Part shown: piece by piece, positions 1 through 64,000 of the stretch
How the letters are laid out: every line of letters starts with the position of its first letter
How positions within the stretch are numbered: the first letter of the stretch is position 1
Assembly: GCF_008806955.1 (NCBI RefSeq)
Contig: NZ_CP031727.1
Span: 1,998,001-2,062,000 of the forward strand
Source: Cellvibrio sp. KY-YJ-3
GTDB lineage: Bacteria; Pseudomonadota; Gammaproteobacteria; Pseudomonadales; Cellvibrionaceae
Reading direction: 5' to 3'
Length of the DNA stretch: 64,000 nucleotides
Notes under the pieces: generated by a model
The model's input: only the letters and a program-made list of their open reading frames with translations
Database searches by the model: none
What the model was told of the DNA's origin: nothing
Translations under genes and position numbers: made by a program

Positions 1-1
1 G

Positions 2-442
2 GATTTTTCGGATCTGTATAAAAGTGGCTTGGCCTACGACGAAATCACCGGCAAAGTGCGTTTTAATCAGGGCACCCTGGTATTTGAAGAGCCGCTGGTA
101 GTGACAACGCCATCCAGTGGTATGCAGATGGCGGGCACCATCGACCTGCGCCGCGAGCGGCTCAACACCCGCTTGATTGCCGCCTTACCGGTAGCGGGTA
201 ATGTGACTTTTTATGCGGCACTGGCGACCGGTTTGCCGGCGGCGGCGGGGATTTATCTGGTCAGTAAACTCTTTAAGAAACAGGTAGATCAAGCCACCAG
301 TGTCAGTTACACCATCAAAGGCAGTTGGGATAATCCCAAAATGCGCTTTGATCGCCTGTTTGAAAGTGAACAGAGCCTGCGCGACAGCGTAAAGAAAAAT
401 GCAGCCGAGAAAAAACAGCGGCGACGGCAAACGGAACAGTAG
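2..442 (+). CDS. yhdP: C-terminal end of a YhdP-family AsmA-like protein (5' partial)
   Basis: The frame is open to the left edge of the window, so only about the last 146 residues are present; the start-like TTG at 29 is internal. Visible are the pattern MAGTIDLRRERLNTRL, then AALPVAGN, a hydrophobic helix (GLPAAAGIYLVSKLF) and the closing YTIKGSWDNP, followed by a Lys/Arg-rich tail. This ending matches what I know of YhdP (TIGR02099-type) proteins, very long AsmA-like proteins anchored in the inner membrane and implicated in carrying phospholipid to the outer membrane. A terminator follows about 50 bases downstream. The family call rests on the C-terminus only. Confidence 0.75.
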   Translation, partial: DFSDLYKSGLAYDEITGKVRFNQGTLVFEEPLVVTTPSSGMQMAGTIDLRRERLNTRLIAALPVAGNVTFYAALATGLPAAAGIYLVSKLFKKQVDQATSVSYTIKGSWDNPKMRFDRLFESEQSLRDSVKKNAAEKKQRRRQTEQ

Positions 443-491
443 TAACAGCTCGGTGTTTATTTTCGCAGGTTAAAAAACACCCAAATCAAAC

Positions 492-516
492 AAGCAGCTT
501 CGGCTGCTTTTTTATT
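492..516 (+). terminator. Rho-independent terminator after yhdP
   Basis: A 7-bp stem AAGCAGC/GCTGCTT closed by a TTCG tetraloop is followed directly by a run of six T residues. It sits 50 bases past the yhdP stop codon and ahead of the PadR promoter, so it separates the two transcripts. Confidence 0.85.
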
Positions 517-578
517 ATCTGGCGTTTGTGTAAACGCCATGGTTGCTTAAAAAATATGCTTTCTTCGGCTTGTATTTT

Positions 579-621
579 TATACTGTGCGGCGCATAGTAA
601 TTACTGTGTATCACACAGTAA
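579..621 (+). promoter_or_regulatory. Two tandem palindromic operators in the padR promoter
   Basis: A perfect inverted repeat TTACTGTGT-3 nt-ACACAGTAA lies at 601-621, ending 12 bases before the padR start. A related imperfect one, TACTGTG-5 nt-CATAGTA (one mismatch), lies at 581-599. The two share TACTGTG and are centred 21 bases (about two helical turns) apart. A -10-like TATACT overlaps the upstream copy at 579-584. PadR proteins usually repress their own operon by binding palindromes over the promoter, so autoregulation of padR and the HAAS gene is the natural inference. Confidence 0.6.
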
Positions 622-633
622 TGGTGAGTTGTT

Positions 634-978
634 ATGGCTGAAGAACATTTGGAAAAGTTGCGACAGGAGTTGCGGCGGGGAATTTTGGTGCTAGCTGTGT
701 TGGGTTCCCTGCGCCAATCCCACTATGGCTACTCGCTGCGCAAACAATTGCAGGAGGCGGGCATTGATATAGACGAGGGCACGCTTTACCCACTGGTGCG
801 CCGCTTGGCCGAGCAGGGCCTGCTGACCAGCGAGTGGCAACAGGGGGAAGGACGCGAGCGCCGCTATTACCAGCTTTCGCCCGAGGGTGCTGAGTTGCTG
901 GCAAGTTTGGGCGCCGAGTGGCAGGAATTGAATCAACATCTGGCTAAGATTTTGGAGGTGCAACATGGAACTGATTGA
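634..978 (+). CDS. PadR-family transcriptional regulator
   Basis: 114 residues. The N-terminal winged helix is recognisable: a helix ending in LAVLGSLRQSHYGYSLRKQL, then GIDIDEGTLYPLVRRLAEQGLLTSEW (recognition helix plus wing), then the GRERRYYQLSPEGAELL hairpin typical of PadR. It is one of the short (~110 residue) PadR proteins with only a brief C-terminal helix for dimerisation. The gene overlaps the next one by 14 bases, so the two are co-transcribed and probably translationally coupled. The pairing of a small PadR regulator with a HAAS-domain membrane protein is a recurrent arrangement in bacteria. Likely autoregulated through the palindromes just upstream. Confidence 0.9.
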   Translation: MAEEHLEKLRQELRRGILVLAVLGSLRQSHYGYSLRKQLQEAGIDIDEGTLYPLVRRLAEQGLLTSEWQQGEGRERRYYQLSPEGAELLASLGAEWQELNQHLAKILEVQHGTD

Positions 979-1912
979 TCGCTATATGGGCGCGGTAGCG
1001 CAAGCCCTGCCACAGAGTCGCCGCGAGGAGATTACCCGTGAGTTGCGCGCGAATGTGCTCGATAGTTTGGAATCGCTGCGCGAGCAGTTGGGGCGCGAAC
1101 CGACAGCGGCAGAAGTCTCTGGTGTTTTGGTTGCGCTGGGGCATCCACAGCAAGTGGCGGCCAGTTTTCTACCACCGCAACAGCTGGTTACCACCGCCCT
1201 GTTTCCCCTGTACAAACAAGCGCTGCATTACGGGCTGATTTTGGTGTTTATGCTCGGTTTGATTCAATTCGGTATTGGTTTTCTCAGCTCGGGACAAATC
1301 AATATTGTTGGTTTTTTGCATGGATTAGTGATGAAAGGATTGATCACATTTGCGGTGATTACCGGGGTATTTTATGTCTTCAGCAATCCACCCGGTGGCA
1401 AACCCTTGTTTAAGCCCTACCAGTGTTGGTCGCCCGAGAAATTGCCACCGGTGAGCCGCCCTTGGCAGCGTATTAGCAGCTGTGAGCAAAGCGTGGATTT
1501 CACCAGCGACCTGTTCTTTTTGTTACTGCTGAATTACACCTTGTGGCTTCCCTCCGCACAGCTTGCCGGGCTCACCATCGGTTTTACCCCGGAAGTACAA
1601 ACCGCGATTCCACTGCTGTCACTGGCGATGATCGCCTCGCTCGGTTTTGGCCTGTGGAATTTGCTCTACCCTTATTGGACTGTGCCGAAGTTGATAATTG
1701 ATGCGCTCATTAACCTTGTCATCGCGGCTTTGTTATTCGGGCTGAGCCGGTTGGAGACGATTGTGGTGGATACCCATAACCCATTAACAGAGCGGCTGGA
1801 GTTTCTCGGCCTCGCCAATCACATTATTAGCGGGGGATTATTCTGGGTAGGTATGTGGCTATTGTTTATGGCGGGTTGGAGTGGGTATCGCGCCTGGCAA
1901 TTATCGCGTTAG
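965..1912 (+). CDS. HAAS-domain multi-pass membrane protein
   Basis: 315 residues. The first ~75 residues form the helical HAAS-like module (ALPQSRREEITRELRANVLD, then a conserved LGHPQQVAASF), which is commonly fused to membrane domains beside PadR genes. After it come several hydrophobic segments (roughly residues 88-140, 175-235 and 245-310), giving an inner-membrane protein with perhaps six or seven passes. Biochemical role is unknown; the PadR/HAAS pair is thought to act in membrane-linked sensing. The start at 965 lies inside padR and fits the overlap. No catalytic motif is visible. Confidence 0.8.
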   Translation: MELIDRYMGAVAQALPQSRREEITRELRANVLDSLESLREQLGREPTAAEVSGVLVALGHPQQVAASFLPPQQLVTTALFPLYKQALHYGLILVFMLGLIQFGIGFLSSGQINIVGFLHGLVMKGLITFAVITGVFYVFSNPPGGKPLFKPYQCWSPEKLPPVSRPWQRISSCEQSVDFTSDLFFLLLLNYTLWLPSAQLAGLTIGFTPEVQTAIPLLSLAMIASLGFGLWNLLYPYWTVPKLIIDALINLVIAALLFGLSRLETIVVDTHNPLTERLEFLGLANHIISGGLFWVGMWLLFMAGWSGYRAWQLSR

Positions 1913-1926
1913 CTGCAGCGTCAAGA

Positions 1927-1954
1927 GTGCTGGTTCGGGCAGTCGAACCAGCAC
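1927..1954. terminator. Strong hairpin between convergent genes
   Basis: Perfect 11-bp arms GTGCTGGTTCG/CGAACCAGCAC with a 6-base loop lie between the HAAS gene and the convergent ybaL gene. Neither side has a T-run, so this is either a weak or Rho-assisted bidirectional terminator or a transcript-stabilising hairpin. Confidence 0.5.
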
Positions 1955-1963
1955 CGGTTGGGG

Positions 1964-3691
1964 TTAGTGGCTGGGCGAGGTAATGGTTTTGCCCATCCGT
2001 TGCAGTACATGTTCTGCCATACCACCTGCCAATTGCTGTTCGCTTAAAAATATCCGGCCAATATTTTCTTTCACCCAGAGTTCGGCTTCTTCTTCGTTGT
2101 GGGTGCGAATGACGGTTTCAATTTTGGGGTTCAATTTGCGCGCAATATCTACCATTTGGCGTACATGAAAGGTATTGGATGTTGCTGCTACCAACATGCC
2201 TGCCTTGGCGATATGCGCTTGAATCAGTACATTCGCGTCAGCGGCATCGCCGCACACCGCGGGAATATTTTTCGCGCGCAACTCTTCAACGATGGCGCGA
2301 TTGGCTTCGGTCACAACATAAGGAATGTGCTTCTCGTCGAGTATTTTGGCAATGCGACGACCCACGCGGCCATAACCCACGAGTACCACTTGGCCGGAAA
2401 GATAAACCTCGTCGGTGCTCATCGGCAATACCGCCAATGGGTCATCGCGCACTTCCAATTTGCGTGCAAAGGCTGAGTGCTTGAGTGCCCAATTGCGCAG
2501 CGGTTCCAGCAGAGTAAACATTAACGAGTTAAGGGCGATGGAAACCAAGGCACCGGCCAGGATCAGGTTTTGTGCTTGGATATCCATCAAGCCCAAACTG
2601 ATGCTCAAGCCCGCCAAAATAAACGAGAATTCGCCGATCTGCGCCAGGCTTGCCCCAACAATCAATGCTGTGTTGAGCGGGTAGCGAAAGACCAGTACCA
2701 GTGCGACTGCTGCGATGGTTTTCCCAAACATAATGATGGTCACGACGGCGAGCACCTTCAGCGGTTCGTCGAGCAGAATGCGAGGATCAAACAACATGCC
2801 GACCGACACAAAAAACAATACGGCAAAGGCATCGCGCAGCGGCAGGGAATCATCGGCGGCGCGGTGGCTGAATTCCGACTCGCGCAGCATCATGCCGGCA
2901 AAGAAAGCACCCAGCGCGAAAGAGACATCAAACAGCAGCGCCGAACCATAGGCGACTCCTACGGCAGTGGCAATAACACAGAGGCTGAATAATTCCCGCG
3001 AACCGGTGCCGGCCACCCACCAAAGCAATTTGGGCAGTAAACGCTTGCCTACTACCAGCATAAACACCACAAACGCGGCAACCTTGCCCAGTGTGATCAA
3101 TAGTGTGACGGCGATATGCTGGTCGTTGGCTGCAGGGGCGTGGCCATCGGTAGCGGGGATAGTCCCCAGGATGCCCGCGATCACTGGCAGTAGTACCAGC
3201 ACTAATACCATCACCAGATCTTCCACTATCAGCCAACCCACAGCGATACGGCCATTAAGCGTTTCAATTTGCCCGCGCGCTTCGAGCGCTTTGAGCAGCA
3301 CCACCGTACTGGCACAGGAAAGCGATAAACCAAACACCAGGCATTGCGCCAGATCCCAGCCCCAGCAATAGCCTGCACCGGCGCCGAGCAGAGTGGCAAT
3401 TGTGATCTGTAGCATCGCACCCGGTACGGCGATACGTTTGACAGCCATCAGGTCGCCCACCGAAAAATGCAGGCCAACACCAAACATCAGCAGCATCACG
3501 CCAATTTCCGCGAGCTGGGCAGTGAGTGCCATGTCGGCGACAAAACCGGGAGTTGAGGGGCCGATAATAATACCGGCCACGAGGTAGCCGATGAGCGGTG
3601 GTAAGCGCAGGCGCGCGGCGACGAACCCCAGGATCATCGCCAGGCCGAGGCCGGCAGCAATGGTGGTAATTAGGCTAATGTCATGTGGCAT
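1964..3691 (-). CDS. ybaL: YbaL-type monovalent cation:proton antiporter with RCK domain
   Basis: 575 residues. The first ~400 form the CPA2 antiporter fold with about 12 membrane helices and family motifs such as PPLIGYLVAGIIIGP, LMFGVGLHFSVGDL, FDVSFALGAFFAGM and LPLRDAFAVLFFVSVGMLFD. From about residue 430 a TrkA-N/RCK nucleotide-binding domain begins (VVLVGYGRVGRRIAKIL, with a Rossmann GxGxxG). The end-to-end similarity I recall is to E. coli YbaL. It would exchange K+ or Na+ for H+ across the inner membrane under control of a bound nucleotide. It stands alone, with about 200 bases to the divergent DUF1993 gene. Confidence 0.88.
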   Translation of the reverse strand: MPHDISLITTIAAGLGLAMILGFVAARLRLPPLIGYLVAGIIIGPSTPGFVADMALTAQLAEIGVMLLMFGVGLHFSVGDLMAVKRIAVPGAMLQITIATLLGAGAGYCWGWDLAQCLVFGLSLSCASTVVLLKALEARGQIETLNGRIAVGWLIVEDLVMVLVLVLLPVIAGILGTIPATDGHAPAANDQHIAVTLLITLGKVAAFVVFMLVVGKRLLPKLLWWVAGTGSRELFSLCVIATAVGVAYGSALLFDVSFALGAFFAGMMLRESEFSHRAADDSLPLRDAFAVLFFVSVGMLFDPRILLDEPLKVLAVVTIIMFGKTIAAVALVLVFRYPLNTALIVGASLAQIGEFSFILAGLSISLGLMDIQAQNLILAGALVSIALNSLMFTLLEPLRNWALKHSAFARKLEVRDDPLAVLPMSTDEVYLSGQVVLVGYGRVGRRIAKILDEKHIPYVVTEANRAIVEELRAKNIPAVCGDAADANVLIQAHIAKAGMLVAATSNTFHVRQMVDIARKLNPKIETVIRTHNEEEAELWVKENIGRIFLSEQQLAGGMAEHVLQRMGKTITSPSH

Positions 3692-3892
3692 AAGCAGCTA
3701 AGTCCTTGATGAATGAGACCTAACTATATTGGCTGAAATAAAAGCAATGCAAGCAATGAGCCAATATTTGCGTTTTTTTACCGCGCTATTTACACCCTGT
3801 GGATTGAATAGTCCCTGCTAGAACCCCACTAAGTGCAAACCGCAATGCGTAATATCCCTCAAGCTAGCCCCCGTCATTCAAAGGAGAATGCC

Positions 3893-4405
3893 ATGTTTTA
3901 TGAACTTACCGTGGTGCAATTTACCAAAGCACTCAATAACCTCAGTGCGATACTCGATAAAGGCGCTGCACAAGCTGAAGCGAAAAAATTTGATGTATCT
4001 GTGTTGCTTAATTCGCGCCTTGCACCCGACCAATTCAACTTGATCCGCCAGGTGCAAATCGCGTGTGACACTGCAAAGTTAGGTGTGGCGCGGTTGATTG
4101 GTAAAGTGGATTCCGCACCGGTACATGCCGATACAGAAACCACCTTGCCGGAATTAAAAGCGCGTATCCAAGCGGTACTGGATTACCTTGCCAGTGTTAA
4201 ACCGGAAGAGTTTGAGGGTGCTGCCGAGCGCCATATCAGCCAACCGCGCTGGGAAGGTAAATATCTGACCGGTACCGAGTTTGCGATTCAACATGCAATC
4301 CCGAATATTTATTTCCACATCACCACTGCTTATGCGATTTTGCGTCACAACGGCGTGGACGTAGGCAAAAAGGATTACCTTGGAGCTATGCCTTACAAAA
4401 GTTAA
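3893..4405 (+). CDS. DUF1993 family protein
   Basis: 170 residues. The longer frame starts at 3833, but ATG 3893 is preceded by an excellent AAGGAGAATGCC ribosome site and gives the expected MFYELTVVQF start. DUF1993 members are small soluble alpha-helical proteins related to the DinB four-helix fold. Visible conserved parts are SRLAPDQFNLIRQVQIACD, the FEGAAERHISQPRW segment, and TGTEFAIQHAIPNIYFHITTAYAILRHNGV near the C-terminus, which could bind metal through its His residues, as in DinB-like proteins. Function unknown. Monocistronic, followed by a large nested hairpin. Confidence 0.85.
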   Translation: MFYELTVVQFTKALNNLSAILDKGAAQAEAKKFDVSVLLNSRLAPDQFNLIRQVQIACDTAKLGVARLIGKVDSAPVHADTETTLPELKARIQAVLDYLASVKPEEFEGAAERHISQPRWEGKYLTGTEFAIQHAIPNIYFHITTAYAILRHNGVDVGKKDYLGAMPYKS

Positions 4406-4427
4406 TATGGCGCCTCAATAATAAATT

Positions 4428-4482
4428 GGCGCGACAACCACGCTGACACAGGGGCCTCCGGTGTCAGCATACATGTCGCGCC
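4428..4482. repeat. Two-tier intergenic stem-loop
   Basis: A nested inverted repeat: outer arms GGCGCGACA/TGTCGCGCC (4428-4436 and 4474-4482) and inner arms GCTGACAC/GTGTCAGC (4442-4449 and 4461-4468), separated by 5-base internal loops. It lies between the DUF1993 gene and the next gene, about 20 bases before the latter's ATG. No T-run follows, so it does not look like an intrinsic terminator. A leader RNA structure or protein-binding site are alternatives. Confidence 0.55.
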
Positions 4483-4503
4483 GGTTATCAAAAGGGTGCG
4501 CGC

Positions 4504-5514
4504 ATGACTGAAAAACGCCTGGATGTATACCTGCTGGCCGAACCTCGCGCCGGTTTTGATAGAGCAACACTGGTGCGCAACCTTGCCGCACTCTTCAAAA
4601 AAGATGCTCCCACCATCGAAAAAATGCTGCGCAAAACGCGCACGCTAGTAAAAGCCGGTGTGGATGCAACAACCGCCGCCAAATACCAAACCGCCATTCA
4701 AAATGCTGGCGGCTACTGCGAAATTATCGATCACGGCGCAACTCCTGCACCCCTTGCACCTCCCGTTGCTGCGCCTCAGGTGATAAGTGTTGAGCCTCAG
4801 GTTGCCACAGAATTGCCCTCCGTGCCGGAAGCCGCCGCTATCAAAGTGCTTGCCGCTGATGGCTCGGGTGTGTGGCTGACGAGAATTGTGGTGGGCGTTG
4901 CACTGCTTGGGTTAGTGGGGTTAATTGCAGCCGTGGCATTGCCTGCCTACCAGAATTATGCCGCGCGCGCTAAAAACCAACCGCCTGTAACATCGGCGGA
5001 AAATACGCAGCACACCAAGGCTTCAAGCGGCGATAAACAGCAGGAGCCTGCTACCGGTTTACTCACTAATTTGCGCACTTACAGCGACGATAAAACTATT
5101 TCACTGACCACCCCGTCTAGCTGGAAAGGCGAGCGCCGGTTGAATCCCGAAGCGGCGATTGGGGTAGCGAATCTGCGTGAAAATGTTTACGCCGTGGTGC
5201 TGCGTGAAAATAAAACTGATTTTGGTGGCACTTTTGATTTGCAACGCTACAGCGAATTAATTGCGCAGGGGTTGGAAAAATCCACCCAGGAATTTTATGT
5301 GCAAGAAGCACCGCGCAAACTCAGTATCGGCGGCATGGCTGCACAGCAGGCTGCACTCGCTGCCAAGGTGGATGGTATTAAGATTATTTACGTCATTACT
5401 ACACTTGAGACGGCGGAGCACTTTTATGTGATTTATGCCTGGACACTGGCTTCGCAGTTTGCCGTGCAACATGTGCTGCTGAAACAAGTGAGTGAGAGTT
5501 TTACGGTGCATTAA
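4504..5514 (+). CDS. Single-pass membrane protein with pilin-like helix and DcrB-like outer domain
   Basis: 336 residues. Residues 1-80 form a small module (LVRNLAALFKKD, then LVKAGVDATTAAKYQTAIQ, AGGYCEI) of a kind fused to several proteobacterial membrane proteins. A Pro/Ala-rich linker follows, then one helix at about 125-155 ending ALPAYQNYAARAK, which closely resembles the conserved N-terminal helix of type IV pilins but lacks the prepilin peptidase site. Residues ~185-336 look like a periplasmic DcrB/PsbP-type domain (LTTPSSWKGERR, VVLRENKTDF, ESFTVH). I cannot name a function. It ends before a strong terminator, so it is probably monocistronic. Confidence 0.7.
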   Translation: MTEKRLDVYLLAEPRAGFDRATLVRNLAALFKKDAPTIEKMLRKTRTLVKAGVDATTAAKYQTAIQNAGGYCEIIDHGATPAPLAPPVAAPQVISVEPQVATELPSVPEAAAIKVLAADGSGVWLTRIVVGVALLGLVGLIAAVALPAYQNYAARAKNQPPVTSAENTQHTKASSGDKQQEPATGLLTNLRTYSDDKTISLTTPSSWKGERRLNPEAAIGVANLRENVYAVVLRENKTDFGGTFDLQRYSELIAQGLEKSTQEFYVQEAPRKLSIGGMAAQQAALAAKVDGIKIIYVITTLETAEHFYVIYAWTLASQFAVQHVLLKQVSESFTVH

Positions 5515-5550
5515 ATTTTACTGCCCTCAATCACAAGGTGCAGCCAATAA

Positions 5551-5587
5551 AAAGCCGCCGTTCATTCACTGAGCGGCGGCTTTTTTG
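5551..5587. terminator. Bidirectional terminator
   Basis: Arms AAAGCCGCCG/CGGCGGCTTT are followed by a T-run on the plus strand and preceded by an A-run, so it can act in both directions. It lies between the 336-residue membrane protein gene and the convergent VWA-protein gene. Confidence 0.85.
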
Positions 5588-5663
5588 TCGTGCTTTTTAG
5601 TTACCGATATTTTCTTTGTCGATACTTTCTTTTTCGATAATTTATTTGTAGGTGAAAAAATCG

Positions 5664-7745
5664 CTACTGTGCAATTTTTGCCTTTCTGACCAACTGTACA
5701 AATTCAGTGCGGTAGCCGTATTCATCTTTGCCTTTATTGGCTTGCGCCAGTTCAATTACTTTGTCGTAGGTAAAATCACCGGCGTAGTTGCTGCCCCGTA
5801 ACAGCTGCGCAAAACCGGCCACAGCGATGGAGAAATTTACTTCTTGTTGATAGGTAGTATTTACATCCGGCAGTACATTTTTTTCTATAGCGGTTTCAAG
5901 CAATTGCGATTGGGTTTCGCCCGGTAATTTGTAGCGCAAACGTAAAAAGGCATATTCGCTGCTTGTTTTGGTATCAACCTTGGTTTCTTGTTGATAACGG
6001 CTTTCTTCCAGCAACCCACTCTGCGCTCCTGCGGGGGTGATTTCATAAATCGCTGTTACCCGTTGGCCTGCACCTACTTCACCGGCATCCACTTTGTCAT
6101 TGTTGAAATCTTCCTGTTTAAGGGCACGGGTTTCGTAGCCGATCAGGCGATATTCCTTCACGGTATTGGGGTTAAATTCCACCTGAATTTTTACATCCTG
6201 CGCGATCGGAAATAAATTGGAGGTGGCTTCAGTGACCAATACTTTTTGCGCTTCACTGAGCGTATCAATATAGGCGGCGGTGCCGTTGCCGTTTTGCGCC
6301 AGGGTTTGCATTAGGGCATCCTGATAATTGCCCTGACCAAAACCCAGCACCGATAAATAAATTCCCTGCTCGCGTTTGCGCTCCACAAAGTCCTGCAGTG
6401 CTTCATCGCCAGTTTGGCCGACATTAAAATCGCCATCGGTAGCGAGGATAATGCGGTTGACACCGTTTTTATTAAAATTCGCCTCCGCCAATTGGTAGGC
6501 GAGGGCGATACCCTCGGCACCAGCGGTGCTGCCACCTGCTTGCAAATTTGTTAATGCCGCAAGAATTTTTTGTTTCTCTTTAACTTTAGTCGGTTCCAAT
6601 ACAGTGCCGGCGGCACCGGCGTAAACCACTATGGCAATAGTGTCGTCGGGTTTGAGGGTATCCAGCAGCAAGCCCATGGATTGTTTTACCAGCGGCAATT
6701 TGCTCGGTTCATCCATCGAGCCAGACACATCCAACAAAAACACCAAATTGGATTGCGGAATTTCACTCGCTGTTAATTGATAACCCTGAATGCCAATGTG
6801 AATTAATTTGTTGCCTTTGGTCCAGGGAGAATCCACCAGGCTCACGTTGGTGGTGAAGGGCGTTTTTTTAGAGGTGGGCAGGGGGTAGGCGTAATCAAAA
6901 TAATTGATCAGCTCTTCACTGCGCACCGCATCTTTCTCCGGCAGCTGGCCGTTGTTGAGCATGCGCCTTACAAAACTATAGGACGCTGTATCCACATCGA
7001 TGGAAAAGGTGGATACCGGATTATTCTTTACCGCGAGTACCCCGTTTTCATTCACATCGCTAAACCGGTCGCGAAACTCCGGCGCGGGTTGGCTCATCAT
7101 ATCTGCTGCTGCATAGGCGGGAGCAGGTGCCGAGAGCGCCATGGGCTGCTGTTCCATCATCGCTTGGGACTGAACGGCGACCATTTTGCTACGCGCTAAT
7201 TGCTCGTGTTCTGCTACTGCCTGTTTTTTAGCTAAATCGCTATTAGCGCTAACGACGGATTCCTCAAGGGTGAGATCAGCGCTGGGTTGTTGCACATTCA
7301 GTGGAACATTCTTGGTGTGGGATTCTTGTGCGATCCGCGCCGCTAATTCCTGCTCATCAGAATTAATCATCAAGTGCTGCATAAATGTCAGCCCTGCCAA
7401 TACCGCGAGGCTGGAGGCGGCAATGCCGGAGATTAATGCTGGTTTTTGCCAGAAGGCGCGTTGTTCAAATGTTGGAGCACGCATAGTGTTTTTCCCGTGA
7501 TGGTTGGTGTCACGGGTAAGACGCAAGCGCTGTAAAAATCCTTGGAGGATATTCGATTTTTTTTCGCTGTTGTGATTGATGTTGTGGATAGTGTCCTGTG
7601 CGATGTTTTGTTCAGCAGTGTGCTGCGCATTAAACGCCGCCATCGCTGCCGCCATATGACGCGCCTTGGCATCGGCATCCGGTGCTGGCGGTTGCTGTTG
7701 TAGCAGTTTTTGCAAATCGTCTTCGTTCATAGGCTTTTTGTTCAT
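5664..7745 (-). CDS. yfbK: YfbK-like von Willebrand factor A protein
   Basis: 693 residues from ATG 7745, which overlaps the sigma-factor stop as ATGA; a longer frame to 7760 lacks support. The N-terminal ~100 residues are polar and cytoplasmic, then one membrane helix (about 105-125) and an outer region with the YfbK signature YSFVRRMLNNGQLP and RSEELINYFDY. The VWA domain has an intact MIDAS, D-V-S-G-S with Asp at about residue 339, plus LATDGDFNVG. The C-terminal DUF3520 region ends FVQLVRKAK. YfbK-type proteins are membrane-anchored VWA proteins of unsettled function. Coupling to an ECF sigma factor, together with the cytoplasmic N-terminus, suggests the VWA protein may act as its anti-sigma or sensor; this is inference. 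Confidence 0.85.
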   Translation of the reverse strand: MNKKPMNEDDLQKLLQQQPPAPDADAKARHMAAAMAAFNAQHTAEQNIAQDTIHNINHNSEKKSNILQGFLQRLRLTRDTNHHGKNTMRAPTFEQRAFWQKPALISGIAASSLAVLAGLTFMQHLMINSDEQELAARIAQESHTKNVPLNVQQPSADLTLEESVVSANSDLAKKQAVAEHEQLARSKMVAVQSQAMMEQQPMALSAPAPAYAAADMMSQPAPEFRDRFSDVNENGVLAVKNNPVSTFSIDVDTASYSFVRRMLNNGQLPEKDAVRSEELINYFDYAYPLPTSKKTPFTTNVSLVDSPWTKGNKLIHIGIQGYQLTASEIPQSNLVFLLDVSGSMDEPSKLPLVKQSMGLLLDTLKPDDTIAIVVYAGAAGTVLEPTKVKEKQKILAALTNLQAGGSTAGAEGIALAYQLAEANFNKNGVNRIILATDGDFNVGQTGDEALQDFVERKREQGIYLSVLGFGQGNYQDALMQTLAQNGNGTAAYIDTLSEAQKVLVTEATSNLFPIAQDVKIQVEFNPNTVKEYRLIGYETRALKQEDFNNDKVDAGEVGAGQRVTAIYEITPAGAQSGLLEESRYQQETKVDTKTSSEYAFLRLRYKLPGETQSQLLETAIEKNVLPDVNTTYQQEVNFSIAVAGFAQLLRGSNYAGDFTYDKVIELAQANKGKDEYGYRTEFVQLVRKAKIAQ

Positions 7746-8299
7746 GGGGAAGGCTCCCAACTACCATCGCCGGTTTGTTGCAGCGCTTTGAGTTGTTTAC
7801 GAATTTCATGCAGCCGCCAGGAGACGGTGGATTCTTTCAGGTGCAGCACTTCAGCCGCTTCGGCGTGACTTAAACCCTCGCCGTGCACCAGCAGTGCAGT
7901 CTCTTTGAACCCCTCGGCCATTTGATCAAGCAAACGCAGTAATTGCTGCAAATAAATAGTGTTTTCAGCGTAGTGCTCGGGCGCTTGCTCCGGCTCACTC
8001 CAGCTGTCGATATTGTCATGCTGGTGGCGCTGTTGGCTCTTGTACCAATCCTTGGCGCAGTTAATCACCAGTCGATACAGCCAGCTGCTAAACGCCGCTT
8101 CAAAACGAAATTGGTTAATGGATTGTGCGAGTTTGATACAGGCGAGCTGGGTAATGTCTTCCGCGTCGCTGCGGTGCCCACACCAGCGAAAAGCAAAGCG
8201 GAACATAGTGTCGTAATGCTGCGCTAACAATTGCGCAAAGGCAGTGCCATCGCCTGCTTGAGCTTGACGAATAAGCGCTGGGTGATCCGCATCTGTCAT
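7742..8299 (-). CDS. ECF-family RNA polymerase sigma factor
   Basis: 185 residues from ATG 8299, which has GGAAA nine bases upstream; the longer frame to 8350 is not preceded by a ribosome site. Region 2 is clear (QHYDTMFRFAFRW, DAEDITQLACIKLAQ, FSSWLYRLVINCAKDWYK) and region 4 is the helix-turn-helix LSHAEAAEVLHLKESTVSWRLHEIRKQL. The sigma-2/sigma-4-only layout marks it as an extracytoplasmic-function sigma factor. It overlaps the downstream VWA gene by 4 bases, so the two are translationally coupled. No classical zinc anti-sigma gene is adjacent. Confidence 0.93.
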   Translation of the reverse strand: MTDADHPALIRQAQAGDGTAFAQLLAQHYDTMFRFAFRWCGHRSDAEDITQLACIKLAQSINQFRFEAAFSSWLYRLVINCAKDWYKSQQRHQHDNIDSWSEPEQAPEHYAENTIYLQQLLRLLDQMAEGFKETALLVHGEGLSHAEAAEVLHLKESTVSWRLHEIRKQLKALQQTGDGSWEPSP

Positions 8300-8388
8300 A
8301 GAGTTTCCATGGCGGTCAGAGAATGTATTGAGGAGCGCAAGGTTGGTCATATTGCTTGGACGAGCCTGGCGGGGAAATCCTTGGTGAG

Positions 8389-9411
8389 TTATAAATATTT
8401 ACGCAACCAGTCGATTGTTTCCTGGTGGACTTGCTGTTTATGCCGCGTCAAACCATGGTCGCCTTGTTTATAAATCACCAGTTTGTGCGGGTAAGTGCGT
8501 GCTGCAAGTTTTTCCGCGAGTGATAAGGCGTTTTCAACCCGCACTTTTTGATCGTTATCGCCATGCAAAATTAATATCGGTGCGGGCGATTTAAGTTCAT
8601 CCAGCCAGTACACCACGGAGCGATCAATTAAGGTTTGCTGTTTGTCTTGCTGATAGTTGGGAATGCGTTTGCGGAATACATTGCGCTCCATTTCCGGGCG
8701 CAACCCGGTTTGCACTTCTGCCCACAAATCGGTCGGTGCGCCGCCCACCACAATTGCGGAAAAACGGTCGGAGTGTTTGGCCGCTAAAAAAGCCATCATG
8801 CCGCACCGGCTCCAGCCGTAAAGGCCGATACGCTGTGGATCAACACCGGTGGTTGCATCAATAATATCCAGCAGGGCTAACACATCATGAATATCGCGCC
8901 CGCCAAATTCATCAAAGCCATTATTGTTATTCAAACCTGCCCCGCGATACTGACTGGCAATAACAAAATATCCCTCACTGGCGAGCGGCAACATTTTATT
9001 AAGTACTATTCCAGGTTTTATTTTTCCAAAACTGCCATTGCCGCCACGATTAAAAATAAGTGCGGGAGTTTTGCCTTTCACTTGTTTTGGAGCGGTATAG
9101 ATTCCTTCAATATCCAGCCCATCAACACGGTACACAAAACGTTTGCACACTAGCTCGGTGCGATATTTTTCATACAGTGTTGGTGGAATGTCTTGCTCAA
9201 TGCGCTGTTGAAATTGTGGCGATGATCTCTCGCCCATGAATGCCTTTATCCATTGGGCATAATTTTCGCCCCAATTAAAGCAATCCTTTTCTTTCATGAT
9301 TAATGGGGAGGAAACAACCAAGGCACTGCCCTGCAATGCACTTCCTTCGCGTTGGTCGCTACAGGCACTGAGTAGCCCAGTGAGGATAAGAATTCTAACG
9401 ATAGTGCGCAT
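8389..9411 (-). CDS. Secreted lipoprotein alpha/beta hydrolase (prolyl-oligopeptidase-like)
   Basis: 340 residues from ATG 9411, chosen for its AAGGAACACC ribosome site and because it gives a clean lipoprotein signal with lipobox LLSAC; the longer frame to 9444 would bury the signal. The nucleophile elbow is GWSRCG, the probable acid is in HGDNDQKVR and the His in GDHGLTRH, so the Ser-Asp-His triad is complete. The domain resembles S9/dienelactone-hydrolase-type enzymes (YRGAGLNNNNGFDEFGGRD). Expected to be anchored to a membrane face and to cleave a peptide or ester; substrate unknown. It ends 89 bases before the sigma-factor start. Confidence 0.82.
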   Translation of the reverse strand: MRTIVRILILTGLLSACSDQREGSALQGSALVVSSPLIMKEKDCFNWGENYAQWIKAFMGERSSPQFQQRIEQDIPPTLYEKYRTELVCKRFVYRVDGLDIEGIYTAPKQVKGKTPALIFNRGGNGSFGKIKPGIVLNKMLPLASEGYFVIASQYRGAGLNNNNGFDEFGGRDIHDVLALLDIIDATTGVDPQRIGLYGWSRCGMMAFLAAKHSDRFSAIVVGGAPTDLWAEVQTGLRPEMERNVFRKRIPNYQQDKQQTLIDRSVVYWLDELKSPAPILILHGDNDQKVRVENALSLAEKLAARTYPHKLVIYKQGDHGLTRHKQQVHQETIDWLRKYL

Positions 9412-9453
9412 GGTGTTCCTTTGCTCTTTTATTGTTGGGGGCATATTTGTGTG

Positions 9454-10854
9454 TTAGCACTTGTTGTTCCACTCAATGGGCGGCACCAACTGCCGCTTTT
9501 TTTGTAGCTTGCAAATTTGTTGAAACAGCCACAGGCGCCAACGCACCGCAAAACCGGGTTTCAGGCTACCGGCCAACACGGAATTGATCGCCTGCGGCAA
9601 ACTCAAGGTGGGGCGCGGCGACATAAAGACTTCGCAGGCGCTGTTGTCGTAATAGGCATCGATCAATTGGCGCATGGTGCCAATTTGTGACTTTAGGGTT
9701 TTGGTATAACGCGTATATAACCTGGCTTCGCGGTGCGCGGCTAACAGCGGTAGCTTGACTTTCAGTTGCGCTGCTATTTGGTCGGCGGCGAGTAAACCTG
9801 ACTCCAGTGCGAGGTATACGCCGGAGGAAAATACCGGGTCGATAAAACTGGCGGCATCGCCCACTAATAAGCAGCGCTCGGCACCAAAGGTCTCGTGGGA
9901 AAAGCTGTAGTCGGATTCAATCCGGTATTCACCCAAGGGTTTGGCTTGGGCGAGAGCATCGCTTAAAAAAGGCGACTCTTTTACTTTGCGCCAGAATAAT
10001 TGCTCCCAGCTCTCGTCTTTTTCGCGCCCACCATTTTTTTGCAGCACTACACCCACGGAGGTGACGGTGGGGGATATGGGAATCGCCCAAAACCAGGCCT
10101 GTTCCAGGCGCAGCACAATCACATCGCCCGCCGGTTCACCGCTATCGCGCTGCATATGTTCAAAGTGATTAAACACGGCCATGCGCCCTGGGTAGGGCAA
10201 GGCGGCTTTAGCGAGTTTCATGGCGCGGCCCATGACACAGTGACGGCCGCTGGCGTCGATCACCCACTCGGCATTGATGACCTGCGGTTGACCAGCGCGG
10301 CTGGCTTCCAACTGCCAGCCGGATTCAGTGCGCGTCACTTTGGTGACCGGGCATTGCTCCCACACCTGCGCGCCGCAACTTTCGGCGTGGCGCAGCAGGA
10401 TCTCATCAAAACGCGCGCGCTCGACTTGATAGGTCATCTCCAACCCTTTCACCCAGCCCTGGGCAAACACGTTGCGCACGGTGCGTGAGCGATCGGCAAG
10501 TGTAAATTGCGCACCGCGTTTTTCGATAAAACCGGCGGCAGCGATTTTGTCCCACACACCAATTGCTTGCAAAATGCGATTGCCATTGGGCAGCAGCGAC
10601 TCGCCAATGTGGAAGCGCGGAAATTGCTCGCGCTCCAACACCAGCACATCCACTCCGGTTTGCGCCAGGCGGGTGGCCGCCACACTGCCAGCGGGGCCGC
10701 CGCCAATAATAACGACAGTGTGTTTTTGCACGTTTTTAGTCAGTGTCGGAATATTTGTCAGCGGCTTATCGACAAGGTTTTGACGTTTGCTAGGGGTGCT
10801 ATTTAGGGGGTCTTTATAAGCGCCAGAAATGTCGCTATCCAAGAGGGTGTTCAT
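9454..10854 (-). CDS. FAD-dependent halogenase-like oxidoreductase
   Basis: 466 residues. A Rossmann FAD-binding motif GGGPAG lies at residues 51-56, followed by FPRFHIGESLLP, a hallmark of the flavin-dependent halogenase/geranylgeranyl-reductase-like group. WFWAIP near residue 252 fits the W-x-W-x-I-P motif used to recognise flavin-dependent halogenases. A second FAD motif, GDAASFIDPVFSSGVYLALESG, is present. The ATG at 10854 has AGGAAG nine bases upstream. No polyketide, peptide-synthesis or flavin-reductase gene lies next to it, so the substrate is open; hydroxylase or reductase roles are also possible. The ~40 residues before the Rossmann strand are unusually long. Confidence 0.75.
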   Translation of the reverse strand: MNTLLDSDISGAYKDPLNSTPSKRQNLVDKPLTNIPTLTKNVQKHTVVIIGGGPAGSVAATRLAQTGVDVLVLEREQFPRFHIGESLLPNGNRILQAIGVWDKIAAAGFIEKRGAQFTLADRSRTVRNVFAQGWVKGLEMTYQVERARFDEILLRHAESCGAQVWEQCPVTKVTRTESGWQLEASRAGQPQVINAEWVIDASGRHCVMGRAMKLAKAALPYPGRMAVFNHFEHMQRDSGEPAGDVIVLRLEQAWFWAIPISPTVTSVGVVLQKNGGREKDESWEQLFWRKVKESPFLSDALAQAKPLGEYRIESDYSFSHETFGAERCLLVGDAASFIDPVFSSGVYLALESGLLAADQIAAQLKVKLPLLAAHREARLYTRYTKTLKSQIGTMRQLIDAYYDNSACEVFMSPRPTLSLPQAINSVLAGSLKPGFAVRWRLWLFQQICKLQKKRQLVPPIEWNNKC

Positions 10855-11131
10855 GGTGCTTCCTTAGGGTGTTCAGCGCACTGGCGTTAGGGGAATTGTC
10901 GCGGCGCGAGTATAAACAGCCTGCGTCGCCAAAATCCATATCGATAGCGGCCTAAAATCCAGGCAGCTGACGGTTTTTTTTACACTATTCTATTTTTAAT
11001 GTGATTTGGTTATCAGCATGATATTGATTTATATCGCAATTGCATGTGTGGCTTGATAATTGCTAATTTAGACGACAATGGCTAGGCTAAAACAACCAGC
11101 CAACCTCACTGACTTATCAATGGATTCCATC

Positions 11132-11746
11132 ATGTTAAAACGCGTTATTTCTGTTCCCGTATTTGCATTGCTGGCGGGTCTGTTTTTATCGATTTCTGCA
11201 CAAGCTAATTTGATTGTTAACGGTAGTTTTGAAGACAACGCCGTGAACGCTGGTTCCTGGAAAGCGTTTAATGCGAGCGCCGTAAATGGTTGGGAAGGCA
11301 GCCGCATCGAGATTTGGAATGGCATGAGTGGTGTAAAAGCTCCTGACGGTAAAAACCACATCGAATTAAATGCTGACCCCTACAACGGTGCCATTTTTTC
11401 TATATTCCAAAATCTGGCGACAAGTGCCGGTCAAACCTACGACGTTTCATTCTTTTATCGCGCGCGTCAAAACGACACTGAGGCATTCTCCTTCTCCGTA
11501 GCAAACCTCGCGTTGGTTCTGGACAACCACACCACCAGTGTTTGGTCAAAATTTGAAGGTAGTTTTGTTGCCGGTGCAGCTACCAGTGTGCTGACTTTTT
11601 CTACCCTGACCAATGGCACCTACGGCAACTTTATTGACCACGTAGTGGTAACGGCACGCGCGAGTGTTAATGAAGCCAGCTCACTGGTTATGTTGACTAT
11701 CGGCATCTTGGGTTTAATGTTGGTAAGAAGAAAAAACCGCGCTTAA
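11132..11746 (+). CDS. Secreted PEP-CTERM-like protein
   Basis: 204 residues from ATG 11132 (ATG 11120 and 11078 are alternatives). A Sec signal peptide ends around SAQA, then NLIVNGSFEDN begins a choice-of-anchor-type beta-sandwich seen in many exported anchored proteins. The C-terminus is tripartite: NEASS in place of the usual PEP box, a hydrophobic helix (LVMLTIGILGLMLV) and a basic tail RRKNRA. That is a degenerate PEP-CTERM sorting signal, normally processed by exosortase, of which none lies in this window. Probably an extracellular matrix or surface protein. It is monocistronic with its own terminator. Confidence 0.7.
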   Translation: MLKRVISVPVFALLAGLFLSISAQANLIVNGSFEDNAVNAGSWKAFNASAVNGWEGSRIEIWNGMSGVKAPDGKNHIELNADPYNGAIFSIFQNLATSAGQTYDVSFFYRARQNDTEAFSFSVANLALVLDNHTTSVWSKFEGSFVAGAATSVLTFSTLTNGTYGNFIDHVVVTARASVNEASSLVMLTIGILGLMLVRRKNRA

Positions 11747-11761
11747 TTTTCTTTACCGCAT

Positions 11762-11800
11762 AAAAAAACCGCTCGTTGAGAATTCAGCGAGCGGTTTTTT
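11762..11800. terminator. Bidirectional terminator
   Basis: An A-run, stem ACCGCTCGTTGA paired with TCAGCGAGCGGT (one mismatch), a GAAT loop and a T-run lie between the PEP-CTERM-like gene and the convergent tgpA gene. It is symmetrical and can terminate both. Confidence 0.85.
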
Positions 11801-11818
11801 TATGTCTTGTTTTAATAT

Positions 11819-13819
11819 CTAGAAGGGAAAGCGGCGGACTTTCTCCTGCAATTGCGCCAGCTGCTGGGTTTGTTGGCGATAGGCGATCTGTTCAAACAGG
11901 CGCGCGATAATGCTCAAACTGGCTTGCCAGCGCGGCTCACTGCGAATCACCCGCGCAATAAAATCCCCCGGCGTTTCACCCATTCCGCGCACATAACCCA
12001 GTTGGGCGAGCTTGCGTTCAAGGGATTGAATAGCGCGAATTTCCGCGCGCAGCGCGGGGCGGGCGTGGCTGCGCAGCAGTGCCCAAGCGGCCAGTGCTGC
12101 CGCTGCTAATCCCAAACCCACGAGCCAAAGGGTAATGCGCCAGACTTCGGTGCCGCCGAGCAGGCGGGTGAGCAGCCCCTCCTGCGCATCGCTGTCGTAA
12201 TTTAATACCCAGCGCTGCCACACGAAGTTGGCGGCATCCCAGCGCAGTTGCAGGTTGTAGAGCAGGGATGAACCACTCCAGTTGTTACTCATCAGGTTCT
12301 GGTCGTCGGCGCTGAGGGCGTCATCCAACCCCTGTTCAATGCGGTTGGGGGCGACGGCCGCGGTGGGGTCGATGGTGCGCCAGCCTTCACCCTCTATCCA
12401 GACTTCGGTCCAGGCATGCGCATCGGACTGGCTCACCAGCAGGTAATTTTCCAGCGGGTTCCAGCGCCCGCCCTGATAGCCCACCACCACTCGCACCGGA
12501 ACCCCCGCGGCGCGCAGCAATACGCTAAAACTGCTGGCAAAGTGCTCACAAAAGCCTTTTTTGGTGCTGAACAAAAACTCGTCCACCGAGTGTTGGCCGA
12601 GTACCGGTGGCTGCAGGCTGTAGGTAAATTCACGGTTAAACAGGCTGAGCGCACGTTCAATAATGGCTTGATCAGCTAACCCTTCACCTCGCCATTGTTC
12701 AGCCAGTGCGCGGGTTTGCGGGTTGGCATTGGCGGGCAAACGCGTGTGGGCGGCGCGTTCGCCTGTGGAGAGCGATACCTTGGCAACTGGCTCCAGCTGC
12801 AGCGCCGAACTGACTTCATAACGCAGGCGTTGGGCGACAGGCACCGGGTTATACAGCAAGTGGTCGCGGGTGATGCGAATGGGGCGACGGTTGCTCACTG
12901 CGCTGGTACGCTGGGGTGTCATCAGGCTGAACAGCCAGGGTTGGCCGTGGGGTTCCATAATGATGCTGTAATCCAGCGATTCCAGTACCCGCTGGTTGTT
13001 TTCAGCCGCAGGCGGCAGGCCCCAGCTATCGCGTTGGCGCCAGGTGCGACCGTCAAAATTGTCTAATACCAAGCCGCGCCAATAGAGTTGATTGGCGGGT
13101 GGTGGTTCGTCTTTGTTGGTGAATTCCACGCGAAATGCGGGCGCGCGGTTAAGCGCGAGCTGACCCAAATCACCGGGTGAAAGGCTATCGCTAAAACCGG
13201 TTTTGGCCGCCTGCTGGTTGGGTATCGCCCACAGCGGCCCAAGGCGCGGGATCACCACAAACAACACCAGCATTACCGGCAGTGCATGCAGCAACAAACG
13301 CCCTCCGGCGCGCAGGCGCAGGCCATTGCTTTGCGCGGTGGTCAGGTAGAGCGAGCGCCAACTGGCGAGCAGCACCAGCAGGCAGCCCAGGCTGTAAAAC
13401 GCTGCCAAGGGGCTTTGGTTGAACAACAATTGGCAGGCGGTAATCACAAAACCGATAAAAATCAGCAGCTGCGCATCGCGCGCGGAATTCACTTCCAACA
13501 GCTTGAGTACAAAGGCGCATACCAACAGTCCGACCATGGTGTCGGTGCCGGTTTTACCGGCGTAACTGGCAATTAGGCCCCCCGCACACACCAGCGTGAG
13601 CAGGGTTTTCACCGTGCCGCCCGGAGCACCCCAGCGGCCGCGAAAAACCTGGGTGCGCCAAAACCCCGCAATCGCCCACACCAGCCAGAGCCAGGCAGGT
13701 AAATTAATCAGCAACGGCAAGATCAACAGCGTCTGCATCACCAGCAGCCACGCGAGTTTGTCGCGCGCTAAATATTCGGTGCGCTGCGAGTGGGGTTGAG
13801 CGAGCCGTTTAGTCCACAT
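11819..13819 (-). CDS. tgpA: TgpA-like transglutaminase membrane protein
   Basis: 666 residues. An N-terminal DUF3488-type block with about six membrane helices (residues 20-200) is followed by a periplasmic transglutaminase-like domain with probable catalytic Cys424 in KKGFCEHFASSF, His468 in SDAHAWTEVW and Asp in RTIDPTAAV. One more membrane helix lies near residue 560 and a DUF4129-like helical tail closes the protein. This is the architecture of Pseudomonas aeruginosa TgpA (PA2873). It is the last gene of a moxR-DUF58-tgpA operon and overlaps the DUF58 gene by 11 bases. Likely acts on periplasmic proteins or envelope material; substrate unknown. Confidence 0.9.
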   Translation of the reverse strand: MWTKRLAQPHSQRTEYLARDKLAWLLVMQTLLILPLLINLPAWLWLVWAIAGFWRTQVFRGRWGAPGGTVKTLLTLVCAGGLIASYAGKTGTDTMVGLLVCAFVLKLLEVNSARDAQLLIFIGFVITACQLLFNQSPLAAFYSLGCLLVLLASWRSLYLTTAQSNGLRLRAGGRLLLHALPVMLVLFVVIPRLGPLWAIPNQQAAKTGFSDSLSPGDLGQLALNRAPAFRVEFTNKDEPPPANQLYWRGLVLDNFDGRTWRQRDSWGLPPAAENNQRVLESLDYSIIMEPHGQPWLFSLMTPQRTSAVSNRRPIRITRDHLLYNPVPVAQRLRYEVSSALQLEPVAKVSLSTGERAAHTRLPANANPQTRALAEQWRGEGLADQAIIERALSLFNREFTYSLQPPVLGQHSVDEFLFSTKKGFCEHFASSFSVLLRAAGVPVRVVVGYQGGRWNPLENYLLVSQSDAHAWTEVWIEGEGWRTIDPTAAVAPNRIEQGLDDALSADDQNLMSNNWSGSSLLYNLQLRWDAANFVWQRWVLNYDSDAQEGLLTRLLGGTEVWRITLWLVGLGLAAAALAAWALLRSHARPALRAEIRAIQSLERKLAQLGYVRGMGETPGDFIARVIRSEPRWQASLSIIARLFEQIAYRQQTQQLAQLQEKVRRFPF

Positions 13820-14795
13820 AGCCAGCCTCGCGCGTCAGGTTAAATTGTGCCAGCGCCTTGAGCACGGTTTGCAGGTGGTATTCGCCCAGCGCGGGTTCCA
13901 GCGTCAGGCCGGGCAAACTCAATCCATAGGGAATTTGCTGGCGTTCGTAGTGCAGTGCCCAATAACACAGGCCGGACAAACGCAGCTCCTGCAATTGATT
14001 AAGGCTGTGCCAATCCAGCCACTTGTCAGCGGAAAAATACGCCTCGTACTCCTTGGTAAACAGCCCCTTGTTTTGCGCATATTGTTTCCACGCGATGTGT
14101 TTGATGGGGTCACCTGCTTGATATTCACGCAGGCCGCTGAAATCGTCGCCACCGCGTGTACTGCTGCCGCCTTCTTCGCGCCCGCTGCTGGCTTGGTGAT
14201 GGGGTTCATCAATAGCAATCGGCTGGGGGTAAATCAGCGCCACCGCCTCCAGGTTCAACCAACTCCAGCAGCGAATAATGCCCAGCGGAAAACGGCTCTG
14301 GATTAACAAACGCCCAGGGTGCAGGTAACCGCGCACTTTGCTGGGCGCACGCAGGTTCACGCGCTGCGGTTCGGCGGGGTTGAGCGCGAAAGTATGCCGC
14401 TCGCCTCCCTGCCAACAGATCTCCACATTTTCGCTGCCGCGTTTGTGGCGCGTTTCAAACTCCAGCACAAAACTGGCGGGCTCGCCCGCAAAAGCGGGGG
14501 TGGCGCTAATAAAGCGCACGCTAATGCCGGACAGGTTGGCAAAGGTGTGATGGATCGCCACTACGAACAAGCTAATCATCAAGTAGGCGAGAGCGAGGAT
14601 CAGGTTATTTTGGTAGTTGGTGCCCAGCAACCAAATCACCACTGTCATCGCCAAATACAAAAAACCGGTGCGATTGGGGAAGATATAGAGGTTTTTGCGG
14701 TTGAGGCTGATCTGGCGTGCACGCGGCGCCCGTTTATCGATCCAGCGGAAAAAGCGGCGCTGCCAGACGGCGCGCCAGTAGGTGCTAATGCTCAT
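13809..14795 (-). CDS. DUF58 domain protein
   Basis: 328 residues. Two membrane helices lie near residues 40-85 (TGFLYLAMTVVIWLLGTNYQ and the next), then a beta-rich domain, then the DUF58 core GDDFSGLREYQAGDPIKHIAWKQYAQ. The DFSGLREY-GD-x-R/K-x-I-x-W pattern defines the family, which has a degenerate VWA-like fold. It lies 14 bases downstream of moxR and overlaps tgpA. MoxR ATPase, DUF58 and transglutaminase genes form a conserved trio; DUF58 proteins are thought to be partners remodelled by MoxR. Confidence 0.9.
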   Translation of the reverse strand: MSISTYWRAVWQRRFFRWIDKRAPRARQISLNRKNLYIFPNRTGFLYLAMTVVIWLLGTNYQNNLILALAYLMISLFVVAIHHTFANLSGISVRFISATPAFAGEPASFVLEFETRHKRGSENVEICWQGGERHTFALNPAEPQRVNLRAPSKVRGYLHPGRLLIQSRFPLGIIRCWSWLNLEAVALIYPQPIAIDEPHHQASSGREEGGSSTRGGDDFSGLREYQAGDPIKHIAWKQYAQNKGLFTKEYEAYFSADKWLDWHSLNQLQELRLSGLCYWALHYERQQIPYGLSLPGLTLEPALGEYHLQTVLKALAQFNLTREAGYVD

Positions 14796-14809
14796 GGCCG
14801 GTCTCGCCC

Positions 14810-15724
14810 TTACGCCAGTACATTCACACTGTCGCGCAAATGTTTTACTAGTGCATCGCTGTCACTGCTGTGGCCGGTGCCGCGCACCCGGTGGCCGACC
14901 ACGGCGGGCAATACCTGTTGGATATCCTCCGGCACCAAGTAAGCGCGCTGGTGAATCAGTGCCCAGGCTTTGGCGGCGCGCAATAAAGCCAGTGCGCCGC
15001 GCGGCGATAAGCCGTAGCTAAAACGTGCATCGCTGCGAGTGAAAGCCACTAGACGTTGTACATAGTCCAGCAGCACCTCGCTCGCCGTCACCTGTTTTAC
15101 CGCCTTTTGGATGGCTGCCAATTGCTCGTTATTAACCAGTGGTTTTAATTCGCGAATACGTGCGCGTGGGTCCACGCCTTCAAACAGTAAACGCTCGGAT
15201 GCCGGGCTGGGGTAGCCGAGGGAGATGCGCATTAAAAACCGGTCGAGTTGCGACTCGGGCAGCGGAAAGGTGCCGCTTTGCGATAAGGGGTTTTGTGTCG
15301 CGATTACAAAAAACGGGGTGGGCAATGGGCGGCTTTTACCTTCGATGGTGACTTGGCCTTCTTCCATCGCCTCCAGCAATGCACTTTGGGTTTTGGGGGA
15401 GCTGCGGTTGATTTCATCGGCGAGCAACACCTGGGTAAACACCGGGCCGGGGTGAAATTTAAATACCCCCTGTTCGCGTTCAAAAATCGCTACGCCCAGA
15501 ATATCGGCGGGCAGTAAATCGCTGGTGAATTGCACCCGCTCAAACTTCAGCCCCAGCACTTTTGCCAGACAGTGCGCGAGGGTGGTTTTGCCCATGCCGG
15601 GTAAGTCTTCAATCAATAAATGCCCTTCGGCAAACAGGCAGGCGAGGGATAAGCGTACCTGCTGATCCTTGCCCAGTAATACTTGATCCACTTGGTCGAT
15701 GATGTTGCTAATCAGTGATTGCAT
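14810..15724 (-). CDS. MoxR-family AAA+ ATPase
   Basis: 304 residues. Walker A is PGMGKTT at residues 42-48, Walker B is LLADEINRS, sensor 1 is VIATQNP, and SQLDRF with the arginine-rich FLMRISLGYP segment follows; the C-terminal lid has LSPRGALALLRAAKAWA. This is a chaperone-like ATPase that, with VWA or DUF58 partners, assembles or activates other proteins. It is the first gene of the moxR-DUF58-tgpA operon, whose promoter probably lies in the 140 bases before 15865. Confidence 0.95.
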   Translation of the reverse strand: MQSLISNIIDQVDQVLLGKDQQVRLSLACLFAEGHLLIEDLPGMGKTTLAHCLAKVLGLKFERVQFTSDLLPADILGVAIFEREQGVFKFHPGPVFTQVLLADEINRSSPKTQSALLEAMEEGQVTIEGKSRPLPTPFFVIATQNPLSQSGTFPLPESQLDRFLMRISLGYPSPASERLLFEGVDPRARIRELKPLVNNEQLAAIQKAVKQVTASEVLLDYVQRLVAFTRSDARFSYGLSPRGALALLRAAKAWALIHQRAYLVPEDIQQVLPAVVGHRVRGTGHSSDSDALVKHLRDSVNVLA

Positions 15725-15864
15725 GAAGAAGCCTGATGAACGATTAATGTCATTATGTTGTTGAATCTAGTTGGGAGCATAACGCAGCGGGGAATTTGAT
15801 GGGGATAAAGAATCGCAAAGCTGACGACAGTTCTCACACCGCGCCCAGCGTTAATTTGCAACCA

Positions 15865-16842
15865 CTAGTCTGCCGCCACAACACAATTGCGGCCTTGTTG
15901 TTTGGCTTGGTAGATGGCTTTATCGGCGCGTACAAACCAGTCTTGCTGGGGCTCATCTTTCAACAGCTGGGCACAACCAAAAGAGGCAGTGATAGCGCCC
16001 TCCGGGTCTTTTAGTTCGCTCTCGATTTGCGCGCGCAATTGCTCGGCGATTACCAATGCATCCTCAAGAACGGTGTTGCGCGCGAGCACCACAAACTCTT
16101 CACCGCCAAAACGGAATACACGGTCGGTTTTACGTACCCGGCGGGTCAGCAGATCTGCCAGTTCAACTAATACCTTATCGCCCACATTGTGGCCGAATCG
16201 GTCGTTAACCATTTTGAAAAAATCCAAATCAATCACAATCAGTGATGCTGGAATATTATCGCGGGCGTAATCTTCCACGCAGAGGCGTAACTCTTCATCC
16301 ATCGCGCGGCGGTTGCCCAGGTTGGTCAGGGCATCCTGAGTGGCGTAACCCTCCAGCAGTTCGCGCTGGCGATCAGTGAGCAAGGCAAAGGTATAGGCCA
16401 TGCTGCCGCACATCAGCAAACTGGCGATCATGGCAAACAGTTCGGTGTTAGTTTCGAGGCGCGCGGCGATAGGTAGTATTGCCACTATGCAGAGCAGGTT
16501 GGCAATGAGTGCGGCGTTGGTGCGCAGCAAAAAGAAGTTGGCGAGAATCGAGGGGAACAGCCAAAACACATAAATCGGTTCATTTAAATGGGTGACTGTT
16601 ACCGCGCCGCCCGAGTAAAGAAAGGCTGTTATCACCGAGACCGTCGTAGTCGCCTCTCCGCGCCGATAGGTCACAATCGCGCTGCCCATCGCCGCAATGA
16701 CAATCGCCAAATCCACTGCGGCATTCAGGAACTCGCCATTTATGTAGCGAATCACAACAAAGGGCGCAACGGCCACGGCCGCCATAATGGCAAATAAATA
16801 CACCATGCCGCGTTGGAACTTATTCTTTGAATCGTTGGGCAT
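15865..16842 (-). CDS. Membrane-bound diguanylate cyclase (GGDEF)
   Basis: 325 residues. About five or six membrane helices fill residues 15-155, followed by a short linker and a GGDEF domain (residues 160-320). The active-site loop reads RFGGEEFV (about residues 241-248), so the catalytic signature is intact. DALTNLGNRRAMD, DLDFFKMVNDRFGHNVGD and the closing ADKAIYQAKQQGRN are standard. No RxxD inhibitory site is seen five residues before GGEEF. It should make cyclic di-GMP from two GTP in response to an input sensed in or at the membrane. Transcribed alone. Confidence 0.93.
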   Translation of the reverse strand: MPNDSKNKFQRGMVYLFAIMAAVAVAPFVVIRYINGEFLNAAVDLAIVIAAMGSAIVTYRRGEATTTVSVITAFLYSGGAVTVTHLNEPIYVFWLFPSILANFFLLRTNAALIANLLCIVAILPIAARLETNTELFAMIASLLMCGSMAYTFALLTDRQRELLEGYATQDALTNLGNRRAMDEELRLCVEDYARDNIPASLIVIDLDFFKMVNDRFGHNVGDKVLVELADLLTRRVRKTDRVFRFGGEEFVVLARNTVLEDALVIAEQLRAQIESELKDPEGAITASFGCAQLLKDEPQQDWFVRADKAIYQAKQQGRNCVVAAD

Positions 16843-16935
16843 AGTCGCCTATGCGTACTCCCGTAGTGGTGTTTTCGTTATGCCCTGAGCATAGACGGAA
16901 ATACCGGGTTTGCCCATTTACTGCCACCCGGCGGC

Positions 16936-18402
16936 TTAATTGTCGGGAATGCGGGGTAGGTTGAGCCAGTTAAAAATACGCGTTTCCATATAGGGGTAAA
17001 ACGGATTGCAGTAGAGCCGCATGCCAGCGCTGGCATTAATAATCAGCGTCTTGGTCTCGCCCAATAAATGCAGGCTGCCCAAGCGGATACCGTAGTCTTC
17101 ATCCGTGTTGGGTGTTAGCCCATACACCGGGTCATCCACGGCAAAAGGCAGGGCGACGTGGGAGAGTGAAAATACGCCATTGGGGAATTCCAACGCGAGC
17201 GGTTGTTCCTGCTCGGCAAGGCTGCCTGCCTCTTGCCGCCACTCACTCACAGCAGTGGTGTTGCTGTTACGGTTGGCAATTTTCACCAGATCATAAGCGC
17301 GCAGCGCCGGTGCAAAGTGGCTACTCATATAGCGGCTGGCACCCGTGCGGGTGATGGGCAAAAAATTGTGGTGACGATTGATATCAAACAACACCAGTTC
17401 ACTGTTGTTGGCGGGCAGGTGGCGATAAACATGCTGTTCAATGGCTGCGGTTTTGACGGTTGAGTCTGCAATGGATTGAAACGTCAGTATCGGCGCCAGA
17501 TTTGATAGTTGTTGCTTGCTTGCCAAACGCTGGATTTTTTGTTACACATGGCGTGAAAAACGATGGGCTTGCCAAGCGGCATTTACGGGAAAGGAATTGT
17601 ATTTAAACGGGTTGTATTCCGGGCTTTTGTTTAACCAGCGGCGCGAACTGAGCAGCGGTAAGTGGCCCACCAATTCCAGCGGCTTGCTCAGTCCGGCAAA
17701 GTCACTGATGCCGATCATGGGAGAGAGCAAGATAATTTTTTTCGGCTGGGGCAGGTTTTTATCTTCCACTGCATCCAGCGCGTAATTGAGTGCAAGCGTG
17801 CCGCCGTTCGAGTAGCCCAGCAGATAAAAATGCGGGTTATCGCCCAGTTGCCGGTGTAATTCCTCTGCCGCCAAACGGGTTGCCGCTGCCCAGTCGCGCC
17901 AGGTTGCCGTCAATAATCCGGAAGGCAGGGTGCCGTGCCCAGGTACTCGCACGCCAATAACTAAAAAGCCCTCAGCCGCAAATGTCTGCGCCAGGCGACG
18001 CACCGAGTAGGGTGAATCGGTCAAGCCGTGGAGCATAACAATGCCCGCGCGAATTTTTTCCGGTTTTACAACAAAACTGCGATTCCAGTTAGTGGTGTGA
18101 TTGAGCGGATTCAGTGGAGAACCCAGCTCGTATCTGTAACCTTGATAGGTATCGGTTTCACTTAATTGCGTTTTCAGCTCCTGAAAAAGTTTTTCCTCCT
18201 GCTGTAAATAATCACTCCAGGTGTAAGTCGATGCTCCGCCCTGCTTAATCAGCGCGGCATTAAATTCCTGTTGCAGTTCAATTCTGTGCCAGGGTTTGGC
18301 GTTGCGCAGGGTGCTGCAGCCGGTTGTGGTCAGCAGCAAAACCAGCAGGACAAAAAGTCCGGCAAAAATGGGCAGGCTAGAGTGTTCGGCGAAACTCACC
18401 AT
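16936..18402 (-). pseudogene. Lipoprotein alpha/beta hydrolase split by an in-frame TAA
   Basis: Two pieces are in the same frame: 17542-18402 (286 residues, lipobox LTTTGC, S33-type hydrolase with HGLTDSPYSVRRLA and nucleophile GYSNGG) and 16936-17541 (about 200 codons). They are separated only by one TAA at 17542-17544; the text around it reads SRHV-stop-QKIQRLASKQQ. The likely catalytic Asp (SIADSTV) and His (SLSHVALPF) are in the second piece, so a protein ending at the TAA would lack two triad residues. The second piece has no ATG or ribosome site at its beginning. A CAA or CAG to TAA change is the simplest cause. Readthrough or a sequencing error are alternatives. Confidence 0.8.
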
Positions 18403-18425
18403 GGTTAAAAATTCCCTGTTATCTG

Positions 18426-19175
18426 TTAGCGATCGGGCGTGTGTAAAAACTTACCCTGGGTTAAAAAATGAATCACCTGTGCGATGGTATTTTTATCTTT
18501 CATGATAAAAGGATGTGAAACGGGCAGCGCAATAAAATCGCGCATACCATCGATTTTGGTACTTTCCACCGACACTTTACCGTCATCGGGATTGGGCAGA
18601 TAAAGCGACAATAATAAATTGATGCTCGTGGTTCCAGCGATCACGCCCAAGTCAAAATCCACCGTGCCCAAACGGCGGGGCAAAGCGCTCGCGTCGGTTC
18701 CCAATTCTCTGCCTGCCGGGCCATTGAGCCAAGCAAAGGGCGGCAGGTCTTTTAAGTGATCCACTATTTCACTGCCTTTATTCGGCGGCGCGAGCATCAC
18801 TACCCGGGTTAGCTCGGGAATCGTGTGAGTGTGTAAATATTGGCGCAATAAAATTCCGCCCAGTGAATGGGTCACAAAGTGAATTTTTTGCGCTGCACCG
18901 GCACGGCATTGTGCCAGTGCGGGCGGAATAGCTTTTTGTGCCAGGGTTGCAATAGGAAATTCGCGCGAGGGGTAATTGATATTGACGACCCTGTAACCCT
19001 GCGCCTGTAATTGTGTGGCCAGCGGTACCATGGACTCGCTGGTGCGCGCCAATCCGTGTAATAAAATAACGCACTCCTTCGTTAAGCTCGGGTCAGGTTT
19101 GGGTGCGAGTGAGCTGCTGCAGCCAGACAGGGCAAAAAATACCGCAGTAATCAAGATAAAAACAGGTGCATTCAT
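18426..19175 (-). CDS. Lipoprotein esterase/lipase (alpha/beta hydrolase)
   Basis: 249 residues from ATG 19175, preceded by GGAAG; the longer frame to 19220 would precede the signal peptide. A lipobox ALSGC predicts a lipoprotein. The core has VILLHGLARTSESM, nucleophile elbow THSLGG, and a candidate triad His in LPVSHPFIMKD. It resembles PGAP1/LipA-type esterases that act on lipids or ester-linked substrates. It lies 23 bases upstream of the broken hydrolase gene on the same strand, so the two probably formed one operon of lipoprotein hydrolases. Confidence 0.82.
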   Translation of the reverse strand: MNAPVFILITAVFFALSGCSSSLAPKPDPSLTKECVILLHGLARTSESMVPLATQLQAQGYRVVNINYPSREFPIATLAQKAIPPALAQCRAGAAQKIHFVTHSLGGILLRQYLHTHTIPELTRVVMLAPPNKGSEIVDHLKDLPPFAWLNGPAGRELGTDASALPRRLGTVDFDLGVIAGTTSINLLLSLYLPNPDDGKVSVESTKIDGMRDFIALPVSHPFIMKDKNTIAQVIHFLTQGKFLHTPDR

Positions 19176-19253
19176 AAGTGGGCTTCCGGCGCTAGTGCGC
19201 AAATTATGCCACACTGCCAAGTGACATCTTTATCGCTAACAACAGTCAACACC

Positions 19254-20105
19254 ATGCAACTATTTAATAACCGCTACCATTTTGTTGATAGCCACTGCCA
19301 TTTTGACTTTCCGGTTTTTGCTGCAGACCGTGCGGCCGTGTGGGCGCACTGCCAGCGACAGGGGGTTAATCACCTGATCATTCCCGGTGTTGGCCCGGAG
19401 CAGTGGCAAACGGCGGCACAGTTATGCCAACAATATCCCGGGTTTTATTATGCGGCGGGTATTCACCCGCATTGGATCGAACAACAGCACTGGTGTGCGA
19501 CCAATAGTGCGGGTCTGTTGGATGAAACAACACAGCAGCAGATCAAACAATTATTGGGCGATGAATTAACACGCGTGCAGCGCGGCGCAGGTAAGTATTG
19601 TGTTGCGGTGGGTGAATGTGGGTTGGATAAACTAATTCAGGTACCGCTCGCGCTGCAGCAACAACTGCTGGGTTTGCATATCGAACTCGCCAATCAATTT
19701 CACAAGCCGCTGATTATTCACAGCGTAAAAACTCATAATGAAATTCTTACGTGTTTCAAACAACAGCCACCGCGTTACGGCGGGGTGATTCACGCCTTTA
19801 GTGGCAGCCTTGAAATGGCGCAGCAATTTATCGCACACGGTTTTTTATTGGGGGTGGGCGGTACCATTACTTACGAGCGTGCGCAAAAAACGCGAGCGAC
19901 TTTTAGCAAGATACCGCTGCAATATTTATTGCTGGAAACCGACGCACCGGATATGCCTGTTTGCGGCAAACAAGGTGAACGCAATAGCCCGGAATATCTT
20001 CCCGTTATTGCGCAAACCCTGGCGCAGTTGCAAGGGGTTAGTGTTGAGCAGGTGGCGGAAGTCACCACCCGCAATGCGCATCGCTTATTTGGTTTGCCGG
20101 AGTAA
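19254..20105 (+). CDS. yjjV: TatD-family metal-dependent hydrolase (YjjV-like)
   Basis: 283 residues from ATG 19254; the longer frame from 19206 runs into the upstream region. Metal ligands are visible: DSHCHFD, GECGLD, IIHSVKTH, GVIHAFSGS and the Asp in LLLETDAPDMP. The GVGGTITY segment and overall pattern are closest to E. coli YjjV. TatD enzymes are TIM-barrel nucleases (3'-5' exonuclease activity in TatD itself) that use two divalent metals. The gene is convergent with the chitinase gene and only one base separates their stop codons. Confidence 0.9.
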   Translation: MQLFNNRYHFVDSHCHFDFPVFAADRAAVWAHCQRQGVNHLIIPGVGPEQWQTAAQLCQQYPGFYYAAGIHPHWIEQQHWCATNSAGLLDETTQQQIKQLLGDELTRVQRGAGKYCVAVGECGLDKLIQVPLALQQQLLGLHIELANQFHKPLIIHSVKTHNEILTCFKQQPPRYGGVIHAFSGSLEMAQQFIAHGFLLGVGGTITYERAQKTRATFSKIPLQYLLLETDAPDMPVCGKQGERNSPEYLPVIAQTLAQLQGVSVEQVAEVTTRNAHRLFGLPE

Positions 20106-20106
20106 A

Positions 20107-21276
20107 TTATTTTACTTTATGCACGCTGTGATGAATTGCATCAAGCAAGCCATTGCTGTCGCTGTCGCTGTCGTGTGGTAACTGCCAAAACATAATGCCA
20201 CCGAGATTATATTTTTTTACATAGTCCACTTTGGCGCTCAGCGAGCGCGTGTCATCAAAGGTCGCGAAGGTTTGCTGTTGTTTGCTGTAGTAACTGGGCG
20301 CCTGTGCTACCTCATCCCAGTGATACGCATAGCCTTTCGCTGCACTAAATTGTGCGGCGAATTCCTTATAACCATAACCTTCGATATGGGTGCCGGGTTG
20401 ATAAAGCCCGTTGTTGGTGGCTGCAACATCCCTCCACACGCGTGCATAAAACGCGGCACCGATAACAATTTTGTGCGGTGCTACACCCTGGCGTAATAAA
20501 AACTGTACGGCATTGTCGGTGGAATCTTTTTGCTCGGGTGTGGAATAGAGCGCGGTGTGGTGGCCAGTGTGCGGTGTACCGCCATTGACTATGTCGTAGC
20601 TCATCAGGTTTACATTATCCAGCAACGGCATAATCGCGGTCCAGTCCACGGCTTTTTCCAAAAATGAATCAAACCCGCCCGCAGCAAAACTTAACTCATA
20701 TTGGCTGCCCAATTGCACGCGCAATTCGCGAATCAGCGCAGTGAAATTAGCGTGGTCATAAGCTGCATATTTATGGCCAGGGAAACCGGGAACCGTGGGG
20801 TATTCCCAATCCAGATCTATGCCATCAGCATGGTGTTGTTGAATTAGCTTTAGCGTGGATTTGGCAAATGCCGCGCGATTTTCGGCGCTGTTAAAAACAT
20901 CAGAACAGGTTTCACAGCCGCCCCAGCCGCCAAGTGACAGCATAACTTTTAAATGGGGATGATCTTTTTTCAGTGCAACTAGCCGCGCAAAGGCTTGTTT
21001 GTCTTTATCGTTATCAAATGCGAGTTGGTTACCATTTAAATGCAAAAAACTGTAGATGATGTGAGTCAGCTGATTAAAATCGTACCGCGCCAAGTCGCTG
21101 CCATCGCCCATGTAATAGGCAATAACTTTCAGCGATGCTTTTTCTGCGCTAGACGCGGTGGCAGATGTAGTGGATGTTGCCGTGCTATTGCTACAGGCTG
21201 TTACGCTTAACGCCAGAAGCAGGGCCGTGAGTGGAGCCCAAAATGGTGGGCGGATGCGCTGGAAAAAGTTGTTCAT
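20107..21276 (-). CDS. GH18 chitinase-like lipoprotein
   Basis: 389 residues from ATG 21276, chosen for GAGGGATTTATG and a signal peptide ending in lipobox VTAC. A Ser/Thr/Ala linker follows, then a single GH18 barrel: KVMLSLGGWG, the catalytic DGIDLDWEYP (DxxDxDxE) and MSYD, with GGIMFWQLPHDSD near the end. There is no carbohydrate-binding module. Expected to hydrolyse chitin or chitooligosaccharides by substrate-assisted catalysis at the cell surface. The compact single domain and lipid anchor suggest work on oligosaccharides close to the cell; that is inference. Confidence 0.92.
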   Translation of the reverse strand: MNNFFQRIRPPFWAPLTALLLALSVTACSNSTATSTTSATASSAEKASLKVIAYYMGDGSDLARYDFNQLTHIIYSFLHLNGNQLAFDNDKDKQAFARLVALKKDHPHLKVMLSLGGWGGCETCSDVFNSAENRAAFAKSTLKLIQQHHADGIDLDWEYPTVPGFPGHKYAAYDHANFTALIRELRVQLGSQYELSFAAGGFDSFLEKAVDWTAIMPLLDNVNLMSYDIVNGGTPHTGHHTALYSTPEQKDSTDNAVQFLLRQGVAPHKIVIGAAFYARVWRDVAATNNGLYQPGTHIEGYGYKEFAAQFSAAKGYAYHWDEVAQAPSYYSKQQQTFATFDDTRSLSAKVDYVKKYNLGGIMFWQLPHDSDSDSNGLLDAIHHSVHKVK

Positions 21277-21530
21277 AAATCCCTCGGAAAACGCAGTGGT
21301 CGTTAATCGCGAGAGCTGTAATGAATGTGCCATATGGCGTTTTCGGTAGTGGTAGCGTCTGTATTTTTTGTAGTGAGTCCTGCAGTTACAGATCGCCAGC
21401 GGCATTTTAACCACAGTTTTTTGTGTAAGCCTATCGCGATAAGGTAAAGATTCTTAAAGCCAGTGAAGACTGTGTTTGGGGAAATTTGCAACAGCGCTTT
21501 ATAATCGCCTTTTTTTGATGAGTTATTCCT

Positions 21531-21959
21531 GTGCCGTATCACGATGATCTTTCCAGTATTTCACTAGCGCAATTGCGCGCGACGCAGAATTGGCAGCAGC
21601 AGTACAAATTAATTATTCAATGGGGCAAGTTAATTGCTCCCAAACCTGAGCTGCGTGTTGTTGATAATGTGATTCGCGGCTGCGAAGTGCCGGTATGGCT
21701 TGGCTGCAGCCTTGCCCAAGAGCGTTACTATTTTGCGCTGGATGCTGACAGCAGCGTGATTAAGGGTTTGGCATCGCTGCTGTTGGTGCAGGTAAATGGT
21801 AAAACTCGCGCGGAATTAATCGGGCTGGATTTGCAGAGCGAGTTGCGCGAATTGGGTTTGGAAAAACATTTAACGCCGTCGCGCAATAATGGCTTGAATG
21901 CAATTATTGCGCGAATTTACGACCACCTAAAAAATTCCAACTTACATTCCGGTTATTAA
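21531..21959 (+). CDS. sufE: SufE/CsdE-family sulfur acceptor
   Basis: 142 residues with a GTG start; the ATG at 21518 is in another frame. The fold signature is clear: [13 protein letters not shown], the sulfur-accepting Cys in [21 protein letters not shown] and the closing [16 protein letters not shown]. SufE/CsdE takes a persulfide from a cysteine desulfurase (SufS or CsdA) and passes it on for Fe-S assembly or tRNA modification. No desulfurase gene is adjacent. tcdA, the usual CsdE partner gene csdL, lies about 4.5 kb away across the nap operon. The gene overlaps the end of convergent napC by three or four bases. Confidence 0.9.
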
Positions 21960-22645
21960 TTGGTTGTTGCAATTTCCTCGGCGATAAATTGTTGCCAGGG
22001 CTCCTGAAATTCAATGCTGGTCACCATGGGTACACCGGCCATATCCGGTAAATGGTGGGCGATGCCTTTGTGGCAATCGATGCAGGTTTTTTCACCGCTG
22101 GCGAGTAGCGTGGAGTGCATGGCCTGTGCTCGCGGTGATTGCTGGGTGAAATCCATCGATTCTAATGCATGACAGTTGCGGCATTCCAATGAGTCGTTGG
22201 CTTTTAAGCGCGCCCATTCCCGTTCAGCCAGTTCGCGCCGTTTGGCGAGAAATTTTTCGCGGGTATTAATGGTGCCAAATATTTTGCCCCACACTTCTTT
22301 GGATGCCTGCATTTTGCGCGCGATTTTATCCGTCCATTCATGAGGTACATGGCAGTCCGAACACATGGCGCGTACACCGGAGCGATTGGTGTAGTGAATA
22401 GTGCTGGCCAATTCCTGATAGGGATTATTTTTCATTTCGTGGCAGCCAATACAAAATTGTTCGGTATTGGTGTACTCCAATGCGGTATTAAAACCGCCCC
22501 AAAAAATAATACCCGCAATAAAACCGCCCATGCTCAAGGTGCCCAAACTGATGTAAGCGGCAGGGCGACGGAACTGGCCCCAGTACTCTTTCACCGGTGC
22601 CAGCGTGCGTTTGAACAGGCTTTTTTTATTGGCGTCTTTACTCAT
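21956..22645 (-). CDS. napC: NapC tetrahaem cytochrome c
   Basis: 229 residues. One N-terminal membrane helix (about residues 32-52) anchors a periplasmic domain with four CxxCH haem sites: CIGCH, CSDCH, CRNCH and CIDCH. NapC/NirT proteins oxidise quinol at the inner membrane and pass electrons to NapB. Here it is the last gene of napEDABC, three bases after napB, so electrons enter NapAB through NapC alone, since no napGH is present. Confidence 0.96.
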
Positions 22646-22648
22646 AAA

Positions 22649-23182
22649 TCACTCCACCGCCGGTTGTTGCAGCATCGTATCTATGCTTTTAAAACTATTG
22701 CCGCGTGCGGGTTTTACATCGTGCTGTGGCAAATGGCATTGAATACAAAAATAGCGCCGCGGTGAAACGGCGGCGAGTGCCTGGCCGTCGCGATCGTAAT
22801 AATGGGTGATACTCACCATGGGCGCACCGGTTTGTGGGCTGGCGCTGCGGCTGTGGCAAGTGAGGCACATGTTGAAGTTTTTATCGATTTGATAACCGCG
22901 AATGTTGTGCGGAATCATCGGCGGCTGCTCGGGGTAATTGCGGTTGGCGGGTTCGGCGCTAATCCGTTGCCGCGCTATTTTGGGCGCGGGTAAATCCTGG
23001 CTCAGTGTGCCGCCGGGGCGAATACCATCGGGTGCGGATGCATCCAAAATAATATTCGCACCACCGTGGGGAATGGTTTTTACATCCTGCTCTTTTACAT
23101 CCTGTGCCTGTAACTCTGGTGAAATGTTGGCGATAACAACGGCGCCGAGCAGTGCAGTGGCTAACACGATTATTTTGTTCAT
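22649..23182 (-). CDS. napB: NapB dihaem cytochrome c subunit of periplasmic nitrate reductase
   Basis: About 177 residues. Two adjacent ATG codons occur; the second (23182) has the better spacing from AAGGAG. A signal peptide ends near LQAQ. Two haem sites, CLTCH and CIQCH, follow, with the conserved PPMIPHNIRGYQI segment between signal and haems. NapB receives electrons from NapC and delivers them to the molybdenum subunit NapA. It begins 11 bases after napA. Confidence 0.95.
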   Translation of the reverse strand: MNKIIVLATALLGAVVIANISPELQAQDVKEQDVKTIPHGGANIILDASAPDGIRPGGTLSQDLPAPKIARQRISAEPANRNYPEQPPMIPHNIRGYQIDKNFNMCLTCHSRSASPQTGAPMVSITHYYDRDGQALAAVSPRRYFCIQCHLPQHDVKPARGNSFKSIDTMLQQPAVE

Positions 23183-23192
23183 CATCTGCTCC

Positions 23193-25697
23193 TTAGGCCA
23201 GGCTTACCAGTTCGATTTTTACGGCGCATTTTTTGTAATCGGTTTGCAGCGAAATCGGATCAGTGGCATCGAGCGTGACGTTATTCACCAGTTTGGTTGC
23301 ATCAAAAAATGGAATAAAAATCAGCCCGCGCGGTGGTTTAACCCTTCCGCGTGTTTCAACGCGCACCCGCACCGCACCACGTCGACTAATCACCCGCACT
23401 TCGCTGCCTTGCCGCACACCAATCGCTTCAGCGTCTTCGTGGTTCATATACACCAATGCATCGGGCACCGCCGCGTGCAACTCCTCTACGCGGTTGGTCA
23501 TGGTGCCGGTGTGCCAGTGCTCCAATACGCGCCCGGTGCTGAGCCAGAAAGGGTAATCCTTATCGGGCGATTCAGCGGGCGGTTCATAGGGCAGGGCGAA
23601 AATAATCGCGCGATTATCGGGCTTGCCATAAAACTGCACGCCGGTACCTTTTTTCACATAGGGGTCATAGCCTTCGCGATAGCGCCAGCGCGTTTCTTTG
23701 CCCTCCACCACCGGCCAGCGTAAACCGCGCGCTTCATGGTAACTGTCAAAGTCGGCCAGATCGTGGCCGTGGCCGCGCCCAAAACGGGCGTATTCTTCAA
23801 ACAGCCCTTTTTGCACATAAAAGCCGAACACATCGGCTTCGGTATTTAAATACTCGGCGGCGCGTTCGCTGTTGGGGAATTTATCCACCTGGCCGTTGGC
23901 AAATAACACCTCGTACAGGCTTTTGTTTTTGTACTCGGGGGCTTTTGCCAATAACTCCTGTGGCCAGGCATGGTCGGTTTTGATGTGTTTGGAAAATTCG
24001 ATGAGTTGCCACAAATCGGATTTAGCTTCACCCGGCGCCGTTACCAACTGGTGCCAGAATTGTGTGCGGCGCTCGGCGTTGCCGTAGGCGCCTTCTTTTT
24101 CTACCCACATGGCGCTGGGCAGAATTAAATCGGCAGCTTGGGCCGATACTGTGGGATACACATCGGACACCACCACAAACGCATTGGGGTTGCGCCAGCC
24201 GGGTAAAATTTCCTGCGCAATATTCGGCCCCGCCTGCATATTGTTGGAGACTTGGGTCCAATAAAAACGAATCACGCCATCTTTTAATTTGCGGCTTTGA
24301 TGCACTGCCGAGAAGCCTACTTTTTCGGGAATGGTGCCTTCGGGCAGCTTCCAGATTTTTTCGGTAATCGCGCGATGTTTGGGATCGGTGACCAATAAAT
24401 CCGCTGGCAAACGATGGGAAAAAGTACCCACTTCCCGCGCCGAGCCGCAAGCCGATGGCTGACCGGTAAGCGAGAAAGGGCTGTTGCCCGGTTCAGCAAT
24501 TTTGCCGGTGAGCAAATGCAGGTTGTACACCATGTTATTGGCCCATACACCGCGCGTATGCTGATTAAAACCCATGGTCCACAGCGACATGACTTTGATT
24601 TTTGGGTCAGCGTAAATCTCTGCTAAACGCAGCAAGTGATCTTTGCCCACACCGGTTTCTTTGGCGGTGTGTTCCAGGGTGTAGGGTTTTACGTAGTCGG
24701 CAAAATCGTCAAAAGTAATATCGCTCCAGGTATTGGCTTTGTCGGCACCTTTGGCGCTTTTTTGGCGCTCGTCTTCCGGGCGCAGGCCGTAGCCAATATC
24801 GTCTTGCCCTTTGGCAAAACGGGTGTGATTTTTCACAAACTCCTGATTCACCTTGCCGCTTTGAATAATGTGATTGGCGATGTAATTGAGAATAATCAAA
24901 TCGGTTTGCGGTTTAAAAATCAGCGGCACATCGGCCAATTCAAAACTGCGGGTTTCATAGGGCGATAACACCGCCACCTGCACATGGGGGAATGACATAC
25001 GCCTATCGGTGATGCGGCTCCACAAAATTGGATGCATCTCCGCCATGTTGGAACCCCAAAGCACAAAAGCATCGGCGGCTTCAAAATCGTCATAGCAGCC
25101 CATGGGTTCATCCATACCAAAAGTGCGCATAAAACCGGCCACCGCGGATGCCATACAGTGGCGTGCATTGGGGTCTAGGTTGTTGGTGCGCAAACCGCCT
25201 TTCATCAATTTACTCGCGGCGTAGGCTTCCCAAATGGTCCATTGGCCGGAGCCAAACATGGCAACACTTTCCGGGCCGTGATCGCGCAGCGCGGCTTTGG
25301 CTTTATCGGCCATAATCGCAAAGGCTTGTGCCCAGGTGATGGGTGTGAACTCGCCATTTTTATCGTATTTGCCGTTCGTCATGCGCAGCATTGGCTGTTG
25401 CAAACGGTCGCTGCCGTACATGATTTTGGAAAGGAAATAACCCTTCGCACAATTCAAGCCTCGGTTCACTTCGGCTTTCACATCGCCGTGGGTGGCAACC
25501 ACGCGGTTGTCTTTGGTGGCCACCATCACCCCGCAACCGGTGCCGCAAAAACGGCAGGGCGCTTTGTTCCATTTAAGGTTGGTGAGTTCGCGGTTGGTAA
25601 TTAAATTACTCGCGCTGGCGGGCAGCGGTAAACCAATCGCGGCGGCGGCAACCGCAGCGGCGTTGGCTTTAGCAAATAAGCGGCGGGTGATGTTCAT
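23193..25697 (-). CDS. napA: NapA catalytic subunit of periplasmic nitrate reductase
   Basis: 834 residues from ATG 25697, which shares one base with the napD stop (TGATG) and has GAGGAACAG upstream. The twin-arginine signal TRRLFAK directs Tat export. A 4Fe-4S cluster site CxxCxxxC begins at about residue 48 and its fourth Cys is at about 83. The molybdenum ligand is the Cys in NARHCMAS (about 181). The remaining molybdopterin-binding blocks ([49 protein letters not shown]) match NapA. It reduces nitrate to nitrite in the periplasm using bis-MGD, with electrons from NapB. Confidence 0.97.
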
Positions 25698-26008
25698 CAA
25701 AGCTGTTCCTCGGCGGCTAATTCATCCAGGTCAATTTGTTCGTGATACACCAGCGCGGCATTAAGCACACCGGCTTGCGCGCGCAGTTCATCGAGTAAGT
25801 GCAAAATCTGCTGCTCGTTATTGCTCTCAGTCACCAGCACTAATTTGCCCTGTTCATTTTCGGCGTGAATTTCCATTTGTTGCAGGTCGGTTAACCAGAC
25901 TTTAAGTGCTGCCATATTTTCGGGGCGCACGTGGGCAATAAAGCTGGCGATATGCAAGTGTGTGGGCGGTGCGTTTAATAATTCGGTAGCAATTATTTTG
26001 CTCTGCAT
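25697..26008 (-). CDS. napD: NapD chaperone of NapA
   Basis: 103 residues from ATG 26008; the frame extends to a TTG at 26026, but ATG 26008 has GAGA at suitable distance. Visible are the ferredoxin-like fold elements [21 protein letters not shown] and GKLVLVTES, then [20 protein letters not shown], the conserved NapD end. NapD binds the twin-arginine signal of NapA and holds it until cofactor insertion is complete. It is translationally coupled to napA. Confidence 0.93.
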
Positions 26009-26035
26009 AACATTTCTCTCTGCCAAATTATTTTA

Positions 26036-26248
26036 TTAGCCTGCACCTGGTGGCCCGGCGATAAGTTGATAAAACCAAATGGAAAATCCCATCGCACTTA
26101 CCAGCGCAACAGTCAGTATGGGAAAAAGAAAAACGATGATGAAAATAAACAGGCGCCATTCGCGCTTTTTTTGTTTTTGTTGTTGATTGCGTTGGGCATC
26201 TTCGGCGCTACTTTCTGCGCGCGCTTCAGCGATGTGCAGATCCTGCAT
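26036..26248 (-). CDS. napE: NapE small membrane protein
   Basis: 70 residues. A charged N-terminal half rich in Gln, Lys and Glu is followed by one membrane helix and the family ending (FPILTVALVSAMGFSIWFYQ, then LIAGPPG). NapE is a small single-pass protein of unknown role found at the head of many nap operons. It is the first gene after the Anr/FNR box. Confidence 0.9.
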   Translation of the reverse strand: MQDLHIAEARAESSAEDAQRNQQQKQKKREWRLFIFIIVFLFPILTVALVSAMGFSIWFYQLIAGPPGAG

Positions 26249-26330
26249 AGGCTTTCTCCAAGGGTTATCACTAACTCCGGTTTTAGCCTAGTTTAATTGA
26301 TATAGATTGCAACAAAATGGCGCGCATTAC

Positions 26331-26344
26331 TTGATGGAAATCAA
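26331..26344 (-). promoter_or_regulatory. Perfect FNR/Anr box ahead of napEDABC
   Basis: TTGATGGAAATCAA fits the FNR/Anr consensus TTGAT-N4-ATCAA at every position. Its centre is about 90 bases upstream of napE. A -10-like element lies about 30 bases downstream on the same strand (26299-26306), which fits a class II activation site near -41.5. It indicates induction of the nap operon under low oxygen. No comparably clear NarL/NarP heptamers were seen. Confidence 0.85.
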
Positions 26345-26424
26345 GTTTTGGAGGGTTTTAAAAACTAAATGAAATTAAACGTTGTTTTTAAACAGCTTCT
26401 GTTTTTTAAATGGCGCTTAGTTTT

Positions 26425-27222
26425 TTACAGCACTTTTGTTAAATAACGCTCAATGGCGCGATTCGCCGCCACTAAACCAAAACTGGCGGTGACCATCATG
26501 CTGGAGCCAAAACCGCCGGCACAATCCAGTTTCACACCATCCGCTAGCGCTTGTTTATCCATGCACACGGAACCATCGGGTTTGGGGTAAACCATTTGTT
26601 CGGTGGAGTAAACCGCATCCACACGAAAACGGCGATTGCTGTCGCGCGCAAAATTGTGGTGGCGATACAGTTGGCTGCGCACCTTGGCGAGCATGGGGTC
26701 GCTAATGCTGCGGCCCAAATCATCCACCGTGACCGCCTGCGGGTTGCGCTTACCGCCGGAGGAGCCAATGGTGATCAGGCGCACTTTAATTGCCAAACAA
26801 TAAGCCACTAGCCGCGCCTTTAAATGCGCGGCATCAATCGCATCAATCACCACATGGTGGTGTTTGCCAATCAGGTCTTTCATATTTTGATCGTCCAGAA
26901 AATCCTCCACCGAATGGATAATTAATTCGGGGTTGATATCGCGCAAGCGCTCACTAATCACCTGATTTTTGGATTGGCCGATGGTGGATTGCAGCGCGTG
27001 GGATTGGCGGTTGGTATTAGTGATACATACCTCGTCCATTTCAATCAGCGTCAGCTCACCTACCCCCGAACGCGCCAATGCTTCCGCGACCCAGGTGCCC
27101 ACACCGCCCAAACCAATCACTGCAAAATGCGCATTGGTCAGCGCGGGCAGGGCGGCTTGGCCGTAAAGTCGGCCCAGGCCGCCAAAACGCTGCAGGTATT
27201 CGGGGGTGAGAGGTCTGTTCAT
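26425..27222 (-). CDS. tcdA: tRNA threonylcarbamoyladenosine dehydratase TcdA
   Basis: 265 residues of the E1/ThiF/MoeB-like ATP-binding family: VIGLGGVGTWVAEALARSGVG (nucleotide-binding loop), TNTNRQ, VIDAIDAAHLKARL, then the TcdA-specific IGSSGGKRNPQ, RVDAVYSTEQ and GGFGSSMMVTASFG. TcdA (YgdL/CsdL) cyclises t6A37 in tRNAs to ct6A using ATP, and in E. coli works with the CsdA-CsdE sulfur system. A sufE/csdE gene is about 4.5 kb away. It ends just upstream of the nap promoter region. Confidence 0.93.
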   Translation of the reverse strand: MNRPLTPEYLQRFGGLGRLYGQAALPALTNAHFAVIGLGGVGTWVAEALARSGVGELTLIEMDEVCITNTNRQSHALQSTIGQSKNQVISERLRDINPELIIHSVEDFLDDQNMKDLIGKHHHVVIDAIDAAHLKARLVAYCLAIKVRLITIGSSGGKRNPQAVTVDDLGRSISDPMLAKVRSQLYRHHNFARDSNRRFRVDAVYSTEQMVYPKPDGSVCMDKQALADGVKLDCAGGFGSSMMVTASFGLVAANRAIERYLTKVL

Positions 27223-27406
27223 AAATAACTCAGGGGCAAATGTATCCAGTGGCGGCGTGCAGGTTGCGAGGCGGCTTTTTAACGGAGATGACCGGCGAAT
27301 ACAAGCGCTGGCCGTGAAATCCGCTGCCCTCTGCTACACTCACTTACAGCTATTCTGGCATGAGAAGCACCATAATACGGCCAGCCGTTTATCCCTAAGG
27401 AGTGAC

Positions 27407-28027
27407 ATGAATACCGCTGCGTTTGCTACCGCCTACCTTATCGACGATGACAGCATCACGCTGGAGCTGATGAGCGGCATTATTGAGCCAATTGGGGTAC
27501 AACCCCTGTGTTTTAACAGCGCCGAGGCATTTTTGCAGGCCTACAGCCCGCGCCCCTGCGAATGTGTGATTTCCGATATGCGCATGCCCGGCGTGAGCGG
27601 CCTGCAGCTACACAAAACCTTGCAAGCGCGCTACCCGGTACCACCACCGCTGATTATCGTCACCGGCTACGCCGAAGTCAGCGCCGCAGTGGAAGCGATG
27701 AAACAAGGCGCCTTCGATTTTGTCGAAAAACCCATTCAAGGCCATCAATTTCTGGAAAAACTACAAGCCGCACTCGCACTCAGCCGCGACCTGCACCAAC
27801 AGCGCCTACAACTCGCCGCCCGCGAAGCGCGCATCGCCCTTCTCACACCCAAAGAACAGGAAGTTCTGCACGAAGTTCTCGCCGGTCTATCGAGCAAAGA
27901 CATAGCCGCAAAACTCAATTTGAGTGTGCGCACGGTAGAAAACCACCGCGCGCGCATTATGGAAAAATTGCGCGTGAATTCCGCGATGGAATTGATGCGG
28001 GATTTTATTAACCTTAACCCGCGTTGA
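27407..28027 (+). CDS. FixJ-type response regulator (REC-LuxR HTH)
   Basis: 207 residues from ATG 27407, which has a perfect AAGGAGTGAC ribosome site; the longer frame from 27206 overlaps tcdA. The receiver domain has the acidic triad (LIDDD near the start, Asp57 in CVISDMRMPG) and Lys in VEKPIQGHQF. The C-terminal LuxR/FixJ HTH reads LTPKEQEVL, LSSKDIAAKLNLSVRTVENHRA. This is a two-component activator that binds DNA when phosphorylated. It is an orphan: no histidine kinase gene is adjacent. Proximity to the nap operon might hint at respiratory control, but nothing in the sequence proves it. Confidence 0.92.
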   Translation: MNTAAFATAYLIDDDSITLELMSGIIEPIGVQPLCFNSAEAFLQAYSPRPCECVISDMRMPGVSGLQLHKTLQARYPVPPPLIIVTGYAEVSAAVEAMKQGAFDFVEKPIQGHQFLEKLQAALALSRDLHQQRLQLAAREARIALLTPKEQEVLHEVLAGLSSKDIAAKLNLSVRTVENHRARIMEKLRVNSAMELMRDFINLNPR

Positions 28028-28273
28028 AATTTCAAAACAAAGAGCAAGCCATTCCCTCGCGTGTGTTAACTCCTGCCTTTGGTTTGAGTGGGAAGTGATG
28101 GATCGTGATTCAAAAAAAGTTGTAATCTGATCCTGCAAACTAAGCGCAGCCTCAAAAATATTTGATCAGCTAGGAGTAGGAATCGGCCAATAGTGGAAGT
28201 TGAGGCAACTCAAAAATCAATATGAATTGTTAATTTAGATACCAGAGGTGGTAATTTTTACCCCAGTCGGTTG

Positions 28274-28810
28274 TCATACATTTTTTCTGCTTTGGTAATA
28301 GGTATGAACGCACGAGCGCCATTCAACCAAATAAGGAATAAGTGCAGATACAGATAATTCTTTCTCTGGATTAATTGAAGCTAAAAAATTGCTAAAGACG
28401 TAAGGATACGCTGAATTTCCCAAAACTAGATCTAAAGTTTCTTTAGTTTGCTTACTGGATTTTTCATATTCAAGTGGGAATGGCCATTCTGGCTCATGCT
28501 TCCACCAATTTGCAGCTGCATTTATTAGTTCAATAATAGATGTACCTTCATTGAACTTTACTCCTAAATTTAAGACATCTATCTTTTTTATTTTTTTCAT
28601 ATCTAAAACGTCAAGAATGTAGCGTTGCATTGCACATAAGCCTGTGCCCATAAAATACTCAGCATAGTCAAGCAACCCATCAGATTCTGGGTCATATGAG
28701 TGAGATATTTTCTCCGCTATTTCTGCTAATTTTAGATCCAGTAAACCACATAACTCTTGTAGGTAGTAAAGTTCAGGATCAGCGTATTTTTCACCAACTT
28801 TAAAATACAA
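28274..28810 (-). CDS. Hypothetical protein at the edge of the accessory region
   Basis: 178 residues with a probable TTG start at 28810 (AAGGA at nine to ten bases; an in-frame TAA lies four codons upstream). It is AT-rich, soluble and mostly alpha-helical, with aromatic-rich patches (NAAANWWKHEPEWPFPLEY). No family recognised. It lies downstream of the ankyrin gene and about 240 bases from the end of the convergent response regulator gene. Size and setting are typical of gene-cassette or immunity-type proteins, but that is only a guess. Confidence 0.6.
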   Translation of the reverse strand: MYFKVGEKYADPELYYLQELCGLLDLKLAEIAEKISHSYDPESDGLLDYAEYFMGTGLCAMQRYILDVLDMKKIKKIDVLNLGVKFNEGTSIIELINAAANWWKHEPEWPFPLEYEKSSKQTKETLDLVLGNSAYPYVFSNFLASINPEKELSVSALIPYLVEWRSCVHTYYQSRKNV

Positions 28811-28923
28811 GATAATGTTCCTTTATATGGCGTTGCAACCGCTCGTTAGGAATTTTTATGTACAACATAGCATTCTGGCTCACGACTATGAGCTCTCGAG
28901 ATGCGTACTTTGCTTTACGCGCA

Positions 28924-29628
28924 TCAGTGTTGATGTTCTACATCCTCATCGATATCAGTCTCCTCACGAAACATGTTCCAAGAGTCACTATCCCCATCCT
29001 GAAACCTTGCTCCGCGCTGAGCTCCATTTGCAAGAAGCAATTCTGCACAAAGAAACTCTATGCCTGACTCAGCATAAGCCACATAATCAAGCGCAGTTCT
29101 GCCATTCAAATCGGTATGGTTAATGTTCGCTATGTAAGGTAAAGCTGCGGCGATAAACTCTGGATTTAGCTCATCGGTCGCAAAGGCAAGGATAGGCATA
29201 CCCGTGTCATCAACCATATCGATTACGCAGTCGTAACGAACCAGCAACTCCAACATTGCTGGGAAATCTTGACATGCTCTCAGCGACGCTAGTGCATACG
29301 CTGCATTTCTTCCGTGCTCGCATCGTTCATTTGGATCGCATCCTATCTCCAATAGAAACTTTGTGGCCTCCATTGCACCGCTCATTACCGAAAACCATAG
29401 CAATGTGGATTGATCAGAATTTTTAGCGTTGAGGTCAAACCCGTTAGCATGCATAAATTTAAGACATTCAATAGCATTCTCAGCCGCCGACCAATGCGCA
29501 AAGGTGTTTCCATTAACTAAAAGGTGCTTCTTGATAGTATCCTGTTGTGCTTGAAATATTTCCGAGAACGCTGCCAGATCATCACACTCAATCGCTGCCT
29601 TGGCAGCTAACTCTATTTTCTTATTCAT
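28924..29628 (-). CDS. Ankyrin-repeat protein
   Basis: 234 residues from ATG 29628 (the frame continues to 29712, but the extra residues look like intergenic sequence). At least four ankyrin-type repeats are visible: NGNTFAHWSAAENAIECLKF, QSTLLWFSVMSGAMEATKFL, GRNAAYALASLRACQDFPAM and LNGRTALDYVAYAESG. No signal peptide or membrane helix is evident, so it is probably a cytoplasmic protein-binding scaffold. It is AT-rich relative to the flanking chromosome and sits in the accessory region. Partner unknown. Confidence 0.75.
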   Translation of the reverse strand: MNKKIELAAKAAIECDDLAAFSEIFQAQQDTIKKHLLVNGNTFAHWSAAENAIECLKFMHANGFDLNAKNSDQSTLLWFSVMSGAMEATKFLLEIGCDPNERCEHGRNAAYALASLRACQDFPAMLELLVRYDCVIDMVDDTGMPILAFATDELNPEFIAAALPYIANINHTDLNGRTALDYVAYAESGIEFLCAELLLANGAQRGARFQDGDSDSWNMFREETDIDEDVEHQH

Positions 29629-29723
29629 AGCGATTAGTAGCCCTAAACCTTTTAAAATTATTATCAATAACTTGAAAACTGTCCAGCGCACGTAGTGCGC
29701 GGGTTGCACCACTTTGTAGCGCT

Positions 29724-30038
29724 TTAGAGTAGAAAGTTGATTGTCCGCTGTTCCGCATTGATATTTACAGAACCCAATTTTCTATCTATAAGATCAGATA
29801 AGTCTGTATTTGTTGCAGGACTGCCATTAATAGTGCAAGTCCAATATGAGTAATCAATTGATATAAGCTCGGAATTGCCATTACCCCATAAGCCCAATCT
29901 AGCAACTTCATCTCCATTGGTTTTATTTACATATTGGACAATCATTTTTTCGTCTTCGATACGTGTCATCATGACAGAAATAAATTCATGATCAGAGAAC
30001 TTAATGGTTTCATTCATTGGCATATCGTTGATGTTCAT
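29724..30038 (-). CDS. Small hypothetical protein encoded next to an attC-like site
   Basis: 104 residues; the ATG is preceded by AAGGA at good distance, 20 bases after the end of the attC-like site. The sequence looks like a small beta-rich domain (FISVMMTRIEDEKMIVQYVN, LISIDYSYWTCTINGSPATN). No family recognised. The gene begins exactly where the first gene of an integron cassette would begin. The adjoining downstream stretch to the ankyrin gene (29629-29723) has a GCGCAC/GTGCGC hairpin but no convincing second attC. Confidence 0.6.
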   Translation of the reverse strand: MNINDMPMNETIKFSDHEFISVMMTRIEDEKMIVQYVNKTNGDEVARLGLWGNGNSELISIDYSYWTCTINGSPATNTDLSDLIDRKLGSVNINAEQRTINFLL

Positions 30039-30057
30039 TTTTTATCCTTGATTATTC

Positions 30058-30167
30058 GCTAACGTTGCGTTCACCTGCGGATTGTAAGTGGCGCGTTGCG
30101 ATAAACTTCGCGCAGCGATATTGCAAAAGAGCCGCTTACAATTCGTCAGGTGGAATGCCTTGTTAGC
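30058..30167 (-). repeat. Integron attC-like recombination site
   Basis: A 110-base imperfect palindrome. Outer arms GCTAAC/GTTAGC (30162-30167 and 30058-30063) are followed inward by TCACCTG paired with CAGGTGGA (one extra unpaired base) and by a perfect ATTGTAAG/CTTACAAT, with an unpaired centre. On the minus strand it starts two bases after the stop codon of the 215-residue gene and ends 20 bases before the next ATG. The layout (stop codon, R box AAC, paired L region with an extrahelical base, GTT) is that of attC sites of gene cassettes. No integron integrase is in the window. Confidence 0.6.
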
Positions 30168-30168
30168 T

Positions 30169-30816
30169 CTATTTTAATTTATTTGGAAGCGATATTTTTC
30201 CTTCAATGACATAATCAGCTAGCTTTCTAAGTCGCCTATTGTGCGCAAGCAGTAGCTTGAGAGTTACTTCAGGATTTCCTGTTCTTTTTTGAAGTGATGC
30301 TAAGCTCGAAAAACCAATATTCTTTGCAATTTCATTGGACATTTCATTTATATATTTCGTTTCATTAGCGCTAAACTGAGCGAACTCCATTTGTTGCTTT
30401 TTTCTATTGTATGCAATTTCTAAGCGAGCCTTGTCAATTCTCTTGTAAGCCTCTACTGCAGCCACGCCGCAACCGATTAGAATGCCCACTGATTGCGCGA
30501 CTTTGAGAGCTACAATTGGATTCATCAGTATGTCAATCCAGCCGGGGGAGGCATATTTTATTTCAGCAATTTTGGGGCGGTCATCGGGATGAATTCTATT
30601 TTGAAAAACCGTGTATATGTTTGTATAGCTATAGCCACCTTGCCATGGATAATTTGTGAGAGAAAAATTTACTCTCTCCGCATTATTTTCATCCTCATCA
30701 AAATCTAAACAGTATATAAATGAATGTGCTTGAGAGAATGTATGAGGAAACTCGTAAAGATCTTCCAAATTCCAACGCTCGTCCATCAATGCTCTATATG
30801 TTCTCTCGGAATTCAT
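30169..30816 (-). CDS. Hypothetical membrane-associated protein, probable gene cassette
   Basis: 215 residues; ATG 30816 is preceded by GGGAG. Residues 1-85 are a soluble part containing NLEDLYEFPHTFSQAHSFIY, then EIKYASPGWIDILMNP, then one hydrophobic helix (VALKVAQSVGILIGCGVAAV) and a basic helical tail that may form a coiled coil (RIDKARLEIAYNRKKQQMEF). I do not recognise the family with certainty. The YASPG-W/F-I/L-D pattern followed by a helix is one I associate with small bacterial conflict or effector-associated proteins, from memory only. The gene ends at the attC-like site. Confidence 0.6.
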   Translation of the reverse strand: MNSERTYRALMDERWNLEDLYEFPHTFSQAHSFIYCLDFDEDENNAERVNFSLTNYPWQGGYSYTNIYTVFQNRIHPDDRPKIAEIKYASPGWIDILMNPIVALKVAQSVGILIGCGVAAVEAYKRIDKARLEIAYNRKKQQMEFAQFSANETKYINEMSNEIAKNIGFSSLASLQKRTGNPEVTLKLLLAHNRRLRKLADYVIEGKISLPNKLK

Positions 30817-31129
30817 TTTTACTCCCTAGTGGTAAGCTAACAGTTTATTAGACGGCCACAGCCGTATATCCTCCCGCCGCATATCATTTCTAATGCGAGT
30901 TTGCGGTGGCCTATAATTGCATAAACATCAAGTAGTTGAAATTGGTTTTGTGTTTTAAAAAATCGGTAATTCGGCTGGCTCTTCATATCACTGGCTATGT
31001 ATCACTTTTGTCTGGTTTTACCAAGTTGAATTAGGCAATTGTTTTTGTTTGTGTTTATTGCAGACATCAGCCAACAGATATCATTAGTCCGCTGGTGATT
31101 CAATTACACGGCATTACTGCTCTAAATAT
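30817..31129. other. Gene-free stretch with a degenerate attC-like end
   Basis: No gene over ~60 codons is convincing here. Close to the 215-residue gene, a GTTAGC end (minus strand, 30836-30841) is followed on the outer side by a branched hairpin: GGCCA/TGGCC, CCGC/GCGG and CGCAT/ATGCG between 30854 and 30911. This resembles the 3' half of an attC site that has lost its partner R box. The remaining ~215 bases are AT-rich with no recognisable signal. Confidence 0.35.
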
Positions 31130-32080
31130 TCATAGCTTACTAAGAATTAAACTAATTCTTTCCAGTAGTGCATCAAAGCTCGGTTGTTGTTGATAATAAA
31201 GCGCCGATGTTGCTTGATAACTTTCCCTGTACAAATCTCTCGTAGTTACATCAGACAAAATAAAAGCCTCATTCTCGGCAATCGGTATTTGATAATCTTT
31301 CTCGGGGAAACGGGCAAGCTTATGAGCATGATACGCATCCGTACCAATAAAAGATTTAACGCTTTCATCTTCAAGCAAACAATATAGATCGTAGTAATGC
31401 CGCATAAAGTTTTTGGGCATGCCGCCGCGCTCTTGCTGATTTCTATATTTTGTCGCTATCGTTTGTAGCTTTTCGACAAAGGTGTAACCAGGTTCGTAGC
31501 AGGGGATCGCTGTAGCCAGATTATCTATGACTGATACGTTATGCTGTTTGGCAAAATCCAGCGCCCATGAACTGATATCGATTCGCCTGTTAGGTGTTAC
31601 GGTATCAAACCCTACCTCCAATAACACACCGTCTTTAATACCGGCAGAAACTGGATTAGCACTGGAATATTTCAAGCGAATACCAGCACTTCGAAATTTT
31701 TCATCGTCAAAACTGTAATCTCTTACAACTTCATCAATGCCATTAATAACAATCTCTTGGGCAAGCTGATCATAAAAAGCCTTTCGGCTTTCACAGTGCT
31801 GATCTTTATTTTGATTTTTCCCTGTAGCTACATTGGCCCCAAGGGCTGGCTCAATGCGAATATCAATATCTTCGGAGAAGCGATGAATAATACCGAAACC
31901 TTTTGATAGGCTCGTCCCACCTTTAAGCTCAAATGAATAGCCCTGCTGGGTCAGCCCATAAAGACAATGCATAATCCAATAATCTTTTTCTACCAGATCA
32001 GGGGCAATACCTTTTTCTTCAGCAACTGTGCGAATGAGATCTTTGTAATCTTCATGGTGATGCAAATAATCAAGCGGCAT
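31130..32080 (-). CDS. AbiEii/AbiGii-type nucleotidyltransferase toxin
   Basis: 316 residues from ATG 32080, which has AAGGCGGCG upstream and overlaps the antitoxin stop by 11 bases; the longer frame is out of context. The nucleotidyltransferase core is intact: LKGGTSLSKGFGIIHRFSED with the metal-binding pair D71-x-D73 in SEDIDIRIE. This is the DUF1814/AbiEii family, toxins that in AbiE systems act as (tRNA-)nucleotidyltransferases and arrest growth, often in phage defence. It is the second gene of a two-gene operon, as in AbiE. Confidence 0.88.
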   Translation of the reverse strand: MPLDYLHHHEDYKDLIRTVAEEKGIAPDLVEKDYWIMHCLYGLTQQGYSFELKGGTSLSKGFGIIHRFSEDIDIRIEPALGANVATGKNQNKDQHCESRKAFYDQLAQEIVINGIDEVVRDYSFDDEKFRSAGIRLKYSSANPVSAGIKDGVLLEVGFDTVTPNRRIDISSWALDFAKQHNVSVIDNLATAIPCYEPGYTFVEKLQTIATKYRNQQERGGMPKNFMRHYYDLYCLLEDESVKSFIGTDAYHAHKLARFPEKDYQIPIAENEAFILSDVTTRDLYRESYQATSALYYQQQPSFDALLERISLILSKL

Positions 32081-32669
32081 GTGTCGCCGCCTTATTATCA
32101 ATTGATGCAAATAATTTTCTGGCTCGAACACCACCATAAAGTTGGGCATCTTTTTTCAAAGACGATGAGTCCATGCTGGCAGCTAGGCGACTAACACGCT
32201 CCAACACAACGTTCTGCTCCTCTGCCAATTTATTTACGTTATTCACCAAGTCGACCAATAGGAATTCTTTTGAAACTTCTTTGGGGAAGTAAGGCTTCAT
32301 CTGAAAGTTGAAGGTACGGTTACCCAGCTTGAACTTTCCATGACGCTTTCGGTTGTAGACGATTTGCTCGTTATAGAGCTGTGTTGTACCAACCCCTAAG
32401 GCGTTGTAGGTATTCGGGGAAAACAACAAGAAGTCGTCCGTTTTTAAGAAGGCTTCGACCAGCTTGTAATCCTCTGGCGCCGCCTTACCAAAAGACGTTT
32501 TCTTGGGGCAGGCATAAACACCTTGGGAAACCTTCTGTAAGGTCCCGTCCTTTACCAGCAGCTTCAAGTGGCGATCAACAGCATTACTCCACTGCGCCAG
32601 ATCACCTCTGCGGTATACCTGACCCGGCTCCAAGTGTTGCTTCAATTCATCCAATGCGGACATGTTCAT
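32070..32669 (-). CDS. AbiEi-like antitoxin (DUF6088-type)
   Basis: 199 residues from ATG 32669; ATG 32663 is equally possible and neither has a strong ribosome site. The N-terminal winged helix (VYRRGDLAQWSNAVDRHLKLL, then LVKDGTLQKVSQGVYACPKK) is the DNA-binding antitoxin domain, followed by the AbiEi C-terminal domain with NTYNALGVGTTQLYNEQIVY. Antitoxins of this class repress their own promoter and protect the cell from the AbiEii toxin without forming a stable protein complex (type IV). Overlap with the toxin gene supports coupling. Confidence 0.85.
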   Translation of the reverse strand: MNMSALDELKQHLEPGQVYRRGDLAQWSNAVDRHLKLLVKDGTLQKVSQGVYACPKKTSFGKAAPEDYKLVEAFLKTDDFLLFSPNTYNALGVGTTQLYNEQIVYNRKRHGKFKLGNRTFNFQMKPYFPKEVSKEFLLVDLVNNVNKLAEEQNVVLERVSRLAASMDSSSLKKDAQLYGGVRARKLFASIDNKAATHAA

Positions 32670-32675
32670 ACCCAA

Positions 32676-32976
32676 TATGCGACTTTTCTGTACACAAAAT
32701 ACACAATGCTGCGAAATATGCCAATATTTTTATTAAAAATTCATGCAGGCGATGCGTGCGTCATACAAACTGATGAGCTTTTTTGGGGGAGCATTCTTCA
32801 AAAGCTAACTGCCCCCCATAGCAGTGCTCCCCACCTGGGTGTTGTCCCCCTAGGGGTTTCCCCTCACAGCACCTGAGTATTTTTACTCTCACGTCTTTTT
32901 TGCCTAACCATCACACTGTGAACCACTGCTAGTCATAACAATTGGCTCACCCTTTTACTTTGGATGGTTTGAATAG
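32676..32976. other. Divergent promoter region between abiE pair and cheR operon
   Basis: About 300 bases without a gene. It must contain the promoter of the AbiE-like pair (minus strand) and of the cheR operon (plus strand). A C-rich stretch carries the 10-bp perfect palindrome CCCCTAGGGG at 32847-32856; its meaning is unknown. No clear -35/-10 pair or terminator was identified. Confidence 0.4.
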
Positions 32977-33900
32977 ATGAATTTCCACAACGACATCAGC
33001 GCCTCTGCCTTGGGTAAGATCCGCGAGTTTGTCTATCGCACGGCAGGCATTGTGATTGGCCCGGATAAAACCGCGTTGGTGACAGGTCGTTTGTGGCGTC
33101 GTTTGGCGATTTATGGGTTCACCAACTACGACGCCTACGTCAATTTTATTGCTCGCCCCGAGGGTGCGGATGAGCGCGACATCATGCTCGATTTGCTCAC
33201 CACCAATGAAACCTATTTCTTCCGCGAACCTGCGCATTTTGATTTTTTGCGCAATGAGATAATTCCCCGCCAAGGTAGCGGCACCATGCGTGTTTGGTGC
33301 GCCGCTGCCTCCACTGGCGAAGAGCCATACAGTATTGCGATGGTGCTGGCGGATTGTTGGGGCACCAGCAACTGGACTATTTTGGCTACCGATATTTCGC
33401 GCAAGGTGCTGGAACACGCGCGTCAGGGTGTGTATCGTGCCGAGCGCATCAACCATATGCCGGCAGATTATTTAAAGCGTTTTTGTCGCCGTGGCATTGG
33501 CGAATATGACGGTATGTTGGCCGTTGTTCCCTCGCTGCGCGCGCCGCTGAATTTTGAATTGCACAATTTGCTGCACCCGCGCCCCGAGCAGGAAAAGTTC
33601 GATGTGATTTTTTTGCGCAATGTGCTGATTTATTTTGATAACCCGACCAAACAACAAGTACTGAATAATGTGTTGCAAGCACTGCGCCCCGGTGGATGGT
33701 TAATTCTGGGGCACTGCGAAAGCTTGCAGGGTTTACAGGTGCCAGTGGATACACTGCGCCCCTCTATTTATCGCAAACCTATTACTGTTAATAAAAACCA
33801 CGTCGAGCGTGCGGAAACTAATTCCCAGCGCGCCGCGTTTAGCCTGCAGCGCGCAGAGCTTGCTCCGCACCGCGCTGCGTTTGGCCGCATCGCCAGCTAA
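32977..33900 (+). CDS. cheR: CheR-type protein-glutamate methyltransferase
   Basis: 307 residues. The N-terminal helical CheR domain (IREFVYRTAGIVIGPDKTAL, LLTTNETYFFREPAHF) is followed by the SAM-binding domain with RVWCAAASTGEEPYSIAMVL, ATDISRKVLEHARQGVY and FDVIFLRNVLIYFD. The C-terminus is a ~40-residue Ser/Arg/His-rich tail. CheR methylates glutamates of chemoreceptors. Here it heads an operon with a REC-EAL phosphodiesterase and a hybrid kinase, without CheA/CheW/MCP genes, so its substrate may lie within this pathway. The next gene starts 28 bases downstream. Confidence 0.93.
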   Translation: MNFHNDISASALGKIREFVYRTAGIVIGPDKTALVTGRLWRRLAIYGFTNYDAYVNFIARPEGADERDIMLDLLTTNETYFFREPAHFDFLRNEIIPRQGSGTMRVWCAAASTGEEPYSIAMVLADCWGTSNWTILATDISRKVLEHARQGVYRAERINHMPADYLKRFCRRGIGEYDGMLAVVPSLRAPLNFELHNLLHPRPEQEKFDVIFLRNVLIYFDNPTKQQVLNNVLQALRPGGWLILGHCESLQGLQVPVDTLRPSIYRKPITVNKNHVERAETNSQRAAFSLQRAELAPHRAAFGRIAS

Positions 33901-33928
33901 CTGGCGGTTTAATCACGAGAAGCCTTTT

Positions 33929-35212
33929 ATGATTTCTTTGCACTCATCCATCAACCTCAACCCGGTAGCCGATCTGCACGCAGATTTACACCAGCGTGGG
34001 GTAATGGTGGTGGACGACAGCAGCATGCACCGCTACAGCGCGCATTTGTGCTTGAGTGCGTTTGGCATTAGCCAAGTGATTGAAGCGGCGAACGGCAAGG
34101 CGGCGCTGGAACATTTAGCCAGCATCGCCCAACCGCCTGCGGTGATGATGCTGGATCTGGAAATGCCGGTCATGGATGGCATAGAAGTGCTGCAACAAAT
34201 TGCTACCTTTGCCCATAAACCGGCGGTGATTCTCGCCAGCAGTTCCGATGAAGTGCTGATTAGCGCCGTTGCCACTATGGCCGAAGCGCTGGGCATTACC
34301 CTGCTCGGTGCCTTCCGTAAACCGATTAACCCCGCCGATTTAGCCGATGCCCTGAGTAGCTACAGCGCTGCCACTGCGGCGCCCGGCACGGATACCAAAA
34401 ACGCCTTGGCGCCCGATCTGGCCCAGCTGAAACAAGCGCTGGAGCGCGCCAATATTCAAGTGTTTTACCAGCCCAAGCTGGATTTAAACACCATGCAGGT
34501 CGCCGGTGTGGAGGCGCTTGCGCGCTGGAAAAATGCCCAAGGCGATTGGATTCCACCCAGTTTGTTTATTCCGCTGGCGGAGGAGCATGGGCTGATTGGC
34601 GATTTAACCCTGTCGCTGCTAGAGCAGATACTGCAGGACATGAATAACTGGTGGGAGCACGGGCAATATATTCCGGTGGCCATTAACCTCTCGGCCAAAT
34701 CCCTCGCGGAATTCAACCTCGCCAATGAAATTATCCAGCGGGTAATTCGCCAGGGCATCCCCGCGCATTTTATTACGTTTGAAATTACCGAGAGCGCGCT
34801 GGTGGTGGATTTACCCTCCGCGCTCGCCACTATCAGCCGCTTGCGCTTGAAAGGTTTTGGTATTTCTATCGACGATTACGGCACGGGGTTTTCCTCCATG
34901 CAGCAGTTGTCACGCTTTCCTTTTTCCGAGTTAAAGATTGATCGCTCCTTTGTACACGGTGCACCCGAGCGCCAGTACCTGCGCAATATTTTGAAATCCG
35001 CTATCGATACCGGCACCCGTTTGGGGATTAAAACCGTGGCCGAAGGTGTAGAGACCGAAGCCGAGCTACACTTGCTGCAAAGCCTGGGTTGTAATCAGGC
35101 GCAAGGGTTCCTGCTGGCGCGACCATTACCCGGACGCGAGTTGCTGGGCTGGATTGAACGTGCTGCGCAAAGTCAAACACCATATGCCAAACCTCTATCG
35201 CTGGATAACTGA
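33929..35212 (+). CDS. REC-EAL cyclic-di-GMP phosphodiesterase response regulator
   Basis: 427 residues from ATG 33929 (GAGAAG upstream); the longer frame from 33809 overlaps cheR. The N-terminal receiver has phosphoacceptor Asp76 in MLDLEMPVMDG and Lys in FRKPINPADL. The EAL domain follows with all landmark motifs: EALARW (Glu195), FEITESALV, SIDDYGTGFSSM and LKIDRSFV, plus AEGVETEAEL and QGFLLARPLP, so it should be active. It would degrade cyclic di-GMP under control of a kinase, as in RocR/VieA-type proteins. The kinase gene overlaps its 3' end. Confidence 0.93.
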   Translation: MISLHSSINLNPVADLHADLHQRGVMVVDDSSMHRYSAHLCLSAFGISQVIEAANGKAALEHLASIAQPPAVMMLDLEMPVMDGIEVLQQIATFAHKPAVILASSSDEVLISAVATMAEALGITLLGAFRKPINPADLADALSSYSAATAAPGTDTKNALAPDLAQLKQALERANIQVFYQPKLDLNTMQVAGVEALARWKNAQGDWIPPSLFIPLAEEHGLIGDLTLSLLEQILQDMNNWWEHGQYIPVAINLSAKSLAEFNLANEIIQRVIRQGIPAHFITFEITESALVVDLPSALATISRLRLKGFGISIDDYGTGFSSMQQLSRFPFSELKIDRSFVHGAPERQYLRNILKSAIDTGTRLGIKTVAEGVETEAELHLLQSLGCNQAQGFLLARPLPGRELLGWIERAAQSQTPYAKPLSLDN

Positions 35213-38200
35213 ATACTCTGCTCGTGTAGCGCAACGCTTTCCTTTTTTATCGCTGGTCAATCCCACCCTCTTATCAGCAGTGCTAGCCATAGCCCTGCTG
35301 ATTTTTTCTACCCTCTTTGCCCTGCGTCATGTACACACTACCCAGGAGCGCATAGTGCGCGAGCACTTGCAGGGTTCGCTTAACTCCTTCTCGGAATTGA
35401 TTAACGTTTGGCAGCAGCAGAATTTGGCGGCGATTCATATGCTCGCCAATTCGGTACAGGGGCGCACACTGATCAAACAGGTGCTGATGGAGCAGGGGAA
35501 CAACCCCGCCACCCACGACGCCCTGCGTGATTGGCTTTACCCGGTGCTGATGGTGATGGGTTTTGATGGCTATTCGGTGATCAATCGCGAGCGGGTATTG
35601 GTCGCAGCGAGTAGTGCCAGTTATCGCCGGCAGCCGGTGCGCCTGGCCGAAACCCACGAGGTATTGGATAAAGCCCTGGCCAATCGCCCGGCCATTTCCC
35701 GCCCGGTCGCTGCCATGCTCCCTATCGATGGCCCGCGCGGCCCGCAACCCGCCGGTACACTTATGCAAAACATGTGTATCGCACTGGATGAAAACCTCAC
35801 TACCCCCGGTTATTTCTGTTTGCGCTTTAACACCCAATCCAGTTTCTTTCCCATTTTTTTCAATGGCCGCAGTGGCGCCTCGGGCGAAATTTACGCGATT
35901 GATCGCAAGGGCATATTTGTCACCCCGCCGCGGTTTTCGGCCACCAAAGCGGGCGAACAGGTCATGGCCGATCACTTCTCGCTGCAGGGCAGCCAAAGCC
36001 CAATGACACGGATGGTGGATTTTTTAATTAATCGCCAGGGTGCCTATGTCAGCCTGGGTTATCAGGATTATCGCGGTGTGGCGGTAGCGGGGGCGGGGCG
36101 TTGGCTGGAGGAGATGGAGCTGGGCATTATTGTCGAGCAGGACATGCACGAAGCTATGTCGCCCTATTTGGCCTCGCGCAATATTATTGTCGCGCTCAGC
36201 ATTGGCGCCAACCTGCTGATAGTGTTGCTCACCGGCGCGGCGATAATTAACCGGCGCCGGCTATCGATTCGTGAGGGGCGCTTTCGCTCGCTGCTGGACA
36301 ACCTGCCACCACCCATTCACATGACCTCGCTCAATCACCACATCATTGTGGTCAACCCTTCCTTTTGTGAGTTGGTTGGGCTGGGCAAAACCGAACTGCT
36401 CGGGCGCAATATCGACCAACTGCCCATTCCCTCCTGGCTGCGGCCACTGGTGGATGCAGAGCGGGAATTGGACAGCGATTCCTACCACAAGGATTTTATC
36501 AGCGAGGTGCTGGATGCCGAGGGCAAGCCGCGCTACTACCGCATAGTGCGTTTTCCGGTTGTCTACCATCGCGGTCAATCGCCCCAGGCCATCGCGACCA
36601 TCTGGGTGGATTCTACCGAGCGGGTGGTGGCCAACCAGCAGCTGGCGCTGGTCAACCAAAATCTGGAACAACTGGTGAGCGAGCGCACCCGCGAGTTGAT
36701 GATCGCCAAGGACGAAGCGCTGGCCGCGTCGCACTCCAAGGCCGAGTTCCTCGCCAATATGAGCCATGAAATCCGCACGCCGCTCAACGCCATTATCGGC
36801 CTCGCCCATGTGGCCTTGGCCAGCGGGCCGGAACTGCGGCTGCGGATTTATCTGGAAAAAATGCGCGGCTCGGGTGAACACTTGCTGCAAATTATTAACG
36901 ATATTTTGAATTTCTCGCGTATGGAGGCGGGCAAACTCAGCCTGGACAACAACCCCTTTGCGGTTGAGCAATTGGTGGATAAAACCCTGGATCTGGTCTT
37001 TGAAAAAGCCGCCGCCAAAGGCCTTACCCTACGCGCGGACATAGACCCGACCATCCCTAAAGCCCTGCTGGGTGATGAGCTGCGCCTGGGGCAGATACTG
37101 ATTAACTTTTGCGCCAACGCGGTGAAATTTACCGATCAGGGCGGGGTGATCCTGCGTGTCACCAAGGTGCGCGATTGGCCTGAGCAGGTGGAATTATTAT
37201 TTGATGTGGAGGACACCGGCATAGGTATCGCGGTCGAGCAGTTGCCCAGGTTATTCCAACCGTTTGAGCAGGTGGACAGCTCCAGTGCGCGCCGTTTTGA
37301 AGGCACGGGGTTGGGGCTATCCATTTGCAAAAATCTCGCGGAACTTATGGGCGCGCATATCGATGTAAAAAGTATTCCGGGGCAGGGCAGCTGTTTCCGC
37401 TTGCGGGTCACGCTCGATAAACCCGCTCACAACGCCGGAACTGAACCGCTCGCGGGGCGATCAACAGAACAAACGGCAGAGCAATCGCTACCGGCGCTTT
37501 GCCCGGTGCTGGTAGTGGAGGACAACCTGCTCAATCAGGAAATCATTGAGTCGCTACTCACCGGCATGGGGGTGCAAGTAACCTGTGTCGGCTCGGGGCC
37601 AGAGGCAATTGCCGCGGTGGAGCAGCAGCATTTTGCGCTGATTTTGATGGATATCCAGCTGCCGGGCATGGACGGCGTAGAAGCTGCCGCGCGCATCCGG
37701 GCGCTGGCTGCGGGCACGTTTATCCCGATTGTGGCCGTTACCGCCAATGCGCTGCCGGGCGACCGCGAAGCCTATCTGGCGGCGGGCATGGATGACTATT
37801 TATCCAAGCCGATTGAACCTGCGCAGCTGCAAGCGGTGCTGCGCCGCTGGGGTCAGGCGCAGCATCAAGTTGTGCCCTTGGTTGCCGCCGCCGATCCCTT
37901 CGACATATTACAGCGCGGCGGTATAGACACCCAGCGCGCCCTGCACAACCTGATGCACAACCACGCCCTCTACCGTCGCCTGCTGGAGCGGTTTGCCGCC
38001 GAGCGCGCCAGTTTGGCTAGCGGCTTAGTGGCGTTAATCGCCCAGGACCCAGCGGACGCCCTTAACCAGGTGCATTCGCTCAAATCCCTCGCGGGCAGTT
38101 TGGGGATGAATACATTGGAGCAATTGGCGCAACAGCTTGAACAACTGCTGCGCGATAACGCTAGTGATCAAACTTCACTTCAAAATCAGTCCCGGCTTCA

Positions 38201-38279
38201 ATCCGCTACCCAGGCAGTCAGTCAGGAATTGCAGGCGATGGTGGAGTTGGTGGAATTGGGGCTACCGGCGGCAACCTGA
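35184..38279 (+). CDS. Hybrid sensor histidine kinase (sensor-PAS-HK-REC-HPt)
   Basis: 1031 residues from ATG 35184, which lies inside the end of the EAL gene; an in-frame TTG at 35154 is an alternative. Order: membrane helix ~25-48, periplasmic sensor region ~50-325 (Cache-like by position), second membrane helix ~335-357, PAS domain ~370-490, short coiled coil, HisKA with His528 in NMSHEIRTP, HATPase with DTGIGI and GTGLGLSI, receiver with Asp823 in LMDIQLPGMDG, and C-terminal HPt with His964 in NQVHSLKSLAG. All phosphorelay residues are present. The EAL regulator encoded just upstream is its obvious output. Confidence 0.93.
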   Translation: MPNLYRWITEYSARVAQRFPFLSLVNPTLLSAVLAIALLIFSTLFALRHVHTTQERIVREHLQGSLNSFSELINVWQQQNLAAIHMLANSVQGRTLIKQVLMEQGNNPATHDALRDWLYPVLMVMGFDGYSVINRERVLVAASSASYRRQPVRLAETHEVLDKALANRPAISRPVAAMLPIDGPRGPQPAGTLMQNMCIALDENLTTPGYFCLRFNTQSSFFPIFFNGRSGASGEIYAIDRKGIFVTPPRFSATKAGEQVMADHFSLQGSQSPMTRMVDFLINRQGAYVSLGYQDYRGVAVAGAGRWLEEMELGIIVEQDMHEAMSPYLASRNIIVALSIGANLLIVLLTGAAIINRRRLSIREGRFRSLLDNLPPPIHMTSLNHHIIVVNPSFCELVGLGKTELLGRNIDQLPIPSWLRPLVDAERELDSDSYHKDFISEVLDAEGKPRYYRIVRFPVVYHRGQSPQAIATIWVDSTERVVANQQLALVNQNLEQLVSERTRELMIAKDEALAASHSKAEFLANMSHEIRTPLNAIIGLAHVALASGPELRLRIYLEKMRGSGEHLLQIINDILNFSRMEAGKLSLDNNPFAVEQLVDKTLDLVFEKAAAKGLTLRADIDPTIPKALLGDELRLGQILINFCANAVKFTDQGGVILRVTKVRDWPEQVELLFDVEDTGIGIAVEQLPRLFQPFEQVDSSSARRFEGTGLGLSICKNLAELMGAHIDVKSIPGQGSCFRLRVTLDKPAHNAGTEPLAGRSTEQTAEQSLPALCPVLVVEDNLLNQEIIESLLTGMGVQVTCVGSGPEAIAAVEQQHFALILMDIQLPGMDGVEAAARIRALAAGTFIPIVAVTANALPGDREAYLAAGMDDYLSKPIEPAQLQAVLRRWGQAQHQVVPLVAAADPFDILQRGGIDTQRALHNLMHNHALYRRLLERFAAERASLASGLVALIAQDPADALNQVHSLKSLAGSLGMNTLEQLAQQLEQLLRDNASDQTSLQNQSRLQSATQAVSQELQAMVELVELGLPAAT

Positions 38280-38347
38280 GTGGCTCCCACTTCTGCACGC
38301 GGGCTGTTATGGTGGCGCCTCACATTATTGAGGGCGAGGGTTGATTG

Positions 38348-39514
38348 ATGTTGTCGTTACTGCGCGTTAGAGGCAGCGACCAAAGTGGCAAGGTCGCGAT
38401 GGTCGAATTGTTTTTTGATTTGGTTTTTGTATTTGCGATCACCCAGCTCTCCCATTCCCTGCTGGCCAATTTAACGCTCGATGGTGTGTTAAAACATTTG
38501 TTGTTATTGCTCGCCGTATGGTGGGTATGGATTTACACCTCCTGGGTTACTAATTGGCTCGATCCGGATCGCCTGCCGGTGCGCTTGTGTTTATTTGCGC
38601 TGATGTTGGCTGGCCTGCTGATGTCAGTGTCTATTCCGGCTGCATTTACCGAGCGCGGTTTGTTATTCGCCTGTGCTTACGTATTTATGCAAGTCGGGCG
38701 CACTGCGTTTTTTCTTTACGCCATTCGCCACAGCAAACCGAATTTTGTGCGCAGTTTTCAGCGCATTTTTATCTGGTTGTGTTTCTCTGCCATTTTTTGG
38801 ATTGCCGGTGGGCTACACGAAGGCCAGCAGCGTTTGCTTTTGTGGTGCATCGCCTTTTTTATCGAATTTATTTCGCCCGCCGCGCTTTTTTGGGTGCCGG
38901 GTTTAGGGCGTTCCAGCACCAGCGATTGGGATGTGGAAGGCAATCACATGGCAGAGCGCTGCGCGCTGTTTGTGATTATTGCGCTGGGTGAATCGCTCCT
39001 GGTGACGGGCGCCACCTTTGCGGAGCAACAATGGAGCGCAGAGGTAATCAGCGCCTTTTTAATCGCGGTGATTGGTTCACTCGCCCTGTGGTGGATTTAT
39101 TTTGATTCCGGTTTGCAGCGCGCCCATCATCGCATCCTGCATTCCGCAGACCCCGGCAGCCAGGCGCGCCTTGCTTACACCTACATGCATGCCCCGATTA
39201 TTGCCGGGATTATTGTCTGCGCTGTTGCCGATGAACTGGTGCTTGCGCATCCCGATCATGCAACCCCTGCGGGTATTGCGGCCATTATTGGTGGCCCTGC
39301 GCTTTATTTAGCGGGCTGCATGTTGTTTAAGTGGGTGACCAATGACCGTCGCACGCCGCCTTTGTCACACATGGTTGGTTTGCTGTTGTTGTGCAGTGCC
39401 ATTCCACTTGCCACCCATCACCATTTCTCTGCATTGGCATTAAGTGCGGTGACTACTGGCATTCTGATTGTGGTTGCTGTGTGGGAAACACTGGTGGTTA
39501 AACGCGATGCGTAA
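38348..39514 (+). CDS. ltrA: LtrA-family (low temperature requirement A) membrane protein
   Basis: 388 residues with GAGGG before ATG 38348. About ten or eleven membrane helices. The family start is clear: VELFFDLVFVFAITQLSHSL, followed by WWVWIYTSWVTNWLDPDR, and HMAERCALFVIIALGESLLV in the middle. LtrA proteins are widespread multi-pass inner-membrane proteins whose activity is not settled; the founding member was linked to cold growth in Listeria. Monocistronic by position. Confidence 0.88.
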   Translation: MLSLLRVRGSDQSGKVAMVELFFDLVFVFAITQLSHSLLANLTLDGVLKHLLLLLAVWWVWIYTSWVTNWLDPDRLPVRLCLFALMLAGLLMSVSIPAAFTERGLLFACAYVFMQVGRTAFFLYAIRHSKPNFVRSFQRIFIWLCFSAIFWIAGGLHEGQQRLLLWCIAFFIEFISPAALFWVPGLGRSSTSDWDVEGNHMAERCALFVIIALGESLLVTGATFAEQQWSAEVISAFLIAVIGSLALWWIYFDSGLQRAHHRILHSADPGSQARLAYTYMHAPIIAGIIVCAVADELVLAHPDHATPAGIAAIIGGPALYLAGCMLFKWVTNDRRTPPLSHMVGLLLLCSAIPLATHHHFSALALSAVTTGILIVVAVWETLVVKRDA

Positions 39515-39554
39515 AAAACTGTTAATAAGAAACGATAGATAAAAAACGATAGAT

Positions 39555-39608
39555 AAAAAAAACGGGCAGTTTCTTAAGCCGGTTTTATCGGCTAAAGAGA
39601 CTGCCCGT
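39555..39608 (-). terminator. Terminator of the YCII-VOC fusion gene
   Basis: On the minus strand, a long hairpin pairs ACGGGCAGT (39600-39608) with ACTGCCCGT (39562-39570), with an inner AGCCG/CGGCT stem, and then runs into eight T residues. Just beyond it, ACGATAGATAAAA is repeated twice in tandem. The T-run is only on the minus side, so it serves the downstream end of the gene at 39636-40496. Confidence 0.82.
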
Positions 39609-39635
39609 GTTATCACCCATTTACTCTGCGCAGAA

Positions 39636-40496
39636 TTAGCTCTGCGCTGGCTCTTCACCCGGCAACATCACCATCCAACCCACGCCAAATTGATCGGTCA
39701 CTTGGCCGTACAGCGGCGACCAAAAGGTTTGCATCAGCGGCATATCCACTGTGCCGCCATTGCTGGCCAGCGCTGCAAAAATACGGCGCGCTTCGTCTTC
39801 GCTCGGTACCGTTAAGGTGAGGCGAAAGCCGCTGAACTTTTCCACATCATTACAACCATCGGACGCCATGACTACGGCATTGCCAAGGCTGAATTCCGCG
39901 TGCATCACTTTATTTTCAAAGCCTGCTTGCAACATGCCTTCGGGCATGGGGTCGGGGCTTTCGTTAAAGCGAATCAGGAATTTAATCGCGGCATTTAAAT
40001 GTTGTTGATAAAACGCCAGCGCTTCATCGCAGCGGCCGGAGAAAAATAAATAGTTATTCACTTCCACTTTTTGCATCGCCAGTGCCTGGCGCAGTGCCGC
40101 GTCTTGCGCGCGGGATTTGCCCTCGGGGTCAGCGTCGGCAAAATCTTCTATGTCATAAAAGGTGCGAATTTCAATATCGGATGCTTCCTCTTCCATGGGA
40201 TTGGGGCACTTTTTCACCCATTCGATGGCCTCTTCCATGGAGCTCACATTCCAAATCCAATAGCCCGCAATTAATTCGTTGGTTTCGGTAAAGGGGCCGG
40301 TGGTGACCACACGCTGGCTGCCATCAAAACGTACGCGCACGCCTTGGCTGGTGGGTTTAAGCCCATCGCCGGACTCCATAATGCCAGCCTTCACCAGCTC
40401 TTCGTTAAAATTCATCATCGCCGTCATCAGCGCTTCGCTCGGCATTTTTCCCGCTTCAGAACCTGCAGAGGCTTTTACCATTACCATGACTTTCAT
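39636..40496 (-). CDS. Fusion of YCII-like domain and PhnB-like VOC domain
   Basis: 286 residues. Residues 1-115 form a YCII-related domain (MKVMVMVKASAGSEAGKMPS, VVTTGPFTETNELIAGYWIW, EEAIEWVKKCPNP), the type often encoded beside ECF sigma factors. Residues ~148-286 form a PhnB/3-demethylubiquinone-methyltransferase-like VOC domain (NNYLFFSGRCDEALAFYQQH, MHAEFSLGNAVVMASDG, FWSPLYGQVTDQFGVGWMV). The two domains usually occur as separate proteins, so the fusion is unusual. Enzymatic activity unknown. AGGAGAAC lies upstream of the ATG. Confidence 0.8.
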   Translation of the reverse strand: MKVMVMVKASAGSEAGKMPSEALMTAMMNFNEELVKAGIMESGDGLKPTSQGVRVRFDGSQRVVTTGPFTETNELIAGYWIWNVSSMEEAIEWVKKCPNPMEEEASDIEIRTFYDIEDFADADPEGKSRAQDAALRQALAMQKVEVNNYLFFSGRCDEALAFYQQHLNAAIKFLIRFNESPDPMPEGMLQAGFENKVMHAEFSLGNAVVMASDGCNDVEKFSGFRLTLTVPSEDEARRIFAALASNGGTVDMPLMQTFWSPLYGQVTDQFGVGWMVMLPGEEPAQS

Positions 40497-40676
40497 TGTT
40501 GTTCTCCTTTAGTGAACAGTTATTTGGGAAGTTTTAGGGTGTTACTGATAAATAGTCGAACAGGGTTACGGGAATTCGACAGGCCGATAAATATTTTTTG
40601 CGAATGGGTTATTATTTTGCGCAATCCCTGCAGCAGGGGCGAACCTGCTCAAACCACACTATCCCAAGGAGTCATC

Positions 40677-41513
40677 ATGTTAATTGAAGCCGCGCAACTG
40701 CAGGAAATCCTCAAACAGGATAATAGTCTATTGCTCTGCTGCCTATTGCGGCCGGTGGGTGTGGCAGCGGAATCCCTGAATGAGTCAGATTTTATTCCCG
40801 CGTCGCGGCTGTTTGATATTGATGATTTTTCAAAACCCGACGCGCCATTTCCCCACACCTTGTTATCCGCCCGCGATTTTGAATCCAAAGCGCGAGCACT
40901 GGGCATCAATAATGATTCCACCATAGTGGTGTGCGACAACATCGGCATTTATTCGGCGCCGCGGGTGTGGTTCAACCTGACGATGATGGGCTGCAATAAT
41001 GTGTTGCTGCTAAACGGCGGTATTCCCGCATGGAAGGCGAGTGGTTATCCCATTGCTCATGAAACCCTTACTGCAAACCCTGAAGGGGATTTTAGTGCGC
41101 ACGAGCAAAGCAACCGCGTGGCAACAAAAGAAGATGTATTAGCGGCGATTGGCAAGGCGAACATTCGTATTATCGATGTCAGAGGCGCCGCGCGGTTTAA
41201 TGGCCAAGTGCCCGAGCCGCGCGCGGGTGTACGCAGTGGCCATATTCCCGGTTCGGCCAATATTCCCTACGCCAATTTTATTCGCGACGGCCGCTTCAAA
41301 CCGCGTGCGGAATTGGAAAAATTATTTCAGGAGGCTGGCTGCAGTGGTGATCAGCAATTAATTTTTTCCTGCGGCTCGGGTGTGACAGCCTGCATTGGTT
41401 ACGTTGCGGCGCTGTTGTGCGGTTATCACAATATTCGCGTGTACGACGGTTCCTGGGCCGAGTGGGGTGCAATTGAATCGTTGCCGATTGAAGTTTCCTC
41501 CCGCGGAACTTAA
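40677..41513 (+). CDS. sseA: 3-mercaptopyruvate/thiosulfate sulfurtransferase (two rhodanese domains)
   Basis: 278 residues from ATG 40677 with AAGGAGTCATC upstream; the much longer frame from 40344 overlaps the divergent gene. An inactive N-terminal rhodanese domain (VVCDNIGIYSAPRVWF, LLLNGGIPAWKASGYP) and an active C-terminal one (IRIIDVRGAARFNG, GHIPGSANIPY) are visible, with the catalytic Cys in the loop CGSGVTA. CG[S/T]GVT loops are typical of 3-mercaptopyruvate sulfurtransferases, while thiosulfate enzymes usually have CRKGVT. It transfers sulfur from mercaptopyruvate to thiols or cyanide. Confidence 0.9.
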   Translation: MLIEAAQLQEILKQDNSLLLCCLLRPVGVAAESLNESDFIPASRLFDIDDFSKPDAPFPHTLLSARDFESKARALGINNDSTIVVCDNIGIYSAPRVWFNLTMMGCNNVLLLNGGIPAWKASGYPIAHETLTANPEGDFSAHEQSNRVATKEDVLAAIGKANIRIIDVRGAARFNGQVPEPRAGVRSGHIPGSANIPYANFIRDGRFKPRAELEKLFQEAGCSGDQQLIFSCGSGVTACIGYVAALLCGYHNIRVYDGSWAEWGAIESLPIEVSSRGT

Positions 41514-41531
41514 GGGTTTCAAGCGCAGGAT

Positions 41532-42815
41532 TTAATTCACCAAAAACTGAAAAATCTCCTGCGCGTGAACAATTAAATACAGCAGGCAACCGATGCATCC
41601 ACCCACGATGGTGCCGTTGATGCGGATGTACTGCAGATCTTTGCCGATATTCAGTTCAATCTGGTGCGACATCTCCTTACTGTCCCAACTTTTCACCGTA
41701 TCGCGTATATGTACCGTTAAAAATTGCGCAAAATCGGGCGCCATTTTTTTTGCGGCATCTTCCATATGTAAATTGAGCGACTGGCGCAGGCTTGCATCCT
41801 CGGCCAGTGTTTTGCCTAGCCATTGTCCTGTCTCGGAAATTTTAGCGTGCAGAACCGAGTTTTCATCGGCGCAGTCGCGTTTGAGCCAATCTTTCAGGTC
41901 GCGCCACAGTGCGCCCATATACGTATTGAAAGTTTCATCGTTTTTCAAATAGTGTTTTATTTCTTCCGCCTTCGCAAAAAACTCCGGGTCTGTTTTCAGT
42001 TTTTGAATAAATTCTTGTGTATATCTATTAAAATTTAAGCGGAGTGGATGCTCTTGATTGTCGTTCACCTCATTCAGTAGCCGGCTCGCTGCTTTAATTG
42101 CGATTTCCGCCCCGGCTTTGCCAACCCAGGCGGAGGGCACGATTTTTTCCGCGATGGGATGCTCTTCTTTCAGCCATTCAATAATTCCCTCGGCGATAAA
42201 TGCCTGGGTATCTTCTTCGCGCAAAATCAGCGCGAATTGGTTAATGCCTTCGTTGAGCAGCGTTTGGTGGCGATTATTTTTGGTCATTACTTCCAGTAAC
42301 ATGCCAGCTGAGGTAGATAAATCCATTTTATCCAGCATCGCATGTATCGCTTTGGTCATGAATTTTTGCACGGCGGCATCTTCAATAAAATCGATCATAC
42401 CCGCCGTTAACTTGACTAAATAGGTGCCGAGTTTTTTGGTGTTGTCTGCAGCGCATAACCAATCAGCGGCTTTTTGTGCGGGGTCGTGTTTTTGGATAAG
42501 TGCGACTATGGAGTCCGGGTCCAGAAATTTTTCACGGACAAACAGTGCGAGATTCTCCGCAATTTTATTTTTGTTCTTCGGGATAATTTCGGTATGTGCG
42601 GAAATAATGGGGATAGGCACCCGTTTAAATAATGCGACCACTGCAAACCAGTCAGCCAGTGCGCCCACCATGGCCGCTTCCGATATCGCCCGCATTAACC
42701 CAACCCACCAACGATCAACAGGTAAAAATAATGTGGTGATAAAAGTGAACGCCGCAAACCCCAAAAAATATACCGCGAGGCGTTTGGATTTTTTGAGTTC
42801 AATTTCTTTAGTCAT
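41532..42815 (-). CDS. DUF445 family membrane protein
   Basis: 427 residues. An N-terminal membrane helix (LAVYFLGFAAFTFITTLFLP) leads into the DUF445 signature GALADWFAVVALFKRVPIPI, then a long helical soluble region (~60-400) with repeated IxxWL/DW patterns, and a C-terminal membrane helix (INGTIVGGCIGCLLYLIVHA). The two ends are in the membrane and the middle is probably periplasmic or cytoplasmic coiled helices. Function unknown. Convergent with sseA, only 18 bases between stop codons. Confidence 0.9.
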   Translation of the reverse strand: MTKEIELKKSKRLAVYFLGFAAFTFITTLFLPVDRWWVGLMRAISEAAMVGALADWFAVVALFKRVPIPIISAHTEIIPKNKNKIAENLALFVREKFLDPDSIVALIQKHDPAQKAADWLCAADNTKKLGTYLVKLTAGMIDFIEDAAVQKFMTKAIHAMLDKMDLSTSAGMLLEVMTKNNRHQTLLNEGINQFALILREEDTQAFIAEGIIEWLKEEHPIAEKIVPSAWVGKAGAEIAIKAASRLLNEVNDNQEHPLRLNFNRYTQEFIQKLKTDPEFFAKAEEIKHYLKNDETFNTYMGALWRDLKDWLKRDCADENSVLHAKISETGQWLGKTLAEDASLRQSLNLHMEDAAKKMAPDFAQFLTVHIRDTVKSWDSKEMSHQIELNIGKDLQYIRINGTIVGGCIGCLLYLIVHAQEIFQFLVN

Positions 42816-42862
42816 GGATTAATTTCCTTTCGGTGCGGCGGCGCATATGGTCACTGGTTTTA

Positions 42863-43474
42863 TCAACTGAGTAACCGCACAGTAGCATCTCCCGCCGTTT
42901 CATTGATTACTTGTTGCGAAAATAACTCGGTATCAGCGGCCGCGAGGCTAATTTCCAGCGTTACTTGGGTGGCGTAATCCACCTGTAAAATGTGCCCCTG
43001 ATACTGGTTCACAATATGCCGAACTTTAGTTTCTTTCGCGAAATCCACCGTGACCTGCAGCTGTATGCTCGGTGTAACCGCAATTAATTGCGCGCGCCCA
43101 ACCGCCGTAGAAACCGCAGCAGAATAGGCGCGCACTAATCCACCCGCACCTAATTTCACTCCGCCAAAATAACGCACCACTACCGCCAGCGAATTTCCCA
43201 CTTCACGTTCAGTGAGCACATGCAGCATCGGTTTGCCCGCGGTACCGGAAGGTTCACCATCATCACTAAACGCCTGGGTTTGCGGCTGCCGCGTATTGCC
43301 AATCACATAAGCCCAGCACACGTGGTTTGCATCCGGGTATTTTTTCCGATATTGCTCCACCTGCAACATCGCTTCTTCACGGGAAGTAACGGGGTGTAGA
43401 AACGTCAGAAAATCACTGTTCTTTTCTTCAGTGGTGGATTCAACAGCCTCAGCGAGGATGGTGTAGGTGGACAT
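42863..43474 (-). CDS. yigZ: YigZ/IMPACT family protein
   Basis: 203 residues from ATG 43474 (GGAGCC upstream). The IMPACT N-terminal domain carries the family motifs KNSDFLTFLHPV, HVCWAYVIG, FSDDGEPSGTAGKPML and VVVRYFGGVKLGAGGLVRAY. A C-terminal EF-G-domain-IV-like region follows. YigZ proteins are conserved bacterial proteins thought to interact with nucleic acid or the translation apparatus. The gene follows the helicase gene by about 30 bases on the same strand, so it may be the end of that operon. Confidence 0.93.
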   Translation of the reverse strand: MSTYTILAEAVESTTEEKNSDFLTFLHPVTSREEAMLQVEQYRKKYPDANHVCWAYVIGNTRQPQTQAFSDDGEPSGTAGKPMLHVLTEREVGNSLAVVVRYFGGVKLGAGGLVRAYSAAVSTAVGRAQLIAVTPSIQLQVTVDFAKETKVRHIVNQYQGHILQVDYATQVTLEISLAAADTELFSQQVINETAGDATVRLLS

Positions 43475-43505
43475 CAAGGCTCCAAAAAATCAACAACGGG
43501 TTGTG

Positions 43506-45791
43506 CTAAGTAGAATACAGCCACCACTCCGGTAGCAAATTTTTTATCTGGGGTTGTTCAAAGCGCTGATCCAATAACCACACATAACCTTCATCGGATG
43601 TGGTGCGAATTACTCGCCCGGCGGCTTGAATGACTTTCTGAATGCCCGGGTAGGTGTAGGTAAAATCGTAGCCTTGACCGAACTTGTCGTTCATCACCTG
43701 GCGCAGGTATTCATTGATGGGATTCACTTGCGGCAGGCCCAGCGTCGCGATAAACGCGCCTTTAAGTGCATTGCCTGCCAGATCAACGCCTTCGCTGAAT
43801 GCCCCCCCTAAAACGGCTAGCCCCAGTAAATTATCCTGCTGATTAAATTGGGCGATAAACGTTTCCCGATCTTGCTCGCTCATGCGACGCGATTGCACTA
43901 CCAGCTGAATATTTGTTGTTGTCAGGTGTTTGCGCAGTTGCGTTTCGGCTTGTTGCAGGAACTCATAGCTGGAGAAGAATACCAGCGCATTGCCGGGAAC
44001 ATTTTGCAGCTGCTGAATAACAATATCGCAGAGTGGATTAATAGCCGCCACGCGGTCTTTGTAGCGCGTCGACAGCTTGGTAGCAATATTGACAGCGAGC
44101 TGTTGGCTATTGAAAGGAGAGGGCACTTTAATGTGTACGCTGTCCTCGGGTAAACCTAATAGCGCTTGATAATAACGTGCCGGGTGCAAGGTTGCGGAGA
44201 AAAAACAGGCGCAATGCGCGGTGTTAAGTCGCGCCGCTAATTGTTTTGCGGGAATGAGGTTTCTCAGTGTAAGAATTTCATCTTTGCTGCCTACCGCTTG
44301 CAGGTCGATACAGAAATCTTCATCGAAGATATCAATAGTGCGCAGATAATTCAGCGCTGCAAAGAATAATTCTTGTGTTATGCCTTCTTGTATCGGGTGA
44401 TCAGGATTCTGCTGCAAAAATTCAATATAGCGAGTGGTAAACTCCTCCAATGCCAGCCCAAGCTTTTCGGGTAGTAGATCCAAGCGTATATAGGTATTGG
44501 TTGTTGCAGGAAGGCTTTTTATTAGCACCAACCACGCCTTGTTTATTTTTTCCAAGGCCTTTTTGATCGGTGCGGGCGCGGATTTTTTTGCATTGCGTAA
44601 ATCCGCCCGATTTAATTCGGCGGTATACATGCCGCGCCCGCGCTCTATGAGGTTATGGCTTTCATCCACCAGCAGGCAGGGCTTCCAATCAAATTCAAGG
44701 GTGAGTCCGAGCAGCAGCGGCGTGCCATCAAAATAATAATTCACATCGGCGACAACAACATCTACCCAGCGTGCCATTTCCATGCCCAGGTAAAAAGGGC
44801 AAATAGTGAATTCTTGCGCAAGCTGATTGAGCGCGTGTTTATCCAATATGGGAATCGCAAACGCAGCCTGTCGCGCGCTGGATAATTTGGTGTAAAAATC
44901 CAGCGCATATTGGCATGAATCGCCGCGACATTTTTTATCGGGTTCCAGGCAGGCCTTTTCCTGTGCAGTCAGTTCCAAACTGCGCAGCGGAGCGGGGTTT
45001 GTTTTATCGCTGGCGATTAATTCGATATTTTCTAACGCTAATTGTTTGCCGGTCGTTTTTGCAGTGAGATAAAAAATTTTATCAACCGGTGTACGTGGCA
45101 TGGCTTTTAAGGTGGGAAAAAGTGCGGCGAGTGTTTTACCCGTACCGGTGGGCGCTTCCGCCATCACTACACGGCCGGTAGCGGCCGCTTTATACACAGC
45201 TTCTGCCATTACCCGTTGCGCGGCATGCATAGTGCCATAGGGAAATTGAAGTTGTTCCAACCATTGGTGAAGTTGTTGTTGGCGCGCGCTGAGTTGTTGG
45301 TGCCACGCACAATACTGCTGCGCGAGTTGCTCAAAATAATCTTTGAGTTCTTCTGCGCTCCAGGTTTGCTCCAGCGGATATTCCAGCTCATCGGCAAGTT
45401 CAAAATAAATCAGCGAGAGGTTGATCTCGTCGCACTCATGCTGGGCGCAGTAGAGCCAGCCATAACATTTTGCCTGCGCCCAATGTAACTCACGGTGATT
45501 CTCGGGAATTCGTTCTACATCACCATAAAAAGTTTTTATTTCTTCAATGCAATGCCGCGTCGGATCATAACCATCGGCGCGACCGCGAAAGGTAATGTCG
45601 CCATAGGTGATGCTTAAACCGACTTCTGTTTGATAGTCATTCGCGCGTCTGGCAGTGACTTTCTGGTGCCCCTCGATTCCCTCTTGCCCGCTTGGTGCAG
45701 GTGTAAAGCGGCGATCAAGGCTGCCGCGTTTTGCGGCAAACTCGACCAGGGTGCGAATAGCAACGGCCTTGGGTTTATTTCCAGCGGACAT
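43506..45791 (-). CDS. XPD/DinG-like Fe-S DNA helicase with N-terminal nuclease-like domain
   Basis: 761 residues from ATG 45791, which overlaps the upstream nuclease gene by 17 bases. Residues ~1-165 contain a PD-(D/E)XK-like region (RGRADGYD, IEEIKTFYG, HWAQAKCYGWLY), reminiscent of Cas4/RecB-type nucleases. The SF2 helicase follows: Walker A APTGTGKT, Fe-S cysteines in KACLEPDKKCRGDSC and TICPFYLG, and the DEAH-type box VDESHN. Motif VI is IQAAGRVIRTTSDEG. Expected to unwind DNA 5'-3' in repair. It is paired with a VRR-NUC nuclease gene, so the two probably process the same lesions. Confidence 0.88.
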   Translation of the reverse strand: MSAGNKPKAVAIRTLVEFAAKRGSLDRRFTPAPSGQEGIEGHQKVTARRANDYQTEVGLSITYGDITFRGRADGYDPTRHCIEEIKTFYGDVERIPENHRELHWAQAKCYGWLYCAQHECDEINLSLIYFELADELEYPLEQTWSAEELKDYFEQLAQQYCAWHQQLSARQQQLHQWLEQLQFPYGTMHAAQRVMAEAVYKAAATGRVVMAEAPTGTGKTLAALFPTLKAMPRTPVDKIFYLTAKTTGKQLALENIELIASDKTNPAPLRSLELTAQEKACLEPDKKCRGDSCQYALDFYTKLSSARQAAFAIPILDKHALNQLAQEFTICPFYLGMEMARWVDVVVADVNYYFDGTPLLLGLTLEFDWKPCLLVDESHNLIERGRGMYTAELNRADLRNAKKSAPAPIKKALEKINKAWLVLIKSLPATTNTYIRLDLLPEKLGLALEEFTTRYIEFLQQNPDHPIQEGITQELFFAALNYLRTIDIFDEDFCIDLQAVGSKDEILTLRNLIPAKQLAARLNTAHCACFFSATLHPARYYQALLGLPEDSVHIKVPSPFNSQQLAVNIATKLSTRYKDRVAAINPLCDIVIQQLQNVPGNALVFFSSYEFLQQAETQLRKHLTTTNIQLVVQSRRMSEQDRETFIAQFNQQDNLLGLAVLGGAFSEGVDLAGNALKGAFIATLGLPQVNPINEYLRQVMNDKFGQGYDFTYTYPGIQKVIQAAGRVIRTTSDEGYVWLLDQRFEQPQIKNLLPEWWLYST

Positions 45792-47442
45792 AACAGACTT
45801 CAGCGGGGATTTGGTGTTGAGCAAAGTATTCCAACCAGCGCTGCTGATTGTCCTGAATGCGATCGCCGGGGCCTTTCACTTCAATCATACGATAGGTCTG
45901 TTGTTCGGGAAAAAATTGGATAAGGTCCGGTAAACCGCTGCGATTATTTTTGATATCAAACAGCAGCCGTTCGAAGATAAGTTTTAAATGCGTTGCAGGA
46001 ATTGTGTGCAGCGCCATATCAAGTAAATCGCGGGTGATAAATGGCCATTGCACAAAATGATTGGCGATGCCTTGTTTGTCTTGCCAGGTTTGGCGAAGCG
46101 CATGGCGATAGTGATCGCTTTCCAGAGATTCCCACAGTGCCTGAATACCGGGGCGACTAGACACAAAATTTTCTTGATACAAATCCAGCGGTGCCGCTTG
46201 AAAAGGGTTGGCAAACGCACCTTCAATACCGCGAAACATTTCCGGCCACAGCCACAAGCCAAACAGCGCACCGAGCAACGCATTTTCGGCGTAGACGCAA
46301 GGTGAATTTGCGGAGTCCAGCGATAAGCGCACCACTTCCTCAACTCGCAGGGCAGTGCCCTGTTCATTTTCCATTCTCGGCAATTCACAGTGTTGGGTGC
46401 AAATCGCCACCGGTAATTGTTTGTTTATTGCAGCCCCCAACTTCTTGGCAATCCGTGGCGCCATACGCTGTGCAACCTGCAGCTCCTGCTCGTCCAAGGG
46501 TTGTTCTAATAGTTGACCAAGCAGCGTCCAAGCCTCCGCATACCGGTGTTGTTTTTCCAGCAATCGAATGCGCCGCTCCCGTGCGGGTGGCAAGTGGCTC
46601 TGTTCATAAAGTTGTAACGCAAGACCATGTTCATTGGTTCGCTCCAATGCATAGGCAAGTTTGTTGCACAATTTTGCGCGGCGACGCTGCAATCTTTCAT
46701 TGGAAGTCTGAGGTGGTAATTGTGTCGCCAGTTCCCTAAGTATATCGGGTGAGCAATCGCACTCTAGTTGTTCACGCAGGGTAACGAGGTGTTGATATTG
46801 CTCCAACTCTTCGCGGCTCTTAAATACGCGGTGCTGGTGATCAATGGTGTAATTCTCGTAGCGAAATAATCCCAGATCCTGCAGCACGAACTCGGTGAGA
46901 TCCTGATAGGAATTGCCGAAGAATAACAACAGCAAGTTGCGAATAATGGTTTGGTTATCCAAATACCACGCTGCGCCAAATTGGTTCTGAGTCCACTCCT
47001 GCCAGCTGCGCGATGTAGTAAATGTGGTAGCGAGGCTAGTTACCAATACCTCCTTACGCGCTTGCTTCAAACCCGGCAAGTGCTCACTGAACAGCATCAA
47101 CAATTCCGGTTTGGTAAGCGCCGCTACCAAGGTTTGCAGGTCAAGGTGAGTATCGCCATGTAACAGCCCCGCATTAATCAGTTGCTGTGCAGCAATATCA
47201 ATTGAGGCGATTTCGCTATAACGCAGTTTATCCCGCCGAAACAGCGGGCCTTTACGGCTGGACAAACGCACCAGCAAGCACTGCGCATCAGGTTCGAGCT
47301 GCTTAAATGCTGCAATAAAATATCGCTCATCGTCATTTAGCAAATCCGCATAACGCTCCTCTACCCAATCCAGCAAAAAGCGGAAATTCTTCAGGTAGTA
47401 ATCAGGGGCTAGCTCAGGGGTTGCAATCACCAACGTATTCAT
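45775..47442 (-). CDS. FAN1-like VRR-NUC nuclease
   Basis: 555 residues from ATG 47442 (AGGTG upstream). The last ~100 residues are a VRR-NUC domain with catalytic GLPDLIQF (Asp) and MIEVKGPGDRIQDNQQ (Glu-x-Lys, Gln). The N-terminal ~430 residues carry helical repeats and a segment resembling the FAN1 SAP/TPR organisation (YFIAAFKQL, DAQCLLVRLSSRKGPLFRRD, NEHGLALQLYEQS). FAN1 is a structure-specific nuclease that resolves interstrand crosslinks and flaps. It is the first gene of a nuclease-helicase pair. Confidence 0.88.
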   Translation of the reverse strand: MNTLVIATPELAPDYYLKNFRFLLDWVEERYADLLNDDERYFIAAFKQLEPDAQCLLVRLSSRKGPLFRRDKLRYSEIASIDIAAQQLINAGLLHGDTHLDLQTLVAALTKPELLMLFSEHLPGLKQARKEVLVTSLATTFTTSRSWQEWTQNQFGAAWYLDNQTIIRNLLLLFFGNSYQDLTEFVLQDLGLFRYENYTIDHQHRVFKSREELEQYQHLVTLREQLECDCSPDILRELATQLPPQTSNERLQRRRAKLCNKLAYALERTNEHGLALQLYEQSHLPPARERRIRLLEKQHRYAEAWTLLGQLLEQPLDEQELQVAQRMAPRIAKKLGAAINKQLPVAICTQHCELPRMENEQGTALRVEEVVRLSLDSANSPCVYAENALLGALFGLWLWPEMFRGIEGAFANPFQAAPLDLYQENFVSSRPGIQALWESLESDHYRHALRQTWQDKQGIANHFVQWPFITRDLLDMALHTIPATHLKLIFERLLFDIKNNRSGLPDLIQFFPEQQTYRMIEVKGPGDRIQDNQQRWLEYFAQHQIPAEVCYVRWK

Positions 47443-47463
47443 CACCTATCGCATTCAAAAAGT

Positions 47464-47640
47464 CTAACTATACAACCTTCTTGAAGCTGCTTGTAAATCG
47501 CCGCGACTCATCTCGTATTTAAGCAGATTAAGCAATTCGCTGACTTGAGGGGTGACTTGGGGGGTAGGTAAATGGCTAGATGATTCAATCGTGTTCAGAA
47601 TCATCTGTGGCATAAACTCAATAAACGGCGCAGAGTCAAC
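47464..47640 (-). pseudogene. C-terminal remnant of a Fic-family protein
   Basis: A 58-codon frame with no start codon of its own translates to a segment containing VDSAPFIEFMPQMILNTIE and PTPQVTPQVSELLNLLKYEM, then SRGDLQAA. The DS-x-PFIEFM and TPQVTPQV-x-x-LL pattern is what I know from the C-terminal region of Fic/DOC AMPylase-type proteins. The catalytic HPFxxGNG region is absent. Its 5' end joins the truncated HigA reading frame in another phase at about 47640, so it is a deletion scar. Confidence 0.65.
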
Positions 47641-47884
47641 TCTTGCGAATCATCGGCTCCAGATTCTTTACAGTTAAACCTTTGCGTTCCATTTCGAATT
47701 TAATTGCTTCGACTGGATCATGTAGATCCATGGGAAAGTATTTTGCTTCGTAGGCTTCTATCAGCGTAACCAGCACTCCCAGCTTTTCGCCTTCGGGCGA
47801 ATCAAGCTCTGCCATCATTAGGCTCTCAATTTCTTTTAACGCCGCGCGATAATCGGCATCAGTTTTTATCGGTTTGATGTTCAT
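47636..47884 (-). pseudogene. Truncated HigA-like antitoxin
   Basis: 82 residues. MNIKPIKTDADYRAALKEIE, LVTLIEAYEAKYFPMD and the HTH beginning AIKFEMERKGLTVKNLEPMI match HigA antitoxins, but the protein ends in IRKS where a full HigA continues with the recognition helix and ~35 more residues. The DNA-binding domain is therefore cut in half. The upstream side is also abnormal: integrase-derived sequence on the other strand begins at its start codon, and no higB toxin gene is next to it. Probably a non-functional remnant. Confidence 0.65.
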
Positions 47885-48459
47885 CGTTTTGGTGAGATTG
47901 ATTACAGCAATCCGCTGGATGGTGTGAAAATGATTAAGCTGGACGAAAGGGAGCTGTCTTGGCTAACTGTAGAGTAAATAAAAATGCTGCTTGAAACAAT
48001 GGATAAATTTTCCTTGAATCCGCATGTTAAATTGATAACCAAAATCAGTCTTGCTACAGGGGCACGATGGGGTGAGGTAGAGGGGTGACTCTTGATAAAC
48101 TACAAGATGGAAAATTGACCTTCACAAAAACCAAGAGTAGAAAAAATCGCTCTATCCCTGTGTCGCCTGAGCTATTTGCCGAAGTAAGCCAGCACCTTAA
48201 AAAGTATGGCTGTTTTTCTAATTCTATTAATGCTTTTGGTAGGGCGCTTAGGGTTGCAAAAATTGAATTGCCCAAAGGACAGTCAGCGCATGTGCTTCGT
48301 CATTCCTTTGCTAGCCACTTCGTGATGAATGGCGGTGATATTCTATCGCTTCAGAAAATATTGGGGCATTCAACTATAAACATGACAATGAGATATGCTC
48401 ATTTATCGTCGGATCATTTGGCTTCCGCATTGGTTAAAAATCCAATTTCTTTTATTTGA
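47882..48459 (+). pseudogene. Tyrosine integrase remnant with one nonsense codon and one frameshift
   Basis: From 47882 the frame reads RFGEIDYSNPLDGVKMIKLD, ERELSWLTVE, then TAA (47975-47977) where a Gln codon is expected, IKMLLETMDKFSLNPHVKLI, TKISLATGARWGEVE, then a one-base deletion near 48083-48085, and continues as VTLDKLQDGKLTFTKTKSRK to the catalytic block HVLRHSFASHF, LGHSTINMTMRYAHL. The R-H-x-x-R-H-Y residues of phage/island integrases are present apart from the disruptions. The N-terminal domain is missing. Most similar in pattern to integrases of P2-like phages and genomic islands. Confidence 0.8.
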
Positions 48460-49399
48460 TCAAGCTCCATAATGATCTAGCTTTATCTTTATATCTGCTT
48501 TCAATAACAGAAAGTGAATTGATTCTGCCCAGTGTTCTATCAATTAATTTTTCGGGAGGGCTTAGCTTTCCGCTAAATCCTTTGAGAAGTTCAATGTCCT
48601 GATATAAATTTTTGTGTTGTTCGTTTTTTGCGAGTGCTGTCCCATTTCTTATAACTACCCCTGTAATTACTTTTACGCTTCCCTTTGGATAAAGAATTGA
48701 CTTTTTAGGGTGCATAATGTGTCCGTGTCGAGTAATTATTTTTTTAACTGTATTGACAAAAATTTTATTCACATTGCTTCCAGTAAAAGTAATGTCATCC
48801 ACATAGAGCGTCATTGTGACATTATGTTGAATGGATAAGTTTTGTAGCTCCCTAAACATCTTCTCATTCGCCCAGAAAGACATAGGCATACTTATTCTGC
48901 TTCCTGTCGGGATGTGACCATTGCATGTGCAAAGTTTGGCAAGAAGGTCGGCAACGTCAGGTTCGCATTTCATGACGCCATAGAAAAAAGAAAACACTTT
49001 TTCAATTGGTGTTGAAGGGAAAAATGATTTTATATCTGTTGTGAAAGTGTTTTCGTTTGCTAAATGAATCTTTGCGTTCGTGACATGCGATCGTCTTTTT
49101 GTTCCTGAATGTATGAAATCAGGAGATTCTATTCTGCAAAGAAGGCTAGCAATTCTGGATTGGTAAATGTCCAGGTTTTTATTTGGTTTTTCAATTGTTC
49201 TGGGTTTAAGTGGATTTTTGTTATCTATAAAAATAGAGTAATCCCCGATTGCCTTTGTTAAGTCACTGATGGTAACAGAGGCTTGGGATAAGATTGAGAG
49301 AAGTTTTTTCTTTGATGTTATTTTGTATAACGACGAATCTTTTAGGGCGTATGATTTTCCTTTTCTAATTATTTTAAGCTTGCTGTGTTTTATTTTCAT
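48452..49399 (-). CDS. Retron-type reverse transcriptase
   Basis: 315 residues, the usual retron RT size. Motifs: NAKIH at 108-112 (the NAxxH element of retron region X), FTTDIKSFFPST at 119-130 (first catalytic Asp122), HIPTGSRISMPMSFW, MTLYVDDITFTG with YVDD at 199-202, HPKKSIL, and VITG at 244-247, matching the retron VTG element. No maturase, Cas1 or other fused domain. It makes msDNA by copying part of a structured RNA primed from an internal 2'-OH. The start overlaps the HTH gene by 26 bases, so the two are coupled. Its 3' end overlaps the integrase remnant by 8 bases, and the gene looks intact. Confidence 0.9.
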   Translation of the reverse strand: MKIKHSKLKIIRKGKSYALKDSSLYKITSKKKLLSILSQASVTISDLTKAIGDYSIFIDNKNPLKPRTIEKPNKNLDIYQSRIASLLCRIESPDFIHSGTKRRSHVTNAKIHLANENTFTTDIKSFFPSTPIEKVFSFFYGVMKCEPDVADLLAKLCTCNGHIPTGSRISMPMSFWANEKMFRELQNLSIQHNVTMTLYVDDITFTGSNVNKIFVNTVKKIITRHGHIMHPKKSILYPKGSVKVITGVVIRNGTALAKNEQHKNLYQDIELLKGFSGKLSPPEKLIDRTLGRINSLSVIESRYKDKARSLWSLIK

Positions 49400-49685
49400 C
49401 TTTGTCGGATAGCCATTCCATTACGGTCAAAATTTTATCGGTAACAGCTAGTCTAAATTTTTTAGCTGTCTTTCCTTCTTTATCGATATTTTCAGAAAAG
49501 AATACCAATGATGAAACCGGTATTTCAAAAATTTTTGAATATCTTTCGAGTAGATCAAAAGATACTGGTTTTTTTCCTGATTCAATTTCAGATAGATAAG
49601 ATTTTGATATATCCAACTGTTCAGCAAGTTCAGCTTGCTTGACTTTATGAAATTGTCTTATTACTTTCAGCGCTTTATTAATCAT
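49374..49685 (-). CDS. XRE-family HTH protein of the retron operon
   Basis: 103 residues from ATG 49685 (GAGG seven bases upstream); the frame to 49715 has no ribosome site. The Cro/CI-type helix-turn-helix reads KVKQAELAEQLDISKSYLSE, then IESGKKPVSFDLLERYSKIF. A ~40-residue C-terminal helix follows (TAKKFRLAVTDKILTVMEWL). It could repress the operon or serve as the retron accessory protein; several retron classes carry HTH proteins, and from memory the class called type VI does. It overlaps the RT gene. Confidence 0.85.
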   Translation of the reverse strand: MINKALKVIRQFHKVKQAELAEQLDISKSYLSEIESGKKPVSFDLLERYSKIFEIPVSSLVFFSENIDKEGKTAKKFRLAVTDKILTVMEWLSDKDENKTQQA

Positions 49686-49689
49686 TTTT

Positions 49690-49727
49690 AACCTCAAAAA
49701 AAGCAAGGGGAACACCTAGAGTGTTCA
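49690..49727 (-). promoter_or_regulatory. Palindrome and T-run between the small gene and the HTH gene
   Basis: The minus strand has GAACAC-TCTAG-GTGTTC (6-bp arms, 49710-49726 region) followed six bases later by seven T residues, then the HTH gene's ribosome site. It could be a weak terminator/attenuator that lowers HTH-RT expression, or an operator for the HTH protein itself. Confidence 0.45.
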
Positions 49728-49877
49728 CTCCTCGTCGGAAAAAAATTGGATTACCCTCCATACCAACTTACCAAAGAGTATTGCCCACTTGATAAGTTTC
49801 CACTTTAGGTTCTTTCTCTTTTTCTTCTCGGAGCTATCTCCGGGTGCCTGTTGATCTTGATCAGAAGTACTATTCAT
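49725..49877 (-). CDS. 50-residue basic amphipathic protein of the retron operon
   Basis: A short gene with AAAGG eight bases before its ATG. Residues 1-16 are polar and acidic-neutral (MNSTSDQDQQAPGDSS), then EKKKRKN, then a basic amphipathic or membrane-active helix (LKWKLIKWAILFGKLVWRVI) and the end QFFSDEE. The ribosome site lies in the right arm of the long hairpin of the candidate retron RNA, and the ATG lies in its candidate a2 repeat. It has no recognisable family. Its composition is that of small membrane-acting toxins, so it is a candidate effector; that is inference. Confidence 0.65.
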   Translation of the reverse strand: MNSTSDQDQQAPGDSSEKKKRKNLKWKLIKWAILFGKLVWRVIQFFSDEE

Positions 49878-50028
49878 ACGCGTTACCTTTAATTACTACT
49901 CTGCGGAATTGCCTAGTAGCTTCGCCTAATTAAAGGTGGAGAGTGATCAACATAAACCCCTTGTTTTCCACCCGTAGGGATTCGCCCCTACGGGTGTGTA
50001 CTCGCTGCCATGCTGGATAAGCGTATAA
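49874..50028 (-). ncRNA. Candidate retron msr-msd RNA
   Basis: Read on the minus strand: a candidate a1 repeat TTATACGC (50021-50028); AGC triplets (CCAGC, GCAGCGAG) that could hold the branching G; a perfect 11-bp hairpin CACCCGTAGGG/CCCTACGGGTG with a 6-base loop (49969-49996); and a long hairpin (49885-49937) whose outer arms ACCTTTAATTA/TAATTAAAGGT continue through a 7-base bulge into CTACT/AGTAG. A candidate a2, GCGTATGA (49874-49881), pairs with a1 over 8 bases with one G-U pair. The order a1, msr hairpin, msd hairpin, a2 is that of retron RNAs. The exact ends are estimates. Confidence 0.65.
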
Positions 50029-50031
50029 GGC

Positions 50032-50133
50032 CTAACGCTGCTTGGGCGGGTAATTGGTAGAGAGCAAGCTCTCCGCGAGTTCCAATACATCAAACTCAGG
50101 CGATGGCGAAATTTTCTCTCCTTTACTGACCAT
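50032..50133 (-). CDS. Possible 33-residue leader peptide or gene remnant
   Basis: ATG 50133 opens MVSKGEKISPSPEFDVLELA and ends in PPKQR, four bases before the candidate retron RNA. The frame is open back to 50274 but that part runs through the tmRNA terminator. A TTGACA-17 bp-TACCTT promoter places transcription start close to the ATG, so any translation would be leaderless. It may be a gene fragment left by integration at ssrA. No family recognised. Confidence 0.3.
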   Translation of the reverse strand: MVSKGEKISPSPEFDVLELAESLLSTNYPPKQR

Positions 50134-50139
50134 GAAACT

Positions 50140-50168
50140 AAGGTAGATTAGGGGGAGTTTTCTGTCAA
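50140..50168 (-). promoter_or_regulatory. Candidate promoter of the retron unit
   Basis: On the minus strand a perfect -35 TTGACA (50163-50168) is followed after 17 bases by TACCTT (50140-50145). It lies after the tmRNA terminator and about 110 bases upstream of the candidate retron RNA, with no terminator in between, so it could drive the whole RNA-small protein-HTH-RT unit. Confidence 0.5.
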
Positions 50169-50253
50169 TGAAAAGTTCGCTATTTGCGAACAAATCTGAT
50201 GCCGCATGTGGGCAGAATGTAGGCACAAAAAAACTTTTGAAAGAGCATTCAAT

Positions 50254-50286
50254 AAAAAACCCCAACATAATCAATATGTTGGGGTT
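50254..50286 (-). terminator. tmRNA terminator
   Basis: On the minus strand AACCCCAACATA pairs with TATGTTGGGGTT around a 5-base loop and runs into a T-rich tract, starting just past the encoded CCA end of ssrA. Confidence 0.88.
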
Positions 50287-50293
50287 CGTTATG

Positions 50294-50648
50294 TGGTGGA
50301 GCCGGGGGGATTTGAACCCCCGTCCGCCAGCACTCCATCCTCGGCTCTACATGTTTAGGTCCGTTTATTAATTTAACGCTTATCAGCCCAACAGGCAGGA
50401 CGAAAAGCGCGATCCTGTAGAGTTTTAGCAGCGCCGCACCAGGCTTACTTTGCTGCGATCCAGTTCTGTATGACGGGCTCTAACGCGGTACTGGCACCTT
50501 GTTACAGACCGTTAGCAGCGATTAAGCTGCTAAAGCGTAAGAATCGTCGTTTGCGACTATTCAAGTACAGCTTTGGATTAACGTGATTGGCTGTCATCAC
50601 GACATGCACCTTGGGCTTTGTTACCAGCGTCGAATCCAAATCGACCCC
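50294..50648 (-). ncRNA. ssrA: tmRNA (transfer-messenger RNA)
   Basis: The 5' end GGGGTCGATTTGGATTCGACG and the 3' end GGGGGTTCAAATCCCCCCGG-CTCCACCA (encoded CCA) form the tRNA-like domain; 5' GGGGTCG pairs with 3' CGGCTCC with wobbles. The resume region TAGTCGCAAACGACGA leads into the tag frame at 50522-50554, which encodes ANDDSYALAA and a stop. About 355 bases, as expected. tmRNA with SmpB rescues stalled ribosomes and tags the nascent protein for proteolysis. Its 3' end is a common integration site; accessory DNA begins directly downstream. Confidence 0.97.
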
Positions 50649-50728
50649 AATCGCTTAACCTGAAGGGTTGTTCTTGCGAACGTCCCACGTCAAGCAGCGA
50701 GTGGCGGCATTCTACTCCTAATCCCCGC

Positions 50729-51745
50729 TTAACGGTAGGGATCAATTGTTTCAATACTGCCATCCGCCTTATGAGTAAGTGGGGCCATCTTGATGGATCT
50801 CAAGTGGGTAATGCCTTTTGATAAGACCGAGTCGTGATAAAAAAGGTACCACTGATCCTGATATTTGCAGACGGAGTGGTGAGTCGTCCAACCCACTACC
50901 GGGGTGAGGATCTGCCCGCGATAGGTGAAGGGGCCGTAGGGATTATCCCCCGTGGCGTAGCACAAAAAGTGGGTGTTGCCGGTGGAGAAGGAGAAGTAAT
51001 ACAGGCCGTTGTGCTTGTGTACCCAGGAGGCTTCAAAGAAGCGACGGTCGTGGTCGCCCGCGAGCAGCGGTTTGCCGTTTTCATCGAGGATTTGAATTTC
51101 CCGTGGGGTTTCGGCGAATTCTTTCATGTCGTCGCTGAGGCGCGCGATGATGGGGCCGAGGGCTGGTTCGTGGTCGGCGGGCTCACCGCGCTGTGCGTCG
51201 TATTGGTTGTTGCGATAATTCTGCAACTGGCCGCCCCAAATGCCACCGAAGTACATGTAGTAGCTACCATCGTCGTCTTCGAACACGGCCGGGTCGATGG
51301 AATAACTGCCGTTCATTGCTTCGGGTTCGGCGGTGAATGGGCCGGTAGGTGAATCGCTTACTGCGACGCCGATTTGGAAAATATCGTCCGCGCGTTTTGC
51401 CGGGAAATACAAATAATATTTGCCATTTTTATGCGCGGCGTCCGGCGCCCACATTTGGCGAGTTGCCCAAGGGACATCTTTTACATGCAGTGCAACGCCA
51501 TTATCGACGGCGGGGCCTTCGGGTGAATCCAGAGAGATTACGTGGTAATCCTCCATGCCAAAATGATCGCCGTTGTCGTTAAACGGAATGCCCGCTTCAA
51601 TATCGTGCGATGGATAAATATAAAGTTTGCCATTAAACACATGAGCCGATGGATCGGCGGTGTAGATGTGTTCAACCAGTGGTTGGGAAATGGCGCGCGC
51701 TTTGTAGTCCGCGACGACTTCGGGTGCTAAATATTCTTCAGCCAT
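50729..51745 (-). CDS. GH43 glycoside hydrolase (beta-xylosidase/arabinofuranosidase type)
   Basis: 338 residues, a single five-bladed propeller with no signal peptide, so probably cytoplasmic. The three catalytic acids are visible: Asp31 in YTADPSAHVF (base), Asp151 in SIDPAVFEDDDG (pKa modulator) and Glu238 in FFEASWVHKHNG (acid). WAPDAAHKNGKYYLYFPAKR is typical of the family. It lies 38 bases downstream of a GPH-type sugar transporter gene, so it likely splits imported xylo- or arabino-oligosaccharides. Substrate specificity cannot be read from the sequence. Confidence 0.92.
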   Translation of the reverse strand: MAEEYLAPEVVADYKARAISQPLVEHIYTADPSAHVFNGKLYIYPSHDIEAGIPFNDNGDHFGMEDYHVISLDSPEGPAVDNGVALHVKDVPWATRQMWAPDAAHKNGKYYLYFPAKRADDIFQIGVAVSDSPTGPFTAEPEAMNGSYSIDPAVFEDDDGSYYMYFGGIWGGQLQNYRNNQYDAQRGEPADHEPALGPIIARLSDDMKEFAETPREIQILDENGKPLLAGDHDRRFFEASWVHKHNGLYYFSFSTGNTHFLCYATGDNPYGPFTYRGQILTPVVGWTTHHSVCKYQDQWYLFYHDSVLSKGITHLRSIKMAPLTHKADGSIETIDPYR

Positions 51746-51783
51746 ACAATTCTCTCTTTCTCTTCATATCAAGTTGAAAATAA

Positions 51784-53286
51784 TTATCTTCCAGCGGCCT
51801 GACGTCGTGCGTTCAGGTCGGCTTCAATTTGCGATTCCAGGGTTTTATTAATTGCATAGAAGAACATGCAACCCACGGCAATAAAGAAGGGCAGCGATGC
51901 AAATACGCTCACAGCCGTTTTAATGCCTTCTATGGTTTCCGCGTTTTGTACATCCAGCGCGGCGTCGTAGCCATAGTAGGCGAGCAGTGTGGCGCCCAGT
52001 GAGCCGCCAATGGTCAAGCCCAGTTTTAAGCCGAGAATCATCGCGGAGAAAATAATAGCGGTAGCGCGGCGGTTATTTTTCCATTCGGAATAGTCCGCTA
52101 CGTCGGCAATCATCGCCCACAGCAGTGGGATGGTGATGCCGTAGAAAAAGCCGTGCAGAATTTGCGAAATAAATACAATCCCGATGCTGTCGGCAGCATA
52201 AAAATTAAATGCAAATACAAACAGGGTAGATACAAACAGCGCAGCGGCAAACACATTGCGTTTGCCAAATTTGTCGGCGAGGTTTTTGGAGAAACCAATA
52301 CCGATAATCATCATGATGATGCCGCAGCCGTTAAATAAACTGAAGGTGGAGGTGGGCGCATCTTTCGGCCATTGGAATTCCGACAGGCCCATGCCTGTTA
52401 ATAAAGCATTTAATCCGGCGATAAAATTATTGAAGCCAATGTCATCCAAAAATTGTGCGAGGTGCGCTTCGCTTAAATAATTTTCAAAGTAGAAAATGTA
52501 CATGCCGCCTTTGAGGGCGAGCGTGACAAACACCAGAATGGTCACCAGTAGCATGATGATCCAGGGGATATTTTTAAACAGGTCGGATAAGTCCTGCGCG
52601 ATGCTATTGCGCGCTTCTACTACCGGTAGGATGCGCTCTTTGGTGGTGATAAAAGCGATCAAAAAGAAAATCGTACCGGTAATGGAGAACACCAGCATAG
52701 TGTTATGGAAGCCCACGGCTTTATCGCCGTCGCCCAGAATCAATACCAGCGGCAAGAGCAATACTTGAATAATAAATTGTGCCACCATCACTGCGACAAA
52801 GCGGTAAGCCGACAAACTGTTGCGCTCGGCCATATTGCCGGTGAGCACACCGCTCAGCGCCGAGTAGGGCAGGTTGTTCGCGGCGTAGATCACCAGCAGC
52901 AAAATGTAGGTGGCAAAGGCGTAGATGACCTTACCGTTTTCATCAAAGTCCGGCGTGCTAAAGGCCAGCAGTGCAAGGGCGCCAAAGGGCACGGAGGTCC
53001 AGAGCAGCCAGGGGCGGAATTTGCCCCAGCGGGTATTGGTACGGTCAGCAATGATGCCCATCACCGGGGTGAAGAAGGCACCAAATAAACCGCCTGCGGC
53101 CATGATCATCGCGGCTTTGCCAGCAGAAATACCATAAACATCGGTATAGAAGAAGGCGAGAAAGGTCACCAGGGTTTGGAAAATCAGGTTGGCAGCCAGG
53201 TCGCCGAGGCTGTAACCGACTTTTTCAACAACGGAAAGTTTGTGTGCAGCGGCCGTGGGAGCAGCCTGAGCAATTGCTTGAGTCAT
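51784..53286 (-). CDS. GPH-family glycoside/pentoside symporter
   Basis: 500 residues with about 12 membrane helices. Family landmarks: VEKVGYSLGDLAANLIFQTL at the start, GIIADRTNTRWGKFRPWLLW in loop 2-3, NLPYSALSGVLTGNMAERNSL, and ADVADYSEWKNNRRATAIIF in the second half. The GPH (MelB/XylP-like) family couples sugar uptake to Na+ or H+. A ~70-residue insertion (residues ~265-325, FENYLSEAHLAQFLDDIGFN) is longer than in MelB but common in transporters next to GH43 genes. Co-transcribed with the GH43 gene. Confidence 0.92.
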   Translation of the reverse strand: MTQAIAQAAPTAAAHKLSVVEKVGYSLGDLAANLIFQTLVTFLAFFYTDVYGISAGKAAMIMAAGGLFGAFFTPVMGIIADRTNTRWGKFRPWLLWTSVPFGALALLAFSTPDFDENGKVIYAFATYILLLVIYAANNLPYSALSGVLTGNMAERNSLSAYRFVAVMVAQFIIQVLLLPLVLILGDGDKAVGFHNTMLVFSITGTIFFLIAFITTKERILPVVEARNSIAQDLSDLFKNIPWIIMLLVTILVFVTLALKGGMYIFYFENYLSEAHLAQFLDDIGFNNFIAGLNALLTGMGLSEFQWPKDAPTSTFSLFNGCGIIMMIIGIGFSKNLADKFGKRNVFAAALFVSTLFVFAFNFYAADSIGIVFISQILHGFFYGITIPLLWAMIADVADYSEWKNNRRATAIIFSAMILGLKLGLTIGGSLGATLLAYYGYDAALDVQNAETIEGIKTAVSVFASLPFFIAVGCMFFYAINKTLESQIEADLNARRQAAGR

Positions 53287-53641
53287 GGTGATCTCATCTT
53301 GTTATTGGTGGTTTGGTAAAACTTGTGTACTTGTCGCCATAGCATCCCTTAAATACCTCTTATAGTCAATGAGCGTATAAGGTGTTGAGTCTGGATTTGT
53401 AAAGATTTTCCAGCCGTTAACGGCGTTGGCAGAGTGGACGAAAATATATTTCAGGGCGGCCTTTGTCTCCGTAGCTTTTTTGCACAATCAATCGATATGA
53501 TGCGCGAGCCTTGGCGCATGAATCATTTGCCTGGGCAATCTTTTACTCAGGTTAGATCCAATTGCTACCGAAGGGTAGTTAATCGCTTGAGAGGAGATAG
53601 GGAACTAATAATAACGGCAACAATAAATTCAGGTAGATACG
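53287..53641. promoter_or_regulatory. Divergent promoter region with a 12-bp palindrome
   Basis: About 355 gene-free bases between the divergent GPH transporter and BACON-like lipoprotein genes. A perfect palindrome GCCGTTAACGGC lies at 53413-53424, about 130 bases upstream of the transporter start; its length and symmetry would suit a LacI/GntR-type sugar regulator. A 61-codon minus-strand frame across the region has no ribosome site and was not accepted as a gene. No regulator gene is adjacent. Confidence 0.45.
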
Positions 53642-56611
53642 ATGACGACAATCAAGATGGTAATACTGTCAGTGGCAGTATTGGTGTTAACCGCGTGCGG
53701 TGGTGGAGGCGGTGGCGGGGGTGGAGGATCCGGTGGCGGTACAGCAAAAGGTGCCTTTACGCTCGATAAGTCCAGTCTTTCGTACAGTCAGCGGTCGGGC
53801 GAGTTTTTAAGTCAAACAATTCAAATAAATGTCACTGGTAGTGATGTGACCTATGTGGTTGCAGGTTTCGATGAAGGGCAGTCGGAAGTGCCTTGGTTGT
53901 CGATGTCATTGGCGGGAAGTGGCAGTCAATACACGCTTGATATCTCCGCCAGTTCGTGGGGTATGGCGGCCGGTAATTACTCAGCTAATTTTACTATCGC
54001 GACCGGCGACAAAAATGAAAAACCACTGCAGAAACGCGTGGTAAATGTAACGCTGTCGGTGACAGAAAATTTTGTGTTTTCGCAAGCAACTCTAACGCGC
54101 TACGCCGTCGCGGGCAAACCAGTGGGTGACCAGTTTGCCGATATTTGGTTTGCTGGAAAAAGCACAGCTGCGTGGACAGCGACCTCATCGGTTCCCTGGT
54201 TGGTGATCTCCAATCCTACGGGTACTGGAGGCGGCCAGTTGATGCTAGGGGTTGATACTCGCGACCTAACGCCCGGTAACTACACCGGTACTGTGCAACT
54301 TGCTGAAAACGGCAATGCAACCAATAGCGCAAGTTTGCAATACAACCTGACCGTGGTTGCACCGCTGGTATTTTCGGCGGCACCTGATGAGCTTATTTTT
54401 GTGGCTGGCCTTTCGGGTTCGGATTACCGGGCAGAGCTCCCGTTTAGCGGTGATCCGCAAACCAATTGGATGGCTTCTACCGATATTCCGGGCGTATCTA
54501 TTTACAACGCGGAAGGCAGCGGTAGTGGCAATATTGAGTATCGCCTTAACCCTTTATGGTTGTCCGAGGGGACTTACACCGGGCGCGTTACCCTGGTCGA
54601 TAAAAACGACTTTTCTAACATTGACCACCACACTATGAAAATCATTGTGGAGGCGCCTATCCAGTTTTCTGAATTGGCCATGACGCGTGCGCAAGACCTG
54701 CAGGCTAACCCCATTGTCTATGGCTCAGATAATTTGCAGCGCAGCTTGGAGTTACCTTTCACCGCTGGAGATCACGCCCAGTGGACATCCATTAGCAATG
54801 TGCATTGGCTGACGACCAGCAATGTGGTGGGAACCGGTTCGGGCAGCTTGCAATTGCAGATAAACGCCAGTGGTTTGCCCGTCGGGACCTATCCGGCCGA
54901 GCTGCGCTTGGAGGATTATTTGAATCCGCTAAACCAGGTCACCCTCAATCTGACCTTGGTAGTGGCAGCCCCAACTTTGACAGTTACCAGCGAGAACCTG
55001 TTGCTGGGTGGCAGCGACGGCTTGGGCATCGCCAAGGCTAACCTGGGCTTTGCGATTAATACCGGGGTCAATGGCTATGATTACTCGGTGAGTGCCCAAA
55101 CCGAGGCGAATGGGGATTGGCTGACAATCAGTTCAGGTTCCGGCCCCGGCACTGTGAACAATAGCGGCATAGTGACCGGCGCTGGTGTAAACCTTAACCT
55201 GACGCCACTTGCCTCCCTGATTTCTGGTACCCATGCCGCCAACCTTGCACTGCGGGTTGAAGTTGGCGACCAGGTGTTAACCCGCACTGTAGCGGTCACC
55301 TTCAATAAAGAGGCCAACCGTTTGGTGGCGAGCAATCTCGGGGTTGCCTTTACCGCCGCACCATCCCGTTCCGTACTAACTCGTACACTCAAAATCAACA
55401 GCTCCATTGGGCGCGATGATGTTCCCTGGGTAGCGGTTTCTAATCAGCCTTGGTTGACCGTGACTGGCTCGGGGCTGACGAGTGAAGATCTGGTGCTCAC
55501 TGCAGATGAAACGGCTCTTGCTGTTGGTACTCATATTGCCGAAGTGAGGGTAAGTTCGAGTGATAGTAACGTGGAAAATGAAGAGGTGATTCGCGTTGGT
55601 TTAACGGTATTGGACGCTGATCCCGCCGATGCCAATATTAATCTGGCATCTACTTTTAGCGTTTCCGATGCTATCGCCGGCATAGGCCGTTTTGGGTTGG
55701 TCGCGAACCCCGTTGAGCCTTGGGTATATGTAGGTTTGGGCAGTCAAATCAATATTTACAACCAGTTCAGTGGCGCGTTGGTACACAGTTATATGCCGGC
55801 AGTAGGCTCGATTGGCAGCATGGCGATTAGCCAGGATGGTACAAAGCTTTACGTGCACGATCCGGTGAACTTGAAAGTGGTGGAGTTATACGCGGACACT
55901 GGCGACACGGTAAACAGCTTTAGGGTGGTGCCGTCCGAATGGTCTTCGCTCCATACAGTGCTTATGCCCGGTTATTTCCGTCCCAATGGTCGCCCGCTCT
56001 TGTTTGTGGCCGGTACGCGCATTTTTGATCTGACCACAGGCGAGCAAGTGGCGGTAGAAGGGGGGGACGACTCCTATTTCTACAGCATATCTACCAACCA
56101 AAACCCCAATTGGGTCGCGGGTTACGATGGTTCCCTGATGGAATATTTTTATTCAGCTCTGGGAGGCGGCAACGGCACGTTAACAGCCACTGTTAAATCC
56201 TCGGTTTCCTACGCCCAAGGGCGTGCCGGACAGGCTTGTGTGGATGCGGCAGGTTCACGTGTGTACACCGCAAGTGGTGCGCCTTATGAGTTCTCGGGCG
56301 TCGGCATTGTGAGTCAAACCCTGGAGCAAGTCTTGCCAGCTACTGCCTACCCCAATTCTGTTGTTTGTGGTTGGAATGGAGTTTTGGTAGGCGGTGCAGG
56401 TGCCTACTATGATGCGCAGGATATTTTTGTGTACAACACAGTGACCGGGCAGAATCTGGGCAACTACAGCTCTTCGACTGAAAATGGCTATCGCTATTTG
56501 CTGGATCGTGGCTTGGTGCTCTCGGGCGATAACCAGCGTGTCAGTGCGCTCAGTTATAGCGATTCAACCCAGCTGCTATTGCGAATCTTTAGTGTGCCGG
56601 CAATACCCTGA
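53642..56611 (+). CDS. Large lipoprotein with BACON-like repeats and C-terminal beta-propeller
   Basis: 989 residues. A lipoprotein signal (VLVLTAC) is followed by a Gly-rich tether of about 15 residues. Residues ~40-665 hold about six or seven ~95-residue beta-sandwich repeats built on W-L-x-x-S, G-x-G-x-L-x-L and L-x-x-G-x-Y/H (for example PWLVISNPTGTGGGQLMLGV then LTPGNYTGTVQL), close to BACON/Ig-like modules. Residues ~680-989 look like a WD/NHL-type propeller (GLVANPVEPWVYVG, GSIGSMAISQDGTKLYVHD, YFRPNGRPLLFVAG). Likely outer-membrane anchored and surface-facing; binding of polysaccharide is inference. Divergent from the GH43/transporter operon. Confidence 0.75.
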   Translation: MTTIKMVILSVAVLVLTACGGGGGGGGGGSGGGTAKGAFTLDKSSLSYSQRSGEFLSQTIQINVTGSDVTYVVAGFDEGQSEVPWLSMSLAGSGSQYTLDISASSWGMAAGNYSANFTIATGDKNEKPLQKRVVNVTLSVTENFVFSQATLTRYAVAGKPVGDQFADIWFAGKSTAAWTATSSVPWLVISNPTGTGGGQLMLGVDTRDLTPGNYTGTVQLAENGNATNSASLQYNLTVVAPLVFSAAPDELIFVAGLSGSDYRAELPFSGDPQTNWMASTDIPGVSIYNAEGSGSGNIEYRLNPLWLSEGTYTGRVTLVDKNDFSNIDHHTMKIIVEAPIQFSELAMTRAQDLQANPIVYGSDNLQRSLELPFTAGDHAQWTSISNVHWLTTSNVVGTGSGSLQLQINASGLPVGTYPAELRLEDYLNPLNQVTLNLTLVVAAPTLTVTSENLLLGGSDGLGIAKANLGFAINTGVNGYDYSVSAQTEANGDWLTISSGSGPGTVNNSGIVTGAGVNLNLTPLASLISGTHAANLALRVEVGDQVLTRTVAVTFNKEANRLVASNLGVAFTAAPSRSVLTRTLKINSSIGRDDVPWVAVSNQPWLTVTGSGLTSEDLVLTADETALAVGTHIAEVRVSSSDSNVENEEVIRVGLTVLDADPADANINLASTFSVSDAIAGIGRFGLVANPVEPWVYVGLGSQINIYNQFSGALVHSYMPAVGSIGSMAISQDGTKLYVHDPVNLKVVELYADTGDTVNSFRVVPSEWSSLHTVLMPGYFRPNGRPLLFVAGTRIFDLTTGEQVAVEGGDDSYFYSISTNQNPNWVAGYDGSLMEYFYSALGGGNGTLTATVKSSVSYAQGRAGQACVDAAGSRVYTASGAPYEFSGVGIVSQTLEQVLPATAYPNSVVCGWNGVLVGGAGAYYDAQDIFVYNTVTGQNLGNYSSSTENGYRYLLDRGLVLSGDNQRVSALSYSDSTQLLLRIFSVPAIP

Positions 56612-56616
56612 TAAAC

Positions 56617-56649
56617 AAAAAAGGCCGCGTTAATCCGCGGCCTTTTTTT
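56617..56649. terminator. Bidirectional terminator
   Basis: An A-run, the stem AAGGCCGCG/CGCGGCCTT with a TTAATC loop, and a T-run lie between the large lipoprotein gene and the convergent urtE gene, so it can end both transcripts. Confidence 0.9.
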
Positions 56650-56681
56650 CAAACACTATTTTTAGCAATCCTCATGCATTT

Positions 56682-57377
56682 TTACACACTCAAATACCGC
56701 TGCACCAAATCATCATTCAAGTTGGCGATAGGGCCGGTGGCGACTACGCTGCCTTTTTCCATAATAAAAAAGTCATCGGCAACACGGCGGGCGAAGGGGA
56801 GTTTTTGCTCGACGAGTAATACAGTTAACCCAAGTTCGCGATTGAGCTTGCGAATCACTTCACCAATATCACGCACAACGTTGGGCTGAATGCCTTCGGT
56901 CGGTTCGTCCAGAATTAATAATTTGGGGTCGAGCACCAATGCCCTCCCTATTGCTAGCTGTTGCTGCTGACCACCCGATAAATCCCCGCCACGGCGATGT
57001 TTCATTTCTTTAAGCACCGGGAATAATTCATAAATCAACCCGGGAATAAAACGCGCTTTATCTTTGCGTGCGCCGAGCGAAATTTTTAAATTCTCTTCCA
57101 CGGTTAGTAGCGGAAAAATTTCGCGCCCTTGCGGCACAAAACCTATACCGCCACGTGCGCGATTTTCAGTGGAGAGTTTATTGATGTCATAACCGTTGAG
57201 GCTGATGATGCCATCACGTACCGGCAGTAAACCGGTAATGCATTTAAGCAGGGTGGTTTTACCTACACCGTTGCGCCCGATCAAACAGCCACAGGTGCCT
57301 TGTTTCAGGTTGAGCGACAAATCCCACAAAATATGGCTTTGGCCGTAGTACTGGTTGATGTTTTTTATTTCCAACAT
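56682..57377 (-). CDS. urtE: Urea ABC transporter ATPase UrtE
   Basis: 231 residues from ATG 57377, giving the family start MLEIKNINQYYGQSHILWDL; the longer frame to 57446 overlaps urtD and adds no domain. Walker A is GRNGVGKTT, the signature is LSGGQQQQLAIGRAL and Walker B is LLILDEPTEGIQP. LivF-like ATPases of this set pair with UrtD to power urea uptake through UrtBC. Last gene of the urt operon. Confidence 0.94.
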   Translation of the reverse strand: MLEIKNINQYYGQSHILWDLSLNLKQGTCGCLIGRNGVGKTTLLKCITGLLPVRDGIISLNGYDINKLSTENRARGGIGFVPQGREIFPLLTVEENLKISLGARKDKARFIPGLIYELFPVLKEMKHRRGGDLSGGQQQQLAIGRALVLDPKLLILDEPTEGIQPNVVRDIGEVIRKLNRELGLTVLLVEQKLPFARRVADDFFIMEKGSVVATGPIANLNDDLVQRYLSV

Positions 57378-57423
57378 GATTTGGTTGTCCTGATGCAATT
57401 CGCCGTTTTCTTTTCGCGCTGTG

Positions 57424-58236
57424 TTATTCGCCAAGGTAGACTTCAATTACTTTCGGATCATTTTGTACCTGATCCATAGTGCCTTCGGTGAGCACCGAGC
57501 CTTGGTGTAATACAGTGACTTTGCGTGCGATGGAGCGTACAAATTTCATGTCGTGCTCCACTACAATCACCGAGTGTTTACCCGCGAGCGATAATAATAA
57601 TTCAGCGGTTTTTTCAGTCTCTTCGCCCGTCATACCGGCGACGGGTTCATCGACCAACAACACCCGCGGGCTTTGCATTAACAACATGCCAATTTCCAGC
57701 CACTGTTTTTGCCCGTGGGATAGTGCACCTGCGTTTTTGTAGCGGTGTTCGGCCAAACCTATTTGTAACAACACTTCATCAATACGGTATTTTTGTGCGG
57801 AGTTTAATTGTTGGCTCAGTGTCCACCACACACGTTTGTCGGCGGCGGTGGCCAGCTCCAAATTTTCGTACACACTCAGTGCTTCAAAAATGGTCGGCTT
57901 TTGAAATTTACGACCTATACCACCGCGGGCAATTTGGTGTTCGGACAACTCCAGCAAATTAATTTGCTGGCCAAAATACACACTGCCGGCATCGGGTTTG
58001 GTTTTGCCGGTGATCACATCCATCATGGTGGTTTTGCCCGCACCGTTGGGGCCGATAATGCAGCGCAATTCACCTTCATCGATGTAAAGGTTTAAATTGT
58101 TCAGTGCACGAAAACCATCGAAGCTCACAGTAATGCCTTCTACATACAAAATCGTACCGTGAGTGGTGTCCAGTGGAGCGCCAAAGTTGGGGTCGCTTTG
58201 GCCGAGGGTGCGACGGGCTTGTGAAAAAATATTCAT
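57424..58236 (-). CDS. urtD: Urea ABC transporter ATPase UrtD
   Basis: 270 residues. Walker A GPNGAGKTT, the LivG-type insertion KFQKPTIFEALSVYENLELA, signature LSHGQKQWLEIGMLL (the SHGQKQWLEIGM variant is typical of UrtD) and Walker B VLLVDEPVAGMTGEE. The start codon overlaps the urtC stop by one base (TAATG), so it is translationally coupled. Confidence 0.95.
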   Translation of the reverse strand: MNIFSQARRTLGQSDPNFGAPLDTTHGTILYVEGITVSFDGFRALNNLNLYIDEGELRCIIGPNGAGKTTMMDVITGKTKPDAGSVYFGQQINLLELSEHQIARGGIGRKFQKPTIFEALSVYENLELATAADKRVWWTLSQQLNSAQKYRIDEVLLQIGLAEHRYKNAGALSHGQKQWLEIGMLLMQSPRVLLVDEPVAGMTGEETEKTAELLLSLAGKHSVIVVEHDMKFVRSIARKVTVLHQGSVLTEGTMDQVQNDPKVIEVYLGE

Positions 58237-59402
58237 TACACAGACTCCTTGGTCGCAGTGGTAGATTCGGCTTTTTTGTCGACATCTACTTTTACATTCT
58301 CATTGTCGGTTTTCACTGGTGCTTTTTTGAAACGGCTAAATAAACCTACTAAACCCTTGGGCAATATCAGCGTCACAATTACAAACAATGCGCCTAATGC
58401 AAATAACCAAGTCTCTGGTGAATAAGAAGTAAAGATAGTTTTGCCGTAGTTGACGGTGAATGCACCCACAATTGCACCAAACAAGGTGCCGCGCCCGCCG
58501 GTGGCAACCCACACCACTAATTCAATGGAATTGAGCGGTGAGAATTCACCGGGGTTGATAATGCCCACTTGTGGTACATAAAGTGCACCAGCAATACCCG
58601 CGAGCATCGCGGAAAATACAAATAACCACAGCTTGTAGGATTCAACCTTATAACCACAAAAGCGCGTGCGACTTTCGGCATCGCGAATAGAGACAATAAT
58701 TTTCCCCATACGCGACGTCACAATATAGCGGCAGGCGATGTAGGCAAAAATCAACATAAAACCTGAAGCTAAAAACAGCGAAATACGGGTGCCGTTGGCA
58801 GCGATGGGAAATCCGAGAATATCTTTAAAATCGGTGAGACCATTGTTGCCACCAAAGCCCATTTCATTGCGGAAGAACGCCAGCATCAGTGCATAGGTCA
58901 GTGCCTGGGTGATAATGGAAAAATACACACCGGTCACACGCGAACGAAATGCCAGCCAACCAAATACAAATGCCAGCAGGCCCGGGATTGCAATTACCAT
59001 TAACATCGCAAACCAAAACATATCAAAACCCTGCCAGTACCACGGCAATTCTTGCCAGTTTAAAAACACCATAAAATCGGGCAGCAAGGGGTCACCGTAT
59101 TGACCGCGCGGGCCTATCTGCCGCATTAAATACATACCCATGGCATAACCGCCAAGCGCAAAAAATGCGCCGTGGCCGAGCGACAGAATGCCGCAGTAGC
59201 CCCAGATTAAATCCACCGCCAATGCGAGCAAGGCATAACATAAAAATTTACCGAGCAGCGTCACCATAAAGGTGGAGACATGCAGCGATGAAGTTTCCGG
59301 CACGAGAATATTGCAAATCGGTACCAGCACCATGGCCAGCAATACCAGGCCCAGCACAATCATGCCGCCGCGATCACTGAGTAATAAACGTTGGGTTAAC
59401 AT
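58236..59402 (-). CDS. urtC: Urea ABC transporter permease UrtC
   Basis: 388 residues with about ten membrane helices. LivM-type motifs: DLIWGYCGILSLGHGAFFAL, FRSRVTGVYFSIITQALTYA, GFGGNNGLTDFKDILGF and the EAA-like ESRTRFCGYKVESYKLWLFV. The tail after residue 355 is Lys/Glu-rich and cytoplasmic. It forms the translocation path with UrtB. Confidence 0.95.
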   Translation of the reverse strand: MLTQRLLLSDRGGMIVLGLVLLAMVLVPICNILVPETSSLHVSTFMVTLLGKFLCYALLALAVDLIWGYCGILSLGHGAFFALGGYAMGMYLMRQIGPRGQYGDPLLPDFMVFLNWQELPWYWQGFDMFWFAMLMVIAIPGLLAFVFGWLAFRSRVTGVYFSIITQALTYALMLAFFRNEMGFGGNNGLTDFKDILGFPIAANGTRISLFLASGFMLIFAYIACRYIVTSRMGKIIVSIRDAESRTRFCGYKVESYKLWLFVFSAMLAGIAGALYVPQVGIINPGEFSPLNSIELVVWVATGGRGTLFGAIVGAFTVNYGKTIFTSYSPETWLFALGALFVIVTLILPKGLVGLFSRFKKAPVKTDNENVKVDVDKKAESTTATKESV

Positions 59403-59437
59403 AAATTCTCTCTTTTAAATTTTTTCCGAAAAAACTC

Positions 59438-59559
59438 AACCCCTCCTAACCTCCCCCTTCAAAAGGGGAGGGGCTTGCTCTGCTCCCTTGAATAAAAAAG
59501 GGAACGGCTAAAAGGGGGTCACTCCTCCCCATTTTTAAGGGGGAGGTCGGGTGGGGGTT
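59438..59559. repeat. Palindromic C/G-rich repeat between urtB and urtC
   Basis: A ~122-base imperfect inverted repeat. The left arm AACCCCTCCTAACCTCCCCC and the right arm (59537-59559, reverse complement AACCCCCACCCGACCTCCCC) match at most positions; a second inner pair (CAAAAGGGGAGGGG against CTCCTCCCCATTTTT) lies inside. It has the look of the short palindromic or MITE-like elements scattered through proteobacterial genomes. Lying inside an operon, it could fold in the mRNA and lower expression of urtCDE relative to urtAB. Confidence 0.65.
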
Positions 59560-59562
59560 AAA

Positions 59563-61242
59563 TCAATCCGCCGCTGCGCGACCTTTCTGCGGGAAAATTC
59601 CCTTCGGTCGTTTTTGTATAAACAAAATCAACAACACCAATACCAAAACCTTGGCGAGCACTGCACCAGCGTAGGGTTCTAAAAATTTATTGATAATGCC
59701 CAAGCCCATGGCGCCAACCAGCGTGCCCCACAAATTTCCTACGCCGCCAAATACCACCACCATAAATGAATCGATAATGTAGGCTTGGCCAAGGTTAGGG
59801 CCGACGTTGGTGAGTTGCGAGAGTGCCACACCGGCGATTCCTGCAATGCCGGAACCTAGTCCGAAAGTCATGGCGTCCACCCAGCTTGCGCGCACACCAA
59901 CCGCACGTGCCATAGCGCGGTTTTGCGACACGGCGCGAACTTTTAAACCGAGTGAGGTTTTTTTGAGAATGGCGAGCAGCGCAAAAAATACAATCAAACC
60001 GAAGATAAAAATATATAACCGGTTGTAAGTAATAGAGAGCACCGGATTAATCACCAGCGAACCGCTCATCCATTCCGGTAATTCCACGGCGCGATTCAAG
60101 GGTGAAAAAATACTGCGTGCAGCTTGCTGCAAAATTAAACTTATACCAAAAGTGGCAAGCAGAGTTTCCAACGGGCGACCGTATAAAAAGCGTATGACAC
60201 CGCGCTCAATGGCGATGCCCACCAAACCGGCAACAATAAACGCGGCAGGAATTGCGATCATTAAGCTGTAGGCAATTTGATTAGGAAATAGTTGTTGCAC
60301 AACCCAAGTCACATAAGCGCCGATCATCATCAACTCGCCGTGCGCCATATTAATAACACCCATAACACCAAAGGTAATGGCGAGGCCAATTGCGGAGAGC
60401 AGCAATACCGAACCTAAACTCAAACCGAAAAATACGTTTTCAGCAAAACGAAAAGCGGCAATACGGTCTTCAATTGAATCCAATGCAAATTGTGCCTGTT
60501 GTTTTACTTTCTCATCGCTGTCGTTGGTGGCAATCTCTAACAACGCGGTGCGTACTTCTTGTTGTAAGCTGCCGCGTAAAATTTTTATTGCATCCAAACG
60601 AACTTGTTGTTCGCTGCTTTGTAAATTCATTAAGGCAACCGCGGCGGCAATGGCGGTGCGCACATCGTCATCCGGTTCGGTTTTTTGACGGGTTTCTAGT
60701 AGTGCAATAATGTCTGCATCAACACCATCAGCAATCATGCGATTCACCGCATCCAGACGAATAGTGGGATTTTTATCGTTTAAATTCAATGCAGCCAAGA
60801 CAGTGCGTAGCTGGCTGCGCATGGTGTTGTTAATTGGCACACGTTTAAGTGTGCTGGTATCGGCGGTAATTTTTTCGCCGCTTAATGCATTGATAAAGTT
60901 GCCAGATTTATCGGCAATTGCCACTAGCGGATCGCTGGATTTGGTGGCGTAAAGCAAGCCCTGCTGCAGTGCAGCAATGATGCCGGCAACGCGGCTGTCG
61001 TCAAGTTGGGCGAGTTTTTTTGCGGTTTGGGCGCGTTTGGGCAGGCTGCCTTGGGTTAAGTCTTTAACCAAGGTGTCGAATGTAACTTGTACCGTATCTG
61101 CTGCAACCGTTGTGTTAACGAGGGTGGTATCAGTTGTTGTAGGTTCAGCGTCTTGCGAAAACACTGTTGTTGGAATGCAGAAGGATAAAATTATCAACAA
61201 TTGCAGCGGCCATCTTCCCAACGGCTTGAGTAGGTTTCGCAT
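59563..61242 (-). CDS. urtB: Urea ABC transporter permease UrtB
   Basis: 559 residues. A signal-like N-terminal segment and a ~240-residue periplasmic helical region (HEAT-like: LKRVPINNTMRSQLRTVLAA, IRLDAVNRMIADGVDADIIA) precede eight membrane helices of the LivH type, with MGVINMAHGELMMIGAYVTW, ERGVIRFLYGRPLETLLATF and AVSQNRAMARAVGVRASWVD. This N-terminal extension is normal for proteobacterial UrtB. It partners UrtC in the membrane. Confidence 0.95.
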   Translation of the reverse strand: MRNLLKPLGRWPLQLLIILSFCIPTTVFSQDAEPTTTDTTLVNTTVAADTVQVTFDTLVKDLTQGSLPKRAQTAKKLAQLDDSRVAGIIAALQQGLLYATKSSDPLVAIADKSGNFINALSGEKITADTSTLKRVPINNTMRSQLRTVLAALNLNDKNPTIRLDAVNRMIADGVDADIIALLETRQKTEPDDDVRTAIAAAVALMNLQSSEQQVRLDAIKILRGSLQQEVRTALLEIATNDSDEKVKQQAQFALDSIEDRIAAFRFAENVFFGLSLGSVLLLSAIGLAITFGVMGVINMAHGELMMIGAYVTWVVQQLFPNQIAYSLMIAIPAAFIVAGLVGIAIERGVIRFLYGRPLETLLATFGISLILQQAARSIFSPLNRAVELPEWMSGSLVINPVLSITYNRLYIFIFGLIVFFALLAILKKTSLGLKVRAVSQNRAMARAVGVRASWVDAMTFGLGSGIAGIAGVALSQLTNVGPNLGQAYIIDSFMVVVFGGVGNLWGTLVGAMGLGIINKFLEPYAGAVLAKVLVLVLLILFIQKRPKGIFPQKGRAAAD

Positions 61243-61325
61243 AGTCTTGTCTCTGTTAAAACAAAATATAAATAAGTAGGTAAATCTTTTTTAATTTTTG
61301 GTGTGGTGCTTAGGGTTTTGTGCTC

Positions 61326-61359
61326 AGGGTGTGGTGGAACTTGCGCTCCACCATACCCT
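61326..61359 (-). other. Intercistronic hairpin between urtA and urtB
   Basis: Arms AGGGTATGGTGGA/TCCACCACACCCT (13 bp, one G-U pair) with an 8-base loop lie shortly after the urtA stop codon. No T-run follows. Such a hairpin after a binding-protein gene commonly protects the upstream message or reduces readthrough, giving more binding protein than permease. Confidence 0.6.
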
Positions 61360-61385
61360 GCAGATCAATCGATCAAGTTAAACAA

Positions 61386-62684
61386 TTATTGCGCGGCAGC
61401 TGCACCCAAACATTTTTTGGTTTTGGTGTTGTAGTTGCCACACTTCAATTTAATCCAGTCGGATTCCAAATCTTTTGAACCATCAAGGAAGTCAGACCAT
61501 GCATCGCCAGGAACCAAACCGTCGGTTTGTGAAACGGTAAGGAATTGGCCATCTTCTTGAATTTCGCCAATCAATACAGGCTTGGTGATGTGGTGGTTGG
61601 GCAACATTTTGCTGATGCCGCCAGTCAAGTTAGGTGCTTCTACACCGATGATTGCGTCAACCACTTTGTCAGTGTCGGTAGTGCCTGCTTTCTCAACCGC
61701 TTTAACCCACATGTTGAAACCAATGTAGTGTGCTTCCATTGGGTCGTTGGTTACGCGTTTGTCATTTTTAATGAAGGCTTTCCATTGTTTGATAAAGGCT
61801 TCGTTAGCAGGATTTTCTTCGCTCATGAAGTAGTTCCATGCAGCTAAGTGACCAACCAGCGGTTTGGTGTCGATACCGGAAAGCTCTTCTTCACCAACAG
61901 AGAAGGCAATTACAGGAATGTCTTCAGCGGTTACTTTTTGGTTGCCCAGTTCACGGTAGAAAGGCACGTTAGCATCGCCGTTGATGGTAGAAACTACTGC
62001 AGTCTTTTTGCCCGCTGAGCCGAAGCGTTTGATATCGGACACAATGTTTTGCCAATCAGAATGACCAAATGGTGTGTAGTTGATCATGATGTCTTCTTTG
62101 GCAACGCCTTTGGACATCAAATACGCTTCAAGAATTTTGTTGGTGGTACGTGGGTAAACATAGTCAGTACCCGCCAGTACCCAGCGTTTTACTTCCATGT
62201 CATTCATTAAATAATCAACTGCGGGAATAGCTTGTTGGTTTGGTGCAGCACCGGTGTAGAAAACGTTACGTGAAGATTCTTCACCTTCATATTGCACGGG
62301 ATAAAACAACACACCGTTCAATTCTTCAATAACTGGTAATACTGATTTGCGTGATACCGATGTCCAGCAACCGAAAATAGCGGCCACTTTATCTTTAGTT
62401 AACAGCTCGCGGGTTTTTTCGGCAAACAGTGGCCAGTTGGATGCTGGGTCAACCACAACTGCCTCCAGCTGTTTACCGAGCAAACCACCTTTTTTGTTTT
62501 GTTCTTCTATCAACATCAGCATGGTGTCTTTCAGTGTGGTTTCTGAAATGGCCATGGTGCCAGAGAGTGAGTGCAGTACGCCGACCTTAATCGTTTCGGC
62601 AGCTGCTGCACTGAATGAGGCGATGGTTAAGCCGCAGGCGATACCGAGTGCCCCGACATGTTTTGCTATCTTCTTCAGCTTCAT
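61386..62684 (-). CDS. urtA: Urea ABC transporter substrate-binding protein UrtA
   Basis: 432 residues with a signal peptide cleaved near SAAAAET. Family motifs: KVGVLHSLSGTMAISETTLK, AIFGCWTSVSRKSVLPVIEE, LNGVLFYPVQYEGEESS, NVFYTGAAPNQQAIPAVDYL and DYVYPRTTNKILEAYL. This is the FmdD/UrtA-type periplasmic receptor for urea (or short amides). The ATG has AGGAGATAG upstream. Highly expressed first gene of the urt operon, as judged by the hairpin after it. Confidence 0.95.
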   Translation of the reverse strand: MKLKKIAKHVGALGIACGLTIASFSAAAAETIKVGVLHSLSGTMAISETTLKDTMLMLIEEQNKKGGLLGKQLEAVVVDPASNWPLFAEKTRELLTKDKVAAIFGCWTSVSRKSVLPVIEELNGVLFYPVQYEGEESSRNVFYTGAAPNQQAIPAVDYLMNDMEVKRWVLAGTDYVYPRTTNKILEAYLMSKGVAKEDIMINYTPFGHSDWQNIVSDIKRFGSAGKKTAVVSTINGDANVPFYRELGNQKVTAEDIPVIAFSVGEEELSGIDTKPLVGHLAAWNYFMSEENPANEAFIKQWKAFIKNDKRVTNDPMEAHYIGFNMWVKAVEKAGTTDTDKVVDAIIGVEAPNLTGGISKMLPNHHITKPVLIGEIQEDGQFLTVSQTDGLVPGDAWSDFLDGSKDLESDWIKLKCGNYNTKTKKCLGAAAAQ

Positions 62685-62900
62685 GGGTCTATCTCCTAGA
62701 TGGTTTTAATGACTCAGTGGTTTTTAACTATGCGCATTCATTGTTTCTTGAAAACTACCCAGTGAATGCAATTTTTCCGGTAACGCCTTATGCATAACGC
62801 TTATATTGGGCGGCAAAATTTTCTTCCATGATCCGGTTCATGTGCTTCAGGCATCAACCGGTTGCTGCTCTAATGTGAAATAGGTATTGCTAACGAATAT

Positions 62901-63623
62901 TTATTCTGAATCCGCCGGATGTTGTTGCTGCGCTTCGTACAACATATGCAAGGTGATTTTTCTAACCTCGGCCTTGCTTGCTTCAATGTGTGTTTTTAAA
63001 TAGTTTTTTGCGTCTTCTGCGCGGCGTTCAATAATGGTGCGCAGAATTTTGGCGTGTTCGTCGTAAGTGGCTTCAATACGATTGCGCTGGGTGAAATCAA
63101 TGCGGCGAATAATGCGCAGCCGCTCGGTAATTTCATGGTGAATTCGTGCCATTTCCATATTGCCCGTGGCCTCAATCAATTGTTCGTGAAAGCGTTCATC
63201 CAAACCGCAAACGGTTGGGCCGTCTTTTAAGCGGTCTTCCGGTTTTACCAGCCAAATACGTTTTACATCTTCCAGATCGGGCGCGGTTTCCATTTCACAT
63301 AGTTTTTTGATGGCGGCTAACTCCAAAATAATGCGCACGTCGTAGAGCTGCTCAAATTTTTTGAAATCAAACGGGTTGACCTTCCAGCCACTGCGAAACG
63401 AAACATCCACATACCCTTCGCGCTGCAAACGTGCGAGTGCTTCGCGCACGGGGGTGCGACTGGCAGCAACACGTTCGGCAATTTCGTTTTCGCTGAAACG
63501 ATCGCCGGGAACCAAGCGAAAAGAAAAGATATCGTCTTTGATAATTTGATAAATCCGCTCCGTTAAATTGGTGCGCGGTTCATCGGTTTTCTTTTTGGTT
63601 TTGTCGGTTTTGATTAATTTCAT
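62901..63623 (-). CDS. GntR-family (FCD) regulator of the urea locus
   Basis: 240 residues from ATG 63623 (GGTGAAAAA upstream); the longer frame to 63779 runs through the palindromic repeat and was rejected. Winged helix: LTERIYQIIKDDIFSFRLVP, ENEIAERVAASRTPVREALA, RLQREGYVDV. The C-terminal helical FCD domain has Asp/His ligands for a metal/effector (YDVRIILELAA, LDERFHEQLIEATGN, YDEHAKILRTIIE). Position between a biotin-dependent (urea) carboxylase gene and urtA suggests it controls both. The basic stretch KTDKTKKKTDEP before the HTH is unusual. Confidence 0.88.
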   Translation of the reverse strand: MKLIKTDKTKKKTDEPRTNLTERIYQIIKDDIFSFRLVPGDRFSENEIAERVAASRTPVREALARLQREGYVDVSFRSGWKVNPFDFKKFEQLYDVRIILELAAIKKLCEMETAPDLEDVKRIWLVKPEDRLKDGPTVCGLDERFHEQLIEATGNMEMARIHHEITERLRIIRRIDFTQRNRIEATYDEHAKILRTIIERRAEDAKNYLKTHIEASKAEVRKITLHMLYEAQQQHPADSE

Positions 63624-63631
63624 TTTTTCAC

Positions 63632-63729
63632 CGTAGGTTGGAACGAGCCGCGCAGGTAAGCGTAACGCCTTCCGACATATATATTGTTCTCGAAAATTGT
63701 CGGAAGGCGCTGCGCTCTTCCAACCTACG
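63632..63729. repeat. Palindromic intergenic repeat beside the GntR gene
   Basis: A 98-base inverted repeat: outer arms CGTAGGTTGGAA/TTCCAACCTACG and inner arms CGCCTTCCGACA/TGTCGGAAGGCG with an AT-rich centre. The GTAGGTTGG type of end is common in interspersed repeats of gammaproteobacteria. It fills the gap between the biotinyl-domain gene and the GntR gene. Confidence 0.75.
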
Positions 63730-63741
63730 TCCCTGCTTAAC

Positions 63742-64000
63742 TTAATCCGTCTCGAGCACCAACAACAAATCACCCGCATTTACTTGTTTTCCCGGCTCAC
63801 AATGAATTGCAGTGATTTTTGCGGCGCGATCGGCATACACCGAAAACTCCATTTTCATGGCTTCAACAATTAACAGCGGTTGGTCGACTTCTACCATTTG
63901 GCCGGGTTCAACTAACAGTTTCCAAATGTTGCCGCTAATGTCGGCGGTGACGGCATGCCCATCCACTTCAATTGGGCCAGTTGATACTTTTGCTTGCAGT
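63742..64000 (-). CDS. C-terminal biotinyl domain of a probable urea carboxylase (partial)
   Basis: The frame is open to the right edge (reads through position 63999), so only the last ~85 residues are seen. They form a biotinyl/lipoyl domain with the biotinylated Lys in VEAMKMEF, preceded by the beta strands ISGNIWKLLVEPGQMVEVDQ and closed by GDLLLVLE. Next to urea-transport genes, this is most likely the BCCP end of urea carboxylase (urea amidolyase, ATP- and biotin-dependent conversion of urea to allophanate). Other biotin-dependent carboxylases cannot be excluded from this fragment alone. Confidence 0.75.
   Translation of the reverse strand, partial: LQAKVSTGPIEVDGHAVTADISGNIWKLLVEPGQMVEVDQPLLIVEAMKMEFSVYADRAAKITAIHCEPGKQVNAGDLLLVLETD

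Follow-up and report, generated by a model that had tools for sequence, protein, structure and literature searches.

A type VI retron of Cellvibrio sp. KY-YJ-3 in which a shared RNA and DNA tag may control translation of a small toxin-like peptide

The window analysed here, a stretch of 64,000 nucleotides from Cellvibrio sp. KY-YJ-3, carries what is, judged from its sequence, a complete and intact type VI retron, in which the loop of the msd hairpin has the same short motif as the bulge of a second hairpin that buries the SD sequence of a 50-aa ORF. The locus itself is an ordinary member of its type, and the novelty lies in a regulatory plan that apparently runs through the type. We lean towards a model in which a type VI retron would work as a type-I-like toxin-antitoxin unit, the complex of RT, msr and msDNA repressing translation of the toxin by base pairing.

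Materials and methods

Scanned with only the RT as query, the genome contigs gave no relative; scanned with an alignment of five RTs, they gave 53 loci. The HTH_VI profile was noisy over 369 genomes, matching 183 of them as well as 12 of 14 controls, and the nine best non-self loci (L033–L041) were kept. From 96 RT loci, 28 without an HTH gene within reach and 11 copies were left out, and 57 remained. Removal of L002 (HTH gene decayed), L076 (contig end), the near copies L113, L117 and L128, the loci L069 and L123 (ORF first missed; both placed later in the further set) and six loci of a distant group left a comparison set of 44 related loci, equal to 31 clusters under 60% RT identity. The loci of this distant group, L004 and L037–L041, combine RT and HTH genes with an ORF some 80 aa long. 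Five of the 44 loci (the window, L130, L034, L036 and L129) were classified with PADLOC, and the other kept loci were assigned to the type by the RT profile of this analysis together with an HTH match.

Results

Along the minus strand the order is operator-like palindrome, retron RNA, 50-aa ORF, XRE regulator and 315-aa RT (Table 1), with ssrA (50294–50648) adjoining the unit; the initial annotation had listed the RT, HTH gene, small ORF and structured RNA beside ssrA, and all of them lie where it put them. The HTH and RT genes overlap by 26 nt. PADLOC places both the RT and the regulator in type VI, and therefore the class first suggested for the locus was right. RT_VI scores 311 bits on the RT, the next profile scores 134 bits, and all 25 PADLOC profiles shown of the 39 matching the RT bear retron names. 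The NAxxH, YVDD and VTG-like motifs noted earlier are found as NAKIH (108–112), YVDD and ITG (245–247), the last standing for VTG. Among Pfam families RVT_1 alone stands out, at 29.4 bits and slightly below its cut-off of 29.6, while the NCBIfam models retron_St85 and Drt3a give 95.7 bits (below the cut-off of 235) and 19.6 bits (cut-off 200) respectively. A grouping with the RTs of group II introns, DGRs or Abi systems, which had been named as the outcome that would speak against a retron, was not borne out, as the best profile is RT_VI.

Table 1. Features of the retron locus, in window coordinates
Feature	Position	Strand	Evidence
Retron reverse transcriptase, 315 aa	48452..49399	-	RT_VI 1.5e-93 (PADLOC); phmmer to PDB Ec86 retron RT 8.4e-16
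XRE-family HTH regulator, 103 aa	49374..49685	-	HTH_VI 5.5e-38 (PADLOC); Pfam HTH_3 8.4e-11
Terminator-like hairpin between small ORF and HTH gene	49710..49726	-	Terminator scan
50-aa ORF, K/R-rich middle, hydrophobic C-terminal half; proposed toxin	49725..49877	-	Equivalents in relatives
P3 3' arm GATCAACA, inside small ORF (nt 22–29)	49849..49856	-	Cluster test; in predicted minimum-energy fold
SD-burying hairpin: outer stem 49927–49937/49885–49895, bulge GGCGAAG 49920–49926, inner hairpin	49885..49937	-	Shuffles, compensatory change, fold
Probable a2 CTCTCC	49938..49943	-	Pairs with a1; weak, z 2.3
P3 5' arm TGTTGATC, beside presumed reverse transcription start	49945..49952	-	Pairs with 49849–49856
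msd hairpin, 11 bp, loop motif GGCGAA 49981–49986	49969..49996	-	Perfect inverted repeat
Two msr stem-loops, 50077–50097 and 50060–50074	50060..50097	-	By eye in window and alignment
msr element TTCGCC, reverse complement of msd loop and SD-hairpin bulge	50105..50110	-	Cluster tests
Probable a1 GGAGAG; priming G perhaps 50116	50116..50121	-	Complementary to CTCTCC 49938–49943
Probable promoter TTGACA, 17 nt, TACCTT	50140..50168	-	Read from sequence
Palindrome TTCGCAAATAGCGAA upstream of -35 box; probable HTH operator	50176..50190	-	Cluster comparison

The flanks had been described as integrase and toxin-antitoxin debris. The first of these stands, as the integrase remnant matches PF00589 at positions 112–170 of 172; the putative toxin-antitoxin debris at 47636–47884 has no Pfam match at E 0.01. 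Resemblance to the window at the 3' side of ssrA stops at 50281–50294 in all eight same-genus ssrA loci compared, one of which (L140) has an identical ssrA. An att copy of the ssrA end was sought within 40–50 kb and rejected, with matches of 9–13 nt only. A relative is present in 99 of 5426 complete E. coli genomes, and relatives occur in P2-like and Mu-like phages too.

The predicted fold of the 293-nt RNA region is better than those of 196 among 200 shuffles (z -2.46), and no Rfam retron family reaches its cut-off. The msr and msd elements are conserved across the relatives (by eye and by the loop test), which likewise have an msd hairpin with a loop specific to each locus; the loss of upstream RNA structure in homologous loci that the initial annotation had allowed for is not what we see. 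Its structured RNA with a1/a2-like repeats holds as regards the RNA. The 11-nt inverted repeat 49927–49937/49885–49895, which may be the pair meant by these repeats, is disfavoured here as a1/a2 and more likely forms the hairpin that buries the SD, and the likelier a1/a2 is GGAGAG/CTCTCC, a 6-bp pair that is weak in an exact-match test (z 2.3, 22 clusters).

The SD of the small ORF (AAAGG, 49886–49890) sits in the 3' arm of this conserved hairpin. The score of the window hairpin is reached by none of 100 shuffles, and the mean score is 33.3, compared with 20.4 in shuffled sequence and 19.4 in front of the HTH gene; in 23 of the 31 clusters no more than five of 100 shuffles reach the score, and the hairpin is undetected or weak in eight. 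Compensatory change is present in nine of ten aligned hairpin pairs (11 loci). A hairpin model built from those 11 loci picked up nine of another 27 loci with E up to 10; its eight matches with E up to 1, besides the window's own hairpin, are all at the expected place. The predicted mean unpaired probability of the SD is 0.00 in a transcript from the assumed start and rises to 0.83 when the 5' arm is left out. We also considered a conserved AATTC apical loop and dropped it, as 11 of 31 clusters have it and the controls give 7 of 31 and 2 of 31.

We propose that the 50-aa peptide is a toxin. It has no match in Pfam, PADLOC or NCBIfam and matches PHROG 15287 (annotated function unknown) at 3.3e-6. 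The small ORFs of the 44 kept loci encode 28–61 aa with a net charge of +1 to +11 and a hydrophobic 18-residue window, a composition that partly reflects selection, as we chose the ORFs from several candidates by eye. Of 21 small-ORF pairs, 17 have at least eight synonymous differences, and in these pN is lower than pS. Among the 57 RT and HTH loci listed, a small ORF is present in the 44 kept loci and also in L069 and L123; none was identified in L002, where the RT is retained and the HTH gene has decayed, and in L076 the region is cut by the contig end.

The P3 stem joins the end of the msd to codons of the small ORF, with z of 10.6 in 22 clusters and 10.2 in 31 clusters. The predicted fold of the window transcript includes both P3 and the SD hairpin, and the SD is predicted to be unpaired with a probability of 0.01 even without P3; the fold therefore does not require P3 as an extra lock. 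As the SD closes by itself in the prediction, a partner in trans may be needed less strongly than our model supposes, and this counts against the model.

The strongest signal relates the bulge of the SD hairpin to the msd loop of the same locus. They have at least 5 nt in common in 21 of 22 clusters as against 70 of 462 mismatched pairs, in a test that used automatic hairpins only and kept 22 of the 31 clusters by hairpin score and distance, and in these 22 clusters the bulge-loop identity is 126 versus 76.7 (s.d. 5.2, maximum 100 of 20,000). A match is also seen in 9 of 11 further loci, whereas mismatched pairs match in 9 of 110 cases (0 of 20,000 permutations), the RT identity of these loci to the first set being at most 53% and that within the pairs L164/L166 and L171/L172 being 65% and 66%; L069 and L123 were matched by eye before the script scored them, and L174 (no HTH gene) and six weaker loci, L175–L180, were left out of the assessment. 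Of the two failures L171 is a real miss, with 3 nt in common, and L170 was failed by the script while by eye its bulge and msd both contain GGCGTGA. In the first set L116 is an exception (bulge GCGA, loop ACGAC, 3 nt in common). With classes assigned by hand, bulge and loop fall in the same motif class in 38 of 39 loci, with at least ten changes on the RT tree.

The msr element in turn tends toward the reverse complement of both sites. In the annotated test z is 9.6 for bulge and loop, 5.7 for bulge and msr and 4.0 for loop and msr (22 clusters); in wide unannotated windows it is 3.0 for bulge and loop, 1.7 for leader and msr and -0.3 for msd and msr. The matching tags are short (5–8 nt). The presence of one tag in both the msd loop and the SD hairpin points to silencing of the small gene by the copied DNA or by its RNA partner. 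The SD hairpin, the match of bulge, loop and msr, and P3 were not met in the literature searched.

In 19 of 31 clusters the 450 nt preceding the small ORF contain an exact TTCGC-N4..6-GCGAA palindrome, as against 0 of 31 for a control stretch, and it is probable that the HTH protein binds it. The palindrome of the window scores as terminator-like as well; there are four terminator-like sites in 2 kb versus 1.7 (s.d. 1.2) expected, the one between the small ORF and the HTH gene among them. The automatic scan did not list the promoter at 50140–50168, and the call therefore rests on its place beside the operator. The operator was also considered as the source of the loop motif and rejected, since it is constant and the loop varies across loci.

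Discussion

The locus has the RT_VI, HTH_VI, small auxiliary ORF and upstream RNA of type VI retrons (PADLOC retron VI; classification of Mestre et al. 2020, as cited in PMC8541194), and its gene content is no different; the SD hairpin, the match of bulge, loop and msr, and P3 are what is added here. It shares with retron Ec86 (Eco1) and the protein-effector retrons the RT family, the NAxxH and VTG-like motifs and the msr/msd plan. Whereas those retrons are reported to sequester a toxic effector in a complex of RT, ncRNA and DNA (PMC12548924), we see no enzyme effector in this unit and control appears to be at the mRNA. A short toxin-like peptide, a buried ribosome-binding site and base-pairing control recall type I toxin-antitoxin systems such as timPR (PMC11228461); the candidate antisense here is not a separate small RNA gene and would come from the retron transcript itself, as msDNA or as msr. 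An RT beside a structured RNA is also a trait of DRT2 and other defence RTs, but the present RT falls in retron type VI, with no DRT among the 25 of 39 PADLOC profiles shown.

A plausible sequence of events is that the nascent transcript would be translationally silent through P3 and the SD hairpin. The RT would prime on the msr and copy the msd, the P3 arm would become an RNA-DNA hybrid and then be removed, and because this arm is lost by copying the mRNA would, we propose, be left one lock short. The RT-msr-msDNA complex would keep the SD hairpin closed by binding its bulge in trans, either with the DNA sequence TTCGCC of the msDNA loop or with the RNA sequence UUCGCC of the msr, or with the two together. 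A phage that damaged, removed or titrated msDNA or RT would allow the hairpin to open and the peptide to be made, and the freed peptide would stop the cell, with the membrane as its probable site of action. Transcription would be limited by the HTH protein via the operator. Phage defence may be the function of such a unit. Two-step control by a silent mRNA, processing and an antisense antitoxin is described for type I systems in PMC11228461. We hold more tentatively that the antitoxin of type VI retrons is a reverse-transcribed antisense DNA, with the msDNA loop kissing the bulge and the copying breaking P3, such that one reaction would both arm and restrain the toxin mRNA.

The msr RNA might instead act in trans alone, as an RNA antitoxin exposed by reverse transcription, in which case the loop would resemble the bulge since the msr must pair with the msd loop before copying. 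This is rather doubtful. In its favour, the msr element complements bulge and loop alike (z 5.7 and 4.0), and the L116 bulge finds its better partner in the msr element, with 5 nt as against 3 nt for the loop. Against it, identity of bulge and loop gives the stronger signal (z 9.6), although the msr figures come from a wider and hence noisier window, and L132 shows the opposite preference, with 7 nt for the loop and 4 nt for the msr element, in a comparison from which 10 of 44 loci were dropped for wrong automatic hairpins and in which two were set by hand.

We think it unlikely that the peptide is a non-toxic accessory and that the RNP binds its own leader merely to set the level of the operon. 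The small ORF, HTH and RT genes are co-oriented and may share one transcript, and the operator suggests a second level of self-control, as such housekeeping feedback would have it, but a terminator-like hairpin stands between the peptide gene and the HTH and RT genes. The peptide is also short, cationic and hydrophobic and its SD is closed, and in these respects it resembles type I toxins such as timP (PMC11228461). It is more unlikely still that loop and bulge are protein-binding sites, for region Y of the RT or for the HTH protein, that change together with protein specificity. One motif per locus is common to loop and bulge, as this would predict; base pairing is favoured, though, by the tendency of the msr element to follow both sites as their reverse complement, and the TTCGC operator is unchanged among loci with different loops, for example L033 and L034.

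Retrons have been described as holding a protein effector, and type VI shows none. The co-varying bulge, loop and msr element offer a direct mechanism with simple, testable predictions, and if the msDNA is the active strand this would be a natural antisense DNA controlling translation.

Identification and layout of the locus

The unit adjoining ssrA belongs to a known kind, the type VI retrons, as is evident from the profiles matched by its proteins and by those of its relatives, from the motifs of its reverse transcriptase (RT) and from a published description. PADLOC, the check proposed in the initial annotation, matches both proteins to type VI retron profiles (RT_VI for the RT at 1.5e-93 and 311 bits, with the next profile at 134; HTH_VI for the regulator at 5.5e-38), and the type suggested there from the gene arrangement was right. 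RT_VI is also the top profile for the relatives L129 (Shewanella phage MuM16-1), L130 (a P2-like phage) and L034 and L036 (genome contigs). NAxxH (here NAKIH) and YVDD are present as first described, the VTG-like element reads ITG, and among solved structures the Ec86 retron RT is closest in sequence. Passages of PMC8541194 ascribe to type VI retrons genes for a DNA-binding protein and a small auxiliary protein, and already describe the relative in MuM16-1 as a potential retroelement of this kind.

Features of the retron locus, in order of transcription from ssrA
Feature	Position	Strand	Remark
ssrA	50648-50294	minus, same as retron unit	upstream of unit
Operator-like palindrome and probable promoter	50190-50140	minus	first in transcription order
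Retron RNA	about 50130-49938	minus	after promoter
Hairpin before small ORF	49937-49885	minus	
50-aa ORF	49877-49725	minus	
XRE regulator	49685-49374	minus	26-nt overlap with RT
Reverse transcriptase	49399-48452	minus	last in transcription order

At an E threshold of 0.001, this RT has a single match in the source genome. All eight same-genus ssrA loci compared cease to resemble the window, 3' of ssrA, at 50281-50294, a pattern as for a variable site at the ssrA end. Additional copies of the ssrA 3' end (23-25 nt) occur in the same-genus genomes G004, G015 and G010, which fits integration at ssrA; between 40 and 50 kb of the window there are none longer than 13 nt. An 82-aa ORF (47636-47884, minus strand) has no Pfam match at 0.01, and presumably resembles a HigA-type antitoxin. 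A terminator-like hairpin at 49710-49726 overlaps the stop of the small ORF and precedes the HTH gene, and could keep peptide expression apart from that of the HTH and RT genes.

Relatives and the small ORF

The comparison started from 96 RT loci. Once copies were removed, 57 that have an HTH gene were left, of which 44, those where a small ORF was identified, were retained; they form 31 clusters under 60% RT identity. RT-HTH units of this kind are carried by phages, both Mu-like and P2-like (Peduoviridae), and by a Pasteurella phage (L129, L130, L131, L132, L133, L167), and the P2-type relative has matches in 99 of the 5426 complete genomes of E. coli. Locus L002 has an intact RT and a truncated HTH remnant, with no small ORF identified. 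In a more distant RT-HTH group (L004, L037-L041) the small-ORF place is taken by a longer ORF, about 80 aa, whose C-terminus is hydrophobic, and the leaders of this group fold into hairpins too. Directly after the RT, L165 (Celeribacter indicus plasmid) and L164 (Acinetobacter pittii plasmid) carry a gene for a TIR-domain protein and one with a PBECR2 nuclease fold, possibly added effectors.

The small ORFs of the 44 loci encode 28-61 residues that include a hydrophobic 18-residue window and carry a net charge of +1 to +11, a shared composition that is partly a product of their having been chosen by eye; the distance from their end to the HTH gene is 26-86 nt. Among phage protein families, PHROG 15287, of unknown function, matches the peptide of the window (3.3e-6). 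Seven relatives from E. coli and Klebsiella phages make 21 pairs; in the 17 pairs with at least 8 synonymous differences pN is below pS, and one close pair runs opposite (0 synonymous, 7 non-synonymous); this comparison supports the small ORF as a real gene.

Pairing elements in the leader

Directly before the small ORF lies a predicted hairpin with a 5' bulge, the Shine-Dalgarno (SD) sequence being within its 3' arm. The hairpin search gives a mean score of 33.3, against 20.4 for shuffled leaders and 19.4 for HTH leaders, and in 23 of 31 clusters the observed score is reached by at most 5 of 100 shuffles. Compensatory change is seen in 9 of 10 predicted pairs (plain MAFFT alignment, 11 loci). 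The covariance model of these loci, run on 28 sources, finds beyond the window's own hairpin the expected place in 9 of 27 others at E <=10 (8 at E <=1), one match, L035, sharing a cluster with training locus L034; three hits are misplaced, every one at E >1. In the window transcript the predicted mean unpaired probability of the SD is 0.00, rising to 0.83 without the 5' arm.

In a second stem, P3, the stretch just 5' of the probable a2 (CTCTCC, 49938-49943) pairs with the small ORF (49945-49952 with 49849-49856 in the window), with z of 10.2 over 31 clusters and 10.6 over 22. The ORF arm begins at nt 19-39 in 18 of the 22 (exceptions L033, L034, L119 and L072), the stem reaches 12 bp in L116 and 11 bp in L127, and the arm GAACAGCAGGC is unchanged across the seven E. 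coli and Klebsiella-phage sequences. As the leader arm lies at the expected start of reverse transcription, copying should remove it.

The bulge repeats, by eye, the msd hairpin loop of its own locus in nearly every locus. The shared motif is GGCGAA in the window (bulge 49920-49926, loop 49981-49986) and elsewhere GGTGAC, GAGGA, ACGACA, AAGGC, GATGG, CTGGT, CGAGA, GTGG and others. With automatic hairpins only, sharing over 22 clusters totals 126 nt, compared with 76.7 (sd 5.2, maximum 100) in 20,000 re-pairings, and at least 5 nt are common to bulge and loop in 21 of 22 clusters as against 70 of 462 re-pairings. When 39 loci are placed on an RT tree, the motif class, set by hand, changes at least 10 times for the bulge and at least 11 for the loop, and the two agree in 38 loci. 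A further 11 loci (two set aside earlier and nine of ten newly fetched, L174 lacking an HTH gene), at most 53% identical in RT to the first set, gave with the same script at least 5 nt shared in 9 of 11 versus 9 of 110 re-pairings, and none of 20,000 permutations reached their total. An msr element is complementary to the bulge, with z 5.7, and to the loop, with z 4.0; in wide, unannotated windows z is only 3.0 for bulge-loop identity, 1.7 for leader-msr and -0.3 for msd-msr.

The palindrome TTCGC-N-GCGAA, which scores as terminator-like as well, is present in 19 of 31 clusters and in none of 31 control stretches, and a role for the HTH protein as a transcriptional repressor at this candidate operator is thus likely.

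A proposed mode of action

We lean, by a modest margin, towards reading the locus as a retron that incorporates the plan of a type I toxin-antitoxin system. The nascent mRNA would be silent, copying by reverse transcription would be the arming step, and the msDNA loop, the msr element or both may act as antisense in trans. The pairing sites are supported by sequence comparison, while we infer all of the dynamic steps. Among the open-licence PMC papers listed, no title or abstract beginning dealt with how type VI retrons work; preprints linking retron DNA and toxin translation may exist and would then bear on priority. The unexpected element is the tag that the msd loop and the msr have in common with the small gene's leader; it opens the way in which type VI retrons act to direct test.

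What the first reader, a model, noticed from the sequence alone, without database searches (positions are those of the whole stretch)
48452..50168. Apparently intact retron next to ssrA: RNA, small protein, HTH and reverse transcriptase
The RT has NAxxH, YVDD and a VTG-like element and no fused domain, which together point to the retron branch of bacterial RTs. Upstream on the same strand are an XRE HTH gene, a 50-residue gene and a structured RNA with a1/a2-like repeats. The arrangement recalls the retron class with HTH accessory proteins (type VI, from memory), one of the less studied classes. The unit sits in a decayed island between integrase and toxin-antitoxin debris, yet all its parts look intact, which suggests selection for function such as phage defence.
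Basis: partly seen in the sequence, partly recalled or inferred. Interest (0 to 1): 0.88.

Follow-up and report, generated by a model that had tools for sequence, protein, structure and literature searches.

The report
Type VI retron with RNA-controlled peptide
This is an intact bacterial retron (a reverse-transcriptase system of a kind that often defends against phages) whose RNA carries a short tag that can pair either with its own DNA-copied hairpin or with the hairpin hiding the start of a small membrane-type peptide, which suggests that the retron may control that peptide at the RNA level.

Summary
The finding is real: an intact type VI retron (PADLOC RT_VI 311 bits, HTH_VI 127 bits) inserted at the 3' end of ssrA. 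In order it holds an operator and promoter, the msr-msd RNA, a 50-aa ORF, the HTH gene and the RT. Comparison with related loci adds two things. (1) The small ORF belongs to a conserved family (polar, lysine-rich N-terminus, then one amphipathic helix). A profile finds it at E<0.01 in 56 of 79 loci (0 antisense hits). It is the best effector candidate; the PADLOC models matched here are RT and HTH only. (2) A 5-7 nt tag after a1 is complementary both to the msd hairpin loop and to a loop of the hairpin burying the ORF's Shine-Dalgarno; tag and loops change together (0 of 20,000 permutations each, 26 loci). Tags placed by a covariance model in 12 loci gave 35 and 935 of 20,000. Best reading: HTH represses transcription, and the retron RNA/msDNA controls translation of the peptide. 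Toxicity, phage defence and the direction of the switch are inferred. Small auxiliary proteins of type VI retrons were already noted in print; ten paper searches showed no report of the switch.

The parts
50175..50191 (-). operator-like palindrome GTTCGC-AAATA-GCGAAC just upstream of the promoter; probable HTH site
   Evidence: position. TTCGC-N5-GCGAA-like palindrome (up to 1 mismatch) in 32 of 46 loci, against 0.8% of mononucleotide shuffles. Binding by the HTH is inferred.
50140..50168 (-). sigma-70-like promoter: TTGACA (50163-50168), 17-nt spacer, TACCTT (50140-50145)
   Evidence: Read from the sequence; no promoter scan was run.
50116..50121 (-). a1 (GGAGAG); its last G is a possible branch G (inferred)
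   Evidence: In the MFE fold; a1:a2 permutation 0/20,000, n=26.
50105..50110 (-). 5' tag TTCGCC, complementary to both loop motifs
50056..50103 (-). msr hairpins H1 and H2
   Evidence: RNAalifold on 23 loci: 12 pairs, 8 of them with at least one change on both sides.
49969..49996 (-). msd hairpin; its loop holds GGCGAA (49981-49986), motif alpha-1
   Evidence: 5 consensus pairs, all 5 with changes on both sides, in 26 loci. The DNA copy is predicted to fold with TTCGCC at its loop.
49938..49943 (-). a2 (CTCTCC)
49885..49937 (-). hairpin that buries the small ORF's Shine-Dalgarno (AAAGG); its internal loop holds GGCGAA (49921-49926), motif alpha-2
   Evidence: SD stem against shuffles; arm permutation 0/20,000, n=26.
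49725..49877 (-). 50-aa small protein: polar N-terminus, KKKRK, then an amphipathic helix; candidate effector
49374..49685 (-). XRE/HTH protein of type VI retrons (103 aa)
   Evidence: PADLOC HTH_VI 5.5e-38; Pfam HTH_3 8.4e-11.
48452..49399 (-). retron reverse transcriptase, type VI (315 aa)
   Evidence: PADLOC RT_VI 1.5e-93; alignment A1; PDB Ec86 8.4e-16.
50294..50648 (-). ssrA (tmRNA), integration site; same strand as the retron
   Evidence: similarity to a relative with an identical ssrA stops at its 3' end.
47900..48459 (+). decayed tyrosine-integrase remnant

Best explanation
A type VI retron operon: ncRNA, small peptide, HTH, RT. SHOWN by comparison: the four-part order, the RNA elements, the small-protein family, the operator, and a tag that co-varies with two loops. 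INFERRED: (a) the HTH binds the TTCGC-N5-GCGAA operator and represses the whole operon; (b) the 50-aa peptide, one basic amphipathic helix, is the membrane-active effector; (c) the peptide's start is buried in a hairpin, and the tag just after a1 pairs with the loop of that hairpin (alpha-2) to clamp it, or else with the identical loop of the msd hairpin (alpha-1); (d) reverse transcription removes alpha-1 RNA, which frees the tag, and yields a cDNA loop with the tag's own sequence, so a cell with intact msDNA keeps the peptide off; (e) a phage that damages the msDNA or RT complex, or lifts HTH repression, turns the peptide on and the infected cell stops growing. The tag can pair with only one loop at a time within one molecule, so in this reading it is the switch.
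For: Type VI. Small ORF: profile hit in 56 of 79 loci at E<0.01 and 69 of 79 at E<1; antisense control 0 and 12; 9 of the 10 loci without a hit show such an ORF by eye. dN/dS 0.00 to 0.61 in all 82 scored pairs with dS>0. Helix 16-49 predicted, residues 31-40 mean pLDDT 92; hydrophobic moment 0.60. SD stem: summed score 945 against at most 655.5 in 60 shuffled sets; arms co-vary, 0/20,000. Tag: 0/5,000 with 46 loci; 0/20,000 for each loop with 26 loci; sharp positional peak, 4.9 and 5.2 against 0.4-3.2 away from the tag; 35 and 935 of 20,000 in 12 loci with the tag placed by a covariance model. Operator 32 of 46. Predicted cDNA loop shows TTCGCC.
Against: No experiment: toxicity, msDNA synthesis and defence are not shown. 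An out-of-sample try with the 5' window placed too far upstream was not significant (2741 and 6258 of 20,000, n=14). The 12 loci include L012, which was in the 26, and three near-identical rows; tag:alpha-2 there is only p about 0.05. The pattern was first seen by eye in the same 48 leaders. L113 has no tag:alpha-2 match of 3 nt or more, and L167, L113 and L086 only 3 nt with alpha-1. Three pairs of small ORFs differ only by non-synonymous changes. 14 of 46 loci lack the operator, among them most of the P2-like enterobacterial group. The helix model has pLDDT about 55 over its first 20 residues.
Confidence: 0.45

Rival explanations
1. The tag:loop pairings are architecture of the RT's substrate, not a toxin switch. 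The tag makes a pseudoknot with the msd loop that the RT recognises, and the second copy beside the small ORF is a second template site or a landing place (for instance for template switching between two identical sequences).
For: Both loops carry the same motif (shared-word test 0/5,000 and 0/20,000), the tag lies directly after a1 where retrons prime (recalled), and repeated short motifs serve template jumping in DRT2 (recalled; DRT2 papers seen only as search listings).
Against: The second motif lies beyond a2, outside the expected copied segment, inside a hairpin whose 3' arm contains the Shine-Dalgarno run in 21 of 26 loci.
Confidence: 0.25
2. The HTH protein is the functional partner (it binds the msDNA and reports damage), and the small peptide is an accessory such as a scaffold or RT partner without toxicity.
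For: PADLOC names type VI models for RT and HTH only; a winged-helix protein binds msDNA in the type IX retron Kva2 (PMC13405049, abstract and passages).
Against: HTH loci share an upstream palindrome typical of an autorepressor; the peptide has the build of small membrane-active proteins and its start is under dedicated RNA structure.
Confidence: 0.17
3. The co-varying tag and loops are a protein recognition motif (bound by HTH or RT) present in both orientations, with no base pairing.
For: In the window the motif GGCGAA resembles the operator half-site GCGAA.
Against: The operator stays TTCGC...GCGAA while the tag and loops change to GTCACC/GGTGAC, GTCGTC/GACGAC or CCTCG/CGAGG. Complementarity kept through change is what pairing predicts.
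Confidence: 0.08
4. The locus is a decaying passenger of an integrated element and does nothing now.
For: Integrase and antitoxin remnants around it; no type VI RT found in 20 other genomes of the genus (2 have distant RTs only).
Against: RT, HTH and peptide frames and the RNA helices are intact; near relatives of the RT (97%) and peptide (96%, 80%) exist in sequence collections.
Confidence: 0.05

Closest known systems
Type VI retrons (classification of Mestre et al. 2020, recalled; PADLOC RT_VI and HTH_VI)
   Same: RT and HTH match the type's own models best by a wide margin; same order HTH-RT; RNA upstream.
   Different: The PADLOC models matched cover RT and HTH only. The conserved small ORF, its buried start and the co-varying tag are features I add for the type from comparison; small auxiliary proteins were already mentioned for it (PMC8541194, passages).
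Putative retroelement in Shewanella phage vB_SspS_MuM16-1 and P2-like phages (PMC8541194, passages seen)
   Same: Same RT family (52.9% identity by tblastn), HTH, and a small ORF of this family before the HTH (L169).
   Different: Phage-borne copies; the authors noted short ORFs and a possible link to type VI but no RNA switch in the passages seen.
Type IX retron Kva2 (PMC13405049, abstract and passages seen)
   Same: A DNA-binding-fold protein accompanies RT and msDNA; the effector is held back until a trigger.
   Different: Its effector is a HEPN RNase sequestered inside a protein-RNA assembly; here the candidate effector is a 50-aa helix with control proposed at translation.
Type I toxin-antitoxin systems with small membrane peptides (recalled)
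   Same: Small amphipathic or hydrophobic peptide, start codon hidden in RNA structure, complementary RNA nearby.
   Different: Here the complementary RNA lies in cis, in the msr of a retron, and one of its partners is the reverse-transcribed hairpin. No sequence relation was found: the window's peptide has no Pfam, NCBIfam or PADLOC match.
Retron Ec86 (Eco1)
   Same: RT relative (E 8.4e-16); a1/a2, msr hairpins, msd hairpin.
   Different: Effector there is a nucleoside deoxyribosyltransferase-like protein (recalled); no tag or second loop known to me.

Membership tests
Retron | RT of the retron branch (NAxxH, YVDD, VTG-like) | tested here: met
   N108-A109-H112 and V200-D201-D202 invariant in 38 RTs; ITG in the window. 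No RT tree was built.
Retron | upstream ncRNA with a1/a2 inverted repeats, msr hairpins, msd hairpin | tested here: met
Retron | msDNA (branched RNA-DNA) is made | not testable with these tools
   Needs extraction and a gel or sequencing.
Retron | an effector that is harmful when released | not testable with these tools
   Small ORF is the candidate; toxicity untested.
Type VI retron | RT matches the type VI model best | tested here: met
   311.1 bits against 134.0 for the next RT model.
Type VI retron | HTH protein of type VI next to the RT | tested here: met
   HTH_VI 127.1 bits, residues 1-92 on profile 1-91 of 92.
Type VI retron | published type VI ncRNA covariance model | not tested
   That model is not in the tools; Rfam showed no retron match. 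A model built here from 23 loci found 15 of 33 other sources at the expected place.
Type VI retron | small auxiliary protein | tested here: met
   phrog_15287 3.3e-6 for the window's ORF.
Type I toxin-antitoxin | toxic peptide with antisense RNA antitoxin | tested here: inconclusive
   Complementary tag found in cis; toxicity and repression untested; no family match.
Anti-phage defence system | protects cells from phage | not testable with these tools
   Only indirect: defence models match; copies sit in phages and plasmids.

The most novel reading that the evidence does not exclude
Type VI retrons are RNA-level toxin switches: reverse transcription destroys the msd loop that competes for the tag and makes a DNA loop with the tag's own sequence, so msDNA acts as a DNA antisense clamp on the start of a membrane peptide's message, and loss of msDNA during infection turns the peptide on.
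Probability: 0.28. Interest if true: 0.92.

Novelty: new variant of a known kind. Interest (0 to 1): 0.7.

Why it matters
Type VI is one of the least studied retron types, and the PADLOC models matched here (RT and HTH) name no effector. A conserved small protein under purifying selection gives one concrete candidate, and the co-varying tag gives a mechanism that can be tested with a few base changes in a reporter. In the retron mechanisms I saw in papers, the RT-msDNA complex holds an effector protein. Control of an effector's translation by the retron RNA or msDNA would be a different way for reverse transcription to guard a cell. It would also give annotation tools a missing gene: 4 of the 6 annotated records I viewed do not list the small ORF (L167-L170), one does (L171), and one lists a 130-aa ORF there (L197).

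Tried and rejected
Rfam for a retron RNA: only tmRNA. Genome contigs with the single RT: 37 stretches matched a pattern, none a relative; with the alignment A1 it worked. Pfam, NCBIfam and PADLOC for the window's small ORF: nothing, and only sub-threshold chance-level Pfam matches for three of its relatives. RNAalifold on the MAFFT alignment of the 3' half found only 5 msd pairs and missed the SD hairpin, whose arms are not aligned, so the SD hairpin was tested by arm permutation. A first out-of-sample tag test used a 5' window ending 110 nt before the msd hairpin, which cuts off the tag in several distant loci; it was not significant (2741 and 6258 of 20,000; the loop1=loop2 test in the same call gave 0/20,000). 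I then placed the tag with covariance model R1 and repeated it. From the 18 matches the script left out L144, L032 and L029 and the second L058 match, and L040 and L143 gave no msd+SD pair, so 12 rows remained. L016 and L170 were searched but not found by R1. The second attachment site at the far end of the element: no copy in the window; the terminator that follows ssrA in a relative was not found in the window or the own genome. Idea rejected: the tag is a second HTH operator (it changes while the operator does not). Not done: RT tree, R-scape, any search of metagenome contigs.

Papers: Mestre et al. 2020 is not held and rests on recall plus how PMC8541194 cites it. I saw passages of PMC8541194, PMC8934634, PMC8987985 and PMC8867640, abstract and passages of PMC13405049, and passages plus section 10 of PMC12548924. 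The others were seen as search listings only. That no report of the tag/loop switch was found rests on ten searches of a library that lacks most subscription papers.
Full report
What is there. On the minus strand, directly after ssrA (50294-50648), lie an operator-like palindrome (50175-50191), a promoter (TTGACA 50163-50168, TACCTT 50140-50145), a structured RNA (about 50121-49885), a 50-aa ORF (49877-49725), an HTH gene (49685-49374) and an RT gene (49399-48452). The RT matches PADLOC RT_VI at 1.5e-93 (311 bits; next RT model 134 bits) and the HTH matches HTH_VI at 5.5e-38 (127 bits; next 36 bits). By sequence, the only solved relatives at E<=1e-3 are retron Ec86 and Ec67 RTs (5 distinct sequences). 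The Pfam RVT_1 score is just under its cut-off (29.4 against 29.6), and no NCBIfam model reaches its cut-off. N108-A109-H112 and V200-D201-D202 are invariant among 38 aligned RTs.

Setting. A congener with an identical ssrA (G375, 100% over 355 bases) has other sequence after the ssrA 3' end; its similarity to the window stops there. Another congener (G387) shares the first 43 bases that follow ssrA in the window. This fits insertion of an element at ssrA. No second copy of the ssrA end lies in the window. Next to the retron are a tyrosine-integrase remnant with stops in its frame and a truncated ORF like PD-Lambda-2_B. G+C is 0.373 for the retron and 0.499 for the window. Of 20 other genomes of the genus, 2 have any match to the RT, both distant (26-29% identity). 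Over the class, 17 of 369 genomes match RT_VI at E<=1e-50. Related RTs also occur in 36 viral-contig loci, 61 plasmid records, 10 of them with at least 80% of the query covered, and 17 phage records.

Small protein. I collected loci by several routes. Of 153 with an RT hit, 137 remained after exact duplicates and three copies of the window were dropped. 79 were examined: an HTH was found and the RT scored at least 200 bits, plus L017. An iterative profile of the small ORF hits at E<0.01 in 56 of 79 and at E<1 in 69 of 79; on the antisense strand 0 and 12. Two of the 69 (L042, L057) are hits elsewhere, but both loci show a fitting ORF by eye. Of the 10 loci without a hit, 9 show such an ORF by eye; L017, whose HTH is broken, does not. 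The 79 are not free of near-duplicates. dN/dS was scored for 89 equal-length pairs within nine groups chosen by me; in the 82 with dS>0 it is 0.00 to 0.61, and many pairs share identical ORFs. Three pairs differ only by non-synonymous changes. The window's ORF matches phrog_15287 (3.3e-6) and phrog_5826 (1.5e-5), both of unknown function. A profile search of the large protein set found 7 proteins, among them peptides 96% and 80% identical to the window's. AlphaFold gives one helix at residues 16-49; mean pLDDT is 72, 92 for residues 31-40 and 55 for residues 1-20. The strongest 18-residue hydrophobic moment is 0.60. PMC8541194 (passages) already notes short ORFs before the regulator in two phages and says that type VI retrons have small auxiliary proteins, so the gene as such is not new.

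RNA. A common plan appears in 48 leaders: a1, tag, H1, H2, a variable part, the msd hairpin, a2, then a hairpin over the Shine-Dalgarno of the small ORF. H1 and H2: 12 consensus pairs in 23 loci, 8 of them with changes on both sides. Msd hairpin: 5 consensus pairs, all with changes on both sides. a1:a2: 0 of 20,000 partner permutations, n=26. SD hairpin: summed stem score 945 against at most 655.5 in 60 shuffled sets, and 32 of 48 loci at or above 95% of their own shuffles; arms permuted between loci 0 of 20,000, with the Shine-Dalgarno run in the 3' arm of 21 of 26. A covariance model of a1-tag-H1-H2 built from 23 loci was run on 33 other sources; of 18 matches at E<=10, 15 lie at the expected place, one per source, and 3 elsewhere.

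Tag and loops. Just after a1 lies a short tag whose reverse complement occurs in the msd loop (alpha-1) and again in a loop of the SD hairpin (alpha-2). In the window: TTCGCC, and GGCGAA twice. Elsewhere the set changes together: GTCACC with GGTGAC (L008, L009, L084), TTCACC with GGTGAA (L015), GTCGTC with GACGAC (L082, L085), CCTCG with CGAGG (L016, L170; alpha-1 there only GAGG), TTCGCT with AGCGAA (L026); CTCTCG with CGAGAG (L039), TTCCC with GGGAA (L058). With 46 loci and windows found without using the motif, 0 of 5,000 permutations reach the observed value. With 26 of these loci and alignment-placed windows, 0 of 20,000 for either loop; a match of at least 4 nt occurs in 23 of 26 (alpha-1) and 25 of 26 (alpha-2). 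In the 11 loci whose alpha-2 lacks GGCGA, tag:alpha-2 matches are 6-7 nt in all 11. A scan along the 5' part peaks only at the tag (4.9 and 5.2 nt; 0.4-3.2 elsewhere). A first test on 14 further loci with a poorly placed window failed (2741 and 6258 of 20,000). With model-placed tags in 12 loci (11 of them outside the 26; three near-identical) it gives 35 and 935 of 20,000. The pattern was seen by eye before it was tested, and permutation does not correct for relatedness.

Operator. TTCGC-N5-GCGAA with at most one mismatch lies upstream in 32 of 46 loci against 0.8% of mononucleotide shuffles; 14 lack it, among them most of the P2-like enterobacterial group. It stays the same while tag and loops change, so the tag is not an operator. 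I infer that the HTH represses its own operon.

How it may work. See the best explanation. The tag is likely to remain in the msr next to the branch point, whereas alpha-1 is copied and its RNA lost; the cDNA hairpin is predicted to show TTCGCC at its loop. That makes msDNA synthesis a natural input to the switch. Whether pairing with alpha-2 closes or opens the start site is not known; I chose closing because alpha-2 is in a loop and its pairing need not break the SD stem.

Verdict. The locus is a member of type VI by the features tested. What would be new is the RNA-level control of the small protein, a property of the type. I scored it as a new variant of a known kind with interest 0.7, because the co-variation is solid but the function is untested.

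Noticed in passing
window 47636-47884 (-): 82-aa ORF matching the first 82 of 402 positions of PADLOC PD-Lambda-2_B (1.2e-21): a truncated antitoxin-like remnant.
   Followed up: partly
window 47900-48459 (+): Decayed tyrosine integrase: C-terminal part open (48085-48459), earlier part in another frame with stops.
   Followed up: partly
window 50251-50293 and L183: The 43 bases after ssrA, including a terminator-like hairpin, are the same in the window and in congener G387: probably the end of a related ssrA-targeting element.
   Followed up: partly
L070, L074, L079, L087, L088, L089: More distant RT loci with an HTH also carry an ORF before the HTH (74-168 aa as listed), of different sequence: the small-protein slot may be wider than type VI.
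   Followed up: no
L018, L019 (Xenorhabdus hominickii): RT reading frame is in two pieces at both places of this genome.
   Followed up: no
L017 (Endozoicomonas arenosclerae): RT intact but the HTH match is partial and no small ORF of the family is seen: a natural loss of both.
   Followed up: partly
L169, L171, L197 and plasmid loci L167, L168: Type VI-like retrons ride in Mu-like and P2-like phages and in Aeromonas plasmids.
   Followed up: partly
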